From Sutcliffiella horikoshii DSM 8719 (GTDB taxonomy: Bacteria > Bacillota > Bacilli > Bacillales > Bacillaceae_I), in contig LQXN01000063.1 in the NCBI GenBank assembly GCA_001648575.1, forward strand, positions 124,001 to 188,000: a stretch of DNA of 64,000 bases, in the 5' to 3' direction. How positions within the stretch are numbered: position 1 is the stretch's first letter; the number at the start of each line of letters is the position of its first letter. The position numbers and the translations under genes are program-made. This document shows positions 1 through 64,000 of the stretch, piece by piece. The notes under the pieces were generated by a model. That model had not been told where the DNA came from, did not search any database, and saw only the letters and a program-made list of their open reading frames with translations.

Positions 1-81
1 TCCGAAGATTTGTTGCTTTTTCGTATTTATCTACCAACCGTACTTTTCCAGCTGTGCAAAAAAGTTAGACTAAATAAATAA
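1..81 (+). CDS. C-terminal tail of a gene cut by the window start
   Basis: Frame 1 is open from the first base for 26 codons and ends at TAA (79-81), 15 bases before a perfect intrinsic terminator, which is how a real gene end looks. The residues are hydrophobic then basic, ending KKVRLNK. In B. subtilis ywhC (a site-2 protease family membrane protein) lies beside ywhD, so this could be that gene, but the tail is too short to identify by sequence. Confidence 0.4.
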   Translation, partial: SEDLLLFRIYLPTVLFQLCKKVRLNK

Positions 82-96
82 TATCCTGAAAAAATT

Positions 97-126
97 AAAA
101 CCCCCGGGATGTCTCCCGGGGGTTTT
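97..126. terminator. bidirectional intrinsic terminator
   Basis: A perfect 13-bp stem (AAAACCCCCGGGA / TCCCGGGGGTTTT) with a 4-base loop. The A and T tracts make it usable in both directions. It sits between the gene tail at the left edge and the end of ywhD. Confidence 0.9.
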
Positions 127-257
127 AGGTGTCCTAGCTTTCCATGTGTTCTACACATGTAGATTTAGTTTACTTTTTTTGTCGTAATAACTCAAGTGGG
201 TAGAGTCGAACATTCAAAAAAATGTCACAACTTTATTTTCGGTAAGCTATTGACAAA

Positions 258-773
258 TCAACTGGTTGCCAATCCTTTTTTCAATTCGTCAGTAGAACGG
301 TCCCACATTCCTTTGTCATGTGTCTCCAGATAGTTTTGCAGGATAGCTTTGGAACGGTCATCCATATGGTCCACCATGATATGGCGTTTCATCGATTTAT
401 CCATTTTATTGACATGCTCCGGAAGCGATTTGTAGCCTCTGCGGATTTCCCTGTCAACGGACATCTCACATGCTGTCACACCAGCATAATACGGCCCCTC
501 TAACTTGCGGTCGATTGTTACCCATACAAGCCAGTAAGGTTTTCCGTTCGGCACATCCTCCTTGTTCGGAAGGAACTTGATGCCGCGCTCCACCGTGCTT
601 CGTGCATGCATCGCGCCAATGTCCACAAACGCGTCCCCGCCATCGACATCCACAAACACAGGTGAAACATTATCGAGACTCAATGCCCCGATGCCGAATC
701 CCCCATGCCCGTCTGTCGGGTCATTTTTTATAATATTAAAGCCAATAGGTTTCTTTTTCTTTTCCTGATCCAT
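258..773 (-). CDS. ywhD: YwhD family protein
   Basis: 171 residues, matching the usual length of the YwhD family of Bacillaceae proteins of unknown function. The N-terminus is very basic and polar (MDQEKKKK), followed by a Gly/Asp-rich stretch (DPTDGHGGFG) that looks like a compact globular domain. There is no signal peptide or membrane segment. It is read toward the left edge, away from the ywhB homologue, as part of a region with B. subtilis ywh gene content. Identification rests on overall family resemblance; no enzymatic motif is visible. Confidence 0.88.
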   Translation of the reverse strand: MDQEKKKKPIGFNIIKNDPTDGHGGFGIGALSLDNVSPVFVDVDGGDAFVDIGAMHARSTVERGIKFLPNKEDVPNGKPYWLVWVTIDRKLEGPYYAGVTACEMSVDREIRRGYKSLPEHVNKMDKSMKRHIMVDHMDDRSKAILQNYLETHDKGMWDRSTDELKKGLATS

Positions 774-909
774 GTTTTACTTGCCCCCTTACCATTTATG
801 TATCTGCTCTAGTAGCCGATGCAATCCTGCCGCTTGCGCTTTTTCTTTCATTATACAATAATTTATGAGAGATGGAAAAACAATAGATGCTTAAAGGAGC
901 GTGTATGTG

Positions 910-1095
910 ATGCCATACGTAACAGTGAAAATGCTAGAAGGACGCAGTGAGGAACAGAAAAAGGCATTGGTGGAAAAAGTGACAACGGCTGTCAGCGAGA
1001 CAACCGGTGCCCCGGAAGAAAAGATCGTAGTATTTATTGAAGAGATGACAAAAGGACATTATGCAGTCGGCGGAAAGCGTTTAAGCGATCAATAA
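910..1095 (+). CDS. ywhB: 4-oxalocrotonate tautomerase family enzyme (YwhB)
   Basis: The 61-residue product begins Met-Pro-Tyr; in this family the Met is removed and Pro-1 is the catalytic base. For that reason the start is placed at the ATG at 910 and not at the in-frame GTG codons at 901 and 907. The ribosome site AAAGGAG (894-900) is ten bases upstream. Arg near position 11 and the core of a beta-alpha-beta monomer are present. Members form hexamers that tautomerise 2-hydroxymuconate-like enols; the physiological substrate in Bacillus is unknown. A terminator follows directly, so it is a one-gene transcript. Confidence 0.92.
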   Translation: MPYVTVKMLEGRSEEQKKALVEKVTTAVSETTGAPEEKIVVFIEEMTKGHYAVGGKRLSDQ

Positions 1096-1108
1096 GCTGC
1101 CTGGATTT

Positions 1109-1141
1109 AAGGGATTCGGACTTGGGTTCGAATCCCTTTTC
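1109..1141 (+). terminator. terminator of ywhB
   Basis: AAGGGATTCG pairs with CGAATCCCTT around a 10-base loop and is followed by a T tract. The right arm contains GGTTCGAATCC, which resembles a tRNA T-arm by chance; no tRNA surrounds it. Confidence 0.8.
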
Positions 1142-1201
1142 ATTCAGCGGATGGGAAATCACTCGACTTAAGCGAAAAGGAACGGTCAAACTATTTAGCT
1201 G

Positions 1202-2482
1202 TTATTTTAATAACTCTTCCAAAACCGCCTTCTTTTCTTCGATCTTTTTTATATCAAGAGGCTCGAAATATTGCTCCTTGATGCTTCCCACCAGAAATTC
1301 ATACATATCCTTTATGTTGTTGCGGACTACCTTTTCACTTCCTTCTGCGGTCAGGATCAGGCATTCCAACATCGTAAGGACCACAGAAATGTCCTTTTCC
1401 CCGTAAATGCGGATCTGATAAAAGGCTGTATAGAGAATCTCTTGAAAAGTGCGCTGCGGTAGCGTGATGCGCTGTTCTTTTGTGTCATCCAGATAAGAGA
1501 CAGCCTCTGCTTCCACTTCACCGAACTCTATCAGCAGCCTGCTCATATAGCGGATGCAGTTGTTGGCGGTGTTGGGGTCATTGATCCCGGGGGAAATCGC
1601 GCGCAACGCCACTTCCGCAAGCTTTTGAAGGGCAAATTCCGCATCCTGCAACGGTGTCCGCTCCTCCCCTATTTCGATGTAGGCTGTCACATCAAGGTCC
1701 TTCGGCGGCTTTTTGTTAAAATAAACCTCGGCAATCGTGCTGCGTTCGGTCACAAAGTCACCCATTCGTTTTGTGAATAAGAGATAAAATCCATGCTCTT
1801 TCGCCTTTTTGGTCAGGCCATCCATATCTATGACCTGTATGTAGCCAGTGGCTTTTGGCTGAAGTTCTTTCTTTTCGGTGTAGCCAGATGGTGCTTGCAA
1901 TGTTTCGAATGTGAGCTTTTCTTCTTTATAAAGGAGCTTTTTCTTTTTTAGTGAAATCAAGCCTTCTTTCATGAGCCGCTCGATCAGCTTTGAGACCTGG
2001 ATGGACCTTGCCACATGGTGGATGAAGAAGACGAAATATCCGACGCAGATGACTGCCAGGAATACCCCAACACCAGAAGCAAGCACTCGCTGATCATCCA
2101 GCCAATCTTTCATGAATAACAGGGACGAAACGGTGTAGATAAAAGAACCGACAAACACCCCGAGTACCCGCAAAGTGGGCTTTTGTGTCATGAAATCCTG
2201 AAGCGTCCTCGGAGAAAACTGACTTGAATAAGTGGTCAGAACAACCATGATGGTAGAGAAAGAAATGGTCGTCATCGTAAGGATGGCTGTTGCAATCGAG
2301 CTAAGAATTGTCGTGCTCAAGTCTACATTGGTGAAAAATATTCTCGGAAGGTAGGTTTGTACGGAATCGGCGAAAACCGTATCGATTGAAATGATGATGG
2401 CTGTAAGGATGATGCTTGCCAGCGCGTACAGGCTTGGAACAAACCAGATTTCCTTCCGCGCTCTAAGGGTCCATTTCTCCAT
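1202..2482 (-). CDS. DUF2254 family membrane protein
   Basis: 426 residues. The N-terminal third holds about four hydrophobic membrane segments (near residues 13-35, 57-85, 105-125 and 135-155), followed by a long soluble part. The conserved DUF2254 features are visible: the STIMVVLTTYSSQFSPR stretch after the second segment and, in the soluble part, AISPGINDPNTA. Function is unknown; the family is an inner-membrane protein, sometimes linked with ion or osmotic stress. No partner gene is close: a repeat array lies upstream, and ywhB ends downstream on the other strand. Confidence 0.88.
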   Translation of the reverse strand: MEKWTLRARKEIWFVPSLYALASIILTAIIISIDTVFADSVQTYLPRIFFTNVDLSTTILSSIATAILTMTTISFSTIMVVLTTYSSQFSPRTLQDFMTQKPTLRVLGVFVGSFIYTVSSLLFMKDWLDDQRVLASGVGVFLAVICVGYFVFFIHHVARSIQVSKLIERLMKEGLISLKKKKLLYKEEKLTFETLQAPSGYTEKKELQPKATGYIQVIDMDGLTKKAKEHGFYLLFTKRMGDFVTERSTIAEVYFNKKPPKDLDVTAYIEIGEERTPLQDAEFALQKLAEVALRAISPGINDPNTANNCIRYMSRLLIEFGEVEAEAVSYLDDTKEQRITLPQRTFQEILYTAFYQIRIYGEKDISVVLTMLECLILTAEGSEKVVRNNIKDMYEFLVGSIKEQYFEPLDIKKIEEKKAVLEELLK

Positions 2483-2614
2483 ATGATTGCTGCTCCTCTT
2501 TTGGTAGGCTTTTTGTAGGTATCATTCCCTTTTTTGGTTAATATTAAGCCATTTATCTGGCTGGAGGCAGGTCCACCAGCAAAAAATGTGATGTTTCAAT
2601 GGAGGGATTCAGGC

Positions 2615-2707
2615 TATTGTGACTTTTTGAGAGGTTATTGTGACTTTTTTGGGGATTATTGTGACTTTTGGCAAGAGGATTGTGACTTTTTCAGGAGTTA
2701 TTGTGAC
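2615..2707. repeat. 21-bp phased repeat array (TATTGTGAC core)
   Basis: Five copies of (T/G)ATTGTGAC start at 2615, 2636, 2657, 2678 and 2699, exactly 21 bases apart. The first four are followed by a T tract and a variable 7-9 base segment. The array fills the gap between the DUF2254 gene start and the ywgA terminator. Because 21 is a multiple of three, it creates a spurious ORF with repeated Tyr-Cys-Asp-Phe. See the findings for three related arrays. Confidence 0.9.
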
Positions 2708-2730
2708 AATGTTTCAATTTGACCAAAATA

Positions 2731-2769
2731 AAAAGCCCAAAAAGGATCCAACCATCCTCTTGGGCTTTT
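2731..2769 (-). terminator. terminator of the ywfO-ywgA operon
   Basis: AAAAGCCCAA and TTGGGCTTTT form the outer stem, with an inner GGAT/ATCC pairing. On the minus strand the hairpin ends in a U tract, ten bases after the ywgA stop codon. Confidence 0.9.
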
Positions 2770-2778
2770 AGATATGCT

Positions 2779-3285
2779 CTATTGTTTGATGCATGCACGG
2801 AGGCTTTCGATATACTCGTATGCCTCATCCACTTCTTCCTCTGTGTAGCGCTGCTTGCTTTTCAAGGTGAAGACTTTTTCCTTTACCTCTTCCGGCGGCA
2901 GGTTCTCAAAGAACAGCACGGTGGAGACAAGCTCTAAAAAGCGGGAGCTCTGTTCGTTCATTTTTGTCATGCATTCGTTTAAGTGTGGCAATTCCAGGTC
3001 ATAATGTGTCAGGAATTCCTCTCCATTTTCGGTCAGGGAGTAGCGATATTGGGAGTAGCCGCCCTTGTTCTCTTTAAGTTCGCTCAAGAAACCGAGATTG
3101 CAAAGTTCTTCTACTCTCAATGTCACCTCTTCTGAGTATGGTCCGTAGAAATGGAAATTGTATTTTTCATAGAATGGGTAGTTCAGCTTTTTTGCGATAT
3201 ACACCATTTTCTGTAGTTTCTTTCTCCCGATGACTTCTCCTGCCGAAGCAAACACCTTCATTAATTTTGCGTGATCTGTCAACAA
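2779..3285 (-). CDS. ywgA: YwgA family protein
   Basis: 168 residues, the length expected of YwgA, with the conserved segments GRKKLQKMVYI and FHFYGPYSEE near the N-terminus. The fold suggested by these is a winged-helix-like domain of the type also seen in phage and antitoxin-like proteins; the function is not known. The start is a TTG, giving Met-Leu as in the B. subtilis protein. It lies 19 bases after ywfO on the same strand and shares its terminator, so the two form an operon. No membrane segment or signal is present. Confidence 0.88.
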   Translation of the reverse strand: MLTDHAKLMKVFASAGEVIGRKKLQKMVYIAKKLNYPFYEKYNFHFYGPYSEEVTLRVEELCNLGFLSELKENKGGYSQYRYSLTENGEEFLTHYDLELPHLNECMTKMNEQSSRFLELVSTVLFFENLPPEEVKEKVFTLKSKQRYTEEEVDEAYEYIESLRACIKQ

Positions 3286-3304
3286 ACCCTTTCATCTCCT
3301 AACC

Positions 3305-4612
3305 TTATCCGTTGCCTATTCCTAGTATATCTCTGATTTTTTTCTTTGCCGATTTTTTGGATGATAGATCTTCTAGCATGTCTTGTGGAAAATAAAGCTT
3401 GTGATCGGTTCTTCTTTTGCCTGATATGGCATCCACAATCTCAGATTCCCTTGAAAGCTCACGCACATCCCCGTTTGGCATAAGCAGGTGAATCGGAAGG
3501 CGCTCCTCTTCTTCTCCCGGGCGATAGAAATCGTACGGTAGGTCGGAGGAAGAGTCCACCACTAGATAGTATGCAGGGTCGATGCCTGCCTTTTTGAAAA
3601 GACTTGTCAGTTCCATCAAGTCCATCATTTGCTTATTAGGATTAAATTCGACGTATTTAAACAAATTCCTGTTCATAAATCGTCGACATAAGTCACTTAA
3701 TATCGAATCTTCTTCTTCCTGCCAGGATTGGAAGTAGTACATAATCACTGCCTCATCAAGCTTTATGTAGTCTTCAACTGAAATTTCCTCCTCAAAAAGG
3801 GAGTAAAAATGGACAGGATTAAATTTAAATGTGTATTTTTCCTGATGTAATTGCTTGGCACGGTGCAAGATCTTTGTCAAAATCACTTCCGCACTCCGTG
3901 TCACAGGGTGAAAATAAACCTGCCAATACATCTGGTAGCGGCTCATGATATAGTCTTCCACCGCATGCATCCCGCTCGACTTGATGACAACCTGATCTTC
4001 CCGCGGGCGCATGACACGAAGGATCCGCTCCATATCAAAATGCCCGTAGCTGACACCGGTAAAATACGCGTCGCGCTGCAGATAGTCCATCCTGTCAGCA
4101 TCGATCTGGCTGGATATCATGCTGACAACCAATTTATTTTTATATGTTTTGGCTATGACCTCGGCCACATCCTTCGGGAAATCCCTACGTACATTTTTAA
4201 GGACGGCATTCACTTCTGTGTCCCCAAGTATGATGGCTTGGGTGAAATCTTCATGATCGAGGTGGAACACCTTTTCAAAGGAATGGGAAAATGGGCCATG
4301 CCCAAGGTCGTGCAGCAAAGCGGCACACAGACATAACAGTCGGTCAGCAGGGTTCCAGTCAGGCCTTCCCTCGAACCCATCATCAATGATGCGGCGAACG
4401 ATTTCATACACGCCCAATGAATGATTTAGACGACTATGCTCTGCCCCATGGAACGTCAAATAGGTGGTGCCAAGCTGGCGAATCCGGCGCAAACGTTGAA
4501 ATTCCCTTGTCCCGATCAAATCCCAAACGACCCTATCGCGCACATGCACATATCTGTGCACAGGATCTTTAAACACCTTTTCTTCACTCAATTTTTCCGT
4601 AGCATAACTCAT
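3305..4612 (-). CDS. ywfO: HD-domain phosphohydrolase YwfO
   Basis: 435 residues with the metal-binding HD signature (ALLHDLGHGPFSHSFE) in the first quarter and the later Asp in DADRMDYLQRD, which together are typical of dGTPase/SAMHD1-like enzymes. B. subtilis YwfO is a nucleoside triphosphate phosphohydrolase of this group, so release of triphosphate from (d)NTPs is the likely reaction, inferred from family. The ATG is preceded by AGAGGTCG. Translationally close to ywgA, which it always neighbours in bacilli. Confidence 0.9.
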   Translation of the reverse strand: MSYATEKLSEEKVFKDPVHRYVHVRDRVVWDLIGTREFQRLRRIRQLGTTYLTFHGAEHSRLNHSLGVYEIVRRIIDDGFEGRPDWNPADRLLCLCAALLHDLGHGPFSHSFEKVFHLDHEDFTQAIILGDTEVNAVLKNVRRDFPKDVAEVIAKTYKNKLVVSMISSQIDADRMDYLQRDAYFTGVSYGHFDMERILRVMRPREDQVVIKSSGMHAVEDYIMSRYQMYWQVYFHPVTRSAEVILTKILHRAKQLHQEKYTFKFNPVHFYSLFEEEISVEDYIKLDEAVIMYYFQSWQEEEDSILSDLCRRFMNRNLFKYVEFNPNKQMMDLMELTSLFKKAGIDPAYYLVVDSSSDLPYDFYRPGEEEERLPIHLLMPNGDVRELSRESEIVDAISGKRRTDHKLYFPQDMLEDLSSKKSAKKKIRDILGIGNG

Positions 4613-4802
4613 TTAGTCGACCTCTTTATCTTCGGCATAATAATTTTATAACTCTATTATATCGTAAATATTTTACAAGAAAAGGTTGGATTGTTTGGAA
4701 TAAGGCGGTGTCATTTATCTTCTTTTAACGACATCACTTGCTTTTATGGCTTTACCCTACTTCTGTAAATTTTAGTCACCCATCTGGTGGTTAAGGCGAA
4801 TA

Positions 4803-4836
4803 AAAAATCACCTTTGTAAGGATACAGAGGCGATTT
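4803..4836 (-). terminator. terminator of the DUF1450 gene
   Basis: AAATCACCT and AGGCGATTT pair imperfectly, and the minus-strand reading ends in GATTTTTTATT immediately after the DUF1450 stop codon. Confidence 0.75.
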
Positions 4837-4838
4837 CT

Positions 4839-5063
4839 TTATTTCTTTAGCTTCTTCAGAATTTTGTCGATCAGTTCATCTTCTGTCGGAGCGGATACCG
4901 GACGGTTGTTCACGAATGCAAACGACTTCTTTCTTCCCGGTCCACAGTAGGATTGACAGCCCACTTCCACACATGCCCCGTCGTCCACTTTTTTCAGTTT
5001 CGGAATGAGGGTTTTCACGTTGGTAGCGTCGCAGTCATCACAAATGCGAAACTCATTTGCCAT
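4839..5063 (-). CDS. DUF1450 (YuzB-like) small protein
   Basis: 74 residues with four conserved cysteines: CDDC near the N-terminus, then C and C in [19 protein letters not shown]. This matches the DUF1450/YuzB family, in which the CxxYCG segment is characteristic. The pattern resembles thioredoxin-fold ferredoxin-like proteins that bind metal or an Fe-S centre, but no activity is established. Monocistronic: its terminator follows directly and the rsfA gene diverges upstream. Confidence 0.82.
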
Positions 5064-5227
5064 GGTTCTACACAGCCCTTTCTTATTAAAAAGTGAATGG
5101 AATCACTTTATCGTTCGTTAGCTAAAAGGTATTTTACAGGGAATCCTTGGACAATGCAAGTTCGTTTCTATGAGATTTTTGGCGAAATGCCGACAGATAA
5201 CAATCTAGTAATTTTTTCTATGAATAT

Positions 5228-5256
5228 GTATAAATATTTTTTTCTCCGTCAAAAAT
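5228..5256 (+). promoter_or_regulatory. candidate sigma-F promoter of rsfA
   Basis: GTATA at 5228-5232, a 15-base spacer, then GTCAAAAAT at 5248-5256, close to the prespore sigma-F pattern (GHATR, 15 bases, GGHRARHTX). B. subtilis rsfA is transcribed in the forespore, so position and type agree with the gene 40 bases downstream. Confidence 0.6.
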
Positions 5257-5296
5257 ATAGACAGAACGATGATTACACAAGGGAGTTGGATTATAT

Positions 5297-6097
5297 ATGA
5301 AAGATCGTCAAGATGCTTGGTCTGAAGAGAATGATTTGTTGTTGGCAGAAACCGTCCTGCGCCATGTCCGTGAAGGAAGCACACAGCTGAATGCATTTGA
5401 AGAGGTAGGCGACAAACTGAACCGCACGTCCGCTGCATGTGGATTCCGCTGGAACGCAGTGGTGCGCCATGATTATGAAAAGGCGCTGCAGCTTGCGAAA
5501 AAGCAGCGAAAGCAACGCCAGCGCGCACTTGGTCAGCCTACGAAGAAGCTATTGTACACACCGCCTGAGACAGTGGTGAATGAGGAATTGCCGTTTGTGT
5601 TGGAGCAGATGGAGGAAAAGCCATCGGCGGAAGCCTTTGAGGGATTTGAAGGATTTGAAGGATTTGAGGGATATGCACCAAAGCCATCCCAGCAGCCTGC
5701 GACGGCTCCTCAAACAAGAGTGGAAAGAAGGGCAGCAGAAATGAAGTCACAGCCATCATTTCTAGGCTACGGCGGCGGAAATGGCACATCGCTTTCCATG
5801 GAGCAAGTGATAAGTTTCTTACAAACCATGAAACACACAAACGTCCATACTAGCGCTCTACAACAAGAAAATGAGAGATTAGTAAAAGAAAATGCCGAGC
5901 TAACGCGTGCCAACGGCGAACTCGAAAAGCGCGTCCAAAAGCTCCAAGACGAGCAAGTCACCGTACAAGAAGACTACGAAACACTCATGAAAATCATGAA
6001 CCGCGCACGCAAACTCGTCCTCTTCGACGAAGAAGAACACGTGCCATCCAAATTCATGATGGACCGCAATGGTAATCTGGAGAAACTGGCGGAATAG
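5297..6097 (+). CDS. rsfA: prespore-specific transcriptional regulator RsfA
   Basis: 266 residues. The N-terminal 50 residues form a Myb/SANT-like DNA-binding domain ([20 protein letters not shown], then [16 protein letters not shown]). A basic linker follows ([17 protein letters not shown]). A low-complexity middle holds five Phe-Glu-Gly steps from a short DNA repeat, and the C-terminus has a coiled coil of about 60 residues ([14 protein letters not shown] onward). RsfA tunes sigma-F-dependent gene expression in the forespore of B. subtilis. The ATG follows AAGGGAG. A sigma-F-like promoter lies upstream. Confidence 0.93.
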
Positions 6098-6144
6098 AGA
6101 TAAAAAAGTGAAGGGGGTTTCCCTCTCTTACTTTAAAGTGTTAA

Positions 6145-6199
6145 AAAGGGGTCTGACCCCACTTACGTTAATTCGTTAAAGTGGGGTCAGACCCTTTTT
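6145..6199. terminator. shared terminator built on GGGGTCTGACCCC palindrome
   Basis: A long inverted repeat: AAAGGGGTCTGACCCCACTT (6145-6164) pairs with AAGTGGGGTCAGACCC and a T tract up to 6199. Each arm itself contains the self-complementary GGGTCTGACCC. It lies between the convergent rsfA and lipL genes and can serve both. Confidence 0.8.
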
Positions 6200-6200
6200 A

Positions 6201-7064
6201 TTATTTCCCTAATACTTTTTCGTTTCGTTCCAATATTCTAGTATAGTATTGTTCGTATATATCTATTTCCTGGCCTTGGAGGGTGTTGGCGAAGATGGTT
6301 CCGCTTATTTCCTTCAGTGAGGTCAGGAGACGCAGCATCCCGTCTTGTACGGTTAAATTCTGTCCAGTAAGCTCAGTCAGGGACCCCATCACGCTCGGGT
6401 CAATGGTCGGGAAAGCGAACTTGGTTTGTTCCCCTTGAAGAGAACGTTTGTAGAACTCCCCTATCATTTCTGCGCGCTCTGACCCGCTTCCATCCATGCA
6501 CAGATAAATTTGGACAGCCACCCCTCCGCGGATGCGACGCTGCGAGATACCTGCAAATTTTTTATTTTCAATACTAAGGTCATAGCTGCCGGGGCAATAG
6601 GAACCGACAATTTCCTTCGCTTCCATGTTATGCGGCATATCTCGGAACATATGCTTTGTGAGCTCCCACATTGCGTCATAGCCGCGATTGATGTCAATTG
6701 CCTTCTCCCCTTCAGGAAAAACAAGGGAAATGTTCAAAACACCTTTATCCAGGACGACAGCAAGCCCCCCTGAATTCCTGACGATCACCTCATACCCTTG
6801 ACTGTTCAAGAAGTCGATTCCTTCTTGCAGATAGGGAAGGCGGGTGTCTTGAATACCTAACACGACCGTGTTATGGTGCACCCAGGTGCGGCATGTCGCT
6901 TCACTGTCCCCTTTGCCAACAGTAGCGCAAAGCGTGTCATCCATAGCAAAAGACTGCAACGCATGAAAGTTCGCCCCTAAAGATGATTGATCTATAATCC
7001 TCCAGCCCGGCTGCCTCAACAACTCCAACGCAGGCGTATAAATTGGTTCCATTGGTTCTACCAT
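6201..7064 (-). CDS. lipL: octanoyl-[GcvH]:protein N-octanoyltransferase LipL
   Basis: 287 residues of the BPL/LplA/LipB cofactor-transferase fold. The [10 protein letters not shown] segment corresponds to the lipoyl-pocket loop and [11 protein letters not shown] carries the cysteine (Cys157) that forms the acyl-thioester in LipL; the Lys in [12 protein letters not shown] follows. In B. subtilis LipL (YwfL) moves octanoyl or lipoyl groups from the H protein of glycine cleavage to the E2 subunits of pyruvate and other dehydrogenases, so it acts in cytoplasmic lipoate assembly. The ATG is preceded by GAGGAG eleven bases away. Neighbours pta and rsfA match the B. subtilis order. Confidence 0.93.
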
Positions 7065-7143
7065 AATCCTTATTGCTCCTCTATAAATCCGTACTTTTAG
7101 GTTTCCTTTGCATTATAATACATGCTGTTGGAGAAAAAAAGTA

Positions 7144-7166
7144 GCTTTGGGGGTCAGACCCCCAAA
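7144..7166. repeat. GGGGTCAGACCCC palindrome
   Basis: CTTTGGGGGTCAGACCCCCAAAG is a near-perfect hairpin with the same GGTCAGACC centre as the elements at 6145, 10260 and 11331. It lies between the lipL start and the pta terminator and has no long T tract. Confidence 0.75.
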
Positions 7167-7195
7167 GGATTTTTCCTCCCTACGTCGAATACCTA

Positions 7196-7230
7196 AAAGA
7201 GGTATGCGCATTTGCAGCGCATACCTCTTT
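7196..7230. terminator. terminator of pta
   Basis: AAGAGGTATGCGC pairs with GCGCATACCTCTT (13 bp) around a short loop. On the minus strand a U tract follows. It is 60 bases past the pta stop. Confidence 0.85.
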
Positions 7231-7291
7231 CTATGTTAAATTCATTTTTAAATTGAACTGGATTTTTTGTTTAGGAAATCCATTTATGTTT

Positions 7292-8266
7292 TTAGTTGAC
7301 GGTTTGGCCTGCCGTGATCAGCGCCAGTTTGTAGACGTCTTCTACGCTGCAGCCGCGGGATAGGTCGTTTACCGGTTTGTTCAGACCCTGAAGGATCGGT
7401 CCTACGGCTTCGAAGTTTCCTAGGCGTTGGGCAATTTTGTAGCCGATGTTCCCTGCTTCCAGGCTTGGGAATACAAATACGTTTGCGTCACCTTGGATTT
7501 TTGAACCTGGTGCTTTCTTTTCCGCAACAGATGGTACGAATGCTGCATCAAATTGGAACTCTCCGTCCACGACAAGTTCAGGTGCGCGTTCTGAAGCGAT
7601 GCGCGCTGCTTCCACTACACGCTCTGTTTCAGGTGATTTCGCAGATCCTTTTGTAGAGAAGCTTAACATAGCCACTTTCGGTTCGATTCCGAACATTTTT
7701 GCCGTCGCTGCACTTTCCACCGCTATTTCGGCAAGGTCGTTACTGTCAGGTGAGATGTTGATAGCACAATCTGCAAATACATATTTCTCATCGTTCCGCA
7801 CCATGATGAAGACACCTGAGGTCTTGCTGACGCCTTCTTTAGTTTTGATGATTTGAAGGGCCGGGCGAACTGTATCGGCTGTTGAGTGTGCCGCTCCGCT
7901 AACAAGTCCTTGTGCACGGTTTACATGTACAAGCATCGTACCGAAGTAATTCGGGTTCAACAAAATCTTACGTGCATCCTCTTCTGTCGCTTTTCCTTTA
8001 CGGCGCTCCACGAAAGAAGCCACAAGCTCGTCCATGTTTTCATATGTTTTTGGGTCGTGGATTTCCACGCCGTCCAATGTTAATTTCAATTCGGAAGCAA
8101 GTCCGTTGATCTCATCAAGATCCCCGACAACGATCGGCTGTACCATGTTCTCAGCAGCAAGTCGTGCAACGGCTGTCAACACGCGCTCGTCATTACCTTC
8201 CGGGAATACTATCTTGATATCTTTTCCTGCTACTTTGTCTTTTAATGATTGAAATAAATCGCTCAC
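7292..8266 (-). CDS. pta: phosphate acetyltransferase (phosphotransacetylase)
   Basis: 324 residues, the usual length of the short Pta form. It interconverts acetyl-CoA plus phosphate with acetyl phosphate plus CoA, the first half of the overflow route to acetate with acetate kinase. Typical segments are KIVFPEGNDERVL near the start, GLVSGAAHSTADTVRPALQI, and the C-terminal DLSRGCSVEDVYKLALIT. The start is taken as the GTG at 8266, eight bases after AAGGAG, giving Met-Ser-Asp-Leu-Phe as in known Pta; the GTG at 8275 overlaps the ribosome site. A cre-like box upstream suggests CcpA activation. Confidence 0.96.
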   Translation of the reverse strand: MSDLFQSLKDKVAGKDIKIVFPEGNDERVLTAVARLAAENMVQPIVVGDLDEINGLASELKLTLDGVEIHDPKTYENMDELVASFVERRKGKATEEDARKILLNPNYFGTMLVHVNRAQGLVSGAAHSTADTVRPALQIIKTKEGVSKTSGVFIMVRNDEKYVFADCAINISPDSNDLAEIAVESAATAKMFGIEPKVAMLSFSTKGSAKSPETERVVEAARIASERAPELVVDGEFQFDAAFVPSVAEKKAPGSKIQGDANVFVFPSLEAGNIGYKIAQRLGNFEAVGPILQGLNKPVNDLSRGCSVEDVYKLALITAGQTVN

Positions 8267-8309
8267 AAAGGTCACTCCTTAATCCGCTTTATTTTCGCTT
8301 CTACAGTTT

Positions 8310-8337
8310 AGGATACTCCTTCAAAATGGAAAAGCAA
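8310..8337 (-). promoter_or_regulatory. candidate sigma-A promoter of pta
   Basis: Minus-strand TTGCTT (8332-8337), a 16-base spacer and TATCCT (8310-8315). Its estimated start site puts the upstream cre box about 55 bases away, the distance typical for CcpA-activated overflow genes. Confidence 0.45.
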
Positions 8338-8350
8338 CCGATACCGTCTA

Positions 8351-8366
8351 TTGTTATCGCTTACAG
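8351..8366 (-). promoter_or_regulatory. cre-like box upstream of pta
   Basis: Minus-strand CTGTAAGCGATAACAA fits the catabolite-responsive element WTGNAARCGNWWWCAW at 15 of 16 positions. In B. subtilis pta is activated by CcpA from an upstream cre, and this site is in the corresponding place. Confidence 0.65.
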
Positions 8367-8494
8367 AAAAAAGTCTTTATTTTCTAAAAAAACTGTTCCT
8401 TCTATGCCCTACTATTGTATCTGTGCCATCCTATCCTATTCATCAACCTTTCACAATTTCGGGGTTTTACTTACGGGAAGTCATGGCAAAACTG

Positions 8495-8503
8495 TGATAT
8501 AGT
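8495..8503 (+). promoter_or_regulatory. extended -10 promoter of hemQ
   Basis: TGATATAGT is an extended -10 element (TGn then TATAGT) 43 bases before the hemQ start. No convincing -35 hexamer is present at the usual spacing. Confidence 0.4.
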
Positions 8504-8545
8504 AAGGAAGGATACATAGACAATCTTTTTTGAGGAGTGATTGTA

Positions 8546-9289
8546 ATGAGTGAAGCAGCACAAACATTGGATGGCTGGTATTGCCTCCATGATTTCCGTA
8601 CAGTAGATTGGGCCCTTTGGAAGACACTTTCCAGCGAAGAACGCCAAACGGCCATCAATGAATTCCTTGGCCTTGTGGAAAAATGGAACACGGTCCAGTT
8701 GGAGAAGAACGGAAGCCACGCATTGTACTCCATTGTGGGACAAAAAGCGGACTTCATGATGATGATCCTTCGTCCGACGCTTGAGGAATTGAATGATATC
8801 GAGAACGAATTTAATAAAACTACATTGGCTCAATACACAATCCCTGTGCACTCTTATGTGTCGATTGTGGAGCTTAGCAATTATTTACCTGAAGGCGAGG
8901 ATCCTTACGAGAACCCGCAAATCCTTGCTAGACTATACCCTGAATTGCCAAAAGCAAAGCATGTCTGCTTCTATCCGATGGACAAGCGCCGTAACGGTGA
9001 AGACAACTGGTACATGCTGCCGATGGAAGACCGTCGCCGCATGATGCGCAGCCATGGCATGATCGGCCGTCAGTATGCTGGAAAAGTAAAACAAGTCATC
9101 ACTGGATCTGTCGGCTTCGACGATTACGAGTGGGGCGTGACATTGTTTGCTGACGAAGCACTTCAGTTCAAAAAGCTTGTTTATGAAATGCGCTTTGATG
9201 AAGTGAGTGCACGCTTTGGTGAGTTTGGTGCGTTCTATGTAGGGAATCTGTTGGAAGAAGATCGCGTTCATTCTTTCTTGCACGTGTAA
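8546..9289 (+). CDS. hemQ: coproheme decarboxylase HemQ
   Basis: 247 residues of the chlorite-dismutase fold. HemQ decarboxylates the two propionates of Fe-coproporphyrin III to give heme b, the last step of the coproporphyrin-dependent pathway of Gram-positive bacteria. The catalytic Tyr lies in CFYPMDKRR (Tyr143) and the proximal heme ligand is the His in [10 protein letters not shown] (His170). The start is taken at the ATG at 8546, eight bases after GAGGAG; an in-frame GTG at 8537 falls inside that ribosome site. As in B. subtilis it lies beside pta. Confidence 0.95.
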
Positions 9290-9309
9290 AATAAATTAAG
9301 TATGTTGAC

Positions 9310-9356
9310 GTCAAGTCGGCCGGCTGGATTTCCAGCTTGGTGGCTTGGCGTTTTTT
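9310..9356 (+). terminator. terminator of hemQ
   Basis: A long imperfect hairpin with inner stem GCTGGA/TCCAGC and outer CAAG/CTTG pairing, followed by TTTTTT, starting 21 bases after the hemQ stop. Confidence 0.7.
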
Positions 9357-9552
9357 GGTTTTGCTCATGGTTAGGGATTTTGAGACACTCACTGTTACCG
9401 AACTTGGCGTGTCTTTGATGCTTTGACCTTAGAGACCCCACTCTCTTAACGAACTATGCATCGCTTCAGCCTTAGAAACATACCTCATCTGTTACCATGG
9501 CAGTCGACCTTAAGTTTCGCTTTTCCATGCCCAATCTCTCCTTCCACCCCTG

Positions 9553-9581
9553 TCATATTCCTTCTCTAATTTTCATACAAT
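9553..9581 (+). promoter_or_regulatory. sigma-E promoter of gerQ
   Basis: TCATATT (9553-9559), 14-base spacer, CATACAAT (9574-9581): both boxes match the mother-cell sigma-E consensus (KMATATT and CATACANT) at every position. B. subtilis gerQ is expressed in the mother cell under sigma-E. The predicted leader is about 120 bases. The rest of the 421-base gap between hemQ and gerQ shows only the hemQ terminator. Confidence 0.85.
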
Positions 9582-9710
9582 CAAGTAGTGCGACTTAATT
9601 ATTTGAACCTTAGCTTTCATTTTCAACCCAATGGATATAGGTTTGAGGCTGGAAATGGGAGTTATTTCTCACAACGAAGCAGATAAAAGTTTTTGAGGAG
9701 GGAATGACAG

Positions 9711-10226
9711 ATGAATCATCAATTTACTCAGGCAGCAGGTGCCCCCTATACGGCGGGGTACGGTGCAGATCCTTACTCATCCTATTACCGGAATTTTGGG
9801 CAGCAATGGCAGGGCGGTGGCGGTTTTCCGATGCAACAAATGCAACAACAACCCCAGCAGCAAGTTGCTGGGCAATCGGGCATACCATCTTTTCCAACTC
9901 AGGCCGGGGGTCAGCAAGCCGGGCAAGATGTGCCGGGCATGCTCCCGCTAGAACAATCTTATATTGAAAATATACTCCGTTTAAATCGAGGCAAGCTGGC
10001 AACCGTGTACATGACTTTCGAGAACAACCGTGAATGGAACGCCAAAATCTTTAAAGGGATCATCGAAGCTGCAGGAAGAGACCACATCATCCTGAGCGAT
10101 CCGCAAACCGGCAAACGCTACCTGCTCCTAATGGTCTACCTGGACTACATCACATTTGACGAAGAACTCGACTACGATTACCCTTTCGGCGGCGGCCAAG
10201 GACTCAGCCAATTCCAACCTAGATAG
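9711..10226 (+). CDS. gerQ: spore coat protein GerQ
   Basis: 171 residues. The first 70 residues are low complexity, rich in Gln, Gly, Tyr and Pro (QQMQQQPQQQ), and the last 90 form the conserved GerQ domain (LPLEQSYIENILRLNRGK to YLDYITFDEELDYDYPF). GerQ sits in the spore coat, is cross-linked by the transglutaminase Tgl through Lys/Gln residues, and is needed for correct placement of the cortex lytic enzyme CwlJ during germination. The ATG follows GAGGAGG. Transcription from the sigma-E promoter upstream is expected. Confidence 0.95.
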   Translation: MNHQFTQAAGAPYTAGYGADPYSSYYRNFGQQWQGGGGFPMQQMQQQPQQQVAGQSGIPSFPTQAGGQQAGQDVPGMLPLEQSYIENILRLNRGKLATVYMTFENNREWNAKIFKGIIEAAGRDHIILSDPQTGKRYLLLMVYLDYITFDEELDYDYPFGGGQGLSQFQPR

Positions 10227-10258
10227 AATGAGAATAGAATAAAAATGGAGAAGAATAG

Positions 10259-10368
10259 TAAAGGGGTCTGACTTTTGCTGTGTGTTGGTAATGCATTAAC
10301 GCACAGCGGGTCAGACCCCTCTTTACTTTGTTACCGAATTAACGCACAGCGGGTCAGACCCCTTTTAC
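10259..10368. repeat. compound GGGGTCTGAC inverted repeat with tandem partial copy
   Basis: AAAGGGGTCTGAC (from 10260) pairs with GTCAGACCCCT ending at 10320, with a second internal pairing GCTGTG / CGCACAGC. The right half, starting ATTAACGCACAGCGGG, then occurs a second time 43 bases on (10295-10319 and 10338-10362). The unit ends at the ywdK stop codon and could terminate gerQ. Confidence 0.75.
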
Positions 10369-10733
10369 CCTTTCACCGCCGCCACTATGATGAGCACCCA
10401 GCCGATTAGGAAGGCTACGCCTCCGAGTGGGGTGATGGCTCCGAGTATTTTGACGCCGGAGAGGGTGAGGATGTATAGGCTTCCTGAGAATAGGATGATT
10501 CCGATGAGGAAGGACCAGCCTGCTGTGTTCAGTAGGCCTGTGCTGCTGAAGCGTTCCATGAGGAGTGCCACTACAAACAGTCCTCCTGCATGGAACATTT
10601 GATAGGTGACTCCGGTTTTCCAGATTTCTATCATTCGTTCCGACACTTTCCCTTCGAGGCCATGTGCGCCGAATGCACCAAGTGCCACTGCCAAAAATGC
10701 ATTGATTGCTGCGAGTATAATGAATAAATTCAT
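10365..10733 (-). CDS. ywdK: DUF423 family membrane protein YwdK
   Basis: 122 residues with four hydrophobic segments and the conserved DUF423 N-terminus (INAFLAVALGAFGAHGLEG). The start is placed at the ATG at 10733 (MNLFIIL), nine bases after AAGGGTGG; the longer frame upstream has no ribosome site and is hydrophilic. Small inner-membrane protein of unknown function, beside gerQ as in B. subtilis. The stop codon lies in the last bases of a GGGTCAGACCCC repeat, so the repeat may have replaced the native 3' region. Confidence 0.9.
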   Translation of the reverse strand: MNLFIILAAINAFLAVALGAFGAHGLEGKVSERMIEIWKTGVTYQMFHAGGLFVVALLMERFSSTGLLNTAGWSFLIGIILFSGSLYILTLSGVKILGAITPLGGVAFLIGWVLIIVAAVKG

Positions 10734-10925
10734 GTTCGATTTCCACCCTTCTTTAATTACTCCAATATAATGAATTATATAGCATTGACCCGCTGTGACC
10801 AAGCTGTACCCTTTTTCATATCACCTTGCGAAGCCTTCCTGTACACAGAATGTTCACTTCCCACCCTCTCGGATGATACAAAAATACCCCACCGCACAAA
10901 CTTTCCAGCGATAGGGCATTATTTT

Positions 10926-11222
10926 TTATCTTGAATGAAGATAAATCTGCAGAGCCTGCTTAAGCTCCCTTTCCTTTTTTTCCGTTTGTATATGATAATG
11001 ATCACCATCTATGTTAGACAAAAAGTCATTATATCCATGTGAATGTAAGAATTCATTGACACTTGTGACGTCTTCTCTAGTGGAGAGCAAGTTCTTCTGC
11101 CCAACAAAGTCACCATTTACATAAACTTCGTAACGATCATGGGCAAGCTTTGTTGAAGAATCAAAATTACTATTCATAAAAGCAGCCAAACCCAACATCG
11201 TTCTCTCTGTACCACCAGGCAT
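10926..11222 (-). CDS. hypothetical protein, 98 residues
   Basis: I do not recognise a named family. The product is soluble and hydrophilic, with a possible structure of an N-terminal helix, a short beta segment (RYEVYVNGDFVGQKN) and a C-terminal amphipathic helix rich in Lys and Glu. The start is placed at the ATG at 11222, seven bases after GGAGGT; an upstream ATG at 11237 is part of that ribosome site. It lies among small same-strand genes between ywdK and ywdI, separated from ywdI by a palindrome. Length and position suggest a genuine small gene. Confidence 0.7.
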   Translation of the reverse strand: MPGGTERTMLGLAAFMNSNFDSSTKLAHDRYEVYVNGDFVGQKNLLSTREDVTSVNEFLHSHGYNDFLSNIDGDHYHIQTEKKERELKQALQIYLHSR

Positions 11223-11330
11223 GTAAAACACCTCCATTACTTACTGGGGTGTTTATAGTTTAAGTTACATCGCCGTTTTTAGTATGGTAAGTTGTGGTGC
11301 ACTCAGCACTTTAACTCTTTAATAACATAA

Positions 11331-11349
11331 AGAGGGGTCTGACCCCTCT
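11331..11349. repeat. perfect GGGGTCTGACCCC palindrome
   Basis: AGAGGGGTCTGACCCCTCT is an almost perfect 19-base palindrome that abuts the stop codon of ywdI (11351), with TTA-rich sequence after it. It is another copy of the dispersed GGTCTGACC element and could stop ywdI transcription. Confidence 0.8.
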
Positions 11350-11350
11350 A

Positions 11351-11692
11351 TTAAAAATCAAACAGTGAATCACCATTGGCGTCGTCTTCTTTGATTGGTT
11401 TGGACGGGATGTTCGTGATTGGTGGTGCTTGGGTTGGTGGCGTGTAGGTTGGTGCTTGTTGTTGAAATGGTGGTGATGGTTGGTAGTTTGGTTGGACAGC
11501 AGGGGCAGTTGTTGGTGAACCTGCTGTTCTCGTATATGAGGATCCCGCTTCCACTTCTGTCTCCAACGCCAGTTCACATAAGGATTTCATCGCAGCAAGA
11601 TGTTCACGCTTTTTTTGCACATTTCCCGTATCCATTGCGCGTTCGAGCTCGGACTCCAGGCGTGCGAGAACCTTATCAAGTGTTATGCTCAT
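11351..11692 (-). CDS. ywdI: YwdI family protein (DUF5327)
   Basis: 113 residues. The first 45 residues are a helical, charged domain (MSITLDKVLARLESELERAM, then REHLAAMKSLCELALE) typical of YwdI/DUF5327. The rest is a disordered tail rich in Pro, Thr and Gln, ending with the acidic SLFDF motif. Function is unknown. It follows the DUF420 gene by 19 bases on the same strand, so they are probably cotranscribed. As in B. subtilis, ung is nearby. Confidence 0.85.
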   Translation of the reverse strand: MSITLDKVLARLESELERAMDTGNVQKKREHLAAMKSLCELALETEVEAGSSYTRTAGSPTTAPAVQPNYQPSPPFQQQAPTYTPPTQAPPITNIPSKPIKEDDANGDSLFDF

Positions 11693-11711
11693 CTTTCATC
11701 CCTCCTTCACT

Positions 11712-12233
11712 TTAGTAGTACGGTGATATCATCAAATATACAATGACACCGGTCAAGCTAACATATAACCACAATGGCATCGTCCAGCGTGCGATTTTGC
11801 GGTGGCGTTCCTTTTGCATGCTGAGGCCTGTTGCCAAAGAATACAACGCCAAGGGCACAATCACGACTGCCAACACGATATGCGTCAACAAAATGAAGAA
11901 GTAGATGGAACGGATGATTCCTTCCCCTCCAAATGGCGTGGATTCAGTAAGGGAATGATAGGTCACATATGTAACCAAAAACAAGGTCGTGGATGAGAAT
12001 GCTGCCAAAATGAAACGACGGTGGACGGTGATGTTTTTCTTCAAGATTGCAATCAGCGCACAGACTAAAAAGATGAAGGTGAAGCTGTTGAATATCGCAT
12101 TCATCATAGGCAGGAAAGTCAAGTCCATATGGGCAAGCCCTTCATACTGCGGCAGGAAGAACAACACTACCACCACAGCATTTACAGCAATGGATATGCC
12201 GATGACCCATGGCAAAAAATTTATCTTTTTCAT
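11712..12233 (-). CDS. DUF420 family membrane protein (YozB-like)
   Basis: 173 residues with five hydrophobic segments. The DUF420 family (YozB, CtaM-like) is found with cytochrome oxidase assembly genes in bacilli, and the histidines in HRRFILAAF, VTYHSLTE and LLTHIVLA could bind heme or copper. The role here is inferred from family only. The start is placed at the ATG at 12233 (MKKINFLPW), after AAGGAGATT; the longer frame upstream has no membrane or signal character. It follows the 67-residue Cys protein by 14 bases. Confidence 0.85.
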   Translation of the reverse strand: MKKINFLPWVIGISIAVNAVVVVLFFLPQYEGLAHMDLTFLPMMNAIFNSFTFIFLVCALIAILKKNITVHRRFILAAFSSTTLFLVTYVTYHSLTESTPFGGEGIIRSIYFFILLTHIVLAVVIVPLALYSLATGLSMQKERHRKIARWTMPLWLYVSLTGVIVYLMISPYY

Positions 12234-12247
12234 TACATAATCTCCTT

Positions 12248-12451
12248 TTACACATAGTACCCGTTCTGGCCGGGTTTTATTGGTGCATCTTTTGACTCGA
12301 ATTTTAAGCACGGGCTTCCGGAAGAGCGAAGGACGGCAACGGATGGGACTTGGTTCGTCTTGAAACCGAATGCCCGGCAGCCTTTAGGGAACTTGGCATC
12401 CCATGTGACATAGTAATGCTTGCATTTCAAGCAGTTTATCCGTTTGGCCAT
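12248..12451 (-). CDS. small four-cysteine protein, 67 residues
   Basis: The N-terminus has CLKCKHYYVTW (Cys7, Cys10), then Cys25 in FPKGCRAFGF and Cys48 near the C-terminus: four cysteines suited to bind zinc or an Fe-S cluster. It looks like the small uncharacterised proteins often found beside DUF420 or Ung genes in bacilli. The gene begins an apparent operon with the DUF420 gene and ywdI. No function can be assigned from sequence alone. Confidence 0.72.
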   Translation of the reverse strand: MAKRINCLKCKHYYVTWDAKFPKGCRAFGFKTNQVPSVAVLRSSGSPCLKFESKDAPIKPGQNGYYV

Positions 12452-12565
12452 GCTTGCTACCCACCCTTTCTATCAGTCCATGCTTGTTCCACCATTCATT
12501 CTACCATTATCCAACTGCCCATAAAATATAAAACCTGCGGAGAATTCACTCCACAGGCTGTTTGT

Positions 12566-14266
12566 TCACGATTTATTCATGTTTATGGAAGCGATGATTG
12601 CGGCAAGGTCTTCGGCAGTTTCTTTTACTGTATCTACTGTGCGCCTCATGTTATTGGAAAGGTCCACTTGGTGATCGGCAGCCTTCACGACCTCGGCCAT
12701 ATCCTGTGTCAGTTCAGAAGAGGAAGCGACCAAATCATTCACAGAGTGGACGATTTCATTAACACCCTTACTGATTTCTTCCATCGTGACTGTAATGTGG
12801 GTACCCTGTTCCAGCAAATCTCCACTGTTTGTAGCAATATCTTGGAACAGTGTTGCAGATGCTTCATTTTTTGCGTTTGTCTGTTCGATCGTTTCCTTGA
12901 AAAGTTGGAATTCTTTCAGGACTTCGTTTGTATCTTCCTGAATGCGACCAGTGATGCTATTGATTTGTTTGGAAAATAAATCGGTTTGCCCGGAGAGTTT
13001 GCGAATCTCTTCTGCTACAACTGCAAAGCCTTTTCCAGCCTCTCCCGCACGTGCCGCTTCAATCGATGCATTTAGGGCAAGCAGGTTGGTCTGCGTCGTA
13101 ATTTCCGTTATCCCTTTTAGGAAGCTGTTCGCCTCGTCGATATCTTCTTTTATTTTCGAGAAGCGTTCAACGATCGTTTCTGTTTCTGTGGAGGATTGGT
13201 GCATGATGGTTACCATCTGCTGCAGTGATTCCGCCCCTCTTTTGGATAGGGTCTCCATGCTTTCAAGGTTGCGCTTCATTTCATCGACAATGCTGTAAAT
13301 TTCCTGCGTGCTGGCAGAAGCCTGCTCGGTTACAGCAGAAATGGCAGTCGTCCCCTCATATTGCATCGAAACTTTCTCCGTCACCTGTTCGGAACGCTGT
13401 TTGATCTCCGTTGATTCCGTCAGATTGTCTTCTGCCACAACCAATAGTTCCTTCATGACAACCTGTAAGCGTTGGTTTGCACCAAGACTTCCTTTCATCA
13501 GCTGCTCGATATTTCCTCCCATCGTTGCCAGAGCTCCCTCGATTTGTCCGAACTCATCTTTTCGGAGTGATGAAGAAGATTCATACAAAAAATCACCTTC
13601 CTGATAGGCGTTCACCCGTCGCAGCACCTGATTGACCCCTTTGTTGAACACCTTTCTGAACGATAACAATGCAAGGATCGGCACAACCACCAGGATGGCA
13701 AGTGTCAACAATGTCCAGCGTTCTGTCGAGGAAACTTTTGACTGGATGATTTGCCTATTTTCCTCATTGTATGTCTGCAGGAACTCCATACCACCCTCGT
13801 TCGCCCGCTCCACCTGATTCCGGGCTTTAGCCAGATCTTCCGATGTTGTAATTCGCAGGCGATCCATGTTGGCTGCATTTGTAACATCACTGATAATGTC
13901 GAATTGATCTGACAATGTTCCATGTGAAACAACAAAATACTGCTTCCACTGCCCTAATTCTTCAAATTCCGTAAAATACTGCTCGAATCCTTGCAGTTTT
14001 TCTTCCGTTTGCACTAAATTCTCTTCAATTTTTGTGATGTGCGTTTTGGAATAACCATTGGATAGCACAAAATACATATCTGCCAATGTACTCTGATAAG
14101 ATTGGACCAACTCAAAATAGCTTTCATTCAGCTTTGTGACCTCATCAAGATCATTTACCCCTTTTTGCACCTGCATGTTATTGAACCAGATAACCAGGGA
14201 AGCCGAGAGCCCTATTCCCCCTATCATGCAGATCAATACGATTAACCTTTTCTTCATACTCCCCAC
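12566..14266 (-). CDS. methyl-accepting chemotaxis protein
   Basis: About 566 residues. An N-terminal membrane segment ([20 protein letters not shown]) is followed by a roughly 170-residue helical extracellular sensor (four-helix bundle type), a second membrane segment near residue 195 ([18 protein letters not shown]), a HAMP domain and a cytoplasmic signalling domain with the conserved hairpin [20 protein letters not shown]. The ligand is unknown. The start is the GTG at 14266, seven bases after AGGGGG; the ATG at 14257 is too close to the same purines. A sigma-D-like promoter and a cre-like box lie upstream, and a sodium channel gene is the upstream neighbour. Confidence 0.93.
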
Positions 14267-14299
14267 TTTTCTTCCCCCTAATAAAAAAGCCAACTTGTA

Positions 14300-14315
14300 A
14301 TGAAACCGTTTGCAC
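14300..14315 (-). promoter_or_regulatory. cre-like box before the chemoreceptor gene
   Basis: Minus-strand GTGCAAACGGTTTCAT matches the CcpA box WTGNAARCGNWWWCAW at 15 of 16 positions. It lies between the sigma-D-like promoter and the start codon, a position suited to a roadblock by CcpA. Confidence 0.55.
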
Positions 14316-14344
14316 AAATGGTTATTTTTTTCTCTATGTTTATT

Positions 14345-14371
14345 ATTTCGGCAGGAGCCGGCTAGGTCTTA
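14345..14371 (-). promoter_or_regulatory. candidate sigma-D promoter of the chemoreceptor
   Basis: Minus-strand TAAG (14368-14371), 15-base spacer, GCCGAAAT (14345-14352), compared with the motility sigma-D consensus TAAA-N15-GCCGATAT. Sigma-D control is usual for chemoreceptors. Confidence 0.65.
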
Positions 14372-14551
14372 AGTAACATTTTAGATTTTTTCAAAAAAGC
14401 TGTTTTTCGTATGCTTTGTTGCTGCCTCGAATATTCCAACTAGCCGTAATATTACTTGCTGTACGTGCTCTTTTCCTTTTTAACAATTCAGACCCCGATT
14501 TATTTCCAGGTTATGGGACAAATTTCCGACTTTTTACTAATGAATATCAAA

Positions 14552-14593
14552 ATAAAAAAAAGAACACGAAGGTACAATGCCCGCGCGTTCTTT
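14552..14593 (-). terminator. terminator of the sodium channel gene
   Basis: AAAGAACGCG and CGTGTTCTTT form the stem on the minus strand, followed by a U tract. It starts 17 bases beyond the channel stop codon and separates that gene from the chemoreceptor. Confidence 0.75.
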
Positions 14594-14609
14594 GAAAATC
14601 AAAATCATA

Positions 14610-15419
14610 TCACCCATTATTTTTTTCTTTGTTCAGTAAAAGCTGTTTCAGTTCTGCGATTTCGTCCGTGATTTTTGCCAGCTCTTTTTTACTGACTTCT
14701 ATCTTCTCTTCCTTCGATTCTTCTTCCTTTGCTTCCTGAATATTGTTGAGGATTTCCCCGACGATCAGGTTCAGGACGATGAAGGTCCCGACAAGGATGA
14801 AGGAAACAAAGTAGACCCAAGACAATGGACTTTCAGCAAAAATGGGGCGGAATATTCCACTTGCCCAGGATTCGAGTGTGATGACCTGGAATAGTGTCAC
14901 AAGTGCCAGGTGAAGCGATCCGAAATATTCCGGCGAGATGCCTCCGAAGAACATGACACCCAATACGGCGAAAATGTAGAATACTAATGATAATAGCATC
15001 ATGATCGTACCCAGCGATGGGATTGTTTTCAAGAATGCCGTCACAAGCCTCTGCAGGGACGGCACGACCGTAATGGCGCGCAGGACCCGGAATACCCTAA
15101 GGATACGGATGGCGGAAATGAAATAGGTTCCGCTAAATAACAGCACCCCAGCCACAATGAAAAAGTCAAAAAGATTCCACTTGCTGCGGAAGAAGTGGTG
15201 AATCTTTTTCTCGGCCAACATTCTTAAAATGATTTCTATTGTAAAGAACCACAGGAAAAAGACTTCGAACCCATGGATGATATCGTAATATTCTGCCCGC
15301 AGTGCAGGGTAAGTTTCCACCCCTATCAGAATCGCATTCAGTAGAATGACGAACATGACGGCATTCATAAAGAACCGGTGTCCGACTATTTGTTGTATCG
15401 ATGATTTCCAATTATGCAT
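14610..15419 (-). CDS. NaChBac-type voltage-gated sodium channel
   Basis: 269 residues, six membrane segments. The S4 segment IRILRVFRVLRAI has four arginines at three-residue spacing. The pore loop is VITLESWASG, with the TLESWAS selectivity filter of bacterial voltage-gated sodium channels, and the C-terminus is a charged coiled coil that would hold the tetramer. Length and most of the core agree with NaChBac of Bacillus halodurans. In alkaliphilic bacilli such channels return Na+ for pH homeostasis and affect motility and chemotaxis. The ATG at 15419 is used, ten bases after AGAGGA; a GTG at 15428 overlaps that site. Confidence 0.95.
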   Translation of the reverse strand: MHNWKSSIQQIVGHRFFMNAVMFVILLNAILIGVETYPALRAEYYDIIHGFEVFFLWFFTIEIILRMLAEKKIHHFFRSKWNLFDFFIVAGVLLFSGTYFISAIRILRVFRVLRAITVVPSLQRLVTAFLKTIPSLGTIMMLLSLVFYIFAVLGVMFFGGISPEYFGSLHLALVTLFQVITLESWASGIFRPIFAESPLSWVYFVSFILVGTFIVLNLIVGEILNNIQEAKEEESKEEKIEVSKKELAKITDEIAELKQLLLNKEKNNG

Positions 15420-15455
15420 GTCGTGCACTTCCTCTAATTTATCTTGTTTTCATTT

Positions 15456-16133
15456 CTATGGGGTTAACCGCCAATCAATCGTTCCCTCACCATTTTCTTT
15501 TAAAATATCATTCACTCGTGAAAACGGCCTGCTCCCGAAGAAACCTTTACGCGCAGAAAATGGACTTGGATGAGGACTCTTTATGATTGCGTGTTGAGTG
15601 TTGGTGATCATGTTTTCCTTCAGTTCGGCATGCTTGCCCCAAAGGATGAAGATCACTGGTTTCTCCCTGCCATTCAAGGTTTGTATTATTTTGTCGGTAA
15701 ATTTCTCCCACCCTTTGCCTTTATGGGAGTTTGCCTGTCCTTCCCTGACGGTTAGAACCGTATTTAATAATAACACACCTTGCTGTGCCCACTCCATTAA
15801 AAATCCGTGCTGGACCGGCTCGATACCCAAGTCCTCTTGGAGCTCTTTGTATATGTTTTTTAGAGATGGCGGCACTTTCATTCCTTTTTGGACGGAAAAG
15901 CTCATTCCATGGGCTTGCTCCTTGCCATGATAGGGGTCTTGTCCGATGATGACGACCTTGACATCATCAAAGCCTGTTGCCTCCAATGCAGAGAAAACAG
16001 CCTTCTTTTCGGGGTACACAATAGCAGAGGCATATTCGTGGTCAAGAAACTCCATCAATCTCTTGTAATACTCTTTGGAGGCTTCCTCTTGCAATACAGC
16101 TCTCCATTCACCGCTCAGATTTTCCAATCTCAT
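15456..16133 (-). CDS. ung: uracil-DNA glycosylase (family 1)
   Basis: 225 residues, the standard length of family 1 Ung. The water-activating loop GQDPYHG (Asp66) and the HPSPFSA loop near residue 190 that enters the minor groove are intact. The enzyme removes uracil from DNA at the start of base excision repair. It is the last same-strand gene before the zwf region and is near ywdI as in B. subtilis. The channel gene follows after 36 bases and may be cotranscribed. Confidence 0.97.
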
Positions 16134-16275
16134 AATCCTCCGTTCTTTTTTGTCCCTATTTACTTTATCATATAGCCCTTTATTTTTGTGATGGGAAGAA
16201 TTGCGGATGCATGGTTTTGGACGTATTTTTTCATACTAACGACGAGCCAATCATTCAGGAATTGCCTAATGGATG

Positions 16276-16284
16276 TGTTATAGT
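16276..16284 (+). promoter_or_regulatory. possible extended -10 in the ung-zwf gap
   Basis: TGTTATAGT is an extended -10 element about 200 bases before zwf. The 356-base gap (16134-16489) is AT-rich and otherwise shows only a weak second pair (TTGTTA and TATCCT around 16400). No terminator-like hairpin or riboswitch was recognised in it. Confidence 0.3.
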
Positions 16285-16489
16285 GAACATAAAGGCTTAT
16301 AAGAGACATTGGCATCAATAATCTATTGAATTCCTATGTGCTTGCATATAAAATATTTGAGTGGTCCTTTTTCATAATGTTCCATACTTTTTGTGTGAAC
16401 TTGTTACTTATTTACATAAATGTTTATCCTAATCAACTGATTGAGATAGCACATTTTCGATACTAGTACATAAAGCGAGGTTCTTATCA

Positions 16490-17968
16490 GTGAATAAAAA
16501 AGAAAATCCGACTTCCTTGATCGTCATATTCGGTGCAACCGGAGATTTGGCCAAACGTAAGCTGTATCCTTCGATCTACCGGCTTTATAAAAACGGAAGC
16601 ATCTCCAAGAACTTTGCCGTTGTCGGGGTTGCAAGACGTCCGCTTTCAAATGAGGAGTTTCGTTCTAATGTATCTACTTCTGTTGAAAGTGTGGCAAATG
16701 GCGATGGTAACGTAGAGGAATTCAGCTCCCACTTCTACTATCATCCTTTTGATGTGACAAGCAGTGAATCTTATCAGCAGCTGAAGGGGTTGCTTGGCAC
16801 CCTGGATTCTAGCTATGAAACAAATGGGAACAGAATCTTCTATTTAGCGATGGCACCGGAATTCTTCGGGACCATTGCAACCAATCTTAAATCTGAAGGC
16901 CTGACCGAAACGGACGGCTGGAAGCGCCTTGTCATCGAAAAGCCTTTCGGGCATAACCTTCCTTCTGCAAAAGACTTGAATGAAGAAATCCGTCATGCGT
17001 TCGATGAGTCGGAGATCTACCGTATCGATCACTATCTTGGAAAGGAAATGGTCCAGAATATCGAGGTAATCCGTTTTGCCAACGCCCTTTTTGAACCGCT
17101 ATGGAACAACCGCTACATTTCCAATATTCAGATCACCTCCAGTGAAGTTCTTGGTGTGGAAGACCGCGGACGCTATTACGAGACGTCCGGGGCATTAAGG
17201 GATATGGTGCAGAACCATATGCTGCAAATGGTCGCACTGCTTGCCATGGAGCCTCCAATCAAGCTGAATCCAGAAGAGATCCGCAGTGAAAAGGTTAAGG
17301 TGCTCCGTGCAATGCGCAAAATTGAAGCGGATGATGTGGAGGATTATTTTGTGCGCGGTCAATATGGTGCCGGCGTCATGGATGGCAATCAGGTCCAGGG
17401 CTATCGTGACGAGAATTCTGTTGATCCAAATTCCAATACGGAAACCTTTGTTTCAGGCAAGCTTTTGATTGATAATTTCCGCTGGGCAGGCGTACCAATC
17501 TATATCCGCACTGGTAAAAGAATGAGCGAAAAATCTACGAAGGTTGTGGTTCAATTCAAGGACATCCCGATGAATCTTTACTACAACCGCGGAGAAAAGG
17601 TGGATCCAAACCTACTTGTGATCAACATTCAACCAGAAGAAGGCATCACTTTGCATTTAAATGCGAAAAAATCGGGTAAAGACATTACAACTACCCCAAT
17701 CAAGCTTGACTATACAAATAACTGCATCGACGGCATCAATACGCCCGAAGCTTACGAGCGCCTGATTTACGATGCGATGCGCGGCGACATGACGAACTTT
17801 ACACACTGGGATGAAGTGGCCCTTTCCTGGAGTTTTATCGACGAGATCTCCAAAGCATGGGAAAACACAAGGGCATTCGACTTCCCGAACTACGAATCTG
17901 GCTCCATGGGACCAAGATTGTCAGATGATTTGCTTCAAAAAGACGGCTTCCACTGGTGGCCGGTATAA
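16490..17968 (+). CDS. zwf: glucose-6-phosphate 1-dehydrogenase
   Basis: 492 residues, GTG start. The N-terminal Rossmann motif is FGATGDLAKRKLYPSIY, the substrate-binding active site is RIDHYLGKEMVQN, and EKPFGH lies just before it. It oxidises glucose 6-phosphate to 6-phosphogluconolactone with NADP+, the entry to the oxidative pentose phosphate pathway. The gene for the third step, gndA, is 1 kb downstream in the opposite direction; no 6-phosphogluconolactonase gene is in between. Confidence 0.97.
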   Translation: MNKKENPTSLIVIFGATGDLAKRKLYPSIYRLYKNGSISKNFAVVGVARRPLSNEEFRSNVSTSVESVANGDGNVEEFSSHFYYHPFDVTSSESYQQLKGLLGTLDSSYETNGNRIFYLAMAPEFFGTIATNLKSEGLTETDGWKRLVIEKPFGHNLPSAKDLNEEIRHAFDESEIYRIDHYLGKEMVQNIEVIRFANALFEPLWNNRYISNIQITSSEVLGVEDRGRYYETSGALRDMVQNHMLQMVALLAMEPPIKLNPEEIRSEKVKVLRAMRKIEADDVEDYFVRGQYGAGVMDGNQVQGYRDENSVDPNSNTETFVSGKLLIDNFRWAGVPIYIRTGKRMSEKSTKVVVQFKDIPMNLYYNRGEKVDPNLLVINIQPEEGITLHLNAKKSGKDITTTPIKLDYTNNCIDGINTPEAYERLIYDAMRGDMTNFTHWDEVALSWSFIDEISKAWENTRAFDFPNYESGSMGPRLSDDLLQKDGFHWWPV

Positions 17969-18023
17969 ATCTTTTTCTTGGCATAACATTAGCGTGACCA
18001 CTACGGAAGGGAGTTTTTTAAAA

Positions 18024-18638
18024 ATGAAAGTATATGATGTATCAAGCCCGATCTACACAGGAATGCCGGTTTATAAAAATAAACCAGAAAAGCAACCTAA
18101 ACAAACTACCAACACGAACGGCTATGTAACCGAAACCCGCCTTGAGCTTGATGTACACACAGGAACTCATGTGGACGCCCCGTTGCATATGGTTGTAGAC
18201 GGCGAAACCATTGAAACACTTCCATTGGACAAGCTTGTCGGCCCATGTAAGGTGTTTGACCTGACAGCTGTGGAAGACCGCATCACTGTGAAGGATATCG
18301 AAGGACTTGATATCCAAAAGGACGATTTCCTGTTATTTAAAACGAAAAACTCCTTCGACGAAGAATTCAACTTTGACTTCGTGTTTGTTGCTGAAGACGC
18401 TGCTGCGTACTTGGCTGAAATCGGAGTGAGCGGAGTTGGTGTGGATGCACTTGGCATTGAACGCAGCCAGGAAGGCCATCCGACACACAAAACACTTTTC
18501 ACAAATGGAGTGATCATCATCGAAGGCTTGCGCCTGAAAGATATCGCAGAAGGCGAGTACATCATGTGTGCTGCCCCATTGAAGCTGAGCGGCGTGGATG
18601 CTTCTCCAGCGCGCATTGTTTTGATGGATATGAAGTGA
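18024..18638 (+). CDS. cyclase/arylformamidase family hydrolase
   Basis: 204 residues. The metal-binding motif of the cyclase family (HxGTHxDxPxH) is present as HTGTHVDAPLHM at about residues 48-59. Members include kynurenine formamidase and isatin hydrolase, so hydrolysis of an amide or cyclic ester with a divalent metal is likely; the substrate is not evident. Start at ATG 18024 after GGAAGGGAG; a longer frame runs back into zwf without a ribosome site. It follows zwf by 55 bases and has its own terminator, so it may share the zwf transcript. Confidence 0.85.
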   Translation: MKVYDVSSPIYTGMPVYKNKPEKQPKQTTNTNGYVTETRLELDVHTGTHVDAPLHMVVDGETIETLPLDKLVGPCKVFDLTAVEDRITVKDIEGLDIQKDDFLLFKTKNSFDEEFNFDFVFVAEDAAAYLAEIGVSGVGVDALGIERSQEGHPTHKTLFTNGVIIIEGLRLKDIAEGEYIMCAAPLKLSGVDASPARIVLMDMK

Positions 18639-18655
18639 GAACTTGAGCAGTTAGG

Positions 18656-18696
18656 CCACCCTGCCCCGGGAAATTGGGGGCGGGGTGGTTTTTTTG
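18656..18696 (+). terminator. terminator of the zwf-cyclase unit
   Basis: CCACCCTGCCCC pairs with GGGGGCGGGGTGG around a short loop and is followed by TTTTTTT. Confidence 0.92.
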
Positions 18697-18754
18697 TGTG
18701 GACTGGTGGGATTTTTGGGGCTTGTGTACAACAATGTTTCGCGGAATCCCGGTT

Positions 18755-18868
18755 TATCCATTGTAAAATGAATATATCCATTGTAACTGGTCATTTATCC
18801 ATTGTTAATTGCAGATATCCATTGTAACCGGACACTTATCCATTGTTAATTAAATATATCCATTGTAA
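18755..18868. repeat. 20/21-bp phased array (TATCCATTGT core)
   Basis: Six copies of TATCCATTGT start at 18755, 18775, 18796, 18816, 18837 and 18857, so the steps alternate 20, 21, 20, 21, 20. The 10-11 bases between cores vary. It lies between two terminators, in the convergent gap of the cyclase gene and gndA. Confidence 0.9.
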
Positions 18869-18901
18869 CCAACTAAACTCTAAAAGCCAGACCCCACCAC
18901 A

Positions 18902-18950
18902 CAAAAAAACCAACCCACAGCCCCCGCATCAAGCGGGAACCATGGATTGG
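18902..18950 (-). terminator. terminator of gndA
   Basis: Minus-strand CCCGC/GCGGG inner stem inside an outer CCAATCC/GGGTTGG pairing, followed by TTTTTTT. It starts 20 bases after the gndA stop. Confidence 0.75.
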
Positions 18951-18969
18951 TCCTGGTCCAATTTTAAAC

Positions 18970-20379
18970 TTATTTCATCCATTCAGTATGGAAGATGCCT
19001 TCCTTGTCCACACGTTGATAGGTGTGAGCTCCGAAGTAGTCACGCTGTGCTTGGATCAAGTTTGCAGGCAATGTCTCAGAGCGGTAGCTGTCATAGTATG
19101 CCAGTGCGCTTGAGAAGGATGGTACAGGTACGCCGTGCTGGATTGCTACGCCAAGGATTTCGCGTAGGCCGCCTTGGTAGCTTTCCACGATTTCTTTGAA
19201 GTATGGGTCAAGCAATAGGTTTGCAAGGCCAGCTTCACGGTCGTATGCTTCTTTGATTTTTTGCAGGAATTGCGCACGGATGATGCAACCGCCGCGGAAG
19301 ATCATCGCGATTTCGCCGTATTTAAGATCCCAGCCGTACTCTTCAGATGCAGCACGCAATTGTGCAAATCCTTGTGCGTACGAGCAGATTTTGCTCATGT
19401 AAAGTGCTTTGCGCACGCTTTCGATGAATGCTTCCTTGTCTCCAGTAAAGCCGACAGTTTCTGGTCCGCGAAGAATCCCGCTTGCTTTCACGCGCTCTTC
19501 TTTCATCGCGGAGATGAAGCGTGCGAAAACGGATTCTGTGATGATCGGAAGTGGAACGCCAAGATCTAGTGCGCTCTTACTTGTCCATTTTCCAGTTCCC
19601 TTTTGGCCAGCTGTATCAAGGATGACGTCCACAAGCGGCTTGCCTGTTTCGTCGTCCACTTTTGTGAAGATGTCAGCAGTGATTTCGATCAGGTAGCTGT
19701 CCAGTTCGCCTTTATTCCACTCGGAGAATACCTCGTGAAGCTCTTGAGCAGAAAGGCCAAGTACGTTCTTCAATAAGAAATACGCTTCGCTGATCAGCTG
19801 CATGTCGCCATACTCAATGCCGTTATGCACCATTTTCACATAGTGGCCGGCACCGTCTGGACCGATGTATGTGCAGCAAGCGTCGCCTTCTACTTTTGCA
19901 GAGATGCTCTTTAAGATATCTTCCACTAGTTCGTATGCTTCTCTCTGTCCGCCAGGCATGATGGAAGGACCTTTCAAGGCGCCCTCTTCCCCACCGGATA
20001 CGCCTGTACCGATGAAGTTCAAGCCAAGCTCGCCAAGCTCTTTATTGCGTCGGATTGTATCTGTGTAAAGCGTGTTGCCGCCGTCAATCAGGATGTCACC
20101 TTTATCAAGATAAGGTTTTAACGAGTCGATCGTTGCATCCGTTGGACCGCCTGCTTTTACCATTAATAATATTTTGCGAGGGGATTCCAAAGACTGTACA
20201 AACTCTTCTATGCTGTATGTACCTTTGAAGTTTTTGCCTTTTGTTTCTTGTAGAAATTCCTCTGTCTTTTCAGGGGAACGGTTGAATACGGAAACGGAAT
20301 AGCCTCTGCTTTCAATGTTCATTGCCAGGTTTTTACCCATAACCGCCAAACCGATTACGCCGATTTGTTGCTTTGCCAT
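18970..20379 (-). CDS. gndA: 6-phosphogluconate dehydrogenase (decarboxylating)
   Basis: 469 residues, equal to the NADP+-dependent GndA of B. subtilis. The Rossmann motif is [13 protein letters not shown], and the substrate and catalytic segments [11 protein letters not shown] and [13 protein letters not shown] are intact. It converts 6-phosphogluconate to ribulose 5-phosphate with CO2 and NADPH. The start is the ATG at 20379 after AAGGGAAG; the longer frame has no such site. It faces zwf, so both NADPH-producing steps of the pathway are here, under separate promoters. A palindrome GTAAAGCGTTTAC lies upstream. Confidence 0.97.
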
Positions 20380-20493
20380 ATTATAAAAACTTCCCTTCTT
20401 CAAGGTAATTTGTTTCGCAATAGTCCCAATTGAAAATACCACACAAATTCAAGTGGAATCAAGCTTTACACCTATTATAACCTAAGTGCTGAA

Positions 20494-20509
20494 GGTAAAG
20501 CGTTTACAC
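20494..20509. promoter_or_regulatory. palindrome upstream of gndA
   Basis: GTAAAGCGTTTAC is symmetrical (GTAAA/TTTAC arms) and lies about 115 bases before gndA, upstream of a TATAAT-like box. It resembles a LacI- or CcpA-type operator but does not fit the cre consensus well. The regulator is unknown. Confidence 0.35.
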
Positions 20510-20517
20510 AGTTCCTT

Positions 20518-21189
20518 TTATTCTTTTCCTTTTCCATCCATCACATACCGCTTTGCCCAAGCTTTAAGGAAATTGGTGCGGACAGCAAGGATTGCCACCA
20601 TCAACGCATCGAAAATCTTTGCCTTGTCTTCTTTTGAAAGATCATTTTGATTTTGCAAGTATTGCTGAATTTCCACTTTAATATTTTCCTCCGATAATAA
20701 TTCCGTCTGATTCATCAGTTGATCATAAAGAGAAGAGTACGCGTGATAGAAATGAACCGGGCTGATGATGTCATCTTCCCTTTCCACCGGATTGTTGAAA
20801 ATGGAACCAAGAATTTTCCTTATTGCTTCAAAATCTAGGAGCATCTTCAAATCTTTCACGATAAACAGCAACGCCGCTTGTTGGATGGAGTATTTACGTC
20901 CGACCTGTGGGGCACCGATATATTCCTTGATCTCCCTTTTGACCCAATTTTTCAGGGCCGGCTCGGAATAATCCGCGCTTTCAAGCTGATTCCCAAGCCA
21001 GACGATATTGGACATTGTCAGGCCGAATTCTTCCTTACTTTTTTTCTGTAAAAAATTCTGGAAACTTTTCGGCATAGTCTGCCTATATTCCGCAGGGACC
21101 AACCCTTGTCCCATTTTCTCCAAAAACTCTGCCATATCCATCCTGGTCCACTCTTTGACCATGGCCCACACACCCTTTTCATCCGTCAT
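20518..21189 (-). CDS. DUF1836 family protein
   Basis: 223 residues, soluble. The region GAPQVGRKYSIQQAALLFIVKDLK is typical of DUF1836, which resembles MerR-type winged-helix proteins at the sequence level (helix-turn-helix then a longer helix). No cysteine cluster or obvious ligand-binding domain is present. It could regulate a neighbour such as gndA or htpX, but nothing in the sequence shows this. The ATG is seven bases after AAGG. Confidence 0.75.
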   Translation of the reverse strand: MTDEKGVWAMVKEWTRMDMAEFLEKMGQGLVPAEYRQTMPKSFQNFLQKKSKEEFGLTMSNIVWLGNQLESADYSEPALKNWVKREIKEYIGAPQVGRKYSIQQAALLFIVKDLKMLLDFEAIRKILGSIFNNPVEREDDIISPVHFYHAYSSLYDQLMNQTELLSEENIKVEIQQYLQNQNDLSKEDKAKIFDALMVAILAVRTNFLKAWAKRYVMDGKGKE

Positions 21190-21247
21190 TCATGCCTTCA
21201 TAGTAAAATGGCAAGCCCATTTCGTCAAATTATGTCAGACACTTTCG

Positions 21248-21276
21248 TTGAAAAGTTAGGCAATTCCATCTATAAT
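21248..21276 (+). promoter_or_regulatory. sigma-A promoter of htpX
   Basis: TTGAAA (21248-21253), a 17-base spacer and TATAAT (21271-21276), about 50 bases before the htpX start. Hexamers and spacing are near ideal. Confidence 0.8.
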
Positions 21277-21330
21277 ATAGACAAGAGAGATAGAGGTTCA
21301 TAAGACCTCAAAACATTCAGGAGGAGAAAC

Positions 21331-22209
21331 ATGGCAAAACGTATATTCTTTTTTATCCTTACGAACGTACTTGTCTTAACGACGATTTCCATCATCTTTA
21401 TGGTGACTGGTGCAGGAAGCTATATTGAAAATGGCTCAATTAACTTCGGCTCGCTTCTAATCTTCAGTGCGATCATCGGTTTCACAGGTTCCTTCATTTC
21501 CTTATTGATGTCCCGTTGGATGGCTAAGAAAATGATGAACGTGAAGGTCATCAACCCAGATGGTCCGATGAATTCACATGAGCGCCAAATTGTTGACATG
21601 GTTCACCGCATGTCCCGTGCTGCTGGGATCACGAAAATGCCTGAAGTTGGAATTTACCATTCCCCAGAAGTGAACGCATTTGCAACGGGTCCTTCCAAGA
21701 ACCGTTCATTAGTTGCTGTTTCCTCTGGTTTATTACAAGAGATGGACGATGCTGCCGTTGAAGGTGTTATCGCCCATGAGGTTGCCCACATCGCCAATGG
21801 TGATATGGTAACCATGACATTATTGCAAGGTGTTGTGAATACATTCGTTGTATTCCTTGCTCGTATTGCTGCATTTATCGCGTCCCGTTTTGTAAAAGAA
21901 GAAATGGCTCCGATCGTGCATTTTATCGCAATCATCGTATTCCAAATTGCATTCTCGATCCTTGGAAGCATCGTTGTGTTCGCCTTCTCCCGTTACCGTG
22001 AGTTCCACGCAGACCGTGGAGGCGCAGATCTTGCCGGGAAAGACAAAATGGTTCATGCACTTCGTTCCCTACAGGCTTACACAAACCGTGTGACTGAAGA
22101 AAAGGATACTGCCATTGCTTCTCTAAAGATCAATGGTAAGAGAAAGAGTTCCCTGTTCTCTACTCACCCTGATTTAAATGAGCGTATCCGCCGTTTGGAA
22201 GCAAAATAA
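21331..22209 (+). CDS. htpX: membrane zinc protease HtpX
   Basis: 292 residues. Two N-terminal membrane segments (residues 5-28 and 38-60), the zinc motif [10 protein letters not shown] (His149, Glu150, His153), two more hydrophobic segments and the third zinc ligand in [10 protein letters not shown]. HtpX is an M48 peptidase that cuts misfolded membrane proteins under envelope stress. The ATG follows CAGGAGGAG. A strong promoter precedes it and a terminator follows, so it is monocistronic. Confidence 0.96.
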
Positions 22210-22216
22210 GTTAAAT

Positions 22217-22248
22217 AAAGAGGCAGCCTAATTGGCTGCCTCTTTTTT
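22217..22248. terminator. bidirectional terminator of htpX
   Basis: AAAGAGGCAGCC pairs with GGCTGCCTCTTT, followed by T on both strands. Shared by the convergent htpX and the small membrane gene. Confidence 0.88.
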
Positions 22249-22260
22249 ATTATCCTACTA

Positions 22261-22518
22261 TTATGTCGCGCTTCTAAGTCCTCTTGAAATCAATGTTAGC
22301 AAGAATACAAAGATCGCAGCACCAATGATGGCTGGGATGATGGCAAAGTCAGCAATGACAGGGCCTAATGAACCGAATAATCCGTGTCCGATCCAAGCCC
22401 CGACTAAACCTGCAAGCATGGCTCCCAATATCCCTCCTGGCATTCTTCCCGGTGCGATGGCACTACCGATCATTCCAATTACGATTGCTATTAAAATGGT
22501 AATTAATAATCCTAACAT
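22261..22518 (-). CDS. GlsB/YeaQ/YmgE family stress membrane protein
   Basis: 85 residues, almost entirely three hydrophobic, glycine-rich segments, with the family signature IGSAIAPGRMPGGILGAMLAGLVGAWIG shortened here to its key residues Gly-Xaa-Ile-Ala-Pro-Gly. The family is associated with general stress responses. A sigma-B-like promoter upstream supports this. The ATG follows GAGGAGG. Convergent with htpX. Confidence 0.88.
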   Translation of the reverse strand: MLGLLITILIAIVIGMIGSAIAPGRMPGGILGAMLAGLVGAWIGHGLFGSLGPVIADFAIIPAIIGAAIFVFLLTLISRGLRSAT

Positions 22519-22564
22519 AATGTTTTCCTCCTCAGAGTTTTTTATTCTGTGTGTTACAGTGTAT

Positions 22565-22590
22565 ATTTCCGTTGCTGGAACTTTTTAAAC
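22565..22590 (-). promoter_or_regulatory. candidate sigma-B promoter of the GlsB-like gene
   Basis: Minus-strand GTTTAA (22585-22590), 14-base spacer, GGAAAT (22565-22570), compared with GTTTAA and GGGTAT. The -35 box is perfect, the -10 box matches four of six. Confidence 0.55.
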
Positions 22591-22674
22591 TTCCCTTATC
22601 AAAACTAGCTATCGCTTCCTTTTTCTGTGCTATTATAAAATTACTAATTATGGTTTACGAGAGGAGCGAATACA

Positions 22675-23148
22675 GTGCCAGATATCCAAGATTCCGTTAT
22701 TATCTCCAAGCCGGTGGAAGAGGTTTTTGCTTTTGCATCCGACATGGACAACTCCACAAAAATCATGGAAAATGTTGTCGCTATCGAAAAGCTGACAGAA
22801 GGCCCATTACAGGTAGGAAGCAAATTTAAAGAAACCCGTGAGATTCGCGGGCGCCAAGCTTCATCCATTATTGAATTTACAGAATATGTCCCAAGTGAAC
22901 GGTATGTCGTGAAAAGTGAAGCTAATGGATTGAAGGTCGTCTACCATTATGATTTCAAGCCAACTGTTGAAGGCGGCACAAAGGTGAAGTTCCAAGGGGA
23001 TATTTACACTTCCGGCATCATCATGAAGCTGACCAAACCCATAATTCGAAAGATCCTGAAAAAAGAAGATGGAGATCATTTGAATCAATTGAAGCGCCTT
23101 ATGGAAGGTACAGCAGATGAAGTTGAGACGAAAAAGGAAGAAGAATGA
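22675..23148 (+). CDS. SRPBCC (START-like) family protein
   Basis: 157 residues, GTG start after GAGAGGAG. The pattern (SVIISKPVEEVFAFASDMDN at the start, alternating beta strands, and a long C-terminal helix with KKEDGDHLNQLKRLM) is that of the polyketide-cyclase/START-like SRPBCC fold, which binds hydrophobic ligands in a deep pocket. The ligand cannot be read from sequence. A terminator follows at once, then a VanZ-like gene. Confidence 0.82.
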   Translation: MPDIQDSVIISKPVEEVFAFASDMDNSTKIMENVVAIEKLTEGPLQVGSKFKETREIRGRQASSIIEFTEYVPSERYVVKSEANGLKVVYHYDFKPTVEGGTKVKFQGDIYTSGIIMKLTKPIIRKILKKEDGDHLNQLKRLMEGTADEVETKKEEE

Positions 23149-23178
23149 CCGGACAGGAATTTCTGTCCGGATTTTTTA
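23149..23178 (+). terminator. terminator of the SRPBCC gene
   Basis: CCGGACAG pairs with CTGTCCGG, followed by ATTTTTT. It overlaps the stop codon by one base. Confidence 0.85.
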
Positions 23179-23196
23179 TAGAAGAGGTACATTATC

Positions 23197-23778
23197 GTGA
23201 AAAAGTTATTAGTTCCAATCATTATTTCTTGTGGTTTATTTCTGTTGCTACGACCCATCTTCGCACACCTGACAGCTAACCTGCATCCGATCGTACTTTT
23301 GGTGGTGTTTTTTTGCATTTTTGCAGCAACCACTTCTGTTTACTTGTTCGTGAGGAATCTCTCCGTCACTGTTCCTCGGAGTCTTTTTTACGGATGCTTT
23401 CTCCTTTATACGGTCGCCTTGTTGATACTCTTGTTCATCCGGCCTAATGACTCAAGTATGAATTCCGTGAACCTGATACCCTTTGATACCATCCATTTCT
23501 ATTTTACCGGCAATGTCCACTGGGTGATTGCATTTTATAACTTGGCCGCTAACATTGGACTTTTTGTTCCGTTTGGTATTCTTTTGAGAACGATAACCTC
23601 AAATAAATTGTTTCTTTTGGCCCTTCCGTTTCTGCTGGTGAGCGCCATTGAGATAAGCCAATACCTGACACGTAGAGGAAGCCTTGATATAGATGATCTG
23701 ATTTTGAATGTCCTTGGATTTTATATCGGCTACGCCCTGTATCCTTGGTTTCAGAGGGTGATAATGCTGAAATTTTAA
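23197..23778 (+). CDS. VanZ family membrane protein
   Basis: 193 residues with about five membrane segments. The VanZ features are the N-L-I-P-F segment (SVNLIPFDTIHFYF), LAANIGLFVPFGILL and the C-terminal SAIEISQYLTRRGSLDIDDLILNVLGFYIGY. VanZ relatives reduce susceptibility to teicoplanin in some settings, but most chromosomal homologues have no known role. GTG start after AGAGG. No vancomycin-resistance genes are nearby. Confidence 0.88.
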   Translation: MKKLLVPIIISCGLFLLLRPIFAHLTANLHPIVLLVVFFCIFAATTSVYLFVRNLSVTVPRSLFYGCFLLYTVALLILLFIRPNDSSMNSVNLIPFDTIHFYFTGNVHWVIAFYNLAANIGLFVPFGILLRTITSNKLFLLALPFLLVSAIEISQYLTRRGSLDIDDLILNVLGFYIGYALYPWFQRVIMLKF

Positions 23779-23810
23779 AAAAGGAGGAGACCATTTAGGC
23801 TCTCCTCCGT
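23775..23810. terminator. shared terminator of the VanZ and M14 genes
   Basis: GGAGGAGA pairs with TCTCCTCC. On the minus strand it is followed by TTTTTT, so it chiefly serves the peptidase gene. Confidence 0.85.
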
Positions 23811-23819
23811 TTACTTTAG

Positions 23820-26606
23820 TTATCTATGCTTCTTTCCTTTTCCTTTCCCCTTATCCTTACCTTTCCCCTTCTTCGACTCTTTTACTTCATCTAGTAAAAT
23901 AGCATTCGCAAGCAGGCGGTAACTGTGTTCTGTGTGTGCCCGGAACAATAGGTCGTTTGCGAAAAGGGTGACATTTGCTCCGCTTTCGACTGTTGTGGTG
24001 AATGCCCAGGTCTGGCCCTTTGCATTCTCTTTTCCTGGCCACCAGCCGGCAACGAAGTAATCATCTGTATCGGCTACTTGAATCAGTGTTTCAGCTCCGT
24101 CTGGTACACTCGTTATCCATGAACCTGTTGTACCATATAAAACTTCCTCTGCACCGTAGCCGGAATTGAGGAAAGAGTCTGTATTTATGAATGTTTTCAG
24201 CAGCCCTTCATGTGTGAAGTTTGTCCTCGCAAAATCAAAGTTTTCGAGAATTCCGCTTTGTTTGACCGACTGTAGAACTCTCCCTCCAATGCCTATATAG
24301 GAGGTCCCTGCAGCGATGGCTTCTGTATTCACTTGGCCTGTAGCATCTACAATCACATCTGCTTCTTCTGCACTTGTGATCTCAAAGCCTAGCTGGTTCA
24401 AGACAAACCGGCTAGCACCACTGCCTATGACGGCTACTTTTGGAGCACCGGGAAGTTTTTCAACTTTTGACTTATTGTCTAATGGAACTACTTCTAAATA
24501 ATAGTTATCTTTTACTGCCATTAAGTCCTTGCGGTGAATAACATAGTCGCCTTTGCTGTAGCCTTTTCCATCGGCTGTAGCCACACTGACCGGTTTCCCT
24601 GCTCTTAATAGCTCGTTAACTGCTTTGACGGCTTGGTTGTTCACGTTTTTCACGACATAGTGTCCTTTGTTCTGATCCACTGCGGTAGTGGGGTATTCGG
24701 CTTCCGATACTTCTTCCGCCACATTTGCAAAAGCATCCTCTGTACGCACTTCTTCGATCGTGAAGCCACGCAGGTCGGGGAAGTTCACGACAATGGCATC
24801 GTACATGGCATTCCAGTCAGAGATATCATCCCCTTGATAAAGGACGGCGTTGGCAAATCCACGCTTTGCCTGCTTCATCGGTACCACGTATGTGCCTTCC
24901 GGATAAACGATTCCATCGATTTCAACGGAAGATGTGGTTTTTTCTACTTTTATCCCATTTCTCAACAGGTACTCTACCATTTCTGCTGCTTCCCATTTGT
25001 TCTTTTGTAAATCATGCATAGGAAGTACATAGTATTCGGGGAAGAAGTTTTCATTTTCGCCGCGGTCACGACCGATGATGTCCCCGTTTTGATTGACAAG
25101 GTGCTGATCGACGGCACGGTTGTCTTCGCCTTCCACCCCGCGCTTAAATAATTCCAATTGTTGTTTGAATAGCTCGTCTTTATTTTCCAGCACAAAATTT
25201 GTCGCCCCAAGGCCGGTATGGACCATGGCATATAGGGATTGCTGATTTAATCCAGGCACTTCAATCGTATGCCCAAGCGATCCATGTAACATGGAATAGA
25301 TGGCCGTGTAGGCAGGGGTCATGTCATCCCAGCCATTTTCATAGTCTTCATAAGGAATGGCATACGACTCATAGTCAGAGTTTGCCACGCCCGCCTGTCC
25401 CATGGCATGTGCCTGTGAAAGCATGTTTTCCAGCAACAGGTCGTATTCAAAGTTCGGGTTGTGCGGCGGTGTACATGGTTCAATCAAAAAGTCGCTTACA
25501 TAGCCATGCATGTCCAAAAAGGACAGTGGTGACCATTTCGCTATTTCTTCCGTGACATAGATAGATTCTTGTTGGGTTTGAAACGCATTATCCCTGTTTA
25601 AATCAAATCCGTTGATATTGGCACGTGTGTTATTGACGCGGCCATCAGGGTTATGGGTAAAGTTGAAAAGGAAAATCACATGTTCCAGCGCATCTTCCAC
25701 GTTCAGGGTGATTTCACTTTCTTCCCCGTTCTCATCAGCTGTTTTGAAGGTGATTTCGTCATCCTGTGAGAGTTTTCTGAACAGCTCAACCTGTGCGTCC
25801 ACCCCTTCCACTTCATCCGGGTGGATATTATTGAACCAGATTGGCACCTGATAATCACCGATGGTCCCATCTTCTATTTTTTGCAATAGCTCTGCCGGAT
25901 TTTCCAAGGCGACAGGCAGTGTCTCATTCAAGTATTTATCTACTGCCGCTTGGTCTTTGGCGAGGGTAACGAAATGTATGTCCCTTCCTTCATAAGACTG
26001 CCCAAGCGACTTATATTCTATGAATCTATCATTTTCTGCGTTTGCTGCTTCTGTAATTTCATCTAACCCCGGCTTCAGTTGTTCATATGTCAAGTATTCA
26101 TCATAGACATTGTATGTAATCTCTTTACTTAACTTTTCACCAGATTCTTTATGTGATACCGCCAAATCATATGTACCGATGACTTCCGGATATAAGACCC
26201 TTATATTCCTTGGCGCCAGATTATCTGTACCGTATATGAGGTCAAAGTCGAGGACGGCTTTAACTGTAGTGGTTTCTCCAACATACGCAGGAGGTTCTGC
26301 GAAGGTGATGAAGGGTTCTCCTGTATAGTCATTGTCCGATGCGTTGTATGTTTTCCATTCATCCAATGCCTTGTCTCCAAAGGTCCACTCTAGCTTTTCC
26401 AGCGGGATCCTTTCACCAAAGTCAATTTGGACTTCCATCTGCCTTTTTTCTGTCATGGAGACGGTGGAAATACTTGTCGATATCTCTTCTTCTGCAACTG
26501 TTTGTACGATGCTTTCTGCATGTGTCCCCTGCATTGGGATAGCAACGGATAGTAGCATCCAAACAAACAAGAAGGCAAAGAATGGCTTTCTCCAGTTCAC
26601 GTTCAT
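23820..26606 (-). CDS. secreted M14 zinc carboxypeptidase-like protein
   Basis: 928 residues. A signal peptide of about 30 residues ends near THA. After a beta-rich region of about 150 residues comes the M14 peptidase domain: zinc ligands in IHPDE (His262, Glu265) and MHGY (His367), the segment NGFDLNRDNAF, and the catalytic Glu in HTIEVPG (Glu449). The remaining 450 residues are a large C-terminal region, ending in a strongly basic Lys/Gly tail (GKGKDKGKGKGKKHR). There is no LPXTG anchor. The ATG at 26606 follows AAGGAG. Probably an extracellular peptidase; substrate unknown. Confidence 0.88.
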   Translation of the reverse strand: MNVNWRKPFFAFLFVWMLLSVAIPMQGTHAESIVQTVAEEEISTSISTVSMTEKRQMEVQIDFGERIPLEKLEWTFGDKALDEWKTYNASDNDYTGEPFITFAEPPAYVGETTTVKAVLDFDLIYGTDNLAPRNIRVLYPEVIGTYDLAVSHKESGEKLSKEITYNVYDEYLTYEQLKPGLDEITEAANAENDRFIEYKSLGQSYEGRDIHFVTLAKDQAAVDKYLNETLPVALENPAELLQKIEDGTIGDYQVPIWFNNIHPDEVEGVDAQVELFRKLSQDDEITFKTADENGEESEITLNVEDALEHVIFLFNFTHNPDGRVNNTRANINGFDLNRDNAFQTQQESIYVTEEIAKWSPLSFLDMHGYVSDFLIEPCTPPHNPNFEYDLLLENMLSQAHAMGQAGVANSDYESYAIPYEDYENGWDDMTPAYTAIYSMLHGSLGHTIEVPGLNQQSLYAMVHTGLGATNFVLENKDELFKQQLELFKRGVEGEDNRAVDQHLVNQNGDIIGRDRGENENFFPEYYVLPMHDLQKNKWEAAEMVEYLLRNGIKVEKTTSSVEIDGIVYPEGTYVVPMKQAKRGFANAVLYQGDDISDWNAMYDAIVVNFPDLRGFTIEEVRTEDAFANVAEEVSEAEYPTTAVDQNKGHYVVKNVNNQAVKAVNELLRAGKPVSVATADGKGYSKGDYVIHRKDLMAVKDNYYLEVVPLDNKSKVEKLPGAPKVAVIGSGASRFVLNQLGFEITSAEEADVIVDATGQVNTEAIAAGTSYIGIGGRVLQSVKQSGILENFDFARTNFTHEGLLKTFINTDSFLNSGYGAEEVLYGTTGSWITSVPDGAETLIQVADTDDYFVAGWWPGKENAKGQTWAFTTTVESGANVTLFANDLLFRAHTEHSYRLLANAILLDEVKESKKGKGKDKGKGKGKKHR

Positions 26607-26749
26607 CTCTCCAACTCCTTTTCCATTTTCAAGTGCTGCAGAGTTTTTCAATAATTACAATATTAAAAAAACTCCTATTGAAAACGATACTAGTAGTTGT
26701 TATCACTTTAAAGAGACAAAGGAAACAGTTCGACGTCCTACAAAAGCAT

Positions 26750-26777
26750 GAAAAAAGACAGCCTGCCACAGACTGTC
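26750..26777 (-). terminator. terminator of nfrA1
   Basis: Minus-strand ACAGTCTG pairs with CAGGCTGT around a 3-base loop and is followed by TTTTTT. Confidence 0.75.
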
Positions 26778-26807
26778 CATCTTCTTGCCTACATTTCTTC
26801 CAAATGT

Positions 26808-27557
26808 CTACTTCTTTGCAAATCCTTGTTTCTCGATGAAATCCTTCATATGCATCCTTTTTGGATCTCTAAGCATATTGGCCATCTGACTAGTCCAAGT
26901 GTCAGATCGCTTCCCTTTGGTGCGTTCGTGGTAATAGCCGGAGATTTCTTTGTTGTAGTCCTCCAACTGGCTGTTGAATACTACTTCATCCTGCTGATAC
27001 TCGTCTTCATGGTAAATATTTTTCATCGGCAGTCGAGGTTTTACTCCAGTATCCTGGGCGGGGTAGCCTACAGCAAGACCAAACAACGGGATAGTATGAG
27101 CTGGCATTTTTAATAGTTCTGCCACCTCTTGGATATTGGATCGGATTCCTCCTATGTAACAAATACCAAGTCCCATGGATTCGGCTGCAACCGTTGCGTT
27201 CTGTGCTGCTAGTGATGCGTCGATAAGGGCAACCATGAACTTTTCCATGCTTTCGATTGAAGCTGTGACATCCGTTCCTTCCATATCCCCAATCACAGCA
27301 TGACGATGAAAATCGGCACAGAAAATAAAGAAATGCCCATTATCTTCAACATACGGCTGATTTCCTGCAAGCTCTGCAAGTCTTGATTTCTTTTCTTTAT
27401 TTTTCACTCCGATAATGGAGTAGGCCTGAACAAAGCTTGAGGTTGAAGCTGCCTGAGCACTTTGGACAATCACCTTTATCTGTTCGTCCGTCAAAGCTTT
27501 GTCTTCGAATTTACGGACGGATTTATGCGATAGAATGGTTTCGATGGTTTGGTTCAT
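26808..27557 (-). CDS. nfrA1: NADPH-dependent FMN nitro/flavin reductase NfrA1
   Basis: 249 residues, the exact length of B. subtilis NfrA1 (YwcG), with close similarity over the length: TIETILSHKSVRKFED, STSSFVQAYSIIGV, AGNQPYVEDNGHFFIFCAD, AAESMGLGICYIGGIR and the C-terminal KGFAKK. It binds FMN and uses NADPH to reduce nitro compounds and quinones, and is linked to thiol and oxidative stress. The start is the ATG at 27557 after AGGGGAA. Monocistronic between its terminator and the BCCT gene. Confidence 0.93.
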   Translation of the reverse strand: MNQTIETILSHKSVRKFEDKALTDEQIKVIVQSAQAASTSSFVQAYSIIGVKNKEKKSRLAELAGNQPYVEDNGHFFIFCADFHRHAVIGDMEGTDVTASIESMEKFMVALIDASLAAQNATVAAESMGLGICYIGGIRSNIQEVAELLKMPAHTIPLFGLAVGYPAQDTGVKPRLPMKNIYHEDEYQQDEVVFNSQLEDYNKEISGYYHERTKGKRSDTWTSQMANMLRDPKRMHMKDFIEKQGFAKK

Positions 27558-27712
27558 ACTTATTCCCCTCCAATGTTCTTTTCTCCTATTGTACACAGGA
27601 GGATAAAGATAATTCCAGTCCGGTTGCTTCCCTCTGTCAATAAAAAGTGTAAATCTTTTAAGATAGGGAAATATAAAATATTGATTTTTTTTAACGAGAT
27701 AGGAGCGGTCAG

Positions 27713-29221
27713 ATGTTGAAGAAGTTGGATATTGTATTTTGGTTTTCTGCCATTGTGGTAGCTTTAATGGTAGTTATAGGTGCCGTTGCACCAAAAGCAT
27801 TTGCTGATGTTGCGACGGAGATTTTTAATTTTACTACATATGCGTTCGGGTGGTTTTATTTGTTAGCGGTATTATTTTTTGTATTATTTTGTGTCGTCAT
27901 CGCCCTGACCAAGTATGGTAGAGTACGCCTTGGAAGTGACGAGGACCGACCGGAATTCCCTTTTTTCACATGGGTTGGAATGCTCTTCAGTGCAGGATTT
28001 GGCGTAGGACTGGTATTCTGGGGAATCGCCGAACCTATGAGTCATTTTTTCACTCCGCCAAGGGAAACAGTGGATGCTTTAGGAGAAGAGGCCGCACGAG
28101 TGGCCATGCAGTATTCCTTTTTCCATTGGGGTGTTAGTCAGTGGTCGGTCTTTACGATAGTAGGTTTGGCCATCGGATATTTTCAATTCCGTAAAAAAGA
28201 AGATGGGCTTATCTCAACGACGCTTAAACCGATCATAGGGGAAAAGAAACGCGATTACATACGAAAACCGATAGATATTCTTGCTGTCATCGCGACGGTG
28301 ATGGGGGTCGCAACCTCCCTCGGATTGGGAATCCTTCAAATAAACGGTGGCTTGAATGTAGTGTTCGGGATTCCAAATAACGGGACGATTCAGCTGATAA
28401 TCATTGCGGTATTGTTGGTGCTCTATTTAACCTCCTCTACCACAGGTATTCAGCGCGGGATCAAATATCTTAGTAACTTGAATCTTACACTGGCACTTCT
28501 TTTAATGTTGTTTGTGTTTATTGCGGGACCCACTGTCTTTATTTTAAATACATTCACACTTGGAATCGGTGATTATATTTCGAGCTTTTTCAATACAAGC
28601 TTACGTCTTACCCCCTATCAAGGTGGGACTTGGGTACGGGATTGGACAATTTTTTATTGGGCATGGGCCATCGCATGGTCACCATTTGTCGGAGCATTCA
28701 TCGCAAGGGTTTCCCGAGGCAGGACCATCAGGGAGTTCGTCTTCGGTGTACTGATCGTTCCTCCTGTTATCGCTTTGTTCTGGATAGCGGTATTTGGCGG
28801 AACTGCATTGCATTTTGATCTGTTTGGCGGGACCGAGATTGCCCAAGCGGTAGATAATGATATCACCTCGGCTCTGTTTGCAACCTTTGCCCAGCTTCCA
28901 TTTACGTTTATTTTATCAGTGCTGTCCATTTTGCTCATTATGACTTTTTTGATTACTTCCGCAGACTCTGCGACCTATATTCTAGGTACGATGACTTCTG
29001 GCGGAAGTTTGAATCCTCCCCTTTTATTGCGGGTCATTTGGGGCACTTTGATGGCCGCGATCGCCGCCGTCCTGTTGATTGCGAGTGGCTTGGAAGGACT
29101 GCAGACCGCTTCTCTCGTTTCTGCACTGCCGTTTACCGTCATACTAGTGGGAATTTGCTATTCACTTGTTAAATCTTTAAGGCGGGAGCCCGGGTTTAAA
29201 AGGAGTAATAAAAAGTTATAA
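27713..29221 (+). CDS. BCCT family osmolyte transporter (OpuD-like)
   Basis: 502 residues, twelve membrane segments. Hallmarks are GVGLVFWGIAEPMSHF, FHWGVSQWSVFTIVGL and the FYWAWAIAWSPFVGAFIARVS signature of betaine/choline/carnitine transporters. It imports a trimethylammonium compatible solute with Na+. Which one (glycine betaine, choline or carnitine) cannot be told. The ATG follows GATAGGAG. A weak sigma-B-like pair (GTGTAA, 13 bases, GGGAAA at 27647-27671) lies upstream. A terminator and a repeat element follow. Confidence 0.92.
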   Translation: MLKKLDIVFWFSAIVVALMVVIGAVAPKAFADVATEIFNFTTYAFGWFYLLAVLFFVLFCVVIALTKYGRVRLGSDEDRPEFPFFTWVGMLFSAGFGVGLVFWGIAEPMSHFFTPPRETVDALGEEAARVAMQYSFFHWGVSQWSVFTIVGLAIGYFQFRKKEDGLISTTLKPIIGEKKRDYIRKPIDILAVIATVMGVATSLGLGILQINGGLNVVFGIPNNGTIQLIIIAVLLVLYLTSSTTGIQRGIKYLSNLNLTLALLLMLFVFIAGPTVFILNTFTLGIGDYISSFFNTSLRLTPYQGGTWVRDWTIFYWAWAIAWSPFVGAFIARVSRGRTIREFVFGVLIVPPVIALFWIAVFGGTALHFDLFGGTEIAQAVDNDITSALFATFAQLPFTFILSVLSILLIMTFLITSADSATYILGTMTSGGSLNPPLLLRVIWGTLMAAIAAVLLIASGLEGLQTASLVSALPFTVILVGICYSLVKSLRREPGFKRSNKKL

Positions 29222-29235
29222 GAAGATATTTGACC

Positions 29236-29263
29236 AAACACCCTCTTTTATCGGAGGGTGTTT
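29236..29263 (+). terminator. terminator of the BCCT gene, left flank of repeat element
   Basis: AAACACCCTC and GAGGGTGTTT with an 8-base loop. The stem ACACCCTC/GAGGGTGT returns on the other side of the element at 29703, with a different loop. Confidence 0.85.
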
Positions 29264-29702
29264 CAGTGTGTAGACAAAGCTCAAATAATGAAATTCCCTA
29301 GTTGATCGCAGTGGAAGGCGCGTAGAATGCCGCGGGAGGAAGGGACAGGTAAGACCCCGCAATGAAGGTGGTCACTGAAAAACCCAGCAACTAAAATTTT
29401 TTTAAATTTCTAGCTGTTGATTGGAGCAATAGGCGAAGACTCCTGCGGGAGGATAGCGACATTCTTGAGACCCCGCAGGGCATAAGCCCGAGGAGGCTCA
29501 AGGTCGCCCTCTGGATAAGCGAAGCCGGTTGCGGAAATCAACAGCGGCAAGAACCAGATTATTAAAATAAAGTACTTTTTCTGTTGTCTTCAACGGAGTG
29601 AGGAGGCTTACGGACCGCCCGCTGGAAAGCGAAGCTCCTGCAACGAAGATCAACAGCAGGATGCAAATTTAAAAATATTTAGGGCTTTGTCAACAGTCTA
29701 TG
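29264..29702. mobile_element. terminator-associated repeat element, copy A
   Basis: The left end is TCAGTGTGTAGACAAAG (from about 29263) and the right end CTTTGTCAACAGTCTA, an imperfect inverted pair. The core is GC-rich and reads GTTGATCGCAGTGG... to ...AACGAAGATCAACAG; copies B and C have the same core. It is interrupted by a second repeat (29413-29545), so it is longer than its relatives. No protein is encoded. With the right hairpin it fills the gap of 621 bases before the next start codon. Confidence 0.8.
29413..29545. mobile_element. nested second repeat with 10-bp inverted ends
   Basis: A 133-base segment bounded by GCTGTTGATT and AATCAACAGC, with a GC-rich interior (GACTCCTGCGGGAGG, GACCCCGCAGGGC) that folds on itself. 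It sits inside copy A and breaks it in two. A shortened relative is at 42597-42628. Confidence 0.75.
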
Positions 29703-29730
29703 ACACCCTCTTTAAAGAGAGGGTGTTTTT
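29703..29730 (+). terminator. duplicate hairpin at the right flank of copy A
   Basis: ACACCCTC / GAGGGTGT, 8-base loop TTTAAAGA, then TTTTT. The stem equals that of the BCCT terminator at 29236, which supports duplication around the element. Confidence 0.8.
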
Positions 29731-29842
29731 GTATGGAATGGCATGCACCCCATGCAAAAAAAGCAGGAATATGTCTTTTAGTATAGAAGAGTTAAGGGTG
29801 GAGGGAGAAGATTCGACAAAAAACTTGTTGGGGGGATTATTT

Positions 29843-31168
29843 GTGAAGGGAATCATTTCATTTTTCAATCGTATTATGCAGCGATATTTGCCAGATCCAT
29901 TCCTTTTTGTTATCATCCTGACACTCGTGGTATTCGGTCTTGGACTTATTTTTACCGATAGCACGCCTACAGAGATGGTACAGCATTGGGGAGGCGGCTT
30001 CTGGGCTTTGCTTACATTTTCCATGCAGATGGTCTTGGTACTTGTAACAGGGTATGTACTTGCGAGCAGTGCCATTTTCAAGAAGTTTCTTGGTGGATTG
30101 GCTTCGACTGCCAAAACCCCCGGAAGCGCGATTATCATCGTGACCATCGTTTCCATCATTGCCAGCTGGATTAACTGGGGCTTCGGTCTGGTCATTGGTG
30201 CATTGTTTGCAAAGGAGCTGGCGAAGCGGGTTCAAAATGTAGATTACCGTCTTTTAATTGCAAGCGCTTACAGTGGGTTCATTGTTTGGCATGGAGGATT
30301 TTCCGGTTCTATTCCGCTTACGATTGCAACAGAAGGACACTTTTCAGAAGATTTAATTGGGGTTATCTCAACGAATCAGACCATTTTCGCTCCATTCAAT
30401 CTGATTATATTGGCTGCACTTTTTGTGATACTGCCACTATTAAACCGATTAATGATGCCTGCAAAAGATGAAACCATCACGGTCGATCCAGCCATACTTG
30501 AAGATGCATCGACTATGCATGCTGCGGCTATCGAGAAGTCTGCGATGACTCCTGCTGAACGTCTTGAGAACAGTTGGGTGCTCTCCCTTGTCGTTTCGAT
30601 TATGGGGCTTGTGTTTTTATTCTATTATTTTGCTGATAATGGGTTCTTGTTGAATCTAGATATTGTGAACTTTCTATTCTTGTTCCTTGGAATCCTGTTC
30701 CACTGGCGTCCGAAGAACTTCCTTGAATCTGTAACAAATGCCGTGAAAGGGGCAAGCGGTATCATCATTCAGTTCCCGTTTTATGCAGGGATCATGGGTA
30801 TGATGACTTTATCAGGTCTCGCTGCTGTCATGTCTGAAGCATTCGTCAACATTTCCAATGAGCACACATTCCATTTCTTCGCTTTCCTTAGTGCAGGAAT
30901 TGTGAACTTTTTCGTTCCTTCAGGTGGCGGACAATGGTCCGTTCAGGCCCCAGTCATGTTGGAGGCTGCGCAAACAATGGATGTTTCCATCGCGCGGACT
31001 GCTCTTGCCGTTTCATGGGGAGACGCTTGGACGAACCTCATCCAACCTTTCTGGGCCCTGCCGGCTCTCGCCATTGCTGGTTTGAAGGCAAAGGACATCA
31101 TGGGGTTTTGTGTGATTGTCCTGTTTGTAAGTGGCGCCGTCATTTCACTGGCATTTTTACTCCTATAA
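29843..31168 (+). CDS. short-chain fatty acid transporter family (AtoE/TIGR00366)
   Basis: 441 residues. The N-terminal YLPDPFLFVIILTLVVF, the central ASWINWGFGLVIGALFAKELA and YSGFIVWHGGFSGSIPL, and the C-terminal FFVPSGGGQWSVQAPVML segments are those of the AtoE family, with about ten membrane segments. Members are thought to carry short-chain fatty acids such as acetoacetate or butyrate. The start is the GTG at 29843, seven bases after GGGGGG. The longer frame reaches back into the duplicated terminator and is not translated. No ato genes are nearby. Confidence 0.88.
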   Translation: MKGIISFFNRIMQRYLPDPFLFVIILTLVVFGLGLIFTDSTPTEMVQHWGGGFWALLTFSMQMVLVLVTGYVLASSAIFKKFLGGLASTAKTPGSAIIIVTIVSIIASWINWGFGLVIGALFAKELAKRVQNVDYRLLIASAYSGFIVWHGGFSGSIPLTIATEGHFSEDLIGVISTNQTIFAPFNLIILAALFVILPLLNRLMMPAKDETITVDPAILEDASTMHAAAIEKSAMTPAERLENSWVLSLVVSIMGLVFLFYYFADNGFLLNLDIVNFLFLFLGILFHWRPKNFLESVTNAVKGASGIIIQFPFYAGIMGMMTLSGLAAVMSEAFVNISNEHTFHFFAFLSAGIVNFFVPSGGGQWSVQAPVMLEAAQTMDVSIARTALAVSWGDAWTNLIQPFWALPALAIAGLKAKDIMGFCVIVLFVSGAVISLAFLLL

Positions 31169-31210
31169 AAGGGCCGGGCACGTGCCGGGTACCGATTATT
31201 AGGCAAAATA

Positions 31211-31252
31211 AATGCCCTCTGCACCTAATGGTTGGTGTAGAGGGTATTTTTG
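31211..31252. terminator. terminator between the AtoE-type gene and scrB
   Basis: TGCCCTCTGCACC pairs with GGTGTAGAGGGTA and is followed by TTTTT. Confidence 0.85.
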
Positions 31253-31352
31253 TGGAAGCCTCGTGACCTTCATGAAGTAAAGGAAGAGGGCGGGGTATCG
31301 AAAGTAATGGCATTTGGGATGAATACACTTTCGCGTTGTCTTCTTGGCTGAG

Positions 31353-31419
31353 ATTGTCTTCATACCACTTATTATGACATTCCCATCCTGTTTTCCACTC
31401 TGGAATTGTCTTCATACCA
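31353..31419. repeat. two direct copies of ATTGTCTTCATACCA
   Basis: The 15-base sequence ATTGTCTTCATACCA occurs at 31353-31367 and 31405-31419, in the gap before the scrB stop. A third partial TTGTCTTC is at about 31336. Function unknown. Confidence 0.6.
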
Positions 31420-31450
31420 TTACGAAGAAGAAATGCTACACTCTCTTATA

Positions 31451-32899
31451 TCACAAATCCCATGCGTTCATTTTCATCAACGTTCCATTTCCTGAAACAC
31501 AAACTTTCACCGCATCAGAAGCGTCGTGCTCCGGGAATAGCCGCGCCGTAAATACTTCCTCCCCACCGTTTAAAAAAACTTCTATGGAGGAGGTGTCCAC
31601 AAATGCTTGCAGCTCCGTCAATTGTGTCAGCCTGCAGCTTCTCATTTCCCATTCTCCGGTCACAAAGCTCTTGCGATGAAGAGAAAACACATTTGATGAA
31701 GCATCATATGTCAGCTTTGCGGCTTCGCCAATTGCAAACTCAAGGAGAGACAAATCCGCACCTAAAGATAAGTGCAGTTCAAACACTCTTTTCTCTTCCA
31801 AGGGTAATTGGAATTTGTCATCAGAGAGTTCCATCTTTGAAAGCTCTATCAATGTTGCTTTTCGCATTTGAGTCAACTCTTCCGCTGGTACCTGCAATAA
31901 CTTCCCATCGATCCATTTTAATTCACGGGGCAATGTAAGGGCGTGAATCCACTTATGTTTAATGGTCGGATGCTTGTCCTCATCCTGTTCGGGAACCCCC
32001 ATCCAGCCGACCATCAAACGGCGGCCTTTTTCATCCAAAGTGGTTTGAGGGGCATAGAATTCAAAGCCTCTGTCCAATTCAACAAAATCACCGTGTTCGA
32101 ATGTAGCGCTGCCGTAATCTAGCTTTCCAATAAAATAGCCTGCCTGATATACATTTTGATAGTTCATGCCATCTGCCTTTAGGCCTTGAGGAGAAACAAC
32201 CAGTACTTCCACCCCATCTAGTTCAAAGAGGTCTGGGCATTCCCACATGTAGCCGAAGTCCCCAAGCCCTTTTTCCCCAGAACCAGCAATGGCACCAAGG
32301 TGCTGCCATTCCACTAAATCTGCCGACCGCAGGAGTGCGACCTTGCCAGTCAGGTCCTCACATTGCGCACCGACGACCATGTACCAGTGCGACCCTTTCT
32401 TCCATACTTTAGGATCGCGGAAATGCGCTGTATACCCTTCAGGAAGTTCCACTACCGGACCTTTTTTATCAAACGTCAATCCGTCTTCCGAAACCGCCAT
32501 GCACTGGTAGCTCTCCCGGTTCCCGTCGGCATCTTTTACATTTCCCGTGTAAAAGAGCACCATCTTCCCGTCGTGCTCGATGGCACTTCCCGAATAGCAG
32601 CCGTTCAGCTCAAACCACTCACTTGGGGCAAGGGCAATCGGCTCATGCTTCCATGTAATGAGATCGGCAGAGGAATAGTGGCCCCAATACTTTGCACCAT
32701 GGCCGGTTTTGAATGGCATCCACTGATAAAAGAGGTGGTAGGTCCCATTCCATTGGATGAAGCCATTCGGATCATTCAATAAGCCGACAGGTGGCATGAG
32801 ATGGAAGCGGAGTCGGTATGGGTCACTTTCAACGACTGACTTGTTTTTCTCCACCTCTTCCTCTGCAAGTCTTATAAGCTCTTGCTCTCTTTCCGTCAT
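31451..32899 (-). CDS. scrB: sucrose-6-phosphate hydrolase (GH32)
   Basis: 482 residues. GH32 motifs are intact: the nucleophile in LNDPNGF (Asp43), FRDP (Asp162) and the acid/base in WECPDLF (Glu220). The C-terminal 130 residues form the beta-sandwich domain. It cleaves sucrose 6-phosphate made by the PTS into glucose 6-phosphate and fructose. ATG after AAAGGAG, 15 bases after scrK. Third gene of the sacP-scrK-scrB operon behind a RAT-controlled leader. Confidence 0.96.
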   Translation of the reverse strand: MTEREQELIRLAEEEVEKNKSVVESDPYRLRFHLMPPVGLLNDPNGFIQWNGTYHLFYQWMPFKTGHGAKYWGHYSSADLITWKHEPIALAPSEWFELNGCYSGSAIEHDGKMVLFYTGNVKDADGNRESYQCMAVSEDGLTFDKKGPVVELPEGYTAHFRDPKVWKKGSHWYMVVGAQCEDLTGKVALLRSADLVEWQHLGAIAGSGEKGLGDFGYMWECPDLFELDGVEVLVVSPQGLKADGMNYQNVYQAGYFIGKLDYGSATFEHGDFVELDRGFEFYAPQTTLDEKGRRLMVGWMGVPEQDEDKHPTIKHKWIHALTLPRELKWIDGKLLQVPAEELTQMRKATLIELSKMELSDDKFQLPLEEKRVFELHLSLGADLSLLEFAIGEAAKLTYDASSNVFSLHRKSFVTGEWEMRSCRLTQLTELQAFVDTSSIEVFLNGGEEVFTARLFPEHDASDAVKVCVSGNGTLMKMNAWDL

Positions 32900-32914
32900 A
32901 AAAGAAACACTCCT

Positions 32915-33859
32915 TTATTTTGCTAGGATGGATTGGACCTGCTCTAATGTAGGGAGTGCGGTCATGGCACCCTTTTCGGATGCGGCAAGGGAACCGGAAA
33001 TACTTGCGAAAGTTGCCATCTCCACTGCAGCTTCAAGCGGGATGCTGCGGATATCCCCTTCCCATTCATTTGCCATATAGAGAATCCCAGAGACGAATGC
33101 ATCACCCGCTCCAGTTGTATCCACTGTTTCTACCTTGCGGGCAGGCACGTGCTGATGCCCTTCTTTAGTAAATACATAGCTGCCTTCTGAACCAAGGGTC
33201 ACAAGCAGCAAGGGAATCTCATAGTTTACAAGCTTTGCCGCCCCTTTTTCAATATCCTTCTCACCTGTGATGAATTCCAGTTCTTCTTCTGATATTTTAA
33301 GAATATCGGCATATGGAAGCATGGAGATGATTTGCTCTTTAGCCGCTTCTTCGCTGTCCCAAAGGCCAAGGCGAAGATTTGGATCATAGGAAATCGTCAT
33401 CCCATTTTCTTTTGCAAGCTTCACCGATTTTATTGTTGCACTTCTCGAAGGCTCGCTGATAAGAGAAATAGAGCCGAAATGAAGTATTTTATTTTCATCA
33501 AAAAGCTTCTCATTCAATTCTTCTTCTGTTAAAAAGCGGTCTGCACTTGGATTTATATAGAAATCAAAGCTGCGCTCACCGTCTTCGAGAGTGACGAACA
33601 CGACACCTGTGCGGATATCGTCTGTCAAAATCATGGAACTTGTGTTCACTCCGTAGTCTGAGAGAGTCTTATGCAGGAACCTTCCAAGTACATCATTTCC
33701 CACTTTTCCGATAAAGGTGGACTCTGCCTGAAGGCGCGCAACTCCGACTGCTACGTTTGCCGGGGCTCCCCCCGGGCTTTTCTGAAAGGTGATGTTGTCA
33801 GGATCCAGCGGGATGAAGTCTATCAATGCTTCTCCCAGTGAGATGATTCCTTTTTTCAT
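32915..33859 (-). CDS. scrK: fructokinase (PfkB family)
   Basis: 314 residues with the two PfkB signatures: the N-terminal GGAPANVAVGVARL and the C-terminal DTTGAGDAFVSGIL with the catalytic Asp. It phosphorylates the fructose released by ScrB to fructose 6-phosphate. The ATG at 33859 follows GGGGGGACC; the longer frame overlaps sacP and is not used. Between sacP (26 bases) and scrB (15 bases), so all three are cotranscribed. Confidence 0.94.
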   Translation of the reverse strand: MKKGIISLGEALIDFIPLDPDNITFQKSPGGAPANVAVGVARLQAESTFIGKVGNDVLGRFLHKTLSDYGVNTSSMILTDDIRTGVVFVTLEDGERSFDFYINPSADRFLTEEELNEKLFDENKILHFGSISLISEPSRSATIKSVKLAKENGMTISYDPNLRLGLWDSEEAAKEQIISMLPYADILKISEEELEFITGEKDIEKGAAKLVNYEIPLLLVTLGSEGSYVFTKEGHQHVPARKVETVDTTGAGDAFVSGILYMANEWEGDIRSIPLEAAVEMATFASISGSLAASEKGAMTALPTLEQVQSILAK

Positions 33860-33885
33860 AGTTTTGGTCCCCCCTGCGTCATTAT

Positions 33886-35271
33886 TTATTTCGCTTCTTC
33901 TTCTTTGATGCCCATGAACCAAGTTGATACAAATGCACCAGCAAGCGCAATGGCAAATCCGATCAGGTAATTGACGACATTGCTTGTACCAAATTCAACC
34001 AGGATAGCGATTAGTGGGATTCCTGTAAGGCCGTAAGCGTTAGCTACAACATTTGTCAAAACGACATATGATCCGCCAAGTGCCCCACCAATCGCCGCTC
34101 CGATAAATGGTGTACGATATCTCAAGTTGACCCCGAAAATAACAGGCTCTGTAATCCCCAAGAATGCAGAGAAGGCTGCTGGAAGGGCGATTTCCTTCGT
34201 CTTTGCACGCTTTGCCATGAAGTAGACGGCAAGGCCCGCTCCACCTTGTGCCACATTTGCCATGGACCAGATCGGCAAGAGGTAGTTAATGCCTAACTCT
34301 GCCACAAGACCTGCTTCAATTGCATGGAAACTGTGGTGCACACCTGTGATGACAATCAAGGAATATAATCCTCCGAAAATCAGGCCGGCAAAAACACTTC
34401 CATAGTCATAAATGAAATTGAGGACCATCGTGATCCCGGAACCTACCGCATTACCTAAAGGTCCGATAGCTAAAAGCGTGATGAATCCTGTCAAAATAAC
34501 CGTTACAAATGGTGTCACTAATAAATCTACTGCACTCGGTACGATTTTACGCAAGTTCTTTTCAATGATGCTCATAGTAAATACTGCAAGCAGGACAGGT
34601 ACGACTGTTCCCTGATAGCCGATCAGGGCTACGTCAAACCCCATGAAATCCATATATTCCGGCTGCGCTTCGGCAAGCCCCCAAGGGTTAAGCAAATCGG
34701 GATGCGTCATGATCCCTCCAATTACCGCCCCAAGATACGGGTTTCCGCCGAATTCTTTCGCTGCACTATATCCAAGTAAAATCGGGAGGATGATGAATGA
34801 AGCACTTGAGAACATATCCAACATCTTAACAAATGAGCTATCATCCGCCACCCAACCGAATGTCGTGACCATTCCTAGCAGTCCCATCAAAAGACCGCTT
34901 GCCACGATGGCCGGAATGATCGGTACAAAGATATTAGATAAGGTTCTTGCGAAACGGGCGAACGGATTCATTTTCTTTTTCGCGGCTTCAGCGTGATCTT
35001 GGGTATCTGTTTCCTTCAAACCTGCTTCTTCTGCAAATTCAGCATACACTTTATTGACGATACCTGTCCCGAAGATGACCTGGAACTGTCCGGAGCTTGC
35101 AAACGCCCCTTTTACCCCATCTAGCTCTTCTATTTCGTCGCGATTGGCAGTCGCTTTTTCATCGTCTTTCAACACAAGCCTCAAGCGTGTGGCACAATGT
35201 GTCGCACTGATGACATTGTCTTCCCCTCCAAGGAGAGGGATCAGGTCTTTCGCTATCTTTTTATAATTCAT
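33886..35271 (-). CDS. sacP: sucrose PTS permease, EIIBC (SacP/ScrA)
   Basis: 461 residues, as in B. subtilis SacP. The N-terminal EIIB domain carries the phosphorylated cysteine in THCATRLRL (Cys26). A linker leads to the EIIC domain with about ten membrane segments. No EIIA domain is present, so phosphate must come from a separate EIIA, for which the gene at 36837-37346 is the local candidate. It imports sucrose as sucrose 6-phosphate. The ATG at 35271 follows GAGGTG. An unusual 370-base repeat array separates the leader terminator from the ribosome site. Confidence 0.95.
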   Translation of the reverse strand: MNYKKIAKDLIPLLGGEDNVISATHCATRLRLVLKDDEKATANRDEIEELDGVKGAFASSGQFQVIFGTGIVNKVYAEFAEEAGLKETDTQDHAEAAKKKMNPFARFARTLSNIFVPIIPAIVASGLLMGLLGMVTTFGWVADDSSFVKMLDMFSSASFIILPILLGYSAAKEFGGNPYLGAVIGGIMTHPDLLNPWGLAEAQPEYMDFMGFDVALIGYQGTVVPVLLAVFTMSIIEKNLRKIVPSAVDLLVTPFVTVILTGFITLLAIGPLGNAVGSGITMVLNFIYDYGSVFAGLIFGGLYSLIVITGVHHSFHAIEAGLVAELGINYLLPIWSMANVAQGGAGLAVYFMAKRAKTKEIALPAAFSAFLGITEPVIFGVNLRYRTPFIGAAIGGALGGSYVVLTNVVANAYGLTGIPLIAILVEFGTSNVVNYLIGFAIALAGAFVSTWFMGIKEEEAK

Positions 35272-35339
35272 GATGAGCACCTCATTTTCCTTTTGAATAT
35301 TGGTTTGTAATCTTCAGCTATTCTTTGTAGACGTGGTCT

Positions 35340-35700
35340 AATCCATTGTGGCGGTAGGGTTATCCATTGTACGGGTACGGTTATCCATCCTAGACGGGGG
35401 TTATCCATTGTACGGATACAGTTATCCATCCTAGACGGGGGTTATCCATTGTACGGATACGGTTATCCATCCTAGACGGGATTTATCCATTGTACGGACA
35501 TGGTTATCCATCCTAGACGGGATTTATCCATTGTACGGGTACGGTTATCCATCCTAGACGGGATTTATCCATTGTACGGATATGGTTATCCATCCTAGAC
35601 TGGGGTTATCCATTGTATGTGTACGGTTATCCATCCTTCCGGCCAACTTATCCATTGTAAAATCGTTTTATCCATCCTACCCGGGATCTATCCATTCTTG
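35340..35700. repeat. 20/21-bp phased array in the sacP leader
   Basis: Seventeen TATCCAT cores lie at 35361, 35382, 35402, 35423 and so on to 35689, with steps of 21 and 20 that alternate for nearly the whole array. The cores alternate TATCCATTGTA and TATCCATCCTA, so the true unit is a 41-base dimer. A degenerate copy starts at about 35339. The array is within the predicted transcript between the RAT-controlled terminator and the sacP ribosome site. Confidence 0.92.
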
Positions 35701-35722
35701 GCATCTTCAGCAACCTGATTCC

Positions 35723-35793
35723 TTAAAAAACAAAAGACCTAAAACCCGCAAGCTGGTAGAGTTCCCCCTACTTACTTGCTAGTTTTAGGTCTT
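35723..35793 (-). terminator. leader terminator of sacP, controlled by RAT
   Basis: Minus-strand AAGACCTAAAAC pairs with GTTTTAGGTCTT, with a second inner stem GCAAG/CTTGC, followed by a U-rich tract. Its 5' arm shares the AAGACC of the RAT, so antiterminator binding to the RAT excludes the terminator. Confidence 0.9.
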
Positions 35794-35816
35794 GCCTGCA
35801 TTACCAGTCACAATCC
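35788..35816 (-). promoter_or_regulatory. RAT antiterminator site of sacP
   Basis: Minus-strand sequence begins GGATTGTGACTGG and ends GCAGGCAAGACC, the 29-base ribonucleic antiterminator bound by SacT/SacY/LicT-type proteins. It overlaps the following terminator stem in the classical way. Confidence 0.93.
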
Positions 35817-35831
35817 TGTATATACATGTTA

Positions 35832-35847
35832 GCGAATACGTTTACAT
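35832..35847 (-). promoter_or_regulatory. cre-like box at the sacP promoter
   Basis: Minus-strand ATGTAAACGTATTCGC matches the CcpA box at 14 of 16 positions and overlaps the -10 box and start region, a repressing position. It implies catabolite repression of sucrose uptake. Confidence 0.6.
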
Positions 35848-35874
35848 TTTAACCAGTTCGTCAAGATTCGTCAA
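35846..35874 (-). promoter_or_regulatory. sigma-A promoter of sacP-scrK-scrB
   Basis: Minus-strand TTGACG (35869-35874), 17-base spacer, TAAAAT (35846-35851). It lies between the end of sacT and the RAT. Confidence 0.75.
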
Positions 35875-35888
35875 TAACTTAACTGCCT

Positions 35889-36722
35889 TTATTTTTCCGT
35901 CAAATCTGTTAACCGTTGGATGTGGAGCGTGATATATCCAACTTCAGATAATGGGAAGGAAATCTTATACTCTGCATGCAGGAAGTCCGAAATCTTTTGA
36001 GCAGTGCCGAATGCTTTCCCGAATTTCATTTGGAGCAATTCCAGCATTTCGGGGTCCATCGCATGGAAAGGCTCACCTTCCTCGACACGGTTGATCGCAA
36101 ATCTAAGATGTGTAAGCAGACGTTGATAGTTGATTGATGTCTCTTCAATCGTCATGTCAAACTCTTGCTCGATGATTTCGATGGCATCTCGGATGATGGA
36201 AGCGAGTTGCATAGTGTTCTCCATGCTTTTTGAGCCCATCTTCGCGGTATGGAGATGCAGGGCGATGTGTCCGACTTCATCATCTGGAATGCTAACGCCA
36301 AGTCGTTCTTTTATAAGTTGCTGTGCCCATTGGCCAATTTCGTATTCCGGCTTGTAAAGAACCCTGATTTCATTGAGTAGTTTGTTTTGAATAATATAGC
36401 CTTTTTCCAATCGTTCTATCGCAAATGAAAGGTGATCTGTCAAGGAAATATGAATATGGTTGCTTAACGGAACCATTAGCTTCCCTTCCGCGTAGCTGAT
36501 AATTTCTTCTGCCGCATCAATATGCTCGACAGGAAGGGTGGAAAGCAATTCTTGAAACTTGTCGTTTTCTTCTTTCATGACAAAGATCTTCTCGATTTTA
36601 TTCCGGTCCACAAGGTCGTTCTTTCGTTTTTGAAAGCCTACCCCAAGTCCCATCACTATCTTTTCCTGGTCATCCTCTTTCACGACGACCGAGTTATTGT
36701 TTAATACTTTACTTATTCTCAA
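35889..36722 (-). CDS. sacT: PRD-containing antiterminator (SacT/LicT family)
   Basis: 277 residues. The N-terminal RNA-binding CAT domain covers residues 1-55 (RISKVLNNNSVVV, IVMGLGVGFQKR); two PTS-regulated domains follow with conserved histidines, for example in NHIHISLTDHLSFA, DEVGHIALHLHTA and VGYITLHIQRL. Phosphorylation by the PTS decides whether it dimerises and binds the RAT. The start is TTG at 36722, placed after GGGGAGAG, giving Met-Arg-Ile-Ser-Lys as in the family. It lies between two RAT-controlled units (crr and sacP), its expected targets, and has its own promoter. Confidence 0.94.
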   Translation of the reverse strand: MRISKVLNNNSVVVKEDDQEKIVMGLGVGFQKRKNDLVDRNKIEKIFVMKEENDKFQELLSTLPVEHIDAAEEIISYAEGKLMVPLSNHIHISLTDHLSFAIERLEKGYIIQNKLLNEIRVLYKPEYEIGQWAQQLIKERLGVSIPDDEVGHIALHLHTAKMGSKSMENTMQLASIIRDAIEIIEQEFDMTIEETSINYQRLLTHLRFAINRVEEGEPFHAMDPEMLELLQMKFGKAFGTAQKISDFLHAEYKISFPLSEVGYITLHIQRLTDLTEK

Positions 36723-36761
36723 TCTCGTCTCTCCCCAATACAACCGCCCTATTTATCTCTT

Positions 36762-36789
36762 ATTATAACCAATACCATCGGCTATACAA
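36762..36789 (-). promoter_or_regulatory. sigma-A promoter of sacT
   Basis: Minus-strand TTGTAT (36784-36789), 16-base spacer, TATAAT (36762-36767), in the gap between the EIIA gene and sacT. It would allow basal sacT transcription independent of the RAT. Confidence 0.65.
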
Positions 36790-36836
36790 AGCAGTTACAT
36801 GCCTGTTTAAAAGAAAGCAGGGCGGCAGTAGGGAAA

Positions 36837-37346
36837 TTAAGCTTTTATCTTCCAATCCATCAATGCTGTTTCACCTTTTGTTGCCGTTTTGACAGCATGT
36901 TTTGTCACTGTATCAATGCTATCCCCGTTTGTCAGGATAACAGGTGTCACAATGCTTTTTGCCTTCTCGTTTATCAAAGCGATATCAAATGTCAGCAGTG
37001 GAGTCCCGACTTTCACTTTGTCGCCTACTTCCACAAGCCCTTCAAATCCTTCGCCTTTCATGCCTACCGTTTCTAGGCCCACATGGATAAGCACTTCCAC
37101 ACCAGTCTCAGATTTGATTCCGATTGCATGCTTTGTAGGGAAGAATTGTACGATTTCTCCGTTTACCGGTGATACAACCGTGCCTTCTGTCGGCTCGATT
37201 GCGATCCCGTCGCCCATCATTTTTTGTGCGAATACAGGATCTGGCACTTCTTCAAGCGGGATGATTTTCCCTGTGATTGGTGCTACCAAGATTTCTTCTG
37301 TTTTTACTTCTTCTTTGCTTCCGAAAAGCTTTTTGAAAAATGACAT
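36837..37346 (-). CDS. crr: free-standing glucose-family PTS EIIA (Crr)
   Basis: 169 residues of the EIIA-glucose fold. The phosphorylated histidine is His88 in VLIHVGLETVGMKGEGF, with its partner His73 in KHAIGIKSE. It passes phosphate from HPr to an EIIB. B. subtilis has a similar separate EIIA domain protein (YpqE-like). Here it precedes sacT and, by position and its RAT leader, is coregulated with sacP, which lacks an EIIA; the maltose-type permease at 45.9 kb also lacks one. ATG after AGGAGG. Confidence 0.93.
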   Translation of the reverse strand: MSFFKKLFGSKEEVKTEEILVAPITGKIIPLEEVPDPVFAQKMMGDGIAIEPTEGTVVSPVNGEIVQFFPTKHAIGIKSETGVEVLIHVGLETVGMKGEGFEGLVEVGDKVKVGTPLLTFDIALINEKAKSIVTPVILTNGDSIDTVTKHAVKTATKGETALMDWKIKA

Positions 37347-37385
37347 ATGTGTTTCCTCCTAAATGTCTGAATTGTGCAGGAATAG

Positions 37386-37437
37386 AAAAAGACCCAATAC
37401 GCCTACTCCTTTTCCGAGTAAACGTATCAGGTCTTGC
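37386..37437 (-). terminator. leader terminator of crr, controlled by RAT
   Basis: Minus-strand AAGACCTGATACG pairs with CGTATTGGGTCTT and is followed by TTTTTC. The 5' arm overlaps the RAT. Confidence 0.9.
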
Positions 37438-37458
37438 CTGCTTTACCAGTCACAATCC
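37430..37458 (-). promoter_or_regulatory. RAT antiterminator site of crr
   Basis: Minus-strand sequence begins GGATTGTGACTGG and ends GCAGGCAAGACC. It differs from the sacP RAT at a single position (AAAG in place of AATG in the middle), so one antiterminator should bind both. Confidence 0.93.
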
Positions 37459-37512
37459 TAAATGTGTGATTATTTTTATTAGGGCTCAGTTAAACACCGC
37501 TATTATGTTATT

Positions 37513-37541
37513 AAGGTATGACAGATTTGTTTGTTTGTCAA
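37513..37541 (-). promoter_or_regulatory. sigma-A promoter of crr
   Basis: Minus-strand TTGACA (37536-37541), 17-base spacer, TACCTT (37513-37518), directly after the nitrilase-family stop codon. Confidence 0.6.
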
Positions 37542-38423
37542 TCAATACGTAAGCGTGCCTTTTACTAGCTTTTCCCAGTCTGGATAGAGATCATTGCGGC
37601 GGTCTCTCCAGGTTGTCACGGATCCACTTTCTCTGACTTTATAGAGAAGGGCCAAATCCAGGTCTCCTGTGATGATCATATCTGTGTTCAATTCTCCTTC
37701 TGCCACGATGCCGCGAGGGGGGAATGGAACGTCGTTTGGTGATATGATGGCAGCTTGTCCAAAGTTTCCGCGCATGAAATCAACTGTCGGCAGGGAGCCG
37801 ATCGTTCCTGTCGTCACGACATAGATTTGATTTTCTATCGTACGTGCGTGACAAGAATAGCGAACGCGGTGAAAGCCATGTCGGTCATCTGTGCAGGAAG
37901 GACAGAATACCACATCCGCACCCATTGCCTTCACAAGCCTTACTGCTTCCGGGAATTCGATGTCATAGCACGTAAGCATCGAAATTGTACCAAAATCGGT
38001 ATGGAAGATCTTCAGGTCCTCACCAGGGGTCAGACCCCATTCATACACTTCTGTCGGTGTGAGGTGAAGCTTTGCCTGTGTTTCTATGCGTCCGTCCGGG
38101 TAAAACAGGTGGGCTGCGTTATAAAGTTTGCCTTCTTTTTCAATGATGTGTGTACCACCTATGATATGCATGCCTGTCTGGATGGCGATTCCACTGAACA
38201 ATTGGTGATAATGCTCGGTGTACTTCGGAAGGTCATGGATGGTCTGTTCTCTTCCGTCTACCGGAAAAGAAATCAGTTGTGTTGTCAAAAACTCAGGGAA
38301 CAGGACAAAATCCGCATCAAACTCAGCGGCAGTTTTCACATAATGAATGACTTGATTCGCAAATTCATCAAAACTTGAAATCGTATGCAATGGATATTGC
38401 ACAGCAGAAGCACGAAACTTCAT
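37542..38423 (-). CDS. carbon-nitrogen hydrolase (nitrilase superfamily)
   Basis: 293 residues. The Glu-Lys-Cys triad is visible: Glu in LFPEFLTTQ (about residue 43), Lys in QAKLHLTPTE and Cys in MLTCYDIEFPE. The family hydrolyses amides or nitriles; the substrate is not evident. The start is the ATG at 38423 after AAGGGGG. Oddly, codons for Gly-Leu-Thr-Pro (38028-38041) are spelled by GGGGTCTGACCCC, the dispersed palindrome. The promoter TTGAGC/TATAAT lies upstream. Confidence 0.9.
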   Translation of the reverse strand: MKFRASAVQYPLHTISSFDEFANQVIHYVKTAAEFDADFVLFPEFLTTQLISFPVDGREQTIHDLPKYTEHYHQLFSGIAIQTGMHIIGGTHIIEKEGKLYNAAHLFYPDGRIETQAKLHLTPTEVYEWGLTPGEDLKIFHTDFGTISMLTCYDIEFPEAVRLVKAMGADVVFCPSCTDDRHGFHRVRYSCHARTIENQIYVVTTGTIGSLPTVDFMRGNFGQAAIISPNDVPFPPRGIVAEGELNTDMIITGDLDLALLYKVRESGSVTTWRDRRNDLYPDWEKLVKGTLTY

Positions 38424-38492
38424 GACAGCAGACCCCCTTAAATCTATGAAAAGTTCTTTTGATAGCCGAAATTCTTTTATTGCAACTAGTCT

Positions 38493-38522
38493 ATTATAAG
38501 GGTTGGAGGGGGAGTCGCTCAA
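38493..38522 (-). promoter_or_regulatory. sigma-A promoter of the nitrilase-family gene
   Basis: Minus-strand TTGAGC (38517-38522), 18-base spacer, TATAAT (38493-38498). Confidence 0.65.
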
Positions 38523-38630
38523 CCGTGAATTTATGGAATGTTTTGGAAGGGTGGTTGGAGGGGATGCATGGGGATTTTGGAGAGCAAGTGGGGGCTCGGG
38601 GGATTTCTGGTATCCTGGTAGGGATTTCAG

Positions 38631-38770
38631 GATAAATCTCGAAAATTCCGGATAAATCTCGATTTTTCAGGGTAAATTCAAAAGTTTCAGGGTAAATCCC
38701 ATTTTTTCAAGGTAAATCCCATTTTTTCAGGATAAAACCCAAAATCCCATGATAAATCCCCAGCTGCCCG
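38631..38770. repeat. 20-bp phased array (GRTAAATCYC core)
   Basis: Seven units start at 38631, 38651, 38671, 38691, 38711, 38731 and 38751, each exactly 20 bases, with core GATAAATC or GGTAAATC and variable tails. It fills most of the 453-base gap between the nitrilase promoter and the HAD terminator; the remainder shows nothing else. Confidence 0.92.
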
Positions 38771-38814
38771 TTGCCCCCTTCTCCTTCCTATATCAAGAGA
38801 AATCCCCATGCACC

Positions 38815-38851
38815 CCCCAAAAAACCAGGCAGCCACTCTAAGCCACCTGGT
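38815..38851 (-). terminator. terminator of the HAD phosphatase gene
   Basis: Minus-strand ACCAGGTGGC pairs with GCTGCCTGGT and is followed by TTTTTT. Confidence 0.82.
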
Positions 38852-38876
38852 CCATGTTCAATTCCACGTATATCAA

Positions 38877-39749
38877 TTAACCAACTTCCGTCTTTGCCAT
38901 CGATTCAATGATCGCTTTGGCCACACCGCTGTTCACATTCGTGTCTGTCACGATATGGGCCTTTGCTTTTACTCCATCTGGTGCATTTCCCATCGCGACC
39001 GCTCTGCCGACACGCTCAAACATGGAGACATCATTGTAGTTATCACCGAGCGCCATCGTCTCTTCCATGGATATGCCGCGTTCCGCAGTGAAGGTTGTCA
39101 GGGCGATGCCTTTTTGTGCATCCGCACTTGTGATTTCCAAGTTGTCCTTACCTGAAGAACTGACTGCGACGATTCCGAGCTCTAGCAGTTCGTAACGCGC
39201 CGCTTCGAGATTACCTTTATTTAAGGAGAAGGCAAGCAGTTTATAGATTACATGGCTTTCCTCTTCCAGGATAGGTTCAAAACTGTCGACAAGCTTCACG
39301 TTGCCCTCTTCCATCCGCTCTTTGGCTGCCTTCAGAACTTTGTCGTAGTCATTTTCCTCACTAGCAGACATGAAAACATCCATGATGGTTGCAATTGCTT
39401 TGTCATAGTCTTTTGAGTAGGTGCCTTCCTGTGTATAGATCTCGAAATAAATATCGTGTTTGTCCAAGATCGCAGCAAGCTTTTTAACCTCGTTGAGTGG
39501 AATGGGATTTGTGGAAACAATCGTACCGTCCGGCTTTCGTGCCTCTGCTCCATTTACACAGATGATCGGAGTTACGATTCCTGCTTCAGCCAAGACATCC
39601 TTTGCCTCCGAGTAAGCCCTGCCTGTGGCAATTACCACTTCCACTCCGTTCTTTTGGGCAAGTTTAATGGCGTCCGCGTTCTCTTCACTCACCACATGGT
39701 TATTGTTCAATAAGGTTCCGTCCATATCTATCGCTATGCATTTTACCAA
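38877..39749 (-). CDS. Cof-type HAD-IIB phosphatase
   Basis: 290 residues. Motif I is IAIDMDGTLLN (Asp8 nucleophile, Asp10), motif II lies in IATGRAYSEA, the Lys is in the QKGIALTTF segment, and motif IV is ALGDNYNDVSMFERVG. A C2 cap sits between. Family members dephosphorylate sugar phosphates, FMN or pyridoxal phosphate. Monocistronic. The neighbouring sugar-PTS genes make a sugar phosphate substrate reasonable but unproven. Confidence 0.92.
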   Translation of the reverse strand: MVKCIAIDMDGTLLNNNHVVSEENADAIKLAQKNGVEVVIATGRAYSEAKDVLAEAGIVTPIICVNGAEARKPDGTIVSTNPIPLNEVKKLAAILDKHDIYFEIYTQEGTYSKDYDKAIATIMDVFMSASEENDYDKVLKAAKERMEEGNVKLVDSFEPILEEESHVIYKLLAFSLNKGNLEAARYELLELGIVAVSSSGKDNLEITSADAQKGIALTTFTAERGISMEETMALGDNYNDVSMFERVGRAVAMGNAPDGVKAKAHIVTDTNVNSGVAKAIIESMAKTEVG

Positions 39750-39931
39750 AAGAATTCACCTTCTTATCTGTATTTATATACTCTATCCTAGTTAATCTCT
39801 CTTCGCTTTTCAAACATTATACTGCGAAAATATTATGCTAAAAATTTTGAAAAGTATAATTAATTGTGTTTTAAAATTACCTTTTCCCTTATAATAAAGG
39901 TATTAATCAGATCCGGGTGAGGTAGAACTCT

Positions 39932-40963
39932 ATGAAAATTTCCTCTAGTCATATAGGAAAAATCCTAAAGAATGATATTTACTCTTTATCAGGAAATCTT
40001 TTGTTGAAGAAGGGTACTGTTCTGAATGCCAATCATGTGGAAAGCCTTCAGAAGCATGCCTATTATTTCGACCAGGCGTTTGTAGTGGACGAGCCTCATC
40101 ATTTGTCTAAAGAGTATTTTCATCATGTTAAAAATATGTATGAAACAAGCATCCACACGTTCCAATCTATTTTTTCGAACCTTGAAAAGGATAGCCTCCC
40201 ACCTTTGGAAGATATCCAACAGATGCTTACTCCGCTTATCGATAAACTAATTGATGACCCTGTTTTCACCCGTTACATAGAACAAGTGAAAAGTTATGAT
40301 AATTACACATATACGCACAGCTTAAACGTGGGGATCTATTCCTCTTTGATAGGCAAGCTCCAGGGACTGGATAAAAGCAGCATCAGCCTGCTCGGTCAAA
40401 TGGGAATGTTTCATGATGTCGGGAAACTGCTCATTGATAAGGCCATTCTGCAAAAGCCCGGACGCCTTACTGAAAAAGAGTGGCAGGAAATCCAAAAACA
40501 TACGACATACGGCTATGAATTGCTGCGAAAAAATAAAACCATCGATCCTCATATTCTGCAAGGGGCGCTTCTTCACCATGAACGTTTGGATGGAAGCGGA
40601 TACCCGACAGGGATCAAGCATTCCAAGATTCCTTTTTTCGTTCAGATACTGTCCGTTGCGGATATGTATGATGCCCTTTCATCCGAAAGGAGCTATCGAC
40701 CGAAACAAAATATTTTTACCACTACTAAAATTCTTATTCAAGAGGCAAATTATAATAGACTCAACCCGGCAATTGTCTATCCCTTTGTGAGATATATCCT
40801 TTCCAATCATCTGCGCGAAGTGGTTGTGCTTAATAATGGACAGCTTGCTGAGATTATTTTCATTCACGCAGACGAGCCCCACTTGCCGATTATTAAGGTT
40901 GATGACCACTTTATTGATCTTAGAAAAAATAAAGAGCTGGAGATTCTCGACTTTGCTAATTAG
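39932..40963 (+). CDS. HD-GYP cyclic-di-GMP phosphodiesterase
   Basis: 343 residues. The N-terminal 130 residues have no known domain. The HD-GYP domain then follows with FHDVGKLLID, the spaced histidines in QKHTTYGYELL and LLHHERLDGSGYP, and DMYDALSSERSYRP. All metal ligands appear intact, so hydrolysis of c-di-GMP is likely. No receiver domain or membrane segment is present. The ATG follows GGGTGAGG. Confidence 0.92.
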   Translation: MKISSSHIGKILKNDIYSLSGNLLLKKGTVLNANHVESLQKHAYYFDQAFVVDEPHHLSKEYFHHVKNMYETSIHTFQSIFSNLEKDSLPPLEDIQQMLTPLIDKLIDDPVFTRYIEQVKSYDNYTYTHSLNVGIYSSLIGKLQGLDKSSISLLGQMGMFHDVGKLLIDKAILQKPGRLTEKEWQEIQKHTTYGYELLRKNKTIDPHILQGALLHHERLDGSGYPTGIKHSKIPFFVQILSVADMYDALSSERSYRPKQNIFTTTKILIQEANYNRLNPAIVYPFVRYILSNHLREVVVLNNGQLAEIIFIHADEPHLPIIKVDDHFIDLRKNKELEILDFAN

Positions 40964-41040
40964 CGTGAGTCGGTATGTTTGCAGGTTTGAAATCCGGGGT
41001 ATGAAAATGAGGGGTTAATTGCTGATTCCAATTACTACCT

Positions 41041-41068
41041 TTGAAAAGTTTTAAAAATGTATTAAAAT
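41041..41068 (+). promoter_or_regulatory. sigma-A promoter of the YjiH gene
   Basis: TTGAAA (41041-41046), 16-base spacer, TAAAAT (41063-41068), 40 bases before the start codon. Confidence 0.65.
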
Positions 41069-41107
41069 GACTAACGTTGCATATTTACACACGAGGAGAT
41101 TATTACA

Positions 41108-42460
41108 TTGAAAAACCATTCATTCAGAACCGAGGATATATTAAAATTCATCATACCATCACTTATCGGGATCGGTTTGTTCATGTTTCCGGTTATGTAT
41201 AAAGACGAATTGACGATTCCAATCGCAATTCTTGCCAAGCTGCTGGGCAACTTGCTTGGTGATACCATCCCAGCCATCATGACCGCGATCATCACCATTA
41301 CAGCACTGGCTACGGTTCTTACTAAGATCGTCAAGCCTTCCTTTACAAAAAGGGACAGCTTCTTTAATAATCTCTTGAATGTCTCCATCTTCTGGACAGT
41401 CGTCAGGGTCCTGGCAATGTTCATCGCCATCATGACCTTATTTGAAATCGGCCCGGAAGTCGTATGGAGTGAAGTGACAGGTGCTGTCATTCTTTTTGAT
41501 TTACTGCCTGTCCTATTGACCGTCTTCCTTTTTGCCGGTCTGTTTCTGCCATTATTATTGAACTTCGGACTTTTAGAACTTTTCGGTGCCTTACTTACCA
41601 AAATCATGCGCCCTCTATTTAAGTTGCCGGGTCGCTCCTCCATCGATGCGCTTGCATCTTGGCTTGGAGACGGAACAATAGGGGTCCTTCTAACAAGCAA
41701 ACAATATGAGGAAGGCTATTATACAAAGCGTGAGGCAGCAGTCATTGCAACCACATTCTCCATCGTGTCCATCACATTCAGTTTAGTGGTAATCACACAA
41801 GTAAAACTTGGCAGTATGTTCATTCCGTTCTATATTACAATCGGTGTTGCCGGATTTATAGCAGCGATCATCATGCCACGTATCCCTCCGTTATCCCGAA
41901 AGCCGGATACGTACTATAATGGCGAAGAAAAAGAGGAGAAAGACCTGATTCCAGCAGGCTATTCTCCACTGAAATGGGGCTACACCCAAGCAGTGGACCG
42001 CGCTGCAAAAAATAAAAGCGCCGGGAAATTCTTCCGCGATGGCGGCCGAAATGTCCTTGATATGTGGATGGGTGTTGCACCGATCGTCATGACATTCGGT
42101 ACGATCGCACTTATTTTGGCGGAGAATACGAAATTATTCGTGTACCTTGGCATGCCTTTCATTCCGATATTGGAACTATTGCAAATACCAGATGCAGCCA
42201 GAGCTTCTGAATCGCTTATCGTCGGATTTGCTGACATGTTCCTGCCAGCGCTGTTGGCAACAGAGATTCCAAGTGAGTTGACACGCTTCGTCGTGGCAGC
42301 CGTTTCTGTCACACAGCTGATTTATTTATCAGAGGTCGGGGGCGTTATCTTAGGCTCTAAAGTACCAGTTAAGCTATGGGAAATGTTTGTCATCTATATC
42401 CTGCGTACTTTGATTACATTACCAGTGATTGCGTTGATGGCGCATTTATTCTTCTTTTAA
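41108..42460 (+). CDS. YjiH family membrane protein (nucleoside recognition domain)
   Basis: 450 residues with about nine membrane segments, including two Gate (nucleoside-recognition) regions. SIDALASWLGDGTIGVLLTSKQYEEGYYTKREA is typical of the YjiH family when read over its key residues. It is probably a transporter; the substrate is not known. TTG start nine bases after GAGGAG. Monocistronic with its own promoter and terminator. Confidence 0.85.
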   Translation: MKNHSFRTEDILKFIIPSLIGIGLFMFPVMYKDELTIPIAILAKLLGNLLGDTIPAIMTAIITITALATVLTKIVKPSFTKRDSFFNNLLNVSIFWTVVRVLAMFIAIMTLFEIGPEVVWSEVTGAVILFDLLPVLLTVFLFAGLFLPLLLNFGLLELFGALLTKIMRPLFKLPGRSSIDALASWLGDGTIGVLLTSKQYEEGYYTKREAAVIATTFSIVSITFSLVVITQVKLGSMFIPFYITIGVAGFIAAIIMPRIPPLSRKPDTYYNGEEKEEKDLIPAGYSPLKWGYTQAVDRAAKNKSAGKFFRDGGRNVLDMWMGVAPIVMTFGTIALILAENTKLFVYLGMPFIPILELLQIPDAARASESLIVGFADMFLPALLATEIPSELTRFVVAAVSVTQLIYLSEVGGVILGSKVPVKLWEMFVIYILRTLITLPVIALMAHLFFF

Positions 42461-42474
42461 TAGCACGTTAATAA

Positions 42475-42521
42475 AGCTATCCGGAGGGTTCTTTTTAAGG
42501 ACCTTTGGATAGCTTTTTTAT
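42475..42521 (+). terminator. terminator of the YjiH gene
   Basis: AAAGCTATCC pairs with GGATAGCTTT around an inner GGTTC/GACC pairing, then TTTTTT. Confidence 0.88.
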
Positions 42522-42534
42522 ATCTTATTTTAAG

Positions 42535-42628
42535 GGTTTGTTAAACACCGCTGTTTATTTTTGCACTAGGGTTCGGTTTTCCTAGGGGCGTTTGGGAGTC
42601 TTCGCCTATTGGTCCAATCAACAGCTAG
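42535..42628. repeat. degenerate remnant of the second repeat type
   Basis: GGAGTCTTCGCCTATTGG and CCAATCAACAGC (42597-42628) are the reverse complement of the left end of the nested repeat at 29413. Before it is GTTAAACACCGCT (42539-42552), also found at 37488-37501 in the crr leader. It looks like a truncated, decayed copy. Confidence 0.6.
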
Positions 42629-42669
42629 GTTGCTGCAAAAATCATCAGTATACTTTAACAACACCTTTT

Positions 42670-43626
42670 TTATAATACTTTCTGTCCTTCTCTAAGACTC
42701 TCCAGCTCTCTTCCAAGTAATTTCGCAAGCTCGAGCATTCCGTACTTACCTGCAGCTTTCTCGGCGTCCGCATTATAGTTTGTGTTCGTGTTGACATCAT
42801 AGGTATAGATGACGTCATTTTTGTCCCGGATGAATTCAATGCCAGCTACTTGTATATTGTTGGCTTGCAGGAAATCTTCGTATTTTTTTATGATTGGGTC
42901 GGCAAAGCCTTCCACGATACGGAATTTCGGTTTTTCCTCTACTTCTTCGCCTACCGGACAGAAAAGGTCGCCGATTTGGCAGGCATCAGCCGGGCACAGC
43001 TCAAACCCTTCTGATGTATCGACCTGGACCGCATAGACAAATTTGCCACCGATGAATTCACAACGGGTGATAAATGGTTCCGGTGCCTGGATGTATTCCT
43101 GGATGAGTGTAATCCCATCCACAGGTTCTTCGAAATCCGGTCCATATAGATATTCTTCTAGCGAGGAAGTGGAGTGGAATAATTGTACTCCAAGCCCTTT
43201 TCCTGCGCGATTGTGCTTTGTAATAAAAGAATCTGAACCGATTCGTTTGGCAGCCTGCAAAATATTTGTCTTCCCGACCGCAGCAATGGTCTTCGGAGTT
43301 TTCACTCCTGCCTTTTCAAGTGCCGTGTACTGGTTCACCTTGCTCAATTCAAGCTGAAGGGCACGGGATCCGTTCAACACTTTCCTATCATGGTGCTCAA
43401 GCCATGCAAGCACTGCTCCCGTGAGTTCTGGAGCATATCGGTGATTCCTGGTATGGGAGGAAGCGCTCATTCTATTGTAGAATACGCCTTCAGGTGGCGC
43501 TTCTGTCAATGGTACCACCCCTTCGTCCAAATGCCATTCTTCATAGGCAAGTTCCAATTCTTGCAATCTATTTGTAAGATGTGTCGTCCATTCGCTATTT
43601 TCATGAATGATATAGATTTTTGCCAC
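42670..43626 (-). CDS. ATP-grasp ligase, RimK-like
   Basis: 318 residues. The ATP-grasp core is visible: FITKHNRAGKGLGVQLF, LIQEYIQAPEPFITRCEFIGGK, and VAGIEFIRD with a C-terminal TYDVNTNTNYN for the metal and phosphate ligands. Related proteins are called alpha-L-glutamate ligase, but the acceptor cannot be read. The start is GTG at 43626, eight bases after GGAGG. It follows the SfnG-like gene by 39 bases, so it is cotranscribed from the S-box leader. Confidence 0.85.
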   Translation of the reverse strand: MAKIYIIHENSEWTTHLTNRLQELELAYEEWHLDEGVVPLTEAPPEGVFYNRMSASSHTRNHRYAPELTGAVLAWLEHHDRKVLNGSRALQLELSKVNQYTALEKAGVKTPKTIAAVGKTNILQAAKRIGSDSFITKHNRAGKGLGVQLFHSTSSLEEYLYGPDFEEPVDGITLIQEYIQAPEPFITRCEFIGGKFVYAVQVDTSEGFELCPADACQIGDLFCPVGEEVEEKPKFRIVEGFADPIIKKYEDFLQANNIQVAGIEFIRDKNDVIYTYDVNTNTNYNADAEKAAGKYGMLELAKLLGRELESLREGQKVL

Positions 43627-43665
43627 GATGTCTGCCTCCATTTTTTTAAAAGTTTTCCGTTGATG

Positions 43666-44718
43666 TCATGCTTTGGCAAGCTCTTCCGCTTGAGGGTGTA
43701 CAAGTGGCATGACCTGCTTGGCAAAGCGCTCCATCTCCTCAAGTTGTGGGGAGAACTGCAATAATAATAAGTCCACGCCTGCCTGTTCATATTCTTTTAC
43801 CCTGGCGGCAATTTGTTCTGGCGTGCCAACAAGGTTAGGACGCAATCCTCTATTGGATACGGAATAATCCTGAAGCTGCAGCTGCTGTTCTAATTGGGAT
43901 TTGCTTGTAAAATCCTTGAAGCCTGCATATGCATCCGACTCCTTCACCTCTGTAATCCGCGCAAGTTCGGCCTGCGCCTCTTCCTCTGTATCCCTGCAAA
44001 TGACATAAGCGGCCATCCCAAAGGATTGAAAGGGTTGGTTGGAAGTCTCCGCTCTCTTCTCTTTCATACTAGCAATTTTTGCCGCCACTTCTTCCACAGT
44101 TCCGCCATGCATCACATAGGCATCGCAGTGGGAGGCGATGACCTCTTTGCCTTTCGGACTTTCCCCGCCTGCATAAAGAATGGGATTCGGGCGTTGAACT
44201 GGCTTAGGAAAAAGTTTTGTATCTTTCAATTGATAATATTTTCCGTCATAGCTGAATGAGTCTTCTGTCCATAACCCTTTGAGCACATCGATGAACTCCT
44301 TAGTGCGGTCGTAGCGTTCGTCATGTTCCGTGAAGATCCCTCCATATTGACGCGCCTCCTCCTCCCACCAAGCAGAGACGACATTCAAGGTAAAACGTCC
44401 GTTGCTGATATGATCAATGTTCGCCGTTGCTTTTGCTGCAATTGCCGGATTATGAAATCCCGGTCTGATCGCGGTCATAATCTCAATTTTTTCAGTAACA
44501 GCAGCCAATGCCGCAGCCGTCGACCAAGCTTCAAGTGTATCTTCCTGAGGGCCTTTAATATCATTCAAAAATAACTCTGCAATCAAGGTTGTATCGAATC
44601 CTAGTTTTTCAGCCTGCTGAATCACTTTTTTTGCATAATCAAATGTCGGGGGCATCTGTTCGTCCTCCACATTTCGTAACCATCCACCGAATATAGGCAA
44701 CCAAAATCCAAACTTCAT
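43666..44718 (-). CDS. FMNH2-dependent monooxygenase, SfnG-like
   Basis: 350 residues of the bacterial luciferase-like (LLM) family. FGFWLPIFGGWLRNVEDE, AELFLNDIKGPQEDTLEAWS, RPGFHNPAIAAK and SAWWEEEARQYGG are close to dimethyl-sulfone monooxygenase SfnG. It would oxidise a C1/C2 sulfone or sulfonate to release sulfite. The SAM-I riboswitch upstream shows that it is expressed under sulfur or methionine limitation. The ATG at 44718 follows GGGGGAAG. No reductase or sulfonate ABC transporter gene is here, so reduced flavin must come from elsewhere. Confidence 0.88.
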   Translation of the reverse strand: MKFGFWLPIFGGWLRNVEDEQMPPTFDYAKKVIQQAEKLGFDTTLIAELFLNDIKGPQEDTLEAWSTAAALAAVTEKIEIMTAIRPGFHNPAIAAKATANIDHISNGRFTLNVVSAWWEEEARQYGGIFTEHDERYDRTKEFIDVLKGLWTEDSFSYDGKYYQLKDTKLFPKPVQRPNPILYAGGESPKGKEVIASHCDAYVMHGGTVEEVAAKIASMKEKRAETSNQPFQSFGMAAYVICRDTEEEAQAELARITEVKESDAYAGFKDFTSKSQLEQQLQLQDYSVSNRGLRPNLVGTPEQIAARVKEYEQAGVDLLLLQFSPQLEEMERFAKQVMPLVHPQAEELAKA

Positions 44719-44759
44719 CTCATACTTCCCCCTAATATTTGTGTATGTAGACAAACAAA

Positions 44760-44902
44760 AAAACCTCTCGATAAGAAGAAGTTTGAGTATGATCCCGTAA
44801 CATCCACTTATCTCTCAAGAACGCTTGTCTTGCTGGAATTGGCACCACTTGCATGGTTGCCGGGTTTCATAGGGCCAGTCCCTCCACCTCTCTTGATAAG
44901 AA
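44760..44902 (-). ncRNA. SAM-I riboswitch (S-box leader)
   Basis: On the minus strand the leader begins CTTATCAAGAGAGGTGGAGG and continues GACTGGCCC, ATGAAACCCGGCAACC, GTGGTGCCAATTCCAGC and GAGAGATAAG, the conserved SAM-I aptamer with its P1 to P4 stems. The aptamer covers about 44807-44902. The expression platform with ATCGAGAGG and a U tract ends at about 44760, 40 bases before the SfnG-like start. SAM binding should terminate transcription. Confidence 0.95.
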
Positions 44903-45042
44903 AACTTACTATTCAATTATTATTAATTGCATTAATCCTATCATGAAACTTGGAAATGGACAAGTCTTTCGTATAACTAAATATATACGGGGTTCTTTAT
45001 ATTTTATTTGCATAATGGTAATTAATGCCCGGAGAAATCACG

Positions 45043-45070
45043 AAAAACGCCATCCAAAATTGGATGGCGC
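45043..45070 (-). terminator. terminator of the lipoprotein gene
   Basis: CGCCATCCA pairs with TGGATGGCG, with a U tract on the minus strand. Confidence 0.88.
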
Positions 45071-45085
45071 TTCTCTTAAATACTG

Positions 45086-45586
45086 TTACTGCAAGTCTTT
45101 TTCAAAATTTGGCGCATGCAAGCCTGCTGTTTCAAAAGTAGCTCTAATTTTCTCGTGAAAATTCTGCAGTGCTGCATCCATTTCTTCTAAGTCAGAACCA
45201 TCTGCCAATGTTGCGGCACGTTCTTCGAAATATATGGCCAATAATTCGATGGAATCCTTCATGTCCGTCTGAAGGGAATCATTCAAGCTTTCAGGGATTT
45301 CTATCCCGCGGAGTTCGTTTGCTATTCGGTTGCTTGCTTTCACCGCTACTTTGAGGTCTCCATCACCTTCTGATCTTTCATAGGCTGTTACTGGTTCAAG
45401 GTGTGTGCGGATGGTTTGAATCATTTCCATCTGTATATTCATAAGGACTGTTACCGTTTCTCCACTCTGGTCAGCATTCTCAGCAACCTTTTCTGAGTCG
45501 GCATTGTCCACTTTATTTGATTCCTCTGTGCATGCAGATAGGACGATTATAAAAACAAGTATTAAAGAAAAAATCCACTTTTTCAT
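45086..45586 (-). CDS. hypothetical lipoprotein, 166 residues
   Basis: The N-terminus is a lipoprotein signal: MKKWIFSLILVFIIVLSAC, with the lipobox LSAC. After an acidic, Asn/Asp/Ser-rich linker comes an all-helical domain of about 120 residues without a motif I recognise. The start is the ATG at 45586, eight bases after AAGGAG. It is read away from the maltose operon and is separated from the S-box by its own terminator. Function unknown. Confidence 0.85.
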   Translation of the reverse strand: MKKWIFSLILVFIIVLSACTEESNKVDNADSEKVAENADQSGETVTVLMNIQMEMIQTIRTHLEPVTAYERSEGDGDLKVAVKASNRIANELRGIEIPESLNDSLQTDMKDSIELLAIYFEERAATLADGSDLEEMDAALQNFHEKIRATFETAGLHAPNFEKDLQ

Positions 45587-45750
45587 ATTCAAATCTCCTT
45601 TACTTCATCATTACGGAAATAGTGTACTTGTTTTCTTGCCCACTGTATAGAGCTAACTGTATTGTTAGATTCTTCAAATAATTTTTTTGATATAATTTCA
45701 TCACATTTATATATTCCTTGTTAATTTTCTATTAAAATAATATTTTCTTC

Positions 45751-45779
45751 TTGCATTGTCACCTTACATCTCTTACAAT
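45751..45779 (+). promoter_or_regulatory. sigma-A promoter of malT-mapP
   Basis: TTGCAT (45751-45756), 17-base spacer, TACAAT (45774-45779), about 100 bases before the start codon. Confidence 0.78.
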
Positions 45780-45786
45780 AGGAAAA

Positions 45787-45800
45787 TGCAAACGGTTGCA
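45787..45800 (+). promoter_or_regulatory. LacI-family operator at the malT start site
   Basis: TGCAAACGGTTGCA is a near-perfect palindrome of the type bound by LacI/MalR regulators. It lies over the expected transcription start, a repressing position. No LacI-family regulator gene is in the window. Confidence 0.65.
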
Positions 45801-45826
45801 CTAGGTGTGCACTTATTTACAGAAAA

Positions 45827-45842
45827 ATGAATTCGTTTTCAT
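45827..45842 (+). promoter_or_regulatory. cre-like box in the malT leader
   Basis: ATGAATTCGTTTTCAT fits the CcpA box at 14 of 16 positions and is symmetrical. It is about 40 bases after the expected start. Confidence 0.55.
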
Positions 45843-45881
45843 CCAAAAATAGAAACCTTTATAGAAAGAAGGCTGTTTAAA

Positions 45882-47525
45882 ATGAGGAACTTTTTGTCTT
45901 TTGATTTCTGGCAGAAATTCGGTAAAGCTTTGTTGGTAGTGGTTGCAGTTATGCCTGCTGCTGGTATTATGATTTCTCTTGGTAAGTTGGTTGGCATGAC
46001 CGGTGGAGACATGGCTCTTGTGCAAACGATTGCAAGAGTAATGGAAGATATCGGTTGGGGTATCATTACCAACTTGCATGTATTATTCGCGGTTGCCATT
46101 GGTGGCTCGTGGGCGAAAGAACGTGCAGGCGGAGCTTTCGCTGCATTGATTGCATTCGTTCTTATCAACCGTATCACTGGTGCGATCTTTGGAGTTAACA
46201 ATGGTATGGTAGCTGATCCTGAAGCTACTTTCACTACACTTTTTGGACAAGAATTAGTTGTTGGTGATTACTTCACCACTGTATTAGGTGCTCCAGCGTT
46301 AAACATGGGAGTATTCGTTGGTATTATTGCCGGTTTCCTTGGCGCAAATCTATTCAATAAATTTTACAACTATAGTAAATTACCAGATTCCCTATCATTC
46401 TTTAACGGTAAGCGTTTCGTACCATTCGTTGTAATTGGTGGTTCTGTAATCGCTGGTGTTGTGCTTAGTGTTGTTTGGCCGTTCATTCAAGGATTATTGA
46501 ATGATTTTGGCGTTTGGATCGCTTCTTCTAGAGACAGCGCGCCAATCATTGCACCATTCATTTTCGGTGCGCTTGAACGTTTGTTATTGCCATTTGGACT
46601 GCATCATATGTTGACGGTTCCGATGAACTACACATCACTGGGTGGAACGTACACTATTTTAACTGGCGGCAGCGCTGGTTCAGTCGTAGCAGGTCAAGAT
46701 CCATTATGGTTGGCTTGGATTGCCGACCTAAACAACTTTCTGGCAGCTGGTGACACAGAGTCTTATGAAGCGCTTCTACGCGAAGTGGTGCCTGCTCGAT
46801 TTAAAGTTGGCCAAATGATCCTTTCTTGTGCCGCGTTGATCGGTATTGCTTATGCGATGTACCGCAATGTGGACAAGGATAAGCGCAAGAAGTACAAGTC
46901 CATGTTCTTATCTGCAGGACTTGCGGTATTCTTGACTGGTGTTACAGAGCCAATCGAATTCATGTTTATGTTTGCCGCTCCTGTGTTATATGTTATTTAT
47001 GCGATCATGACAGGACTTGCTTTTGCCATTGTTGATATTATCGACATCCGTGTTCATGCTTTCGGAGTGATTGAGTTATTGACCCGTACACCGATGATTG
47101 TAAAAGCTGGCTTATGGGTGGACCTGATGAACTTTGTGATTGCATGTCTCGTATTCTTCGGATTGAACTTTGCGGTAGCGAACTTCATGATCAAGAAATT
47201 CAACTTCCCTACTCCTGGACGTAATGGAAACTATATCGAGCAAGAAGAAGGCGCTGGTAACGGTGCGGCAGCAAATGTACAAGCGGATTCCTTGGCACCT
47301 ACAATCATCGAATTGCTTGGTGGAGCGGAAAATATTGAAGACGTGGATGCATGTATGACTCGTCTTCGTGTAACAGTATTAGATAGAGAAAAGGTTGCAA
47401 ATGAAGCTGCATGGAAAGAAAAAGGCGCGCTTGGACTGATTGTGAAGGACCGCGGTGTACAAGCGATCTACGGACCGAAAGCAGATGTAATCAAATCTGA
47501 TATTCAAGACTTGTTGGGAGCGTAA
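45882..47525 (+). CDS. malT: PTS EIICB, maltose/glucose family (MalT-like)
   Basis: 547 residues. The EIIC domain comes first (about ten membrane segments, with PFGLHHMLTVPMNYTSLG and FLTGVTEPIEFMFMFAAP), then a linker, then EIIB with the phosphocysteine in DACMTRLRV (about Cys491). No EIIA. The order C-B and the downstream phosphatase gene match maltose-PTS operons of enterococci, where the product is maltose 6'-phosphate; glucose or another glucoside cannot be excluded. The phosphate could come from the EIIA at 36.8 kb. Confidence 0.85.
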   Translation: MRNFLSFDFWQKFGKALLVVVAVMPAAGIMISLGKLVGMTGGDMALVQTIARVMEDIGWGIITNLHVLFAVAIGGSWAKERAGGAFAALIAFVLINRITGAIFGVNNGMVADPEATFTTLFGQELVVGDYFTTVLGAPALNMGVFVGIIAGFLGANLFNKFYNYSKLPDSLSFFNGKRFVPFVVIGGSVIAGVVLSVVWPFIQGLLNDFGVWIASSRDSAPIIAPFIFGALERLLLPFGLHHMLTVPMNYTSLGGTYTILTGGSAGSVVAGQDPLWLAWIADLNNFLAAGDTESYEALLREVVPARFKVGQMILSCAALIGIAYAMYRNVDKDKRKKYKSMFLSAGLAVFLTGVTEPIEFMFMFAAPVLYVIYAIMTGLAFAIVDIIDIRVHAFGVIELLTRTPMIVKAGLWVDLMNFVIACLVFFGLNFAVANFMIKKFNFPTPGRNGNYIEQEEGAGNGAAANVQADSLAPTIIELLGGAENIEDVDACMTRLRVTVLDREKVANEAAWKEKGALGLIVKDRGVQAIYGPKADVIKSDIQDLLGA

Positions 47526-47531
47526 TAAACG

Positions 47532-48326
47532 ATGAAACTACTAACCCTAAACTGCCACTCTTGGCAGGAAGAGAACCAAATGGAAAAGATACAGCATATC
47601 GCCCACGCCATTAAGGAACAAGCATACGATGTCATCGCTCTTCAGGAGGTTAGTCAGAGCATCGATGCAGAAGTGGTAACAGGTAACATTAAGCAAAACA
47701 ATTTCGGCCTTGTTTTACAGCAAGAGCTTGAGAAGCTTGGAGTGTCAGACTACGGGTTAGTCTGGGACTTCGCCCATATGGGATATGATACGTACGAGGA
47801 AGGCCTTGCCATATTGACTCGCCATCCCATTAAAAAGACCCATTCCTTCTTTGTATCGAAAAGTACGGACACCGACTTCTGGAAAACACGTAAAATTGTC
47901 GGTGTGACCGTTGAAGTGCAAGGTGAGGAGTTGTCCTTTTATACATGTCATCTAGGTTGGTGGAGTGATGAAGAGGAGCCAGCAAAGCATCAGATGGAAC
48001 AGCTTCTTCATAATGTGCAGGGAACAGAACCTTACTTCCTGATGGGTGATTTTAATAATAGCGCCCATATTAAAGGAGAGGGCTATGAGTTCCTAACGTC
48101 TACAGCCCGGCTGCACGATACGTATTTGCTGGCTTCTGAAAAGGATTCAGGAGTGACGGTGGAAGGAAAGATTGCTGGTTGGGATGACAACAAACAGGAT
48201 TTGCGAATCGACTTAATCCTGGCAAGCTGCCCTTTTAACGTCACTTCTTCCAATGTTGTTTTTAACGGAAACAACAGAGAGGTTGTATCGGACCATTATG
48301 GGGTGGAAGTCACCCTGAAAGTATAG
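47532..48326 (+). CDS. mapP: endonuclease/exonuclease/phosphatase family, MapP-like maltose 6'-phosphate phosphatase
   Basis: 264 residues. The metal-dependent phosphoesterase motifs are present: LTLNCHSWQEEN, ALQEVSQ, LMGDFNNSAH and the final SDHYGVEVTL. MapP of Enterococcus faecalis, from the same family, removes the phosphate from maltose 6'-phosphate so that intracellular maltose can be used. The gene follows the PTS permease by six bases, the same arrangement. DNase-like activity is the alternative but is unlikely in this context. Confidence 0.82.
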   Translation: MKLLTLNCHSWQEENQMEKIQHIAHAIKEQAYDVIALQEVSQSIDAEVVTGNIKQNNFGLVLQQELEKLGVSDYGLVWDFAHMGYDTYEEGLAILTRHPIKKTHSFFVSKSTDTDFWKTRKIVGVTVEVQGEELSFYTCHLGWWSDEEEPAKHQMEQLLHNVQGTEPYFLMGDFNNSAHIKGEGYEFLTSTARLHDTYLLASEKDSGVTVEGKIAGWDDNKQDLRIDLILASCPFNVTSSNVVFNGNNREVVSDHYGVEVTLKV

Positions 48327-48357
48327 TCGATTTTTGACGTATTTCCTGGGAAAATGT

Positions 48358-48396
48358 AAAAAGGTGACCGGCATTTATTAGCTGTTCACCTTTTTT
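48358..48396. terminator. terminator of the malT-mapP operon
   Basis: AAAAAGGTGA pairs with TTCACCTTTTT, with T tract. Confidence 0.82.
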
Positions 48397-48437
48397 GTAT
48401 AGGCTCTTTTCGTAAACTTTGTTGCTAAAAAGGATAA

Positions 48438-49535
48438 TTATTTTGTAGCCGCAATGGCTTCTATTTCTGCTTGAATTTTCTTTGTCCACTCATCCACTAC
48501 TCCGTAATCCATTGCTTTGACGTAGATTTCCTCAAGTTTACCGTGCCATTCCTTTGCTTCTGCAAGTTTGCCGATTGCTTGTTGCATCGCTTCGGTATAG
48601 CGGTCTTTTACCGCGACAATGTCCTTATCATACCGTTCATCCGTCCCTTTTCGGATGGTGATATCATACATATCCACGATGCTGTCCCCATCTCGCTCCG
48701 GGAAGTATTCATGCGGGGCGGTGCTGTCAAAGATGGCAAAACCCAGTTCCCGGCAGATGATCATATCGAGACTATATGGATCAAAGCCGCAATGATAAAC
48801 TTCTACGTCATACCCCTTCTCTTCAGAAGCTCTAGCCAACTTTTTCAACATGGTCGATTTTCCAGAACCCGGCCGGCCTTTTATAAAGTAGCGATGTGTC
48901 AAGCCTTCTGTCAGGTTCGGTACGAAATCCTTTGCTCCAGCAGGAGTCGCAGCTCCAAGGAACCGATGCCTGACATCCGCCTTTTTATTCTGCCTCTTTC
49001 CTTGGAACAGTTGATCCACAAGATTCTCTGTAAGCTTATTTGCCGCGGCAAAGTTCATATTATGGATATAATATCTTTCCCAGTCATCATGTATTTTCAG
49101 GGCTCTTGCAAAGGTCTGATAAGCTGTTTGGTAGGCTTCTTTCTTTTTGGCAGCCAAATGTTGTATGTTCGTTTTCTGTTCCGCCAGCAATTTGGAGTCC
49201 CATGCCTCGCCAAGGTTGACGTATTCCTCCACTGCCCCCGGAGCCTTCGGTTCGATGACATGTGGCGCCGTCCCATCTACAATTCCAATGCCAAGCTCAC
49301 GGATGACCACACCGTCCACCGAGCTTGTATCAGATGAACAGTGAAGCAGTTCAATATCGTACCCTTTCTCATTCCAGACTTTCGCGACCTTTTTGATAAG
49401 CGATGATTTCCCTGTTCCTGGCCCGCCTTTTAAAATATAGATCCGGTCTAATCCTTCTATGTTCGATTCATAAAGGCTATAAAATCCACGCGCTGTATTT
49501 CCACCAGCATAATAGTTCAAAATTTTCCCTGCCAA
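48438..49535 (-). CDS. tandem P-loop ATPase (PRK06851 family)
   Basis: 365 residues built from two homologous halves. The first Walker A is ILKGGPGTGKSSLIKKVAK (near residue 35), the second FIKGRPGSGKSTMLKKLAR (near 220). Each is followed by a conserved block, LLHCSSDTSSVDGVVIRELG and YHCGFDPYSLDMIICRELG. Known members are called hypothetical ATPases. The start is taken as TTG at 49535 after AAGGGGTG (Met-Ala-Gly-Lys-Ile). Function unknown. Confidence 0.82.
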   Translation of the reverse strand: MAGKILNYYAGGNTARGFYSLYESNIEGLDRIYILKGGPGTGKSSLIKKVAKVWNEKGYDIELLHCSSDTSSVDGVVIRELGIGIVDGTAPHVIEPKAPGAVEEYVNLGEAWDSKLLAEQKTNIQHLAAKKKEAYQTAYQTFARALKIHDDWERYYIHNMNFAAANKLTENLVDQLFQGKRQNKKADVRHRFLGAATPAGAKDFVPNLTEGLTHRYFIKGRPGSGKSTMLKKLARASEEKGYDVEVYHCGFDPYSLDMIICRELGFAIFDSTAPHEYFPERDGDSIVDMYDITIRKGTDERYDKDIVAVKDRYTEAMQQAIGKLAEAKEWHGKLEEIYVKAMDYGVVDEWTKKIQAEIEAIAATK

Positions 49536-49635
49536 TATCTTACACCCCTTCAATGGTAGGTTATCTATCAATTGCGATTCTATTTAGCCTATGCGGAAGG
49601 GTTTGTTTGGGTGAAAGCCTAATTATGGTGGTGTA

Positions 49636-49672
49636 TAAAAAGAGCCGCACTCTTATTCTTAGAGTGCGGCCC
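49636..49672 (-). terminator. terminator of topB
   Basis: GCCGCACTC pairs with GAGTGCGGC, with a U tract on the minus strand, seven bases after the topB stop. Confidence 0.9.
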
Positions 49673-49678
49673 AGTTAG

Positions 49679-51868
49679 TTATTTCAGCTTCAATTTCGCC
49701 AGTGCATCCGCAAGTGCGGTATTCACCGGTTCATCATCATTCTGCTTTTTCAGGTATTGGTTCACGTCCCGTTTAGATGCTTTCTGGTTGGTGTTGTTTT
49801 TGCGGCGTTCCTGGAATGTGCTTAATTTCTCGCGGTGTCCGCAAACGCAGGCAAACATCTGGCCTTCCCCTTCTCCACGCAACTCCAATTTTTTGCGGCA
49901 TTTCGGACAGCGCGCATTTGTCACCTTGGAGACATTTTTACGATGACCGCATTCTCTGTCCTGACATACGAGCATCTTCCCTTTTTTCCCGTTCACTTCA
50001 AGCATCGGCTTGTCGCAGTCCGGGCAACGTTTGCCGGTGATGTTGTCATGCTTGAACTTTTGATCCGTATTTTTAATTTCATGAACAATTTGTTTGGCAT
50101 AAGCCTTCATTTCATTAATGAAAGCTGCCTTTTTCAGCTGTCCTTTTGCAATCATGCCAAGCTTTTGCTCCCATTCACCGGTCAAGGCCGGGGATTTTAA
50201 ATCCTCCGGAGCAAGGTTCAGCAGCTGTTTCCCTTTGGAAGTGATGTGCAGGCCTTTACCGCGCTTCTCCATCAAAAAGCTGTTAAATAGCTTCTCAATG
50301 ATATCCGCTCTGGTAGCAACCGTTCCGATGCCGCCTGTTTCACCAAGTGTCTTCACAAGCTTCTGGTCGGTCTGTTCCATGTACTTTGCCGGGTTCTCCA
50401 TCGCAGTAAGCAATGTACCCTCGTTAAATGGTTCCGGCGGCTTTGTTTTTCCGGAAGTCAGTTCAATTTTTTTTATCGATAATGTATCGCCTTTATTTAA
50501 GCTTGGCAACAATTGATCTGTAAGACTGTCACTTCCATCCTCCTTTTCCTCCATGGAACTGAAGACTTCCTTCCAGCCTTGGGAAATGACCGTTTTTCCT
50601 TTTGCCACAAACTGTTCTGTTCCAATAGAAGCAGTAATGTTCGTCTGTTCATATAGGAAAGGTGGTAAAAGAACGGCCAGGAAACGTTTTACAATCAGGT
50701 CATAAATCTTGTATTCCTTGTCGGACAGCTTGCTTACTAAAACGGCTTCCTCTGTCGGGATGATCGCATGGTGATCTGTCACTTTTTCATTGTTCACAAA
50801 CGACTTGTTCGCTTTGATCGGTTTAGTGAGCAGTTTGGATGCAATCGGCTTATAGGAGTGGGCACGAATTGCCTCCACACGCTCTTTTAACGTATCCACC
50901 ATGTCTGTGGAGATGTATCTGGAATCTGTTCTTGGATACGTGACGATCTTATATTGTTCATACAGGCGTTGCAAAATAGATAGCGTTTCTTTTGCGGAAT
51001 AACCGAAGATGCGGTTGGCATCACGTTGTAATTCGGTCAGGTCATAAAGTGCAGGTGCATAGCTTTTCTTTTCAGTTTTATTTATATCCGTTATCCTTGC
51101 GTCCTGATTCTTCACTTTGTTGTGCAGGCTTTCCATGGCCTGCTTGTTGAAGTTTCTTCGTTCTTTCGTTTTGGCGTCCTGCCATACGAGCTGGAATCCT
51201 TTTTCTGTGATGGCTTTCATGCCGTAAAATTCTTTTGGTACAAAGCTTCGGATCTCTTCTTCCCGTTTGGCTATCATGGCAAGTGTAGGAGTCTGCACCC
51301 TTCCGCATGATAGCTGGGCATTGTGCTTGGTGGTAAGCGCGCGAGTCGCGTTCATCCCAACCACCCAGTCTGCTTCTGCACGGGCGACGGCAGAGTGATA
51401 AAGATTTTCGTATTCTTTTCCATCACGAAGCTTAGCAAAGCCTTCCTTTATTGCACGGTCTGTGACAGAGGAAATCCAAAGTCGCTTTACCGGCTTTTGA
51501 ATCCGTGCTTTTTCTAAAATCCATCTTGCGACAAGCTCTCCTTCACGGCCGGCATCTGTAGCGATGACGATATCCTTTACGTCCTTACGGGTAAGCTGTG
51601 ATTTAACTGCGATGTACTGCTTGCTTGTATTTTTGATGACGACAAGCTTCGTTTCGTGCGGGAGCATCGGCAGGTCTTCCAGCTTCCACGCTTTGAATTT
51701 TGCATCATAGGCTTCCGGATCTGCCAGTGTGACGAGATGCCCAAGCGCCCATGTTACGATGTACCTATCCCCTTCAAAGAATCCGTTTCCTTTTTTCGTG
51801 CATTTCAATACTCTTGCTATATCTCTACCTACAGAGGGCTTCTCTGCAAGTACAACAGTTTTTGGCAT
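49679..51868 (-). CDS. topB: DNA topoisomerase III
   Basis: 729 residues, close to B. subtilis TopB. The Toprim domain starts KTVVLAEKPSVGRDIARVL and contains DAGREGELVARWIL. The catalytic Tyr is in VTYPRTDSRYIS. The C-terminus has zinc-ribbon-like cysteine clusters (RCPDCDKP, CQDRECGHRK, RCPKCRKKL, ACVCGH). A type IA topoisomerase that relaxes or decatenates single-stranded crossings. The ATG is the family start. Monocistronic. Confidence 0.96.
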   Translation of the reverse strand: MPKTVVLAEKPSVGRDIARVLKCTKKGNGFFEGDRYIVTWALGHLVTLADPEAYDAKFKAWKLEDLPMLPHETKLVVIKNTSKQYIAVKSQLTRKDVKDIVIATDAGREGELVARWILEKARIQKPVKRLWISSVTDRAIKEGFAKLRDGKEYENLYHSAVARAEADWVVGMNATRALTTKHNAQLSCGRVQTPTLAMIAKREEEIRSFVPKEFYGMKAITEKGFQLVWQDAKTKERRNFNKQAMESLHNKVKNQDARITDINKTEKKSYAPALYDLTELQRDANRIFGYSAKETLSILQRLYEQYKIVTYPRTDSRYISTDMVDTLKERVEAIRAHSYKPIASKLLTKPIKANKSFVNNEKVTDHHAIIPTEEAVLVSKLSDKEYKIYDLIVKRFLAVLLPPFLYEQTNITASIGTEQFVAKGKTVISQGWKEVFSSMEEKEDGSDSLTDQLLPSLNKGDTLSIKKIELTSGKTKPPEPFNEGTLLTAMENPAKYMEQTDQKLVKTLGETGGIGTVATRADIIEKLFNSFLMEKRGKGLHITSKGKQLLNLAPEDLKSPALTGEWEQKLGMIAKGQLKKAAFINEMKAYAKQIVHEIKNTDQKFKHDNITGKRCPDCDKPMLEVNGKKGKMLVCQDRECGHRKNVSKVTNARCPKCRKKLELRGEGEGQMFACVCGHREKLSTFQERRKNNTNQKASKRDVNQYLKKQNDDEPVNTALADALAKLKLK

Positions 51869-51973
51869 AATAACAATCCCTTCAAGCTTCTTCTCTTCTA
51901 ATCTTTACATATTGTGTTGGGGGAGTCAAAAAGAGAAGACCGTTGTCAGATAAGGAGTTCCGTAATTGGAGAA

Positions 51974-52527
51974 CTATTCCCTGTTCCAATCTTTCTTTAG
52001 GAGTGAAAACGAATAATGGTCATAGTATTTGCCTTTATACAAATGTTTGTCCCGATATATCCCTTCATTCACGAAACCTAAACTTTCTAATGTATTAGAA
52101 GACTTTTTGTTCTCCAAAGCGACATATGCATTTATTCTATTTAGTTTCATGTTACTAAAGCCACTCTCTATTGCTGCAGTCAATGCCTCTTTCATATAGC
52201 CGCTTCCCCAGAATTCGTGCCACAAATCATAACCTATTTCTGCTATATTATTGGTTCTGTCCCACAAATGAAAACCACAGGTACCAATCTTTTCATTGCT
52301 GTCTTTTCTTTCTAAAACCCACCTATTATATCCTTTTTCTTCAGGATCTTTATACCACTCTATTAATTGGATCGAATCCTCTTGTTTTGTAAAAATATCT
52401 TCATCATATAGAAATTCACATATTTTTTCATTACTGAAAAGTTTAAAGATAAAATCGGCATATCGTTTACATTTTTCAACTTCAATCTATCAGTCTCTAA
52501 CTCAGGGAAAAACCTTTGTTCGTTCAT
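51974..52527 (-). pseudogene. GNAT acetyltransferase with a frameshift
   Basis: From the ATG at 52527 (after GGGTGG) the frame reads MNEQRFFPELETDRLKLKNVN, the usual start of RimJ/RimL-type acetyltransferases. At about 52465 it must shift by one base to continue as RYADFIFKLFSNEKICEF and on to GTCGFHLWD, AEIGYDLWHEFWGSGYMKEA and NTLESLGFVNEGIYRD before the stop at 51974. The parts make a full-length domain, so the gene has probably lost one base; a sequencing error is possible. A repeat element lies just upstream. Confidence 0.85.
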
Positions 52528-52583
52528 AATAAACACCCACCCTTTATATTCATTTGCCCTTATATTCGATTTACAGAAGAGAA

Positions 52584-52604
52584 AATCAAAAAGGAATTTT
52601 GATT
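52584..52604. repeat. hairpin at the left flank of copy B
   Basis: AATCAAAA and TTTTGATT arms with a 5-base loop. The same 21 bases recur identically at 52814-52834 on the other side of the element. Confidence 0.85.
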
Positions 52605-52813
52605 CAGTGTGCAGACAAAGCTTAAAATAGTGAAATTCCCTAGTTGATCGCAGTGGAAGGAGCGAAGACTCCCGCGGGAGGAAGGGACATGTAAGACCCC
52701 GCAGGCGTAGCCGAGGAGGCTTACGGACCGCCCGCAGGAAAGCGTAGCTCCTGCAACGGAGATTAACTGTTCCAACCAATAACTTATCTGCTAGATAGTT
52801 TGTCAACAGTCTG
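52605..52813. mobile_element. terminator-associated repeat element, copy B
   Basis: Left end CAGTGTGCAGACAAAG, right end TTTGTCAACAGTCTG. The GC-rich core starts GTTGATCGCAGTGGAAGG and contains GACCCCGCAGG and GGCTTACGGACCGCCCGC. It is about 209 bases, without a reading frame, between the acetyltransferase pseudogene and the Lon-like gene. Both sides carry the same hairpin. Confidence 0.82.
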
Positions 52814-52850
52814 AATCAAAAAGGAATTTTGATTCAGACTGTTTTTTTCA
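52814..52850 (+). terminator. hairpin duplicate with T tract, right flank of copy B
   Basis: The stem CAGTCTGAATCAAAA (from 52807) pairs with TTTTGATTCAGACTG and is followed by TTTTTTT. The hairpin core is identical to that at 52584. Confidence 0.82.
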
Positions 52851-52860
52851 CATTTCCTCT

Positions 52861-53883
52861 TTATTTCTTCTCCGGAAGCTTCTGCAAGGCTTTCACTGCG
52901 TCTTCAATGTTACCTACCGGAATTAAGGTTATATCCAGCCCTTCCTCATTTACGGTCTTTCTTGCAACCCCTTCGTTATTTTCCCAGCCGTCATCTTGTG
53001 GGACGATGAAGTAATCAAAGCCTGCGTTTGCAGCCCCAATCACCTTTTGTTTCACCCCGCCGATCGGTCCCACTTCTCCATCAATCGTTATGGTTCCCGT
53101 GCCTGCAACCGCGTTTCCTTTGATAAGGGAATCCTCCATCATTTTATCAAGGAGAGTAAGTGTGATCATGAGGCCCGCACTTGGTCCTCCAAGGTTCTCT
53201 ATGTTTTGCCACTGAATATTTTCGTCCTTTGAGGTATCAAACACTTCTTCAAAAAACACGCCCAGCACCGTATTCCCATAATAATCTGTGTGAGGGTAGG
53301 TGGTTACATCCACCTCGATCGTTTCCCCGTCACGCAGCAGTGTCAATATGGTATTTTCACCAGGTTCCTTTTCCACGATCAATTGATCGAAGTGTTCATA
53401 TGATTCTAGCTTTTCTCCGTCAATTTCAACTAAAAGGTCTGTTACCTTTACTGCATCTTTATAATCCCAGTCTGCCAAGTAAAATACAGGATAAAATCCC
53501 AGCAATTCAAGTTTCGGGTCCTCTCCCAATACGCCACGTGCTATGTATTCTGCTTTGATTTTCGACTGGGTCATCATTTGCTTGTTCTGGTAGTCGATTT
53601 CCCCTATCTCCATGTCCTGCTGTCCAGAAACAGATGGAACAACCTCCACTCCCTCCTCTAGAAGAAGTGTAAGTACCATTAATGGCCATCTGCTGTTCTG
53701 AAGACTTGCCACATAGGTCATCCCCAAATCACCTTCAAGTTCAGAGCCCCCCTCATACTGAACAAATTCGTCCAGATTAAATGGGTTTCCTGCAAATAAC
53801 ACATCATACCCTGTCGGCACAAAGCCACTTCCTATAATCATTAGCAAAACTACTACAACGATCCACAGTGCCCGTCTCTTCAT
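52861..53883 (-). CDS. PDZ and Lon-type serine protease (YlbL-like)
   Basis: 340 residues. One N-terminal membrane anchor (residues 5-22), a PDZ-like region (about 135-190) and a C-terminal Lon protease domain with the catalytic Ser in LGGPSAGLM (Ser235) and Lys in PIGGVKQK (Lys280). The layout is that of the YlbL/SepM group; SepM trims a competence pheromone in streptococci. The N-terminal half is different from B. subtilis YlbL, so it is a paralogue. The substrate is unknown. Confidence 0.88.
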   Translation of the reverse strand: MKRRALWIVVVVLLMIIGSGFVPTGYDVLFAGNPFNLDEFVQYEGGSELEGDLGMTYVASLQNSRWPLMVLTLLLEEGVEVVPSVSGQQDMEIGEIDYQNKQMMTQSKIKAEYIARGVLGEDPKLELLGFYPVFYLADWDYKDAVKVTDLLVEIDGEKLESYEHFDQLIVEKEPGENTILTLLRDGETIEVDVTTYPHTDYYGNTVLGVFFEEVFDTSKDENIQWQNIENLGGPSAGLMITLTLLDKMMEDSLIKGNAVAGTGTITIDGEVGPIGGVKQKVIGAANAGFDYFIVPQDDGWENNEGVARKTVNEEGLDITLIPVGNIEDAVKALQKLPEKK

Positions 53884-54058
53884 CAGGTTCCCCCACTATC
53901 TTTTTTATCTACTTTTCATTTTATAGTAGATTGGAAGAAATTAGTATACCATTTCATTGTGAGGAGGAAGAAACTTCTTTCATTTCCCACATAGCCATTC
54001 CTAGAAAATTTTAGTATGATGAAAAGTAGATATTTTTTAAGATAGGATGGATACAAAC

Positions 54059-55609
54059 ATGAGTTTATTGAGCATAGATGGGTTAAGCCATAGCTTTGGC
54101 GACCGTACGTTATTTAAAGATGTTTCCCTTCGCCTTTTGGCAGGCGAACATGTTGGCCTTGTAGGGGCTAATGGAGTCGGTAAATCGACGTTGATGAATA
54201 TCATCACAGGAGAGATTGTATACGACACAGGACGCGTGGAATGGACGCCTGGTGTGCATTATGGATACTTGGACCAGCATACGATTTTGACGCCTGGAAG
54301 AACGATCAGAGACGTCCTGCGTGATGCATATTTACCTTTATATGAAAAAGAAAAAGAACTTAATGCCATTACCGACAAAATGGGAACGGCAACTCCGGAA
54401 GAATTGGAAGAGTTGTTGGAACAAATGGGGGAAATTCAAGATCATCTTGATGCCGGTGGATTTTACAACTTGGATATCAAGGTCGAGGAAGCCGCGCGCG
54501 GGCTAGGACTGGATGCGATCGGGCTTGATCGTGACGTTGCTGCGCTAAGTGGCGGGCAGCGTACAAAGGTACTTTTGGCGAAGCTGTTGCTTGAACAGCC
54601 GCAAGTATTGTTGCTGGATGAGCCGACAAACTACTTGGATGTGGAGCATATCCGTTGGTTAAGCTCTTACTTGAAAGAATACCCGCATGCATTCCTATTG
54701 ATTTCGCATGATACGGAGTTCATGAACGGCGTGGTGGATGTTATTTTCCACTTGGAATTCTCCAAGCTTACTCGCTATACAGCATCATATGAAAAGTTCT
54801 TGGAGCTTGCGGAAATTAATAAGAATCAGCATATTAACGCATATGAAAAGCAGAAAGAATTCATAAAAAAACAGGAAGACTTCATTGCGAAAAATAAAGC
54901 GCGTTACTCCACGACTGGTCGTGCGAAAAGCCGTCAGAAGCAGTTGGACCGCATGGATCGCATCGATCGTCCAGAGACTTCTGCTAAGCCGACATTCGAG
55001 TTTAAAGAATCTCGTGCAAGCAGCCGTTATGTGGTGGAAGCTAAAGATCTTGAAATTGGGTACGCTGATCCATTATTGCCTAAGCTTACGATGGAAATTG
55101 AGCGCGGAGATAAGATTGCGATCGTCGGGTGCAACGGTGTTGGTAAATCGACATTGCTGAAGACGATCTTGGGTAAAATTGATCCTCTGGGCGGTTCCGT
55201 CATCCGCGGTGACTTCTTATTCCCTTCTTATTTTGAACAGGAGGTTAAAGCCAAGGACATCACTCCGATTGATGATGTGTGGAACGAGTTCCCTTCCCTT
55301 GATCAGCACCAGGTCCGTGCGATCTTGGCACGCTGCGGGTTGAAGAACGAACACATCTCCCGTCCGCTGAGCCAGTTGAGCGGTGGAGAGCAGGCAAAGG
55401 TGCGTTTATGCAAGCTGATGATGCATGAGAGCAACTGGCTGCTGTTTGATGAGCCGACAAACCACTTGGATGTTGTTGCAAAAGAGGAATTAAAACGCGC
55501 AATAAAGGCTTATAAAGGGACCATTCTCCTTGTTTGCCACGAACCTAGTTTTTATGAGGACTGGGTGACGAAGGTGTGGAATGTAGAAGAGTGGGCAGAG
55601 CAGAAGTGA
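54059..55609 (+). CDS. ABC-F family ATP-binding protein
   Basis: 516 residues with two ABC domains and no membrane part. First: GANGVGKST, LSGGQRTK, LLLDEPTNYLD. Second: GCNGVGKST, LSGGEQAK, LLFDEPTNHLD. Between them is the charged P-site tRNA interaction linker (about 80 residues, rich in Lys/Arg/Glu). ABC-F proteins act on ribosomes, either as translation factors or antibiotic resistance proteins; the first is more likely for a chromosomal gene of this type. ATG 54059 is preferred, eight bases after GGATGG; ATG 54047 abuts it. Confidence 0.92.
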   Translation: MSLLSIDGLSHSFGDRTLFKDVSLRLLAGEHVGLVGANGVGKSTLMNIITGEIVYDTGRVEWTPGVHYGYLDQHTILTPGRTIRDVLRDAYLPLYEKEKELNAITDKMGTATPEELEELLEQMGEIQDHLDAGGFYNLDIKVEEAARGLGLDAIGLDRDVAALSGGQRTKVLLAKLLLEQPQVLLLDEPTNYLDVEHIRWLSSYLKEYPHAFLLISHDTEFMNGVVDVIFHLEFSKLTRYTASYEKFLELAEINKNQHINAYEKQKEFIKKQEDFIAKNKARYSTTGRAKSRQKQLDRMDRIDRPETSAKPTFEFKESRASSRYVVEAKDLEIGYADPLLPKLTMEIERGDKIAIVGCNGVGKSTLLKTILGKIDPLGGSVIRGDFLFPSYFEQEVKAKDITPIDDVWNEFPSLDQHQVRAILARCGLKNEHISRPLSQLSGGEQAKVRLCKLMMHESNWLLFDEPTNHLDVVAKEELKRAIKAYKGTILLVCHEPSFYEDWVTKVWNVEEWAEQK

Positions 55610-55638
55610 TAGGTGTCATAGGTTAATGAAGCTTTATG

Positions 55639-55673
55639 GGCAGCATGGAGAGAATTCTCTGTGCTGCCTTTTT
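55639..55673 (+). terminator. terminator of the ABC-F gene
   Basis: GGCAGCATGGAGAG pairs with CTCTGTGCTGCC, then TTTTT. Confidence 0.88.
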
Positions 55674-55751
55674 GGGGGAATGGGGGTCAGAAGTACTGGA
55701 GTGGCAGGGTATGAGACTCGAATCGTTGAATCAAGTGCTCTCCCCACGAAC

Positions 55752-56654
55752 TCAACCTTTGGCAATGTTCATTTCCGCCTGTATTTCCGCCAATCCTTCC
55801 GCAACCCACGAATCGATTCCCTTTTCCATACCTTCAAGAATATATCTAACTTGATCAAAGGTTACGAATAAAGAGATTTTTTCCAGGCACTTTTCCGGGC
55901 GAGCGTGACCTCTTACCTTCAAAAGGTCATGTGTGAAACCTCTGCCGCAATCCTCAAGAATATAAAGGTATTCATAATCCTGATCACAAATTGACATATC
56001 ACCAAAATCAATAATACCTGTTAAACTTTTCGTTTCTGCATCAATCAGAAAGTGGTTTGGGGACAAATCTCCATGAATAAGTTTTGGCTCATATGAATGA
56101 TAATCAATATTTTTTAGGTACTCATCAAACCGCGTGGCAATATATCGTTTGATATCATTATCAAAAAGAGGAAACATTTTCTCAATGGCAGATTCATACA
56201 ACTCTAAGAATACTGACTTCAAATCAACAACCGGAACACCCTTGCTTTCGGCCAGACTTGTAGAAATCGATTGTATATCTGTCATGAATTCGGCAAGGGA
56301 AATAATAAGTTTGTCTTTGTCATTTTCACTGAAAATTAGTATGGAATCCTCTTCCAGCAGAATACCAGGAAGCATCCTATATCCCACAAATTTCAAACCG
56401 TTTTCCTGCTTTCCTACGAAATCGAATTTAGGAATATTGAAAGATATTATAGAATTTAAATACGGTAATATCTGTATCTCTTTCTCCAAATCCTTGGAAG
56501 ATCTCTGGTTCCTTGCAAACCGAAAAGCCCATTCTCCATTTATTTCGAAGACCGTGCTCATCCAGCCTTCTCCAAGCTTTACACCTGAATTCACCACAAA
56601 GCCCGGAAAATTCTTTTCAATCGTCTTTTTTATAGGCAGCAACTCTGTCTCCAT
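55752..56654 (-). CDS. aminoglycoside phosphotransferase-like kinase
   Basis: 300 residues of the APH/choline kinase fold. The catalytic loop is LIHGDLSPNHFLID and the metal-binding Asp is in GIIDFGDMSICD; LGEGWMSTVFEINGEWAFR covers the nucleotide loop. It resembles APH(2'')-type enzymes, but the His replacing the usual second Asn of the HGDxxxxN loop may alter activity. Resistance or a metabolic role cannot be told apart. Start at ATG 56654. AT-rich codon use compared with its neighbours suggests recent arrival. Confidence 0.8.
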   Translation of the reverse strand: METELLPIKKTIEKNFPGFVVNSGVKLGEGWMSTVFEINGEWAFRFARNQRSSKDLEKEIQILPYLNSIISFNIPKFDFVGKQENGLKFVGYRMLPGILLEEDSILIFSENDKDKLIISLAEFMTDIQSISTSLAESKGVPVVDLKSVFLELYESAIEKMFPLFDNDIKRYIATRFDEYLKNIDYHSYEPKLIHGDLSPNHFLIDAETKSLTGIIDFGDMSICDQDYEYLYILEDCGRGFTHDLLKVRGHARPEKCLEKISLFVTFDQVRYILEGMEKGIDSWVAEGLAEIQAEMNIAKG

Positions 56655-56722
56655 CTCATCACCCACGTCACATTATTTTCACCCCAAGTCCGCTTGCCTC
56701 CTGGCTCGATACACCTCGTTGA

Positions 56723-57217
56723 TTATCCTTCCCGTGTTACACGATTCCGGTAAAATTCTAGGAATCCCTTAAATACTAAAATCGCTCCAAGCGTGTTCAA
56801 AGCAACTCTTATCCAATTAATAAATAAAAATTCTTTTGCAGTCTGTATTAGCATTCCTTCTGAATGAACCTTGCTTCCCTCAATAAACATTATTTCGTTT
56901 CTTGGCCATTCAAAAGCCATTGATACCAGTCCTAAAAGAATCATCATTAAGATACTTCCCAATATCCAATAACGCGCTGATTTCACTTTCCAGCTTAGAA
57001 TTAAAGCCCCTATTCCTGTTAACCAGCTAAGAAAGCCAAGCGGCGGAAAAAAAGTTTGCGGACTTGCCACCTTCATAAAATCCATTGATGATTGCAGTGA
57101 ATGTGGGACATCATGAAATATATTCGGGTACACCATAAACACTTCAAGAATGAAGGCACCCAATAGAATAAATGTTATCCATAAATAAGTTACTATAAAA
57201 AAATAAGTGATCTTCAT
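56723..57217 (-). CDS. DUF1772-like four-helix membrane protein
   Basis: 164 residues with four hydrophobic segments (near 8-30, 55-75, 84-104 and 133-153). The layout of VASPQTFFPPLGFLSWLTGI resembles the DUF1772 (anthrone oxygenase-like) family; I am not certain of this. AT-rich like the gene before it. It may be cotranscribed with the APH-like gene 68 bases downstream. Confidence 0.65.
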   Translation of the reverse strand: MKITYFFIVTYLWITFILLGAFILEVFMVYPNIFHDVPHSLQSSMDFMKVASPQTFFPPLGFLSWLTGIGALILSWKVKSARYWILGSILMMILLGLVSMAFEWPRNEIMFIEGSKVHSEGMLIQTAKEFLFINWIRVALNTLGAILVFKGFLEFYRNRVTREG

Positions 57218-57296
57218 TTTTATTCTTCATCTCCGTTTCATGTATGTCAACAATTGATTCCGTTGACGCACTCGATTTTTTATCTATAAATTTTTT

Positions 57297-57917
57297 TCAA
57301 TCTTTCCTCCTACCCATCCACAGGGGTACTATTATTGAAGATAGAAAGGCTAGATAAAACGGCAGGAACTTAATTCCCATTGGCACATCAAACAGAACAA
57401 CGCTAATGATCCCTACTATATTGGACAAAAGAATTCCAACTATGAATCCGCCAAACGCCCCTAAAAGGATCCAATTTAATAATCCAAACTCTTTGCTTGG
57501 CTCTTTTCTACGCTCTCCTTCAACTGTCAGTGCGGGATTTTTGTAAATTTTTACCATTCCTGCACTTGTTGTGGCAATGAGTAGGACGCCTAAAACAGGA
57601 TGAAGCGCACCTAGCCAGCCAACCTTCCAGCCTACGTTTGCGGTAAGGTACATCAAGAAGATAAGCAGAAAGACAGCTGCCATATCTCTGTATACAACCC
57701 TGAAAAATTTTCCGATCAGTGAACTGATGATCATCAGCACCGGAATCGTATACCCGAAGATATGAACAAATATTTTATGAATTCCCCATTTAGCCGGATC
57801 ATCAAATACTGACATCCCCGCCAGCAAAAACTGTACCAAAAGGCAGCCTAAAAATATCCCTGCCAAGCCAATATAGATCTTCTCTGCCAATGACCTTTTT
57901 TTCAATTTTTCTTTCAT
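57297..57917 (-). CDS. DUF6220 / DUF5957-like membrane protein
   Basis: 206 residues. The N-terminal 125 residues contain four membrane segments of DUF6220 type (QFLLAGMSVFDDPAKWGIHK, KVGWLGALHPVLGVLLI). After a charged linker (GERRKEPSKEFG) the C-terminal 70 residues form two segments like DUF5957 (FGGFIVGILLSNIVG, DVPMGIKFLPFYLAF). It therefore looks like a fusion of two families. Function unknown. The ATG follows GAGGGATT. Confidence 0.7.
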   Translation of the reverse strand: MKEKLKKRSLAEKIYIGLAGIFLGCLLVQFLLAGMSVFDDPAKWGIHKIFVHIFGYTIPVLMIISSLIGKFFRVVYRDMAAVFLLIFLMYLTANVGWKVGWLGALHPVLGVLLIATTSAGMVKIYKNPALTVEGERRKEPSKEFGLLNWILLGAFGGFIVGILLSNIVGIISVVLFDVPMGIKFLPFYLAFLSSIIVPLWMGRRKD

Positions 57918-58024
57918 GTAAATCCCTCCGTTTTCGTTATCAACAATGTCATTTTAAACAGGGATTCTAACATCACTCTTATGAATTTCTTACAAAAATA
58001 TTAAATACGATTTTTCATACAAAA

Positions 58025-58055
58025 AGAGCGCATAGGATATGATCCCTTGCGCTCT
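58025..58055 (-). terminator. hairpin at the left flank of copy C
   Basis: AGAGCGCA pairs with TTGCGCTCT; on the minus strand a U tract follows. Twin of 58276-58306 with 29 of 31 bases equal, so this was probably the terminator of the two-component operon. Confidence 0.85.
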
Positions 58056-58275
58056 CAGTGTGTAGACAAAGTTATTTTTTCTTTGAGATATGCAAAAACT
58101 GTGTTGATCGTAGTGGAAGGCGCGCAGACTTCTGCGGGAGGAAGGGACAGGGAAGACCCCGCAGGGCGTAAGCCCGAGGAGGCTTCCGGACCGCCCGCGA
58201 AAAGCGAAGCGCCTGAAACGAAGATCAACAGCATGATGCAGATTTAAAAATATTTAGGGCTTTGTCAACAGTCTG
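58056..58275. mobile_element. terminator-associated repeat element, copy C
   Basis: Left end CAGTGTGTAGACAAAG, right end CTTTGTCAACAGTCTG. The core is bounded by GTTGATCG and CGAAGATCAAC, and internal arms GGCGCG/GCGCC and GACCCCGCAGGGC suggest a branched fold. 220 bases, no reading frame. It is the most complete copy. It splits the hairpin that follows the two-component operon. Confidence 0.85.
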
Positions 58276-58306
58276 AGAGCGCATAGGATATCATCCCATG
58301 CGCTCT
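58276..58306 (-). repeat. hairpin duplicate at the right flank of copy C
   Basis: AGAGCGCA pairs with TGCGCTCT. Only two of 31 bases differ from the left copy. It lies four bases before the response regulator stop. Confidence 0.85.
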
Positions 58307-58310
58307 TGGT

Positions 58311-59000
58311 TTATTGTTTAATTCTGTAGCCCACACCCCAGACTGTCTCGATATATTCCGGATGGGAGGGGTCTTGCTCGACTTTCTCCCTTAGTCTCCT
58401 GATATGAACAGTGACAGTCGATGCATCACCGAAAAAATCGAATCCCCATACCTGTTCCAGCAAATGCTCTTTACTGAAAACCTGATTCGGGGCTGATGCC
58501 ATCAATGCCAGTAAGTCGAACTCTTTTACCGTTAACACTTTCTCCTCATTGTTCACCATAACCCTCCTTGTGGAATGCTGGATGAACAACCCCCTCACTT
58601 TAATGTCTTCATGCTTAGGCTGTTCACGGGAGACAAGCCGGTCATATCTAGAAATATGAGCCTTTACCCTGGCGATTAGTTTATTGGGATTGAAGGGCTT
58701 TTCAATGTAGTCATCCGCCCCTTTTCCCAGTCCTCTAATCATATCTATATCCTCGTTTTTTGCGGTGACCATAATGATTGGAACATCAGACGTCTCACGC
58801 ATTTGCCTGCAAATCTCATAACCATCCATATCCGGCAGCATTATATCCAGGATCACTAACCTGTATGTTTCATCTCTAAATAAGCTCAGTCCCGCCTTTC
58901 CGGTTGCTGCAAGGTCCACTTCATAGCCGTTCAATTCAAGGTAATCGCGTTCTAGCTCAGCTATACTGATTTCATCTTCAATCACTAGTATCCTGTTCAT
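58311..59000 (-). CDS. OmpR-family response regulator
   Basis: 229 residues. The receiver domain has the phosphorylated Asp in VILDIMLPDMDG (Asp52), the acidic pair in LVIEDE and Lys in YIEKPF. The C-terminal winged helix is typical of OmpR/PhoB (TVTVHIRRLREKVEQDP, TVWGVGYRI). The ATG at 59000 overlaps the stop of the kinase gene (TGATG), so the two are translationally coupled. The kinase is translated first. Confidence 0.95.
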   Translation of the reverse strand: MNRILVIEDEISIAELERDYLELNGYEVDLAATGKAGLSLFRDETYRLVILDIMLPDMDGYEICRQMRETSDVPIIMVTAKNEDIDMIRGLGKGADDYIEKPFNPNKLIARVKAHISRYDRLVSREQPKHEDIKVRGLFIQHSTRRVMVNNEEKVLTVKEFDLLALMASAPNQVFSKEHLLEQVWGFDFFGDASTVTVHIRRLREKVEQDPSHPEYIETVWGVGYRIKQ

Positions 59001-60100
59001 CAACCATCACCCTCCAATGGCTTTTTCACGGTTAAAAAAATACTCAGTCCCTGTCCAATGTCTCCTCTTGCCCAAACAGAGCCTCCATGGCCTTCAATAA
59101 CCTTTTTTACTATCGCCAAGCCTAGGCCGCTACCACCTGATTTGGAATTCCTGGAAACGTCCGTGCGATAGAAGCGGTCGAACAGATAGGGGATATCTTC
59201 CACTGAAACACCTGCTCCATTATCCTTGATTTCTATCAAGACCTCATTTGCTTTTGATTTAAGCGTAATTTTTATTTCTTTATTGTCTTTATCCATATAA
59301 TTGATACTGTTTTGTACAATGTTTGATATGACACGGTTAAATTTATCCCTATCAGCCATTACGGTATAGGAGTGGTTTGGATCAAATTCCAATTTTAGAT
59401 TAAAGTTTTGTTTACTGATGTTGTATTTCAAGTCTTCCATGAAATCTTCAAAGTAAGAGGTTAATTCTAATTTCTTTTTTTCATAAGGGACATTGGGCAG
59501 ATCTAATTTAGAATAAAGCAGCAGTTCGGATATCATCGATTCCATATTGTCCGCATTCTTTTCAATCGTATTGATATACCTGTCCATTTTTTCAGGTGTA
59601 TTGGCAACTCCATCTGCTATCCCCCTTATATATCCCTTAATACTGGTTAACGGGGTTTTCAAATCATGGGAGATGCTTGCAATCAACTCTTTTTGGTTTC
59701 CCTCATACTGTTTTTGTAAATCGTTAGCTTCTTTAAGTTTTTTACGCATGATTTCAAATTCTTTAGCAAGATCATTCAGTTCATCTTTGGTTCCTTTAAT
59801 TTCAATTTTCGTATCCAGATTCCCTGTGCTAATTTCATGAGCGGATTTCTTCAACTTCTGAAGCGGGCCAATGATGCTTTTAGCCACGAAAAATGTCAGT
59901 AGTCCATTTGTAAGGATAAGAACAAAAATTAAAATGAACAGCCTTATGGATTGGAAAAGTGAGAGTGTTTCTTTATTTAACTCACCTTTCATAGGATATA
60001 ACCATAGAAAAGCAATAAGCATTTCAACTACTAGGAATAACAGGACAGGGATGATGACCATTCCTATGTTAGAGAGTATTAAACGCTTTTTTATAGTCAT
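59000..60100 (-). CDS. sensor histidine kinase with HAMP domain
   Basis: 366 residues. Two membrane segments (10-35 and 52-74) with only a short outside loop, so it is an intramembrane-sensing type; HAMP follows (75-125), then the His box SISHDLKTPLTSIKGY, the N box VQNSINYMD, the G1 box IKDNGAGVS and G2 GGSGLGLAIVKKV. All catalytic residues appear intact. ATG after CAGGAGGG. The short sensor is common in kinases that detect cell envelope stress or peptide antibiotics; the signal here is unknown. Confidence 0.95.
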   Translation of the reverse strand: MTIKKRLILSNIGMVIIPVLLFLVVEMLIAFLWLYPMKGELNKETLSLFQSIRLFILIFVLILTNGLLTFFVAKSIIGPLQKLKKSAHEISTGNLDTKIEIKGTKDELNDLAKEFEIMRKKLKEANDLQKQYEGNQKELIASISHDLKTPLTSIKGYIRGIADGVANTPEKMDRYINTIEKNADNMESMISELLLYSKLDLPNVPYEKKKLELTSYFEDFMEDLKYNISKQNFNLKLEFDPNHSYTVMADRDKFNRVISNIVQNSINYMDKDNKEIKITLKSKANEVLIEIKDNGAGVSVEDIPYLFDRFYRTDVSRNSKSGGSGLGLAIVKKVIEGHGGSVWARGDIGQGLSIFLTVKKPLEGDG

Positions 60101-60281
60101 TGTTTTCCCTCCTGTTTGGTGGCACCACAGATAGGTTACCCTTTTCCACTATTATACTTTCTTAATTACATGAAGAATTGTAAACGACCGTTCTAACAAA
60201 ATAATTATATATTTATTACATTTTTCTTAACTAAGCCTGATACTCTTGATAACGCCTCTAATATCTAAAGCCTCCCCCCAC

Positions 60282-60326
60282 AAAAAAGACCGCCCCAAAA
60301 GGCATCTTGCACCTTTTAGAACAGTC
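60282..60326 (-). terminator. terminator of the tryptophan dioxygenase-like gene
   Basis: Minus-strand AGAC...GTCT outer arms with inner AAAAGG/CCTTTT pairing, then TTTTTT. The region 60101-60281 upstream of the kinase gene shows nothing else clear. Confidence 0.75.
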
Positions 60327-60333
60327 TGCGTTA

Positions 60334-61026
60334 TTACAATGGCTTCGGATCGTAACTTGAACCCGTCCAGTCCGTCAATTCACAAATCGCTTCCCAAAGT
60401 TTTGGATAGAATTCGAATTTAGCTCCTCTTTCCAATGCCTGGGCAGGAATCCCCTTCAAACTTTTCGTATTAAGGCCGATCATCCTGCGGACAAGCTGAA
60501 TATGGTGCTTACGGAACGTTTGGAAATTTTCATCAAAAGCAATCATTTCCTGCATGAGCATAAATAGCTCATAGTTATCCCTTGCAGCCTTATGCAGCAT
60601 GAAAGGTGTCAATTGCTTATCATTCAAAAGTTGTTCAAATGGCGCCCATAAGGTCGGCCCAAGTCTCAGGATCTCATTGAATCCCGGTGAGTCCTGTCCG
60701 CTTCCACGGCCAAGTGCCAAACGGATAGTATGGTAATCTCTAGGAGTGATCACTTTGACCATATCAAATACCGGAGGCAGGTGCTTCAAGTGCATGTTGA
60801 CTCGTTGAAGCTGTTGGGTAGCTTGCAGAATTTCCCCGTGCTGCATGTTGGCATCTGCCAAGTGAATGTATTGAATGATCAGTTTGAAGTGCAGCTCAGC
60901 AATTTGATGAATCATTTGAAATGTCAGTTCGTCATCACAAGAGAGCTCTCCGGCTTCTTTTTGTAAGCTTAACAGCTCTTCTGTACGGATGTATTTCTCA
61001 TAATCAGTCACTTTTTTCTCTTCCAT
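60334..61026 (-). CDS. tryptophan 2,3-dioxygenase family protein
   Basis: 230 residues, shorter than typical KynA (about 280). The all-helical heme fold is indicated by ELTFQMIHQIAELHFKLIIQY, SLGPTLWAPFE-like and RRHHIQ-like segments: QMIHQIAELHFKL near residue 42, ALGRGSGQDSPGFNEI near 105, and FRKHHIQLVRRMIG near 173, whose His would be the heme ligand. Activity on tryptophan is inferred. No kynurenine genes are adjacent; a formamidase-like gene lies 42 kb away. ATG after GGAGGAG. Confidence 0.82.
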   Translation of the reverse strand: MEEKKVTDYEKYIRTEELLSLQKEAGELSCDDELTFQMIHQIAELHFKLIIQYIHLADANMQHGEILQATQQLQRVNMHLKHLPPVFDMVKVITPRDYHTIRLALGRGSGQDSPGFNEILRLGPTLWAPFEQLLNDKQLTPFMLHKAARDNYELFMLMQEMIAFDENFQTFRKHHIQLVRRMIGLNTKSLKGIPAQALERGAKFEFYPKLWEAICELTDWTGSSYDPKPL

Positions 61027-61168
61027 TCCTTCTCCTCCTAATATCGGATAAATGGAAAGGTGCTAGCAGCTAATGTCTTCTTTTTTCCACTCACACGTTT
61101 ATGTAACCCCTTACATTTCATGTTACGCACTAGGACAAATGACTGTCAAGCTTCAAATAATCTGCTGA

Positions 61169-62068
61169 TCAATCTTTAAGCAAGCTTTTATGAATCCAGA
61201 TGGCAGACTGCAGGCCGTCCCCCATTGCAATGGCTGTTTGTTCGGAATGGACAGCAATGTCTCCTGCTGCCCAAACGTTCTTTACATTTGTCATCTTAGT
61301 CCTGGGATCCACCAGGATGTGCTTATTTTTTTCAAGCTTCACTCCCAGCTGCCCGGCAAGCTCTGAATTTGGCTTGTTGCCTCCTAAAGCTAAGAAAGCA
61401 TATGAGGAATCGATGCGTTCTCCGGTTTCCAGCGTCACTCCCGCGAAGGCAGCGTCAGCAGCAGTATGTATTTCATTAATTTCAGACGAGATAATGGGAA
61501 TATTTTTCTCGAAAAGTTTTCCCTTCAGCTCAGAATCGATAGTCCCTTTACCATGATTGATAAAGGTAAGGGCATTTGTCCAATATGTAAGTGTCAGCGC
61601 CATTGTGGCACCTGCTTTTCCGGAACCAATCACAAGTGCTGCCTTATCAAGAATTTCGTACCCATCACAATCCGGACATACGAACACACTTTTTCCAAGA
61701 CAGGGCATAAGGCTTGGGAATGGCGGAATATTGTCTTTAATTCCGGTTGCGAACAGAATTCTTTTTCCTGTGAAATGTTGGGAAGTTATGGTGGTGGCGA
61801 TGAATTCTGCATCTCTCTTTTCCACTTTCCGCACCCGTTGTCCGCAGAACTGTACACCCAGTTTTTCTGCATGCTCCCTGCCTAGCCCCCGCAGTTTCTC
61901 CCCACTCACTCCATCCGGCCAACCCAGAAGATTGTGATAACAATGACAAATACTAGACCTTCCCTTTCCTTCATCCAACACCAGCACATTGTGTTGGTAC
62001 CTTCCTAGTTGGATGGCTGCCTGCAAGCCCGCAATACCTCCCCCGATAATGATACAGTCATACACCAC
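61169..62068 (-). CDS. thioredoxin reductase-like FAD oxidoreductase
   Basis: 299 residues. FAD motif CIIIGGGIAGLQAAIQLGR, a second nucleotide motif ALVIGSGKAGATMAL, and the C-terminal VKNVWAAGDIAVHSEQTAIAMGDG. The CPDC in VFVCPDCDGYEI corresponds in position to the CxxC of thioredoxin reductase. It may reduce a disulfide or another acceptor; no thioredoxin gene is near. The start is GTG at 62068, eight bases after AAGGAG. Confidence 0.88.
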   Translation of the reverse strand: MVYDCIIIGGGIAGLQAAIQLGRYQHNVLVLDEGKGRSSICHCYHNLLGWPDGVSGEKLRGLGREHAEKLGVQFCGQRVRKVEKRDAEFIATTITSQHFTGKRILFATGIKDNIPPFPSLMPCLGKSVFVCPDCDGYEILDKAALVIGSGKAGATMALTLTYWTNALTFINHGKGTIDSELKGKLFEKNIPIISSEINEIHTAADAAFAGVTLETGERIDSSYAFLALGGNKPNSELAGQLGVKLEKNKHILVDPRTKMTNVKNVWAAGDIAVHSEQTAIAMGDGLQSAIWIHKSLLKD

Positions 62069-62162
62069 AGTAAACTCTCCTTTCTTACTCTGCTTACTAG
62101 TATTTGAAGTTTTTGGCGTATTATCAGAAAAGATAGGAGTACAAAAAAATTCACGAGAGCAT

Positions 62163-62188
62163 GTTTCACTTTCTGTTCAGCCGGGTAT
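62163..62188 (+). promoter_or_regulatory. sigma-B promoter of the YflT-like gene
   Basis: GTTTCA (62163-62168), 14-base spacer, GGGTAT (62183-62188). The -10 is perfect and the -35 differs at one base from GTTTAA. Confidence 0.82.
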
Positions 62189-62219
62189 CTTTATTACATA
62201 ACCAAGGAGGCGATAAAAA

Positions 62220-62564
62220 ATGAAACCAACTTATAAAGAGTTTCAAAATGATGAACAAGTAGTAGGAGCAGTACAAGAGCTAAAAACTAGAGGTGTTCAT
62301 GAAGATGATATTTATGTCATCACTCATGATGATGACCGAACTAAACGTGTAGCTGAAAATGCTGATGCTAAAACTGTCGGCGCCGGTGAAGTTGGTTTAG
62401 ATACTTATGTGAAGAATATTTTCCGCAGTAAAGGTGATGAGCTTCGCGCTCAATTCCAAGAGTTAGGATTCACAGCTCCTGAAGCGGAACAATTGGAAGA
62501 AAAGCTTGATCACGGTAAAGTGATCTTAGTTGTTAAAGATACAACGGCTAGCTCTACATTCTAA
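62220..62564 (+). CDS. general stress protein, YflT domain
   Basis: 114 residues. The N-terminal part (YKEFQNDEQVVGAVQELKTRGVHEDDIYVITHDDDRTKRV) matches, in its key residues, the YflT/general stress protein 17M domain, in which a short alpha-beta unit ends with an acidic THDDD. Probably a small cytoplasmic protein made under sigma-B control; the biochemical role is not known. ATG seven bases after AAGGAGG. Confidence 0.88.
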   Translation: MKPTYKEFQNDEQVVGAVQELKTRGVHEDDIYVITHDDDRTKRVAENADAKTVGAGEVGLDTYVKNIFRSKGDELRAQFQELGFTAPEAEQLEEKLDHGKVILVVKDTTASSTF

Positions 62565-62601
62565 TTTTTGAATGAAGTTTGACTCCCCCCCTTAAAATAT
62601 A

Positions 62602-62642
62602 GAGAAGAGGATGGCCATTGGTCGTCCTCTTCTTCGTTTTTC
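62602..62642. terminator. terminator of the YflT-like gene
   Basis: GAAGAGGATG pairs with CGTCCTCTTC, then a T tract. Confidence 0.82.
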
Positions 62643-62718
62643 CTTTTTTACTTTTTCATGTTACACTCTATATAAGCAATCTCTTAAAAAGGCGTACGAC
62701 CAATTAGGAGGGAAATAT

Positions 62719-64000
62719 ATGAAAAATGAAACGATGACATTAAATATCCAACACGAGAAAAAACACTTACATCTAATACCCGAAAAGCTCTTCATGTATC
62801 AAGGTTTTCAAATCATAGAAGCCTATAATAAAGAGCAATCAGAATGTTATTATTTATTTTTTTATAAAACATCCTACCTCACTGGAAAAAGTACAATAAA
62901 AATCAAGCGAAAGTCCCAATTAAGCACCATCCTGAAAAAAGGCATACACTTCTCATCAGATCATCCACTATTATCTTATCTACTCAACCATAACAAAATC
63001 CATTCATTTCCTGCCCTGATCCCACTCTGGGAAAAAATCCAGAAAAGATACTCGCCACTTGAAGCTTCTAACATCCTTACCATTTTTGACTCCTACATGA
63101 AAAAGGAAAAAATCATCAAAGTGATGAAAGATTCCGCATTACAATACCGCAGGGAAGGTCAGCTTCTACACACCTACCAGCTTTTGCGACTAATAACCGA
63201 TATATATCCATCTAATAAATGGGCACAAGAAATGTCCAAAAACCTTCAATATCAGTCCTATCAATCACTCTACACGTCCCATCCATCTTCCCTGGTTTCC
63301 AAGGATCCACTTTATGTCGAAAAATACTGCTATCAGCATTTAGAACATGATGATTCCATTTCCCTTCTCCTGCAATTATTGCAAAAAGAAAACAGGACAA
63401 CAGAACAACTCTGCCTATTCACACACTTACTTGTCACAAATACCAGCGATGACCCCGCTCTCTATAAACAAATGCTCGCAAGCTTACCGCTTGATTTCAC
63501 ACTTGATGAGAAAGTGGAGCTCCTAAGCTATATCTTAAGAAATCACCATAGTCCCCATGAATGGTTATGTCGGGATTTGCTCGGTTTATTGAAAAAATCC
63601 AATCGATATGAAGACCTTTTGATCCTTCTTACAAAGAACAAGGCTCTCATCACCTCCAAAGATCTACCATACCTGCATGAAGCACTGCTGCATGTGAACT
63701 GGATGGAAAATTCCGGTTGGCTTAGCGAGCTCACCTTCCATTTCGATGATGAAATATCATCCTCACAAGTACAGACACTGTTTCAAACGTTTGTGCCAAA
63801 CCTCCTTCATTTAAAAGGGCTGGAATATACAGAGCAGTGGATTTCGCCTTATTGCTCGAGGTACCCCGGCATCCCAATCTTCATGAAGATAAAGAAGATG
63901 GCTTCCTTGAAGGACGACCCGGACCAAATGTACGCACTTGGGGAACTCTATTATGAATTTAAACAGTTATCAGAGGCGGTGGAATGCTTTAACTGGGAGC
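62719..64000 (+). CDS. helical-repeat (TPR-like) protein, 3' end outside window
   Basis: An open frame runs from ATG 62719 (after TAGGAGGG) to the last base, 427 codons without a stop. It is cytoplasmic, with no signal or membrane segment. After about 80 residues with beta character (LHLIPEKLFMYQGFQIIEAY) it is almost all helical, with repeated pairs such as RREGQLLHTYQLLRLITDIYP, and near the window end YALGELYYEFKQLSEAVECF, a clear TPR-type helix pair. It may be a YvcD-like TPR protein. Codon use is AT-rich. Confidence 0.75.
   Translation, partial: MKNETMTLNIQHEKKHLHLIPEKLFMYQGFQIIEAYNKEQSECYYLFFYKTSYLTGKSTIKIKRKSQLSTILKKGIHFSSDHPLLSYLLNHNKIHSFPALIPLWEKIQKRYSPLEASNILTIFDSYMKKEKIIKVMKDSALQYRREGQLLHTYQLLRLITDIYPSNKWAQEMSKNLQYQSYQSLYTSHPSSLVSKDPLYVEKYCYQHLEHDDSISLLLQLLQKENRTTEQLCLFTHLLVTNTSDDPALYKQMLASLPLDFTLDEKVELLSYILRNHHSPHEWLCRDLLGLLKKSNRYEDLLILLTKNKALITSKDLPYLHEALLHVNWMENSGWLSELTFHFDDEISSSQVQTLFQTFVPNLLHLKGLEYTEQWISPYCSRYPGIPIFMKIKKMASLKDDPDQMYALGELYYEFKQLSEAVECFNWE

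Follow-up and report, generated by a model that had tools for sequence, protein, structure and literature searches.

The dispersed GC-rich repeats of Sutcliffiella horikoshii occupy hairpins of the kind found in intrinsic terminators, in most cases a short distance past the end of a gene, and the whole palindrome of the hairpin is duplicated around them. With a probability of roughly 0.87, we regard them as non-autonomous, MITE-like derivatives of the IS1182 family whose target duplication is the complete palindrome of a terminator-type hairpin. Coding IS1182 relatives with like ends duplicate hairpins in the same manner, and whole-hairpin duplication is best read as the habit of a branch of this family.

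Three copies are present in the 64-kb stretch of DNA analyzed here (the window), at 29263-29701 (439 bp), 52604-52814 (211 bp) and 58055-58276 (222 bp), all on the plus strand and with their ends set by TCAG...CTGA. The ends TCAGTGTGTAGACAAAG / CTTTGTCAACAGTCTGA are common to all three with small changes, and each copy is flanked on both sides by a hairpin specific to its site. An earlier note on this DNA had described the same three copies, which are real; its coordinates are off by 1-2 nt, since the T and the A at the element's termini may equally be assigned to the hairpin. Its end motif has to be corrected for the 52.6 kb copy, where the left end is TCAGTGTGCAG and not TGTAG. The same hairpin on both sides, as it had proposed for each copy, is found identical at 52.6 kb and with 2 mismatches in 31 at 58 kb, while at 29 kb it applies to the stems only, the 8-nt stems being identical and the loops different.

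At 58 kb, hairpin comparison and folding place the left copy of the hairpin (GAGCGCA...TGCGCTC) at 58026-58054 with an A-tract outside, and the right copy at 58277-58305, beside the 3' end at 58311 of a minus-strand gene which, from reading its translation, we take to be response-regulator-like. The GC-rich structured core of this element (GTTGATC...GATCAAC), with covarying pairs, lies at 58103-58229 on the plus strand. The 52.6 kb element is enclosed by hairpin copies at 52585-52603 (ATCAAAAAGGAATTTTGAT) and 52815-52833. At 29 kb, the left copy (ACACCCTC...GAGGGTGT) lies at 29238-29261 and was folded as 29239-29262; the right copy, with the same stem, another loop and then a T-tract, lies at 29703-29726 and was folded as 29702-29726. 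The 29 kb element is composite, with a second GC-rich repeat of the CACTGAAAAACCC type nested inside from about 29370. Compared with shuffled sequences, folding is far more stable for the hairpins at 58 kb and 29 kb (z -4.5 to -6.0) and only modestly so for the A+T-rich hairpin at 52.6 kb (z -2.4). No formal terminator scan passed at the 58 kb site.

Some other features of the window were recorded. The stem of the right hairpin at 52.6 kb (window 52585-52840) can be extended into the right end of the element (CAGTCTG/CAGACTG) and is then followed by TTTTTTT; similar extensions into an element end occur at loci L071 and L006. Tandem 41-bp arrays built on TTATCCATTGTA lie at 35319-35687 and 18753-18875, and dispersed GGGTCWGACCC palindromes at 6131-6198, 10285-10366, 11317-11349 and 38009-38041. 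A SAM riboswitch (Rfam RF00162) is located at 44805-44902 on the minus strand.

The whole genome, a 4.68 Mb draft in 67 contigs, contains 233 matches to the end motif when up to 3 mismatches are allowed (many right ends are then picked up as well) and 4 matches to the reversed pattern. At least 112 elements with both ends were collected (a first set of 104 and loci added later), and the true number is probably higher. A total of 97 of the 112 are 200-229 bp long. The last 45 nt of the left flank were compared with the first 45 nt of the right flank, and a score above 14.5 was counted as a matching hairpin. This was reached by 101 of the 112 elements, so that most other copies have the flanking hairpin duplicates that the earlier note had seen in the window, and by 9 of 12,432 mismatched flank pairs, some of which probably come from tandem chains with a common hairpin. 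In the first set, 94 of 104 elements passed. Among these 94, no gap separates the repeat from the element on the left in 86 and on the right in 87, the length of the repeat on the right side ranges from 16 to 37 nt, and its mean fold energy is -12.7 kcal/mol compared with -2.3 kcal/mol for shuffled sequences.

Eleven of the 112 elements failed this test; in the first set, ten of 104 failed. Four of these ten have doubtful right ends (L008, L009, L050, L115) and five have eroded repeats with scores of 11-14 (L051, L068, L084, L085, L099). The remaining one, L071, carries two different and unrelated hairpins, which would fit a recombination between two insertions; a partner for such a reciprocal exchange was not found among the loci collected up to that comparison. 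Tandem chains of the form hairpin-element-hairpin-element-hairpin (e.g., L019, L026, L056, L120) point to repeated insertion at one terminator. Outside this genome, 31 loci of the genus and the order yielded 28 elements with both ends and three further L ends without a partner. The flank repeat score is at least 15 in 26 of these 28, a figure biased towards duplication since the right end was picked for the best flank match.

The position of the elements relative to genes was analyzed for those 99 of the 101 elements with duplicated flanks for which 600 nt or more of flanking sequence exist to the left and to the right, using open frames of at least 400 nt (stop to stop) that point at the element. 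The 3' end of such a frame lies within 75 nt of 80 of the 99 elements, compared with 89 of 1000 random window positions, and 21 of these 80 are located between convergent frames. The 8 nt outside the right hairpin copy are T-rich in 63 of the 94 passing elements of the first set and the 8 nt outside the left copy are A-rich in 59; at least one of the two is seen in 85. The target sites have the anatomy of intrinsic terminators, mostly an A-tract, a hairpin and a T-tract, and many are bidirectional. Element orientation was also compared with terminator direction, and no clear bias was seen (63 of 94 T-rich on the right, 59 of 94 A-rich on the left). Insertion into a target of the A-hairpin-T type leaves the T-tract with the right copy only and the A-tract with the left copy only. 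One complete terminator per direction, on the far side of the element, should therefore survive the insertion. Termination in both directions would thus be kept and the insertion would be nearly harmless, which would in turn permit more than 100 copies in one genome.

The two copies of a hairpin preserve a natural trace of how terminators were duplicated and then diverged. Of the ungapped repeat pairs in the first set, 35 of 86 are identical. Differences between the copies affect 42 of 1598 paired stem positions and 50 of 505 unpaired loop positions, a comparison in which local alignment may trim some stem differences, and the lower number in stems is consistent with selection keeping the stems. 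Compensating evolution of the copies is not supported: among 41 changed pairs, 16 pair in both copies and one is changed on both sides.

Empty sites were searched in relatives. The 52.6 kb site, approached through its neighbor gene, could not serve in the genus as its terminators are too diverged, and five elements with exact repeats were taken instead; the two flanks of each were joined and compared with the 15 other genomes of the genus. At all five sites, at least one relative lacks the element and has a single hairpin across the junction. The terminator at L122, AACAGGCCCTTACCGGCCTGTT, occurs once and unchanged in genome G013 and as variants in G012, G001 and G006, and the empty site of L040 has a full-length match in G012 only. 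Damaged elements are present in G015, the genome of another species, at two of the five tested sites (L328, L329) and may represent either shared or repeated insertions. A coding insertion sequence (IS) on the Listeria plasmid pLIS32 gives the same picture. The empty site predicted for it would hold one 21-bp hairpin and is matched at 450 of 450 positions by four sister plasmids, at 99.8% by one more plasmid and at 97.3% by another. A further thirteen records align at 89% as two pieces that together span 441 bp, which indicates that they are also without the IS; pLIS32 itself matches in part (20 records in all). The earlier note had expected one hairpin at empty sites, and this was found at 5/5 sites tested and, with 450/450, in four sister plasmids of pLIS32. 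Together with the duplication in 101/112 elements, the single hairpins bear out its reading of an insertion at a terminator-like hairpin with duplication of the complete stem-loop.

The elements encode no protein, as had been stated before, and a transposase is absent from the 211-222 bp copies. The genome has five matches to Pfam PF13751. One locus, L117, carries a broken IS1182-like gene between TCAGCTTGTAGACAAAG and the right end TTTGTCTACGGTCTGG, with related hairpins outside both ends, the left one shortened. An intact PF13751 transposase with these ends was not found in the genome; mobilization would take place in trans, and the family may be inactive there now. The search for a transposase with the same ends, which the earlier note had proposed, thus leads to the IS1182 family, although within this genome it yields only the broken copy.

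The MITE ends match those of IS1182-family ISs, and the TCAGNNTGTNGACAAA motif occurs at both ends of the coding ISs; in a Fictibacillus IS, the left end is TCAGCTTGTAGACAAAG and the right end GTTTGTCAACAGTCTGA. Coding relatives were searched with the 446-aa transposase of L160, and the best 79 of 384 loci were analyzed. Candidate ends, some of them spurious, were assigned in 72 of the 79, and the other seven have no recognizable ends. The flank repeat score is at least 14 at 64 of the 79 loci and in 8 of 5112 controls, a few of the 64 being spurious (runs of N at L281, wrong ends at L284 and L259). Exact abutting repeats of 17-50 bp were found in 55 of the 72, all 55 different from each other, and the other 17 have no exact abutting repeat. 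The terminal bases of these 55 repeats are complementary in 54, arms of at least 5 bp start from the foot in 51, and all begin with A or G. Bacillus sp. OV166, with 12 copies, and Neobacillus drentensis are among the hosts, and some Thermoanaerobacter copies also lie beside hairpins. All four transposases of coding relatives that were scanned exceed the cut-off of the NCBIfam IS1182 model (NF033551), one of them coming from a second branch, and Pfam likewise puts the four in IS1182. Among five plasmid ISs examined, a duplication is present in two; a Sutcliffiella horikoshii plasmid IS has the same end type and an exact hairpin duplication of 30 bp. The three without hairpin duplication are an ISEfa7 copy and the ISs of Peribacillus and Exiguobacterium mexicanum. 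A second IS1182-like branch (L177, L179, L176, L173) has transposases of 484-491 aa and ends near CACTGAAAAA. Its ISs lie inside or adjoining GC-rich repeats at L177 and L179, and an end resembling those of this branch (CACTGAAAAACCC) is nested in the 29 kb window copy.

The inner 127-bp core was found in at least 12 of the 16 genomes of the genus among the matches listed, often without the element ends; across the order, 54 of 101 sampled genomes contain it. Of 64 coding ISs, 27 carry the core in the leader that precedes the transposase gene and two others have it close to the 3' end. Sixteen diverse core copies share 29 pairs with 97.6% of cells paired, compared with 35-51% in slid controls, and 15 of the 29 pairs are changed on both sides, a level that none of 500 shuffles reached. 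G-U cells number 50 and A-C cells 18 in 135 distinct core copies, whose cells are not independent of each other; the excess of G-U indicates a role of one strand, as in RNA. The three window copies gave no match at gathering score in Rfam, and a permissive scan of 58000-58320 gave two matches, both far below the cut-off. The element had no match in the phage collection, and only partial matches to the core region, covering at most 62% of the query, in the plasmid collection. With its strong covariation, the core is a structured repeat in its own right, apart from mobility, and is carried as a structured passenger that also occurs in the leader of many full-length ISs. A mobilized element or a structured RNA had been suggested before; the core is indeed a separately conserved structure, but not an alternative to mobility. 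Its covariation suggests that many genomes of the order contain a structured element, one that matched no Rfam family in these scans.

Other explanations of the flanking hairpins were weighed against target duplication. Nearly every copy has hairpins directly at its ends, as would be expected if they were part of the element or protective terminators added later. Yet the hairpin is specific to each site, the 55 exact duplications in coding ISs are all distinct, and the same hairpin stands once at empty sites, which makes this origin extremely unlikely. A long and loose stagger near terminators, guided by their sequence (A-tract, GC stem, T-tract) without recognition of structure, would account for the A- or T-tract at 85 of 94 targets and for the A or G at the start of 55/55 exact coding-IS duplications. 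Sequence-guided staggers are normally fixed in length, whereas the repeat length varies from 17 to 50 and tracks the palindrome, with complementary terminal bases in 54 of 55, and we consider such a stagger unlikely. The elements might also be independent structured RNA genes that evolved beside terminators, and the core has both the covariation (15/29 pairs changed on both sides, 0/500 shuffles) and the surplus of G-U over A-C cells (50 vs 18) that an RNA would give. However, transposon-like ends, hairpin duplications and empty sites do not fit such genes, the core lies in the leader of 27/64 coding ISs, and it is also found without these ends; this origin is very improbable.

The target hairpin could instead have been replaced, with the second copy being the neighbor gene's own terminator. 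Such replacement is described for IS1272, a member of the same family (PMC5678879, PMC4923244). This outcome, with the target hairpin lost and nothing duplicated, is not what was found at the present elements: the same site-specific hairpin stands on both sides in 101/112 elements and in 64/79 coding relatives, and the empty site has one copy. Replacement is almost certainly not the explanation here.

Insertion with duplication of the complete palindrome is the reading retained, and the ends allow a mechanism to be proposed for it. TCAG...CTGA sits directly at the two feet of the hairpin, and exact duplications measure 16-37 bp in the repeats and 17-50 bp in the coding ISs. The 3' ends of the element would join at the hairpin's 5' foot on both strands of a cruciform, and gap repair after the joining would double the palindrome. 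Joining at both 5' feet followed by gap repair would give a duplication of hairpin length. The usual product of a DDE transposase is a short duplication whose length is fixed. A duplication that equals the hairpin in length over many independent insertions is difficult to account for unless folded DNA is recognized, and we infer that a cruciform is cut at its two 5' feet; symmetrical half-sites read by the transposase, or the RNA structure of the terminator, would look the same. On balance we lean slightly towards the fuller proposal, in which a branch of the IS1182 family has a DDE transposase that reads extruded hairpins, joins at the 5' feet and leaves a one-palindrome duplication, and its MITEs carry an undescribed covarying core present in roughly half of the genomes sampled from the order. 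If true, this would be structure-directed duplication of variable length, with an outcome opposite to that of IS1272. The old question of whether terminator palindromes are extruded in the cell would become directly testable.

The present repeats resemble the BOX and RUP elements of pneumococcus in being short, non-coding, dispersed, intergenic and MITE-like, and we know of hairpin-length duplications for neither of these. ISfinder lists variable direct repeats for the IS1182 family. The coding relatives agree with this family in the transposase model (NCBIfam NF033551), and the inverted ends are shared as well. Targeting of palindromes by some IS1182 members was noted by Siguier et al. in 2015, according to PMC5678879 and PMC4923244. 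In a 2025 paper (PMC12056078), recognition of a DNA structure is named as a possibility for IS1182 transposases, whose action may or may not involve duplication. ISSmi2 of Streptococcus mitis, which has no stop codon and makes no duplication (PMC2828477), is assigned to IS1182 (PMC10383233), and IS1272 also has no stop codon within the element (PMC4923244); whether this trait separates the replacing from the duplicating members is a lead only. IS1272 and TnSha1 of staphylococci share with the present elements and their coding relatives an IS1182-family transposase and stem-loop targets, often terminators, that lack a sequence consensus (PMC4923244, PMC5678879). They differ in that the stem-loop is deleted or replaced there, without target duplication in IS1272 (PMC5678879) and as a hairpin deletion in TnSha1 (Furi et al., PMC4923244), whereas it is duplicated whole in the present elements. 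In the paper listings and passages searched, which also covered PMC8297860, PMC9208149 and PMC3281130, with subscription journals, ISfinder and preprints lying outside the search, we found no whole-hairpin IS duplication besides a model in PMC5678879. In this model (Wan et al. 2017, Fig. 13, pathway b), joining of the ends at the 5' feet leads to duplication of the whole stem-loop. Pathway b was drawn there as a possibility, and the present elements are natural examples of that outcome.
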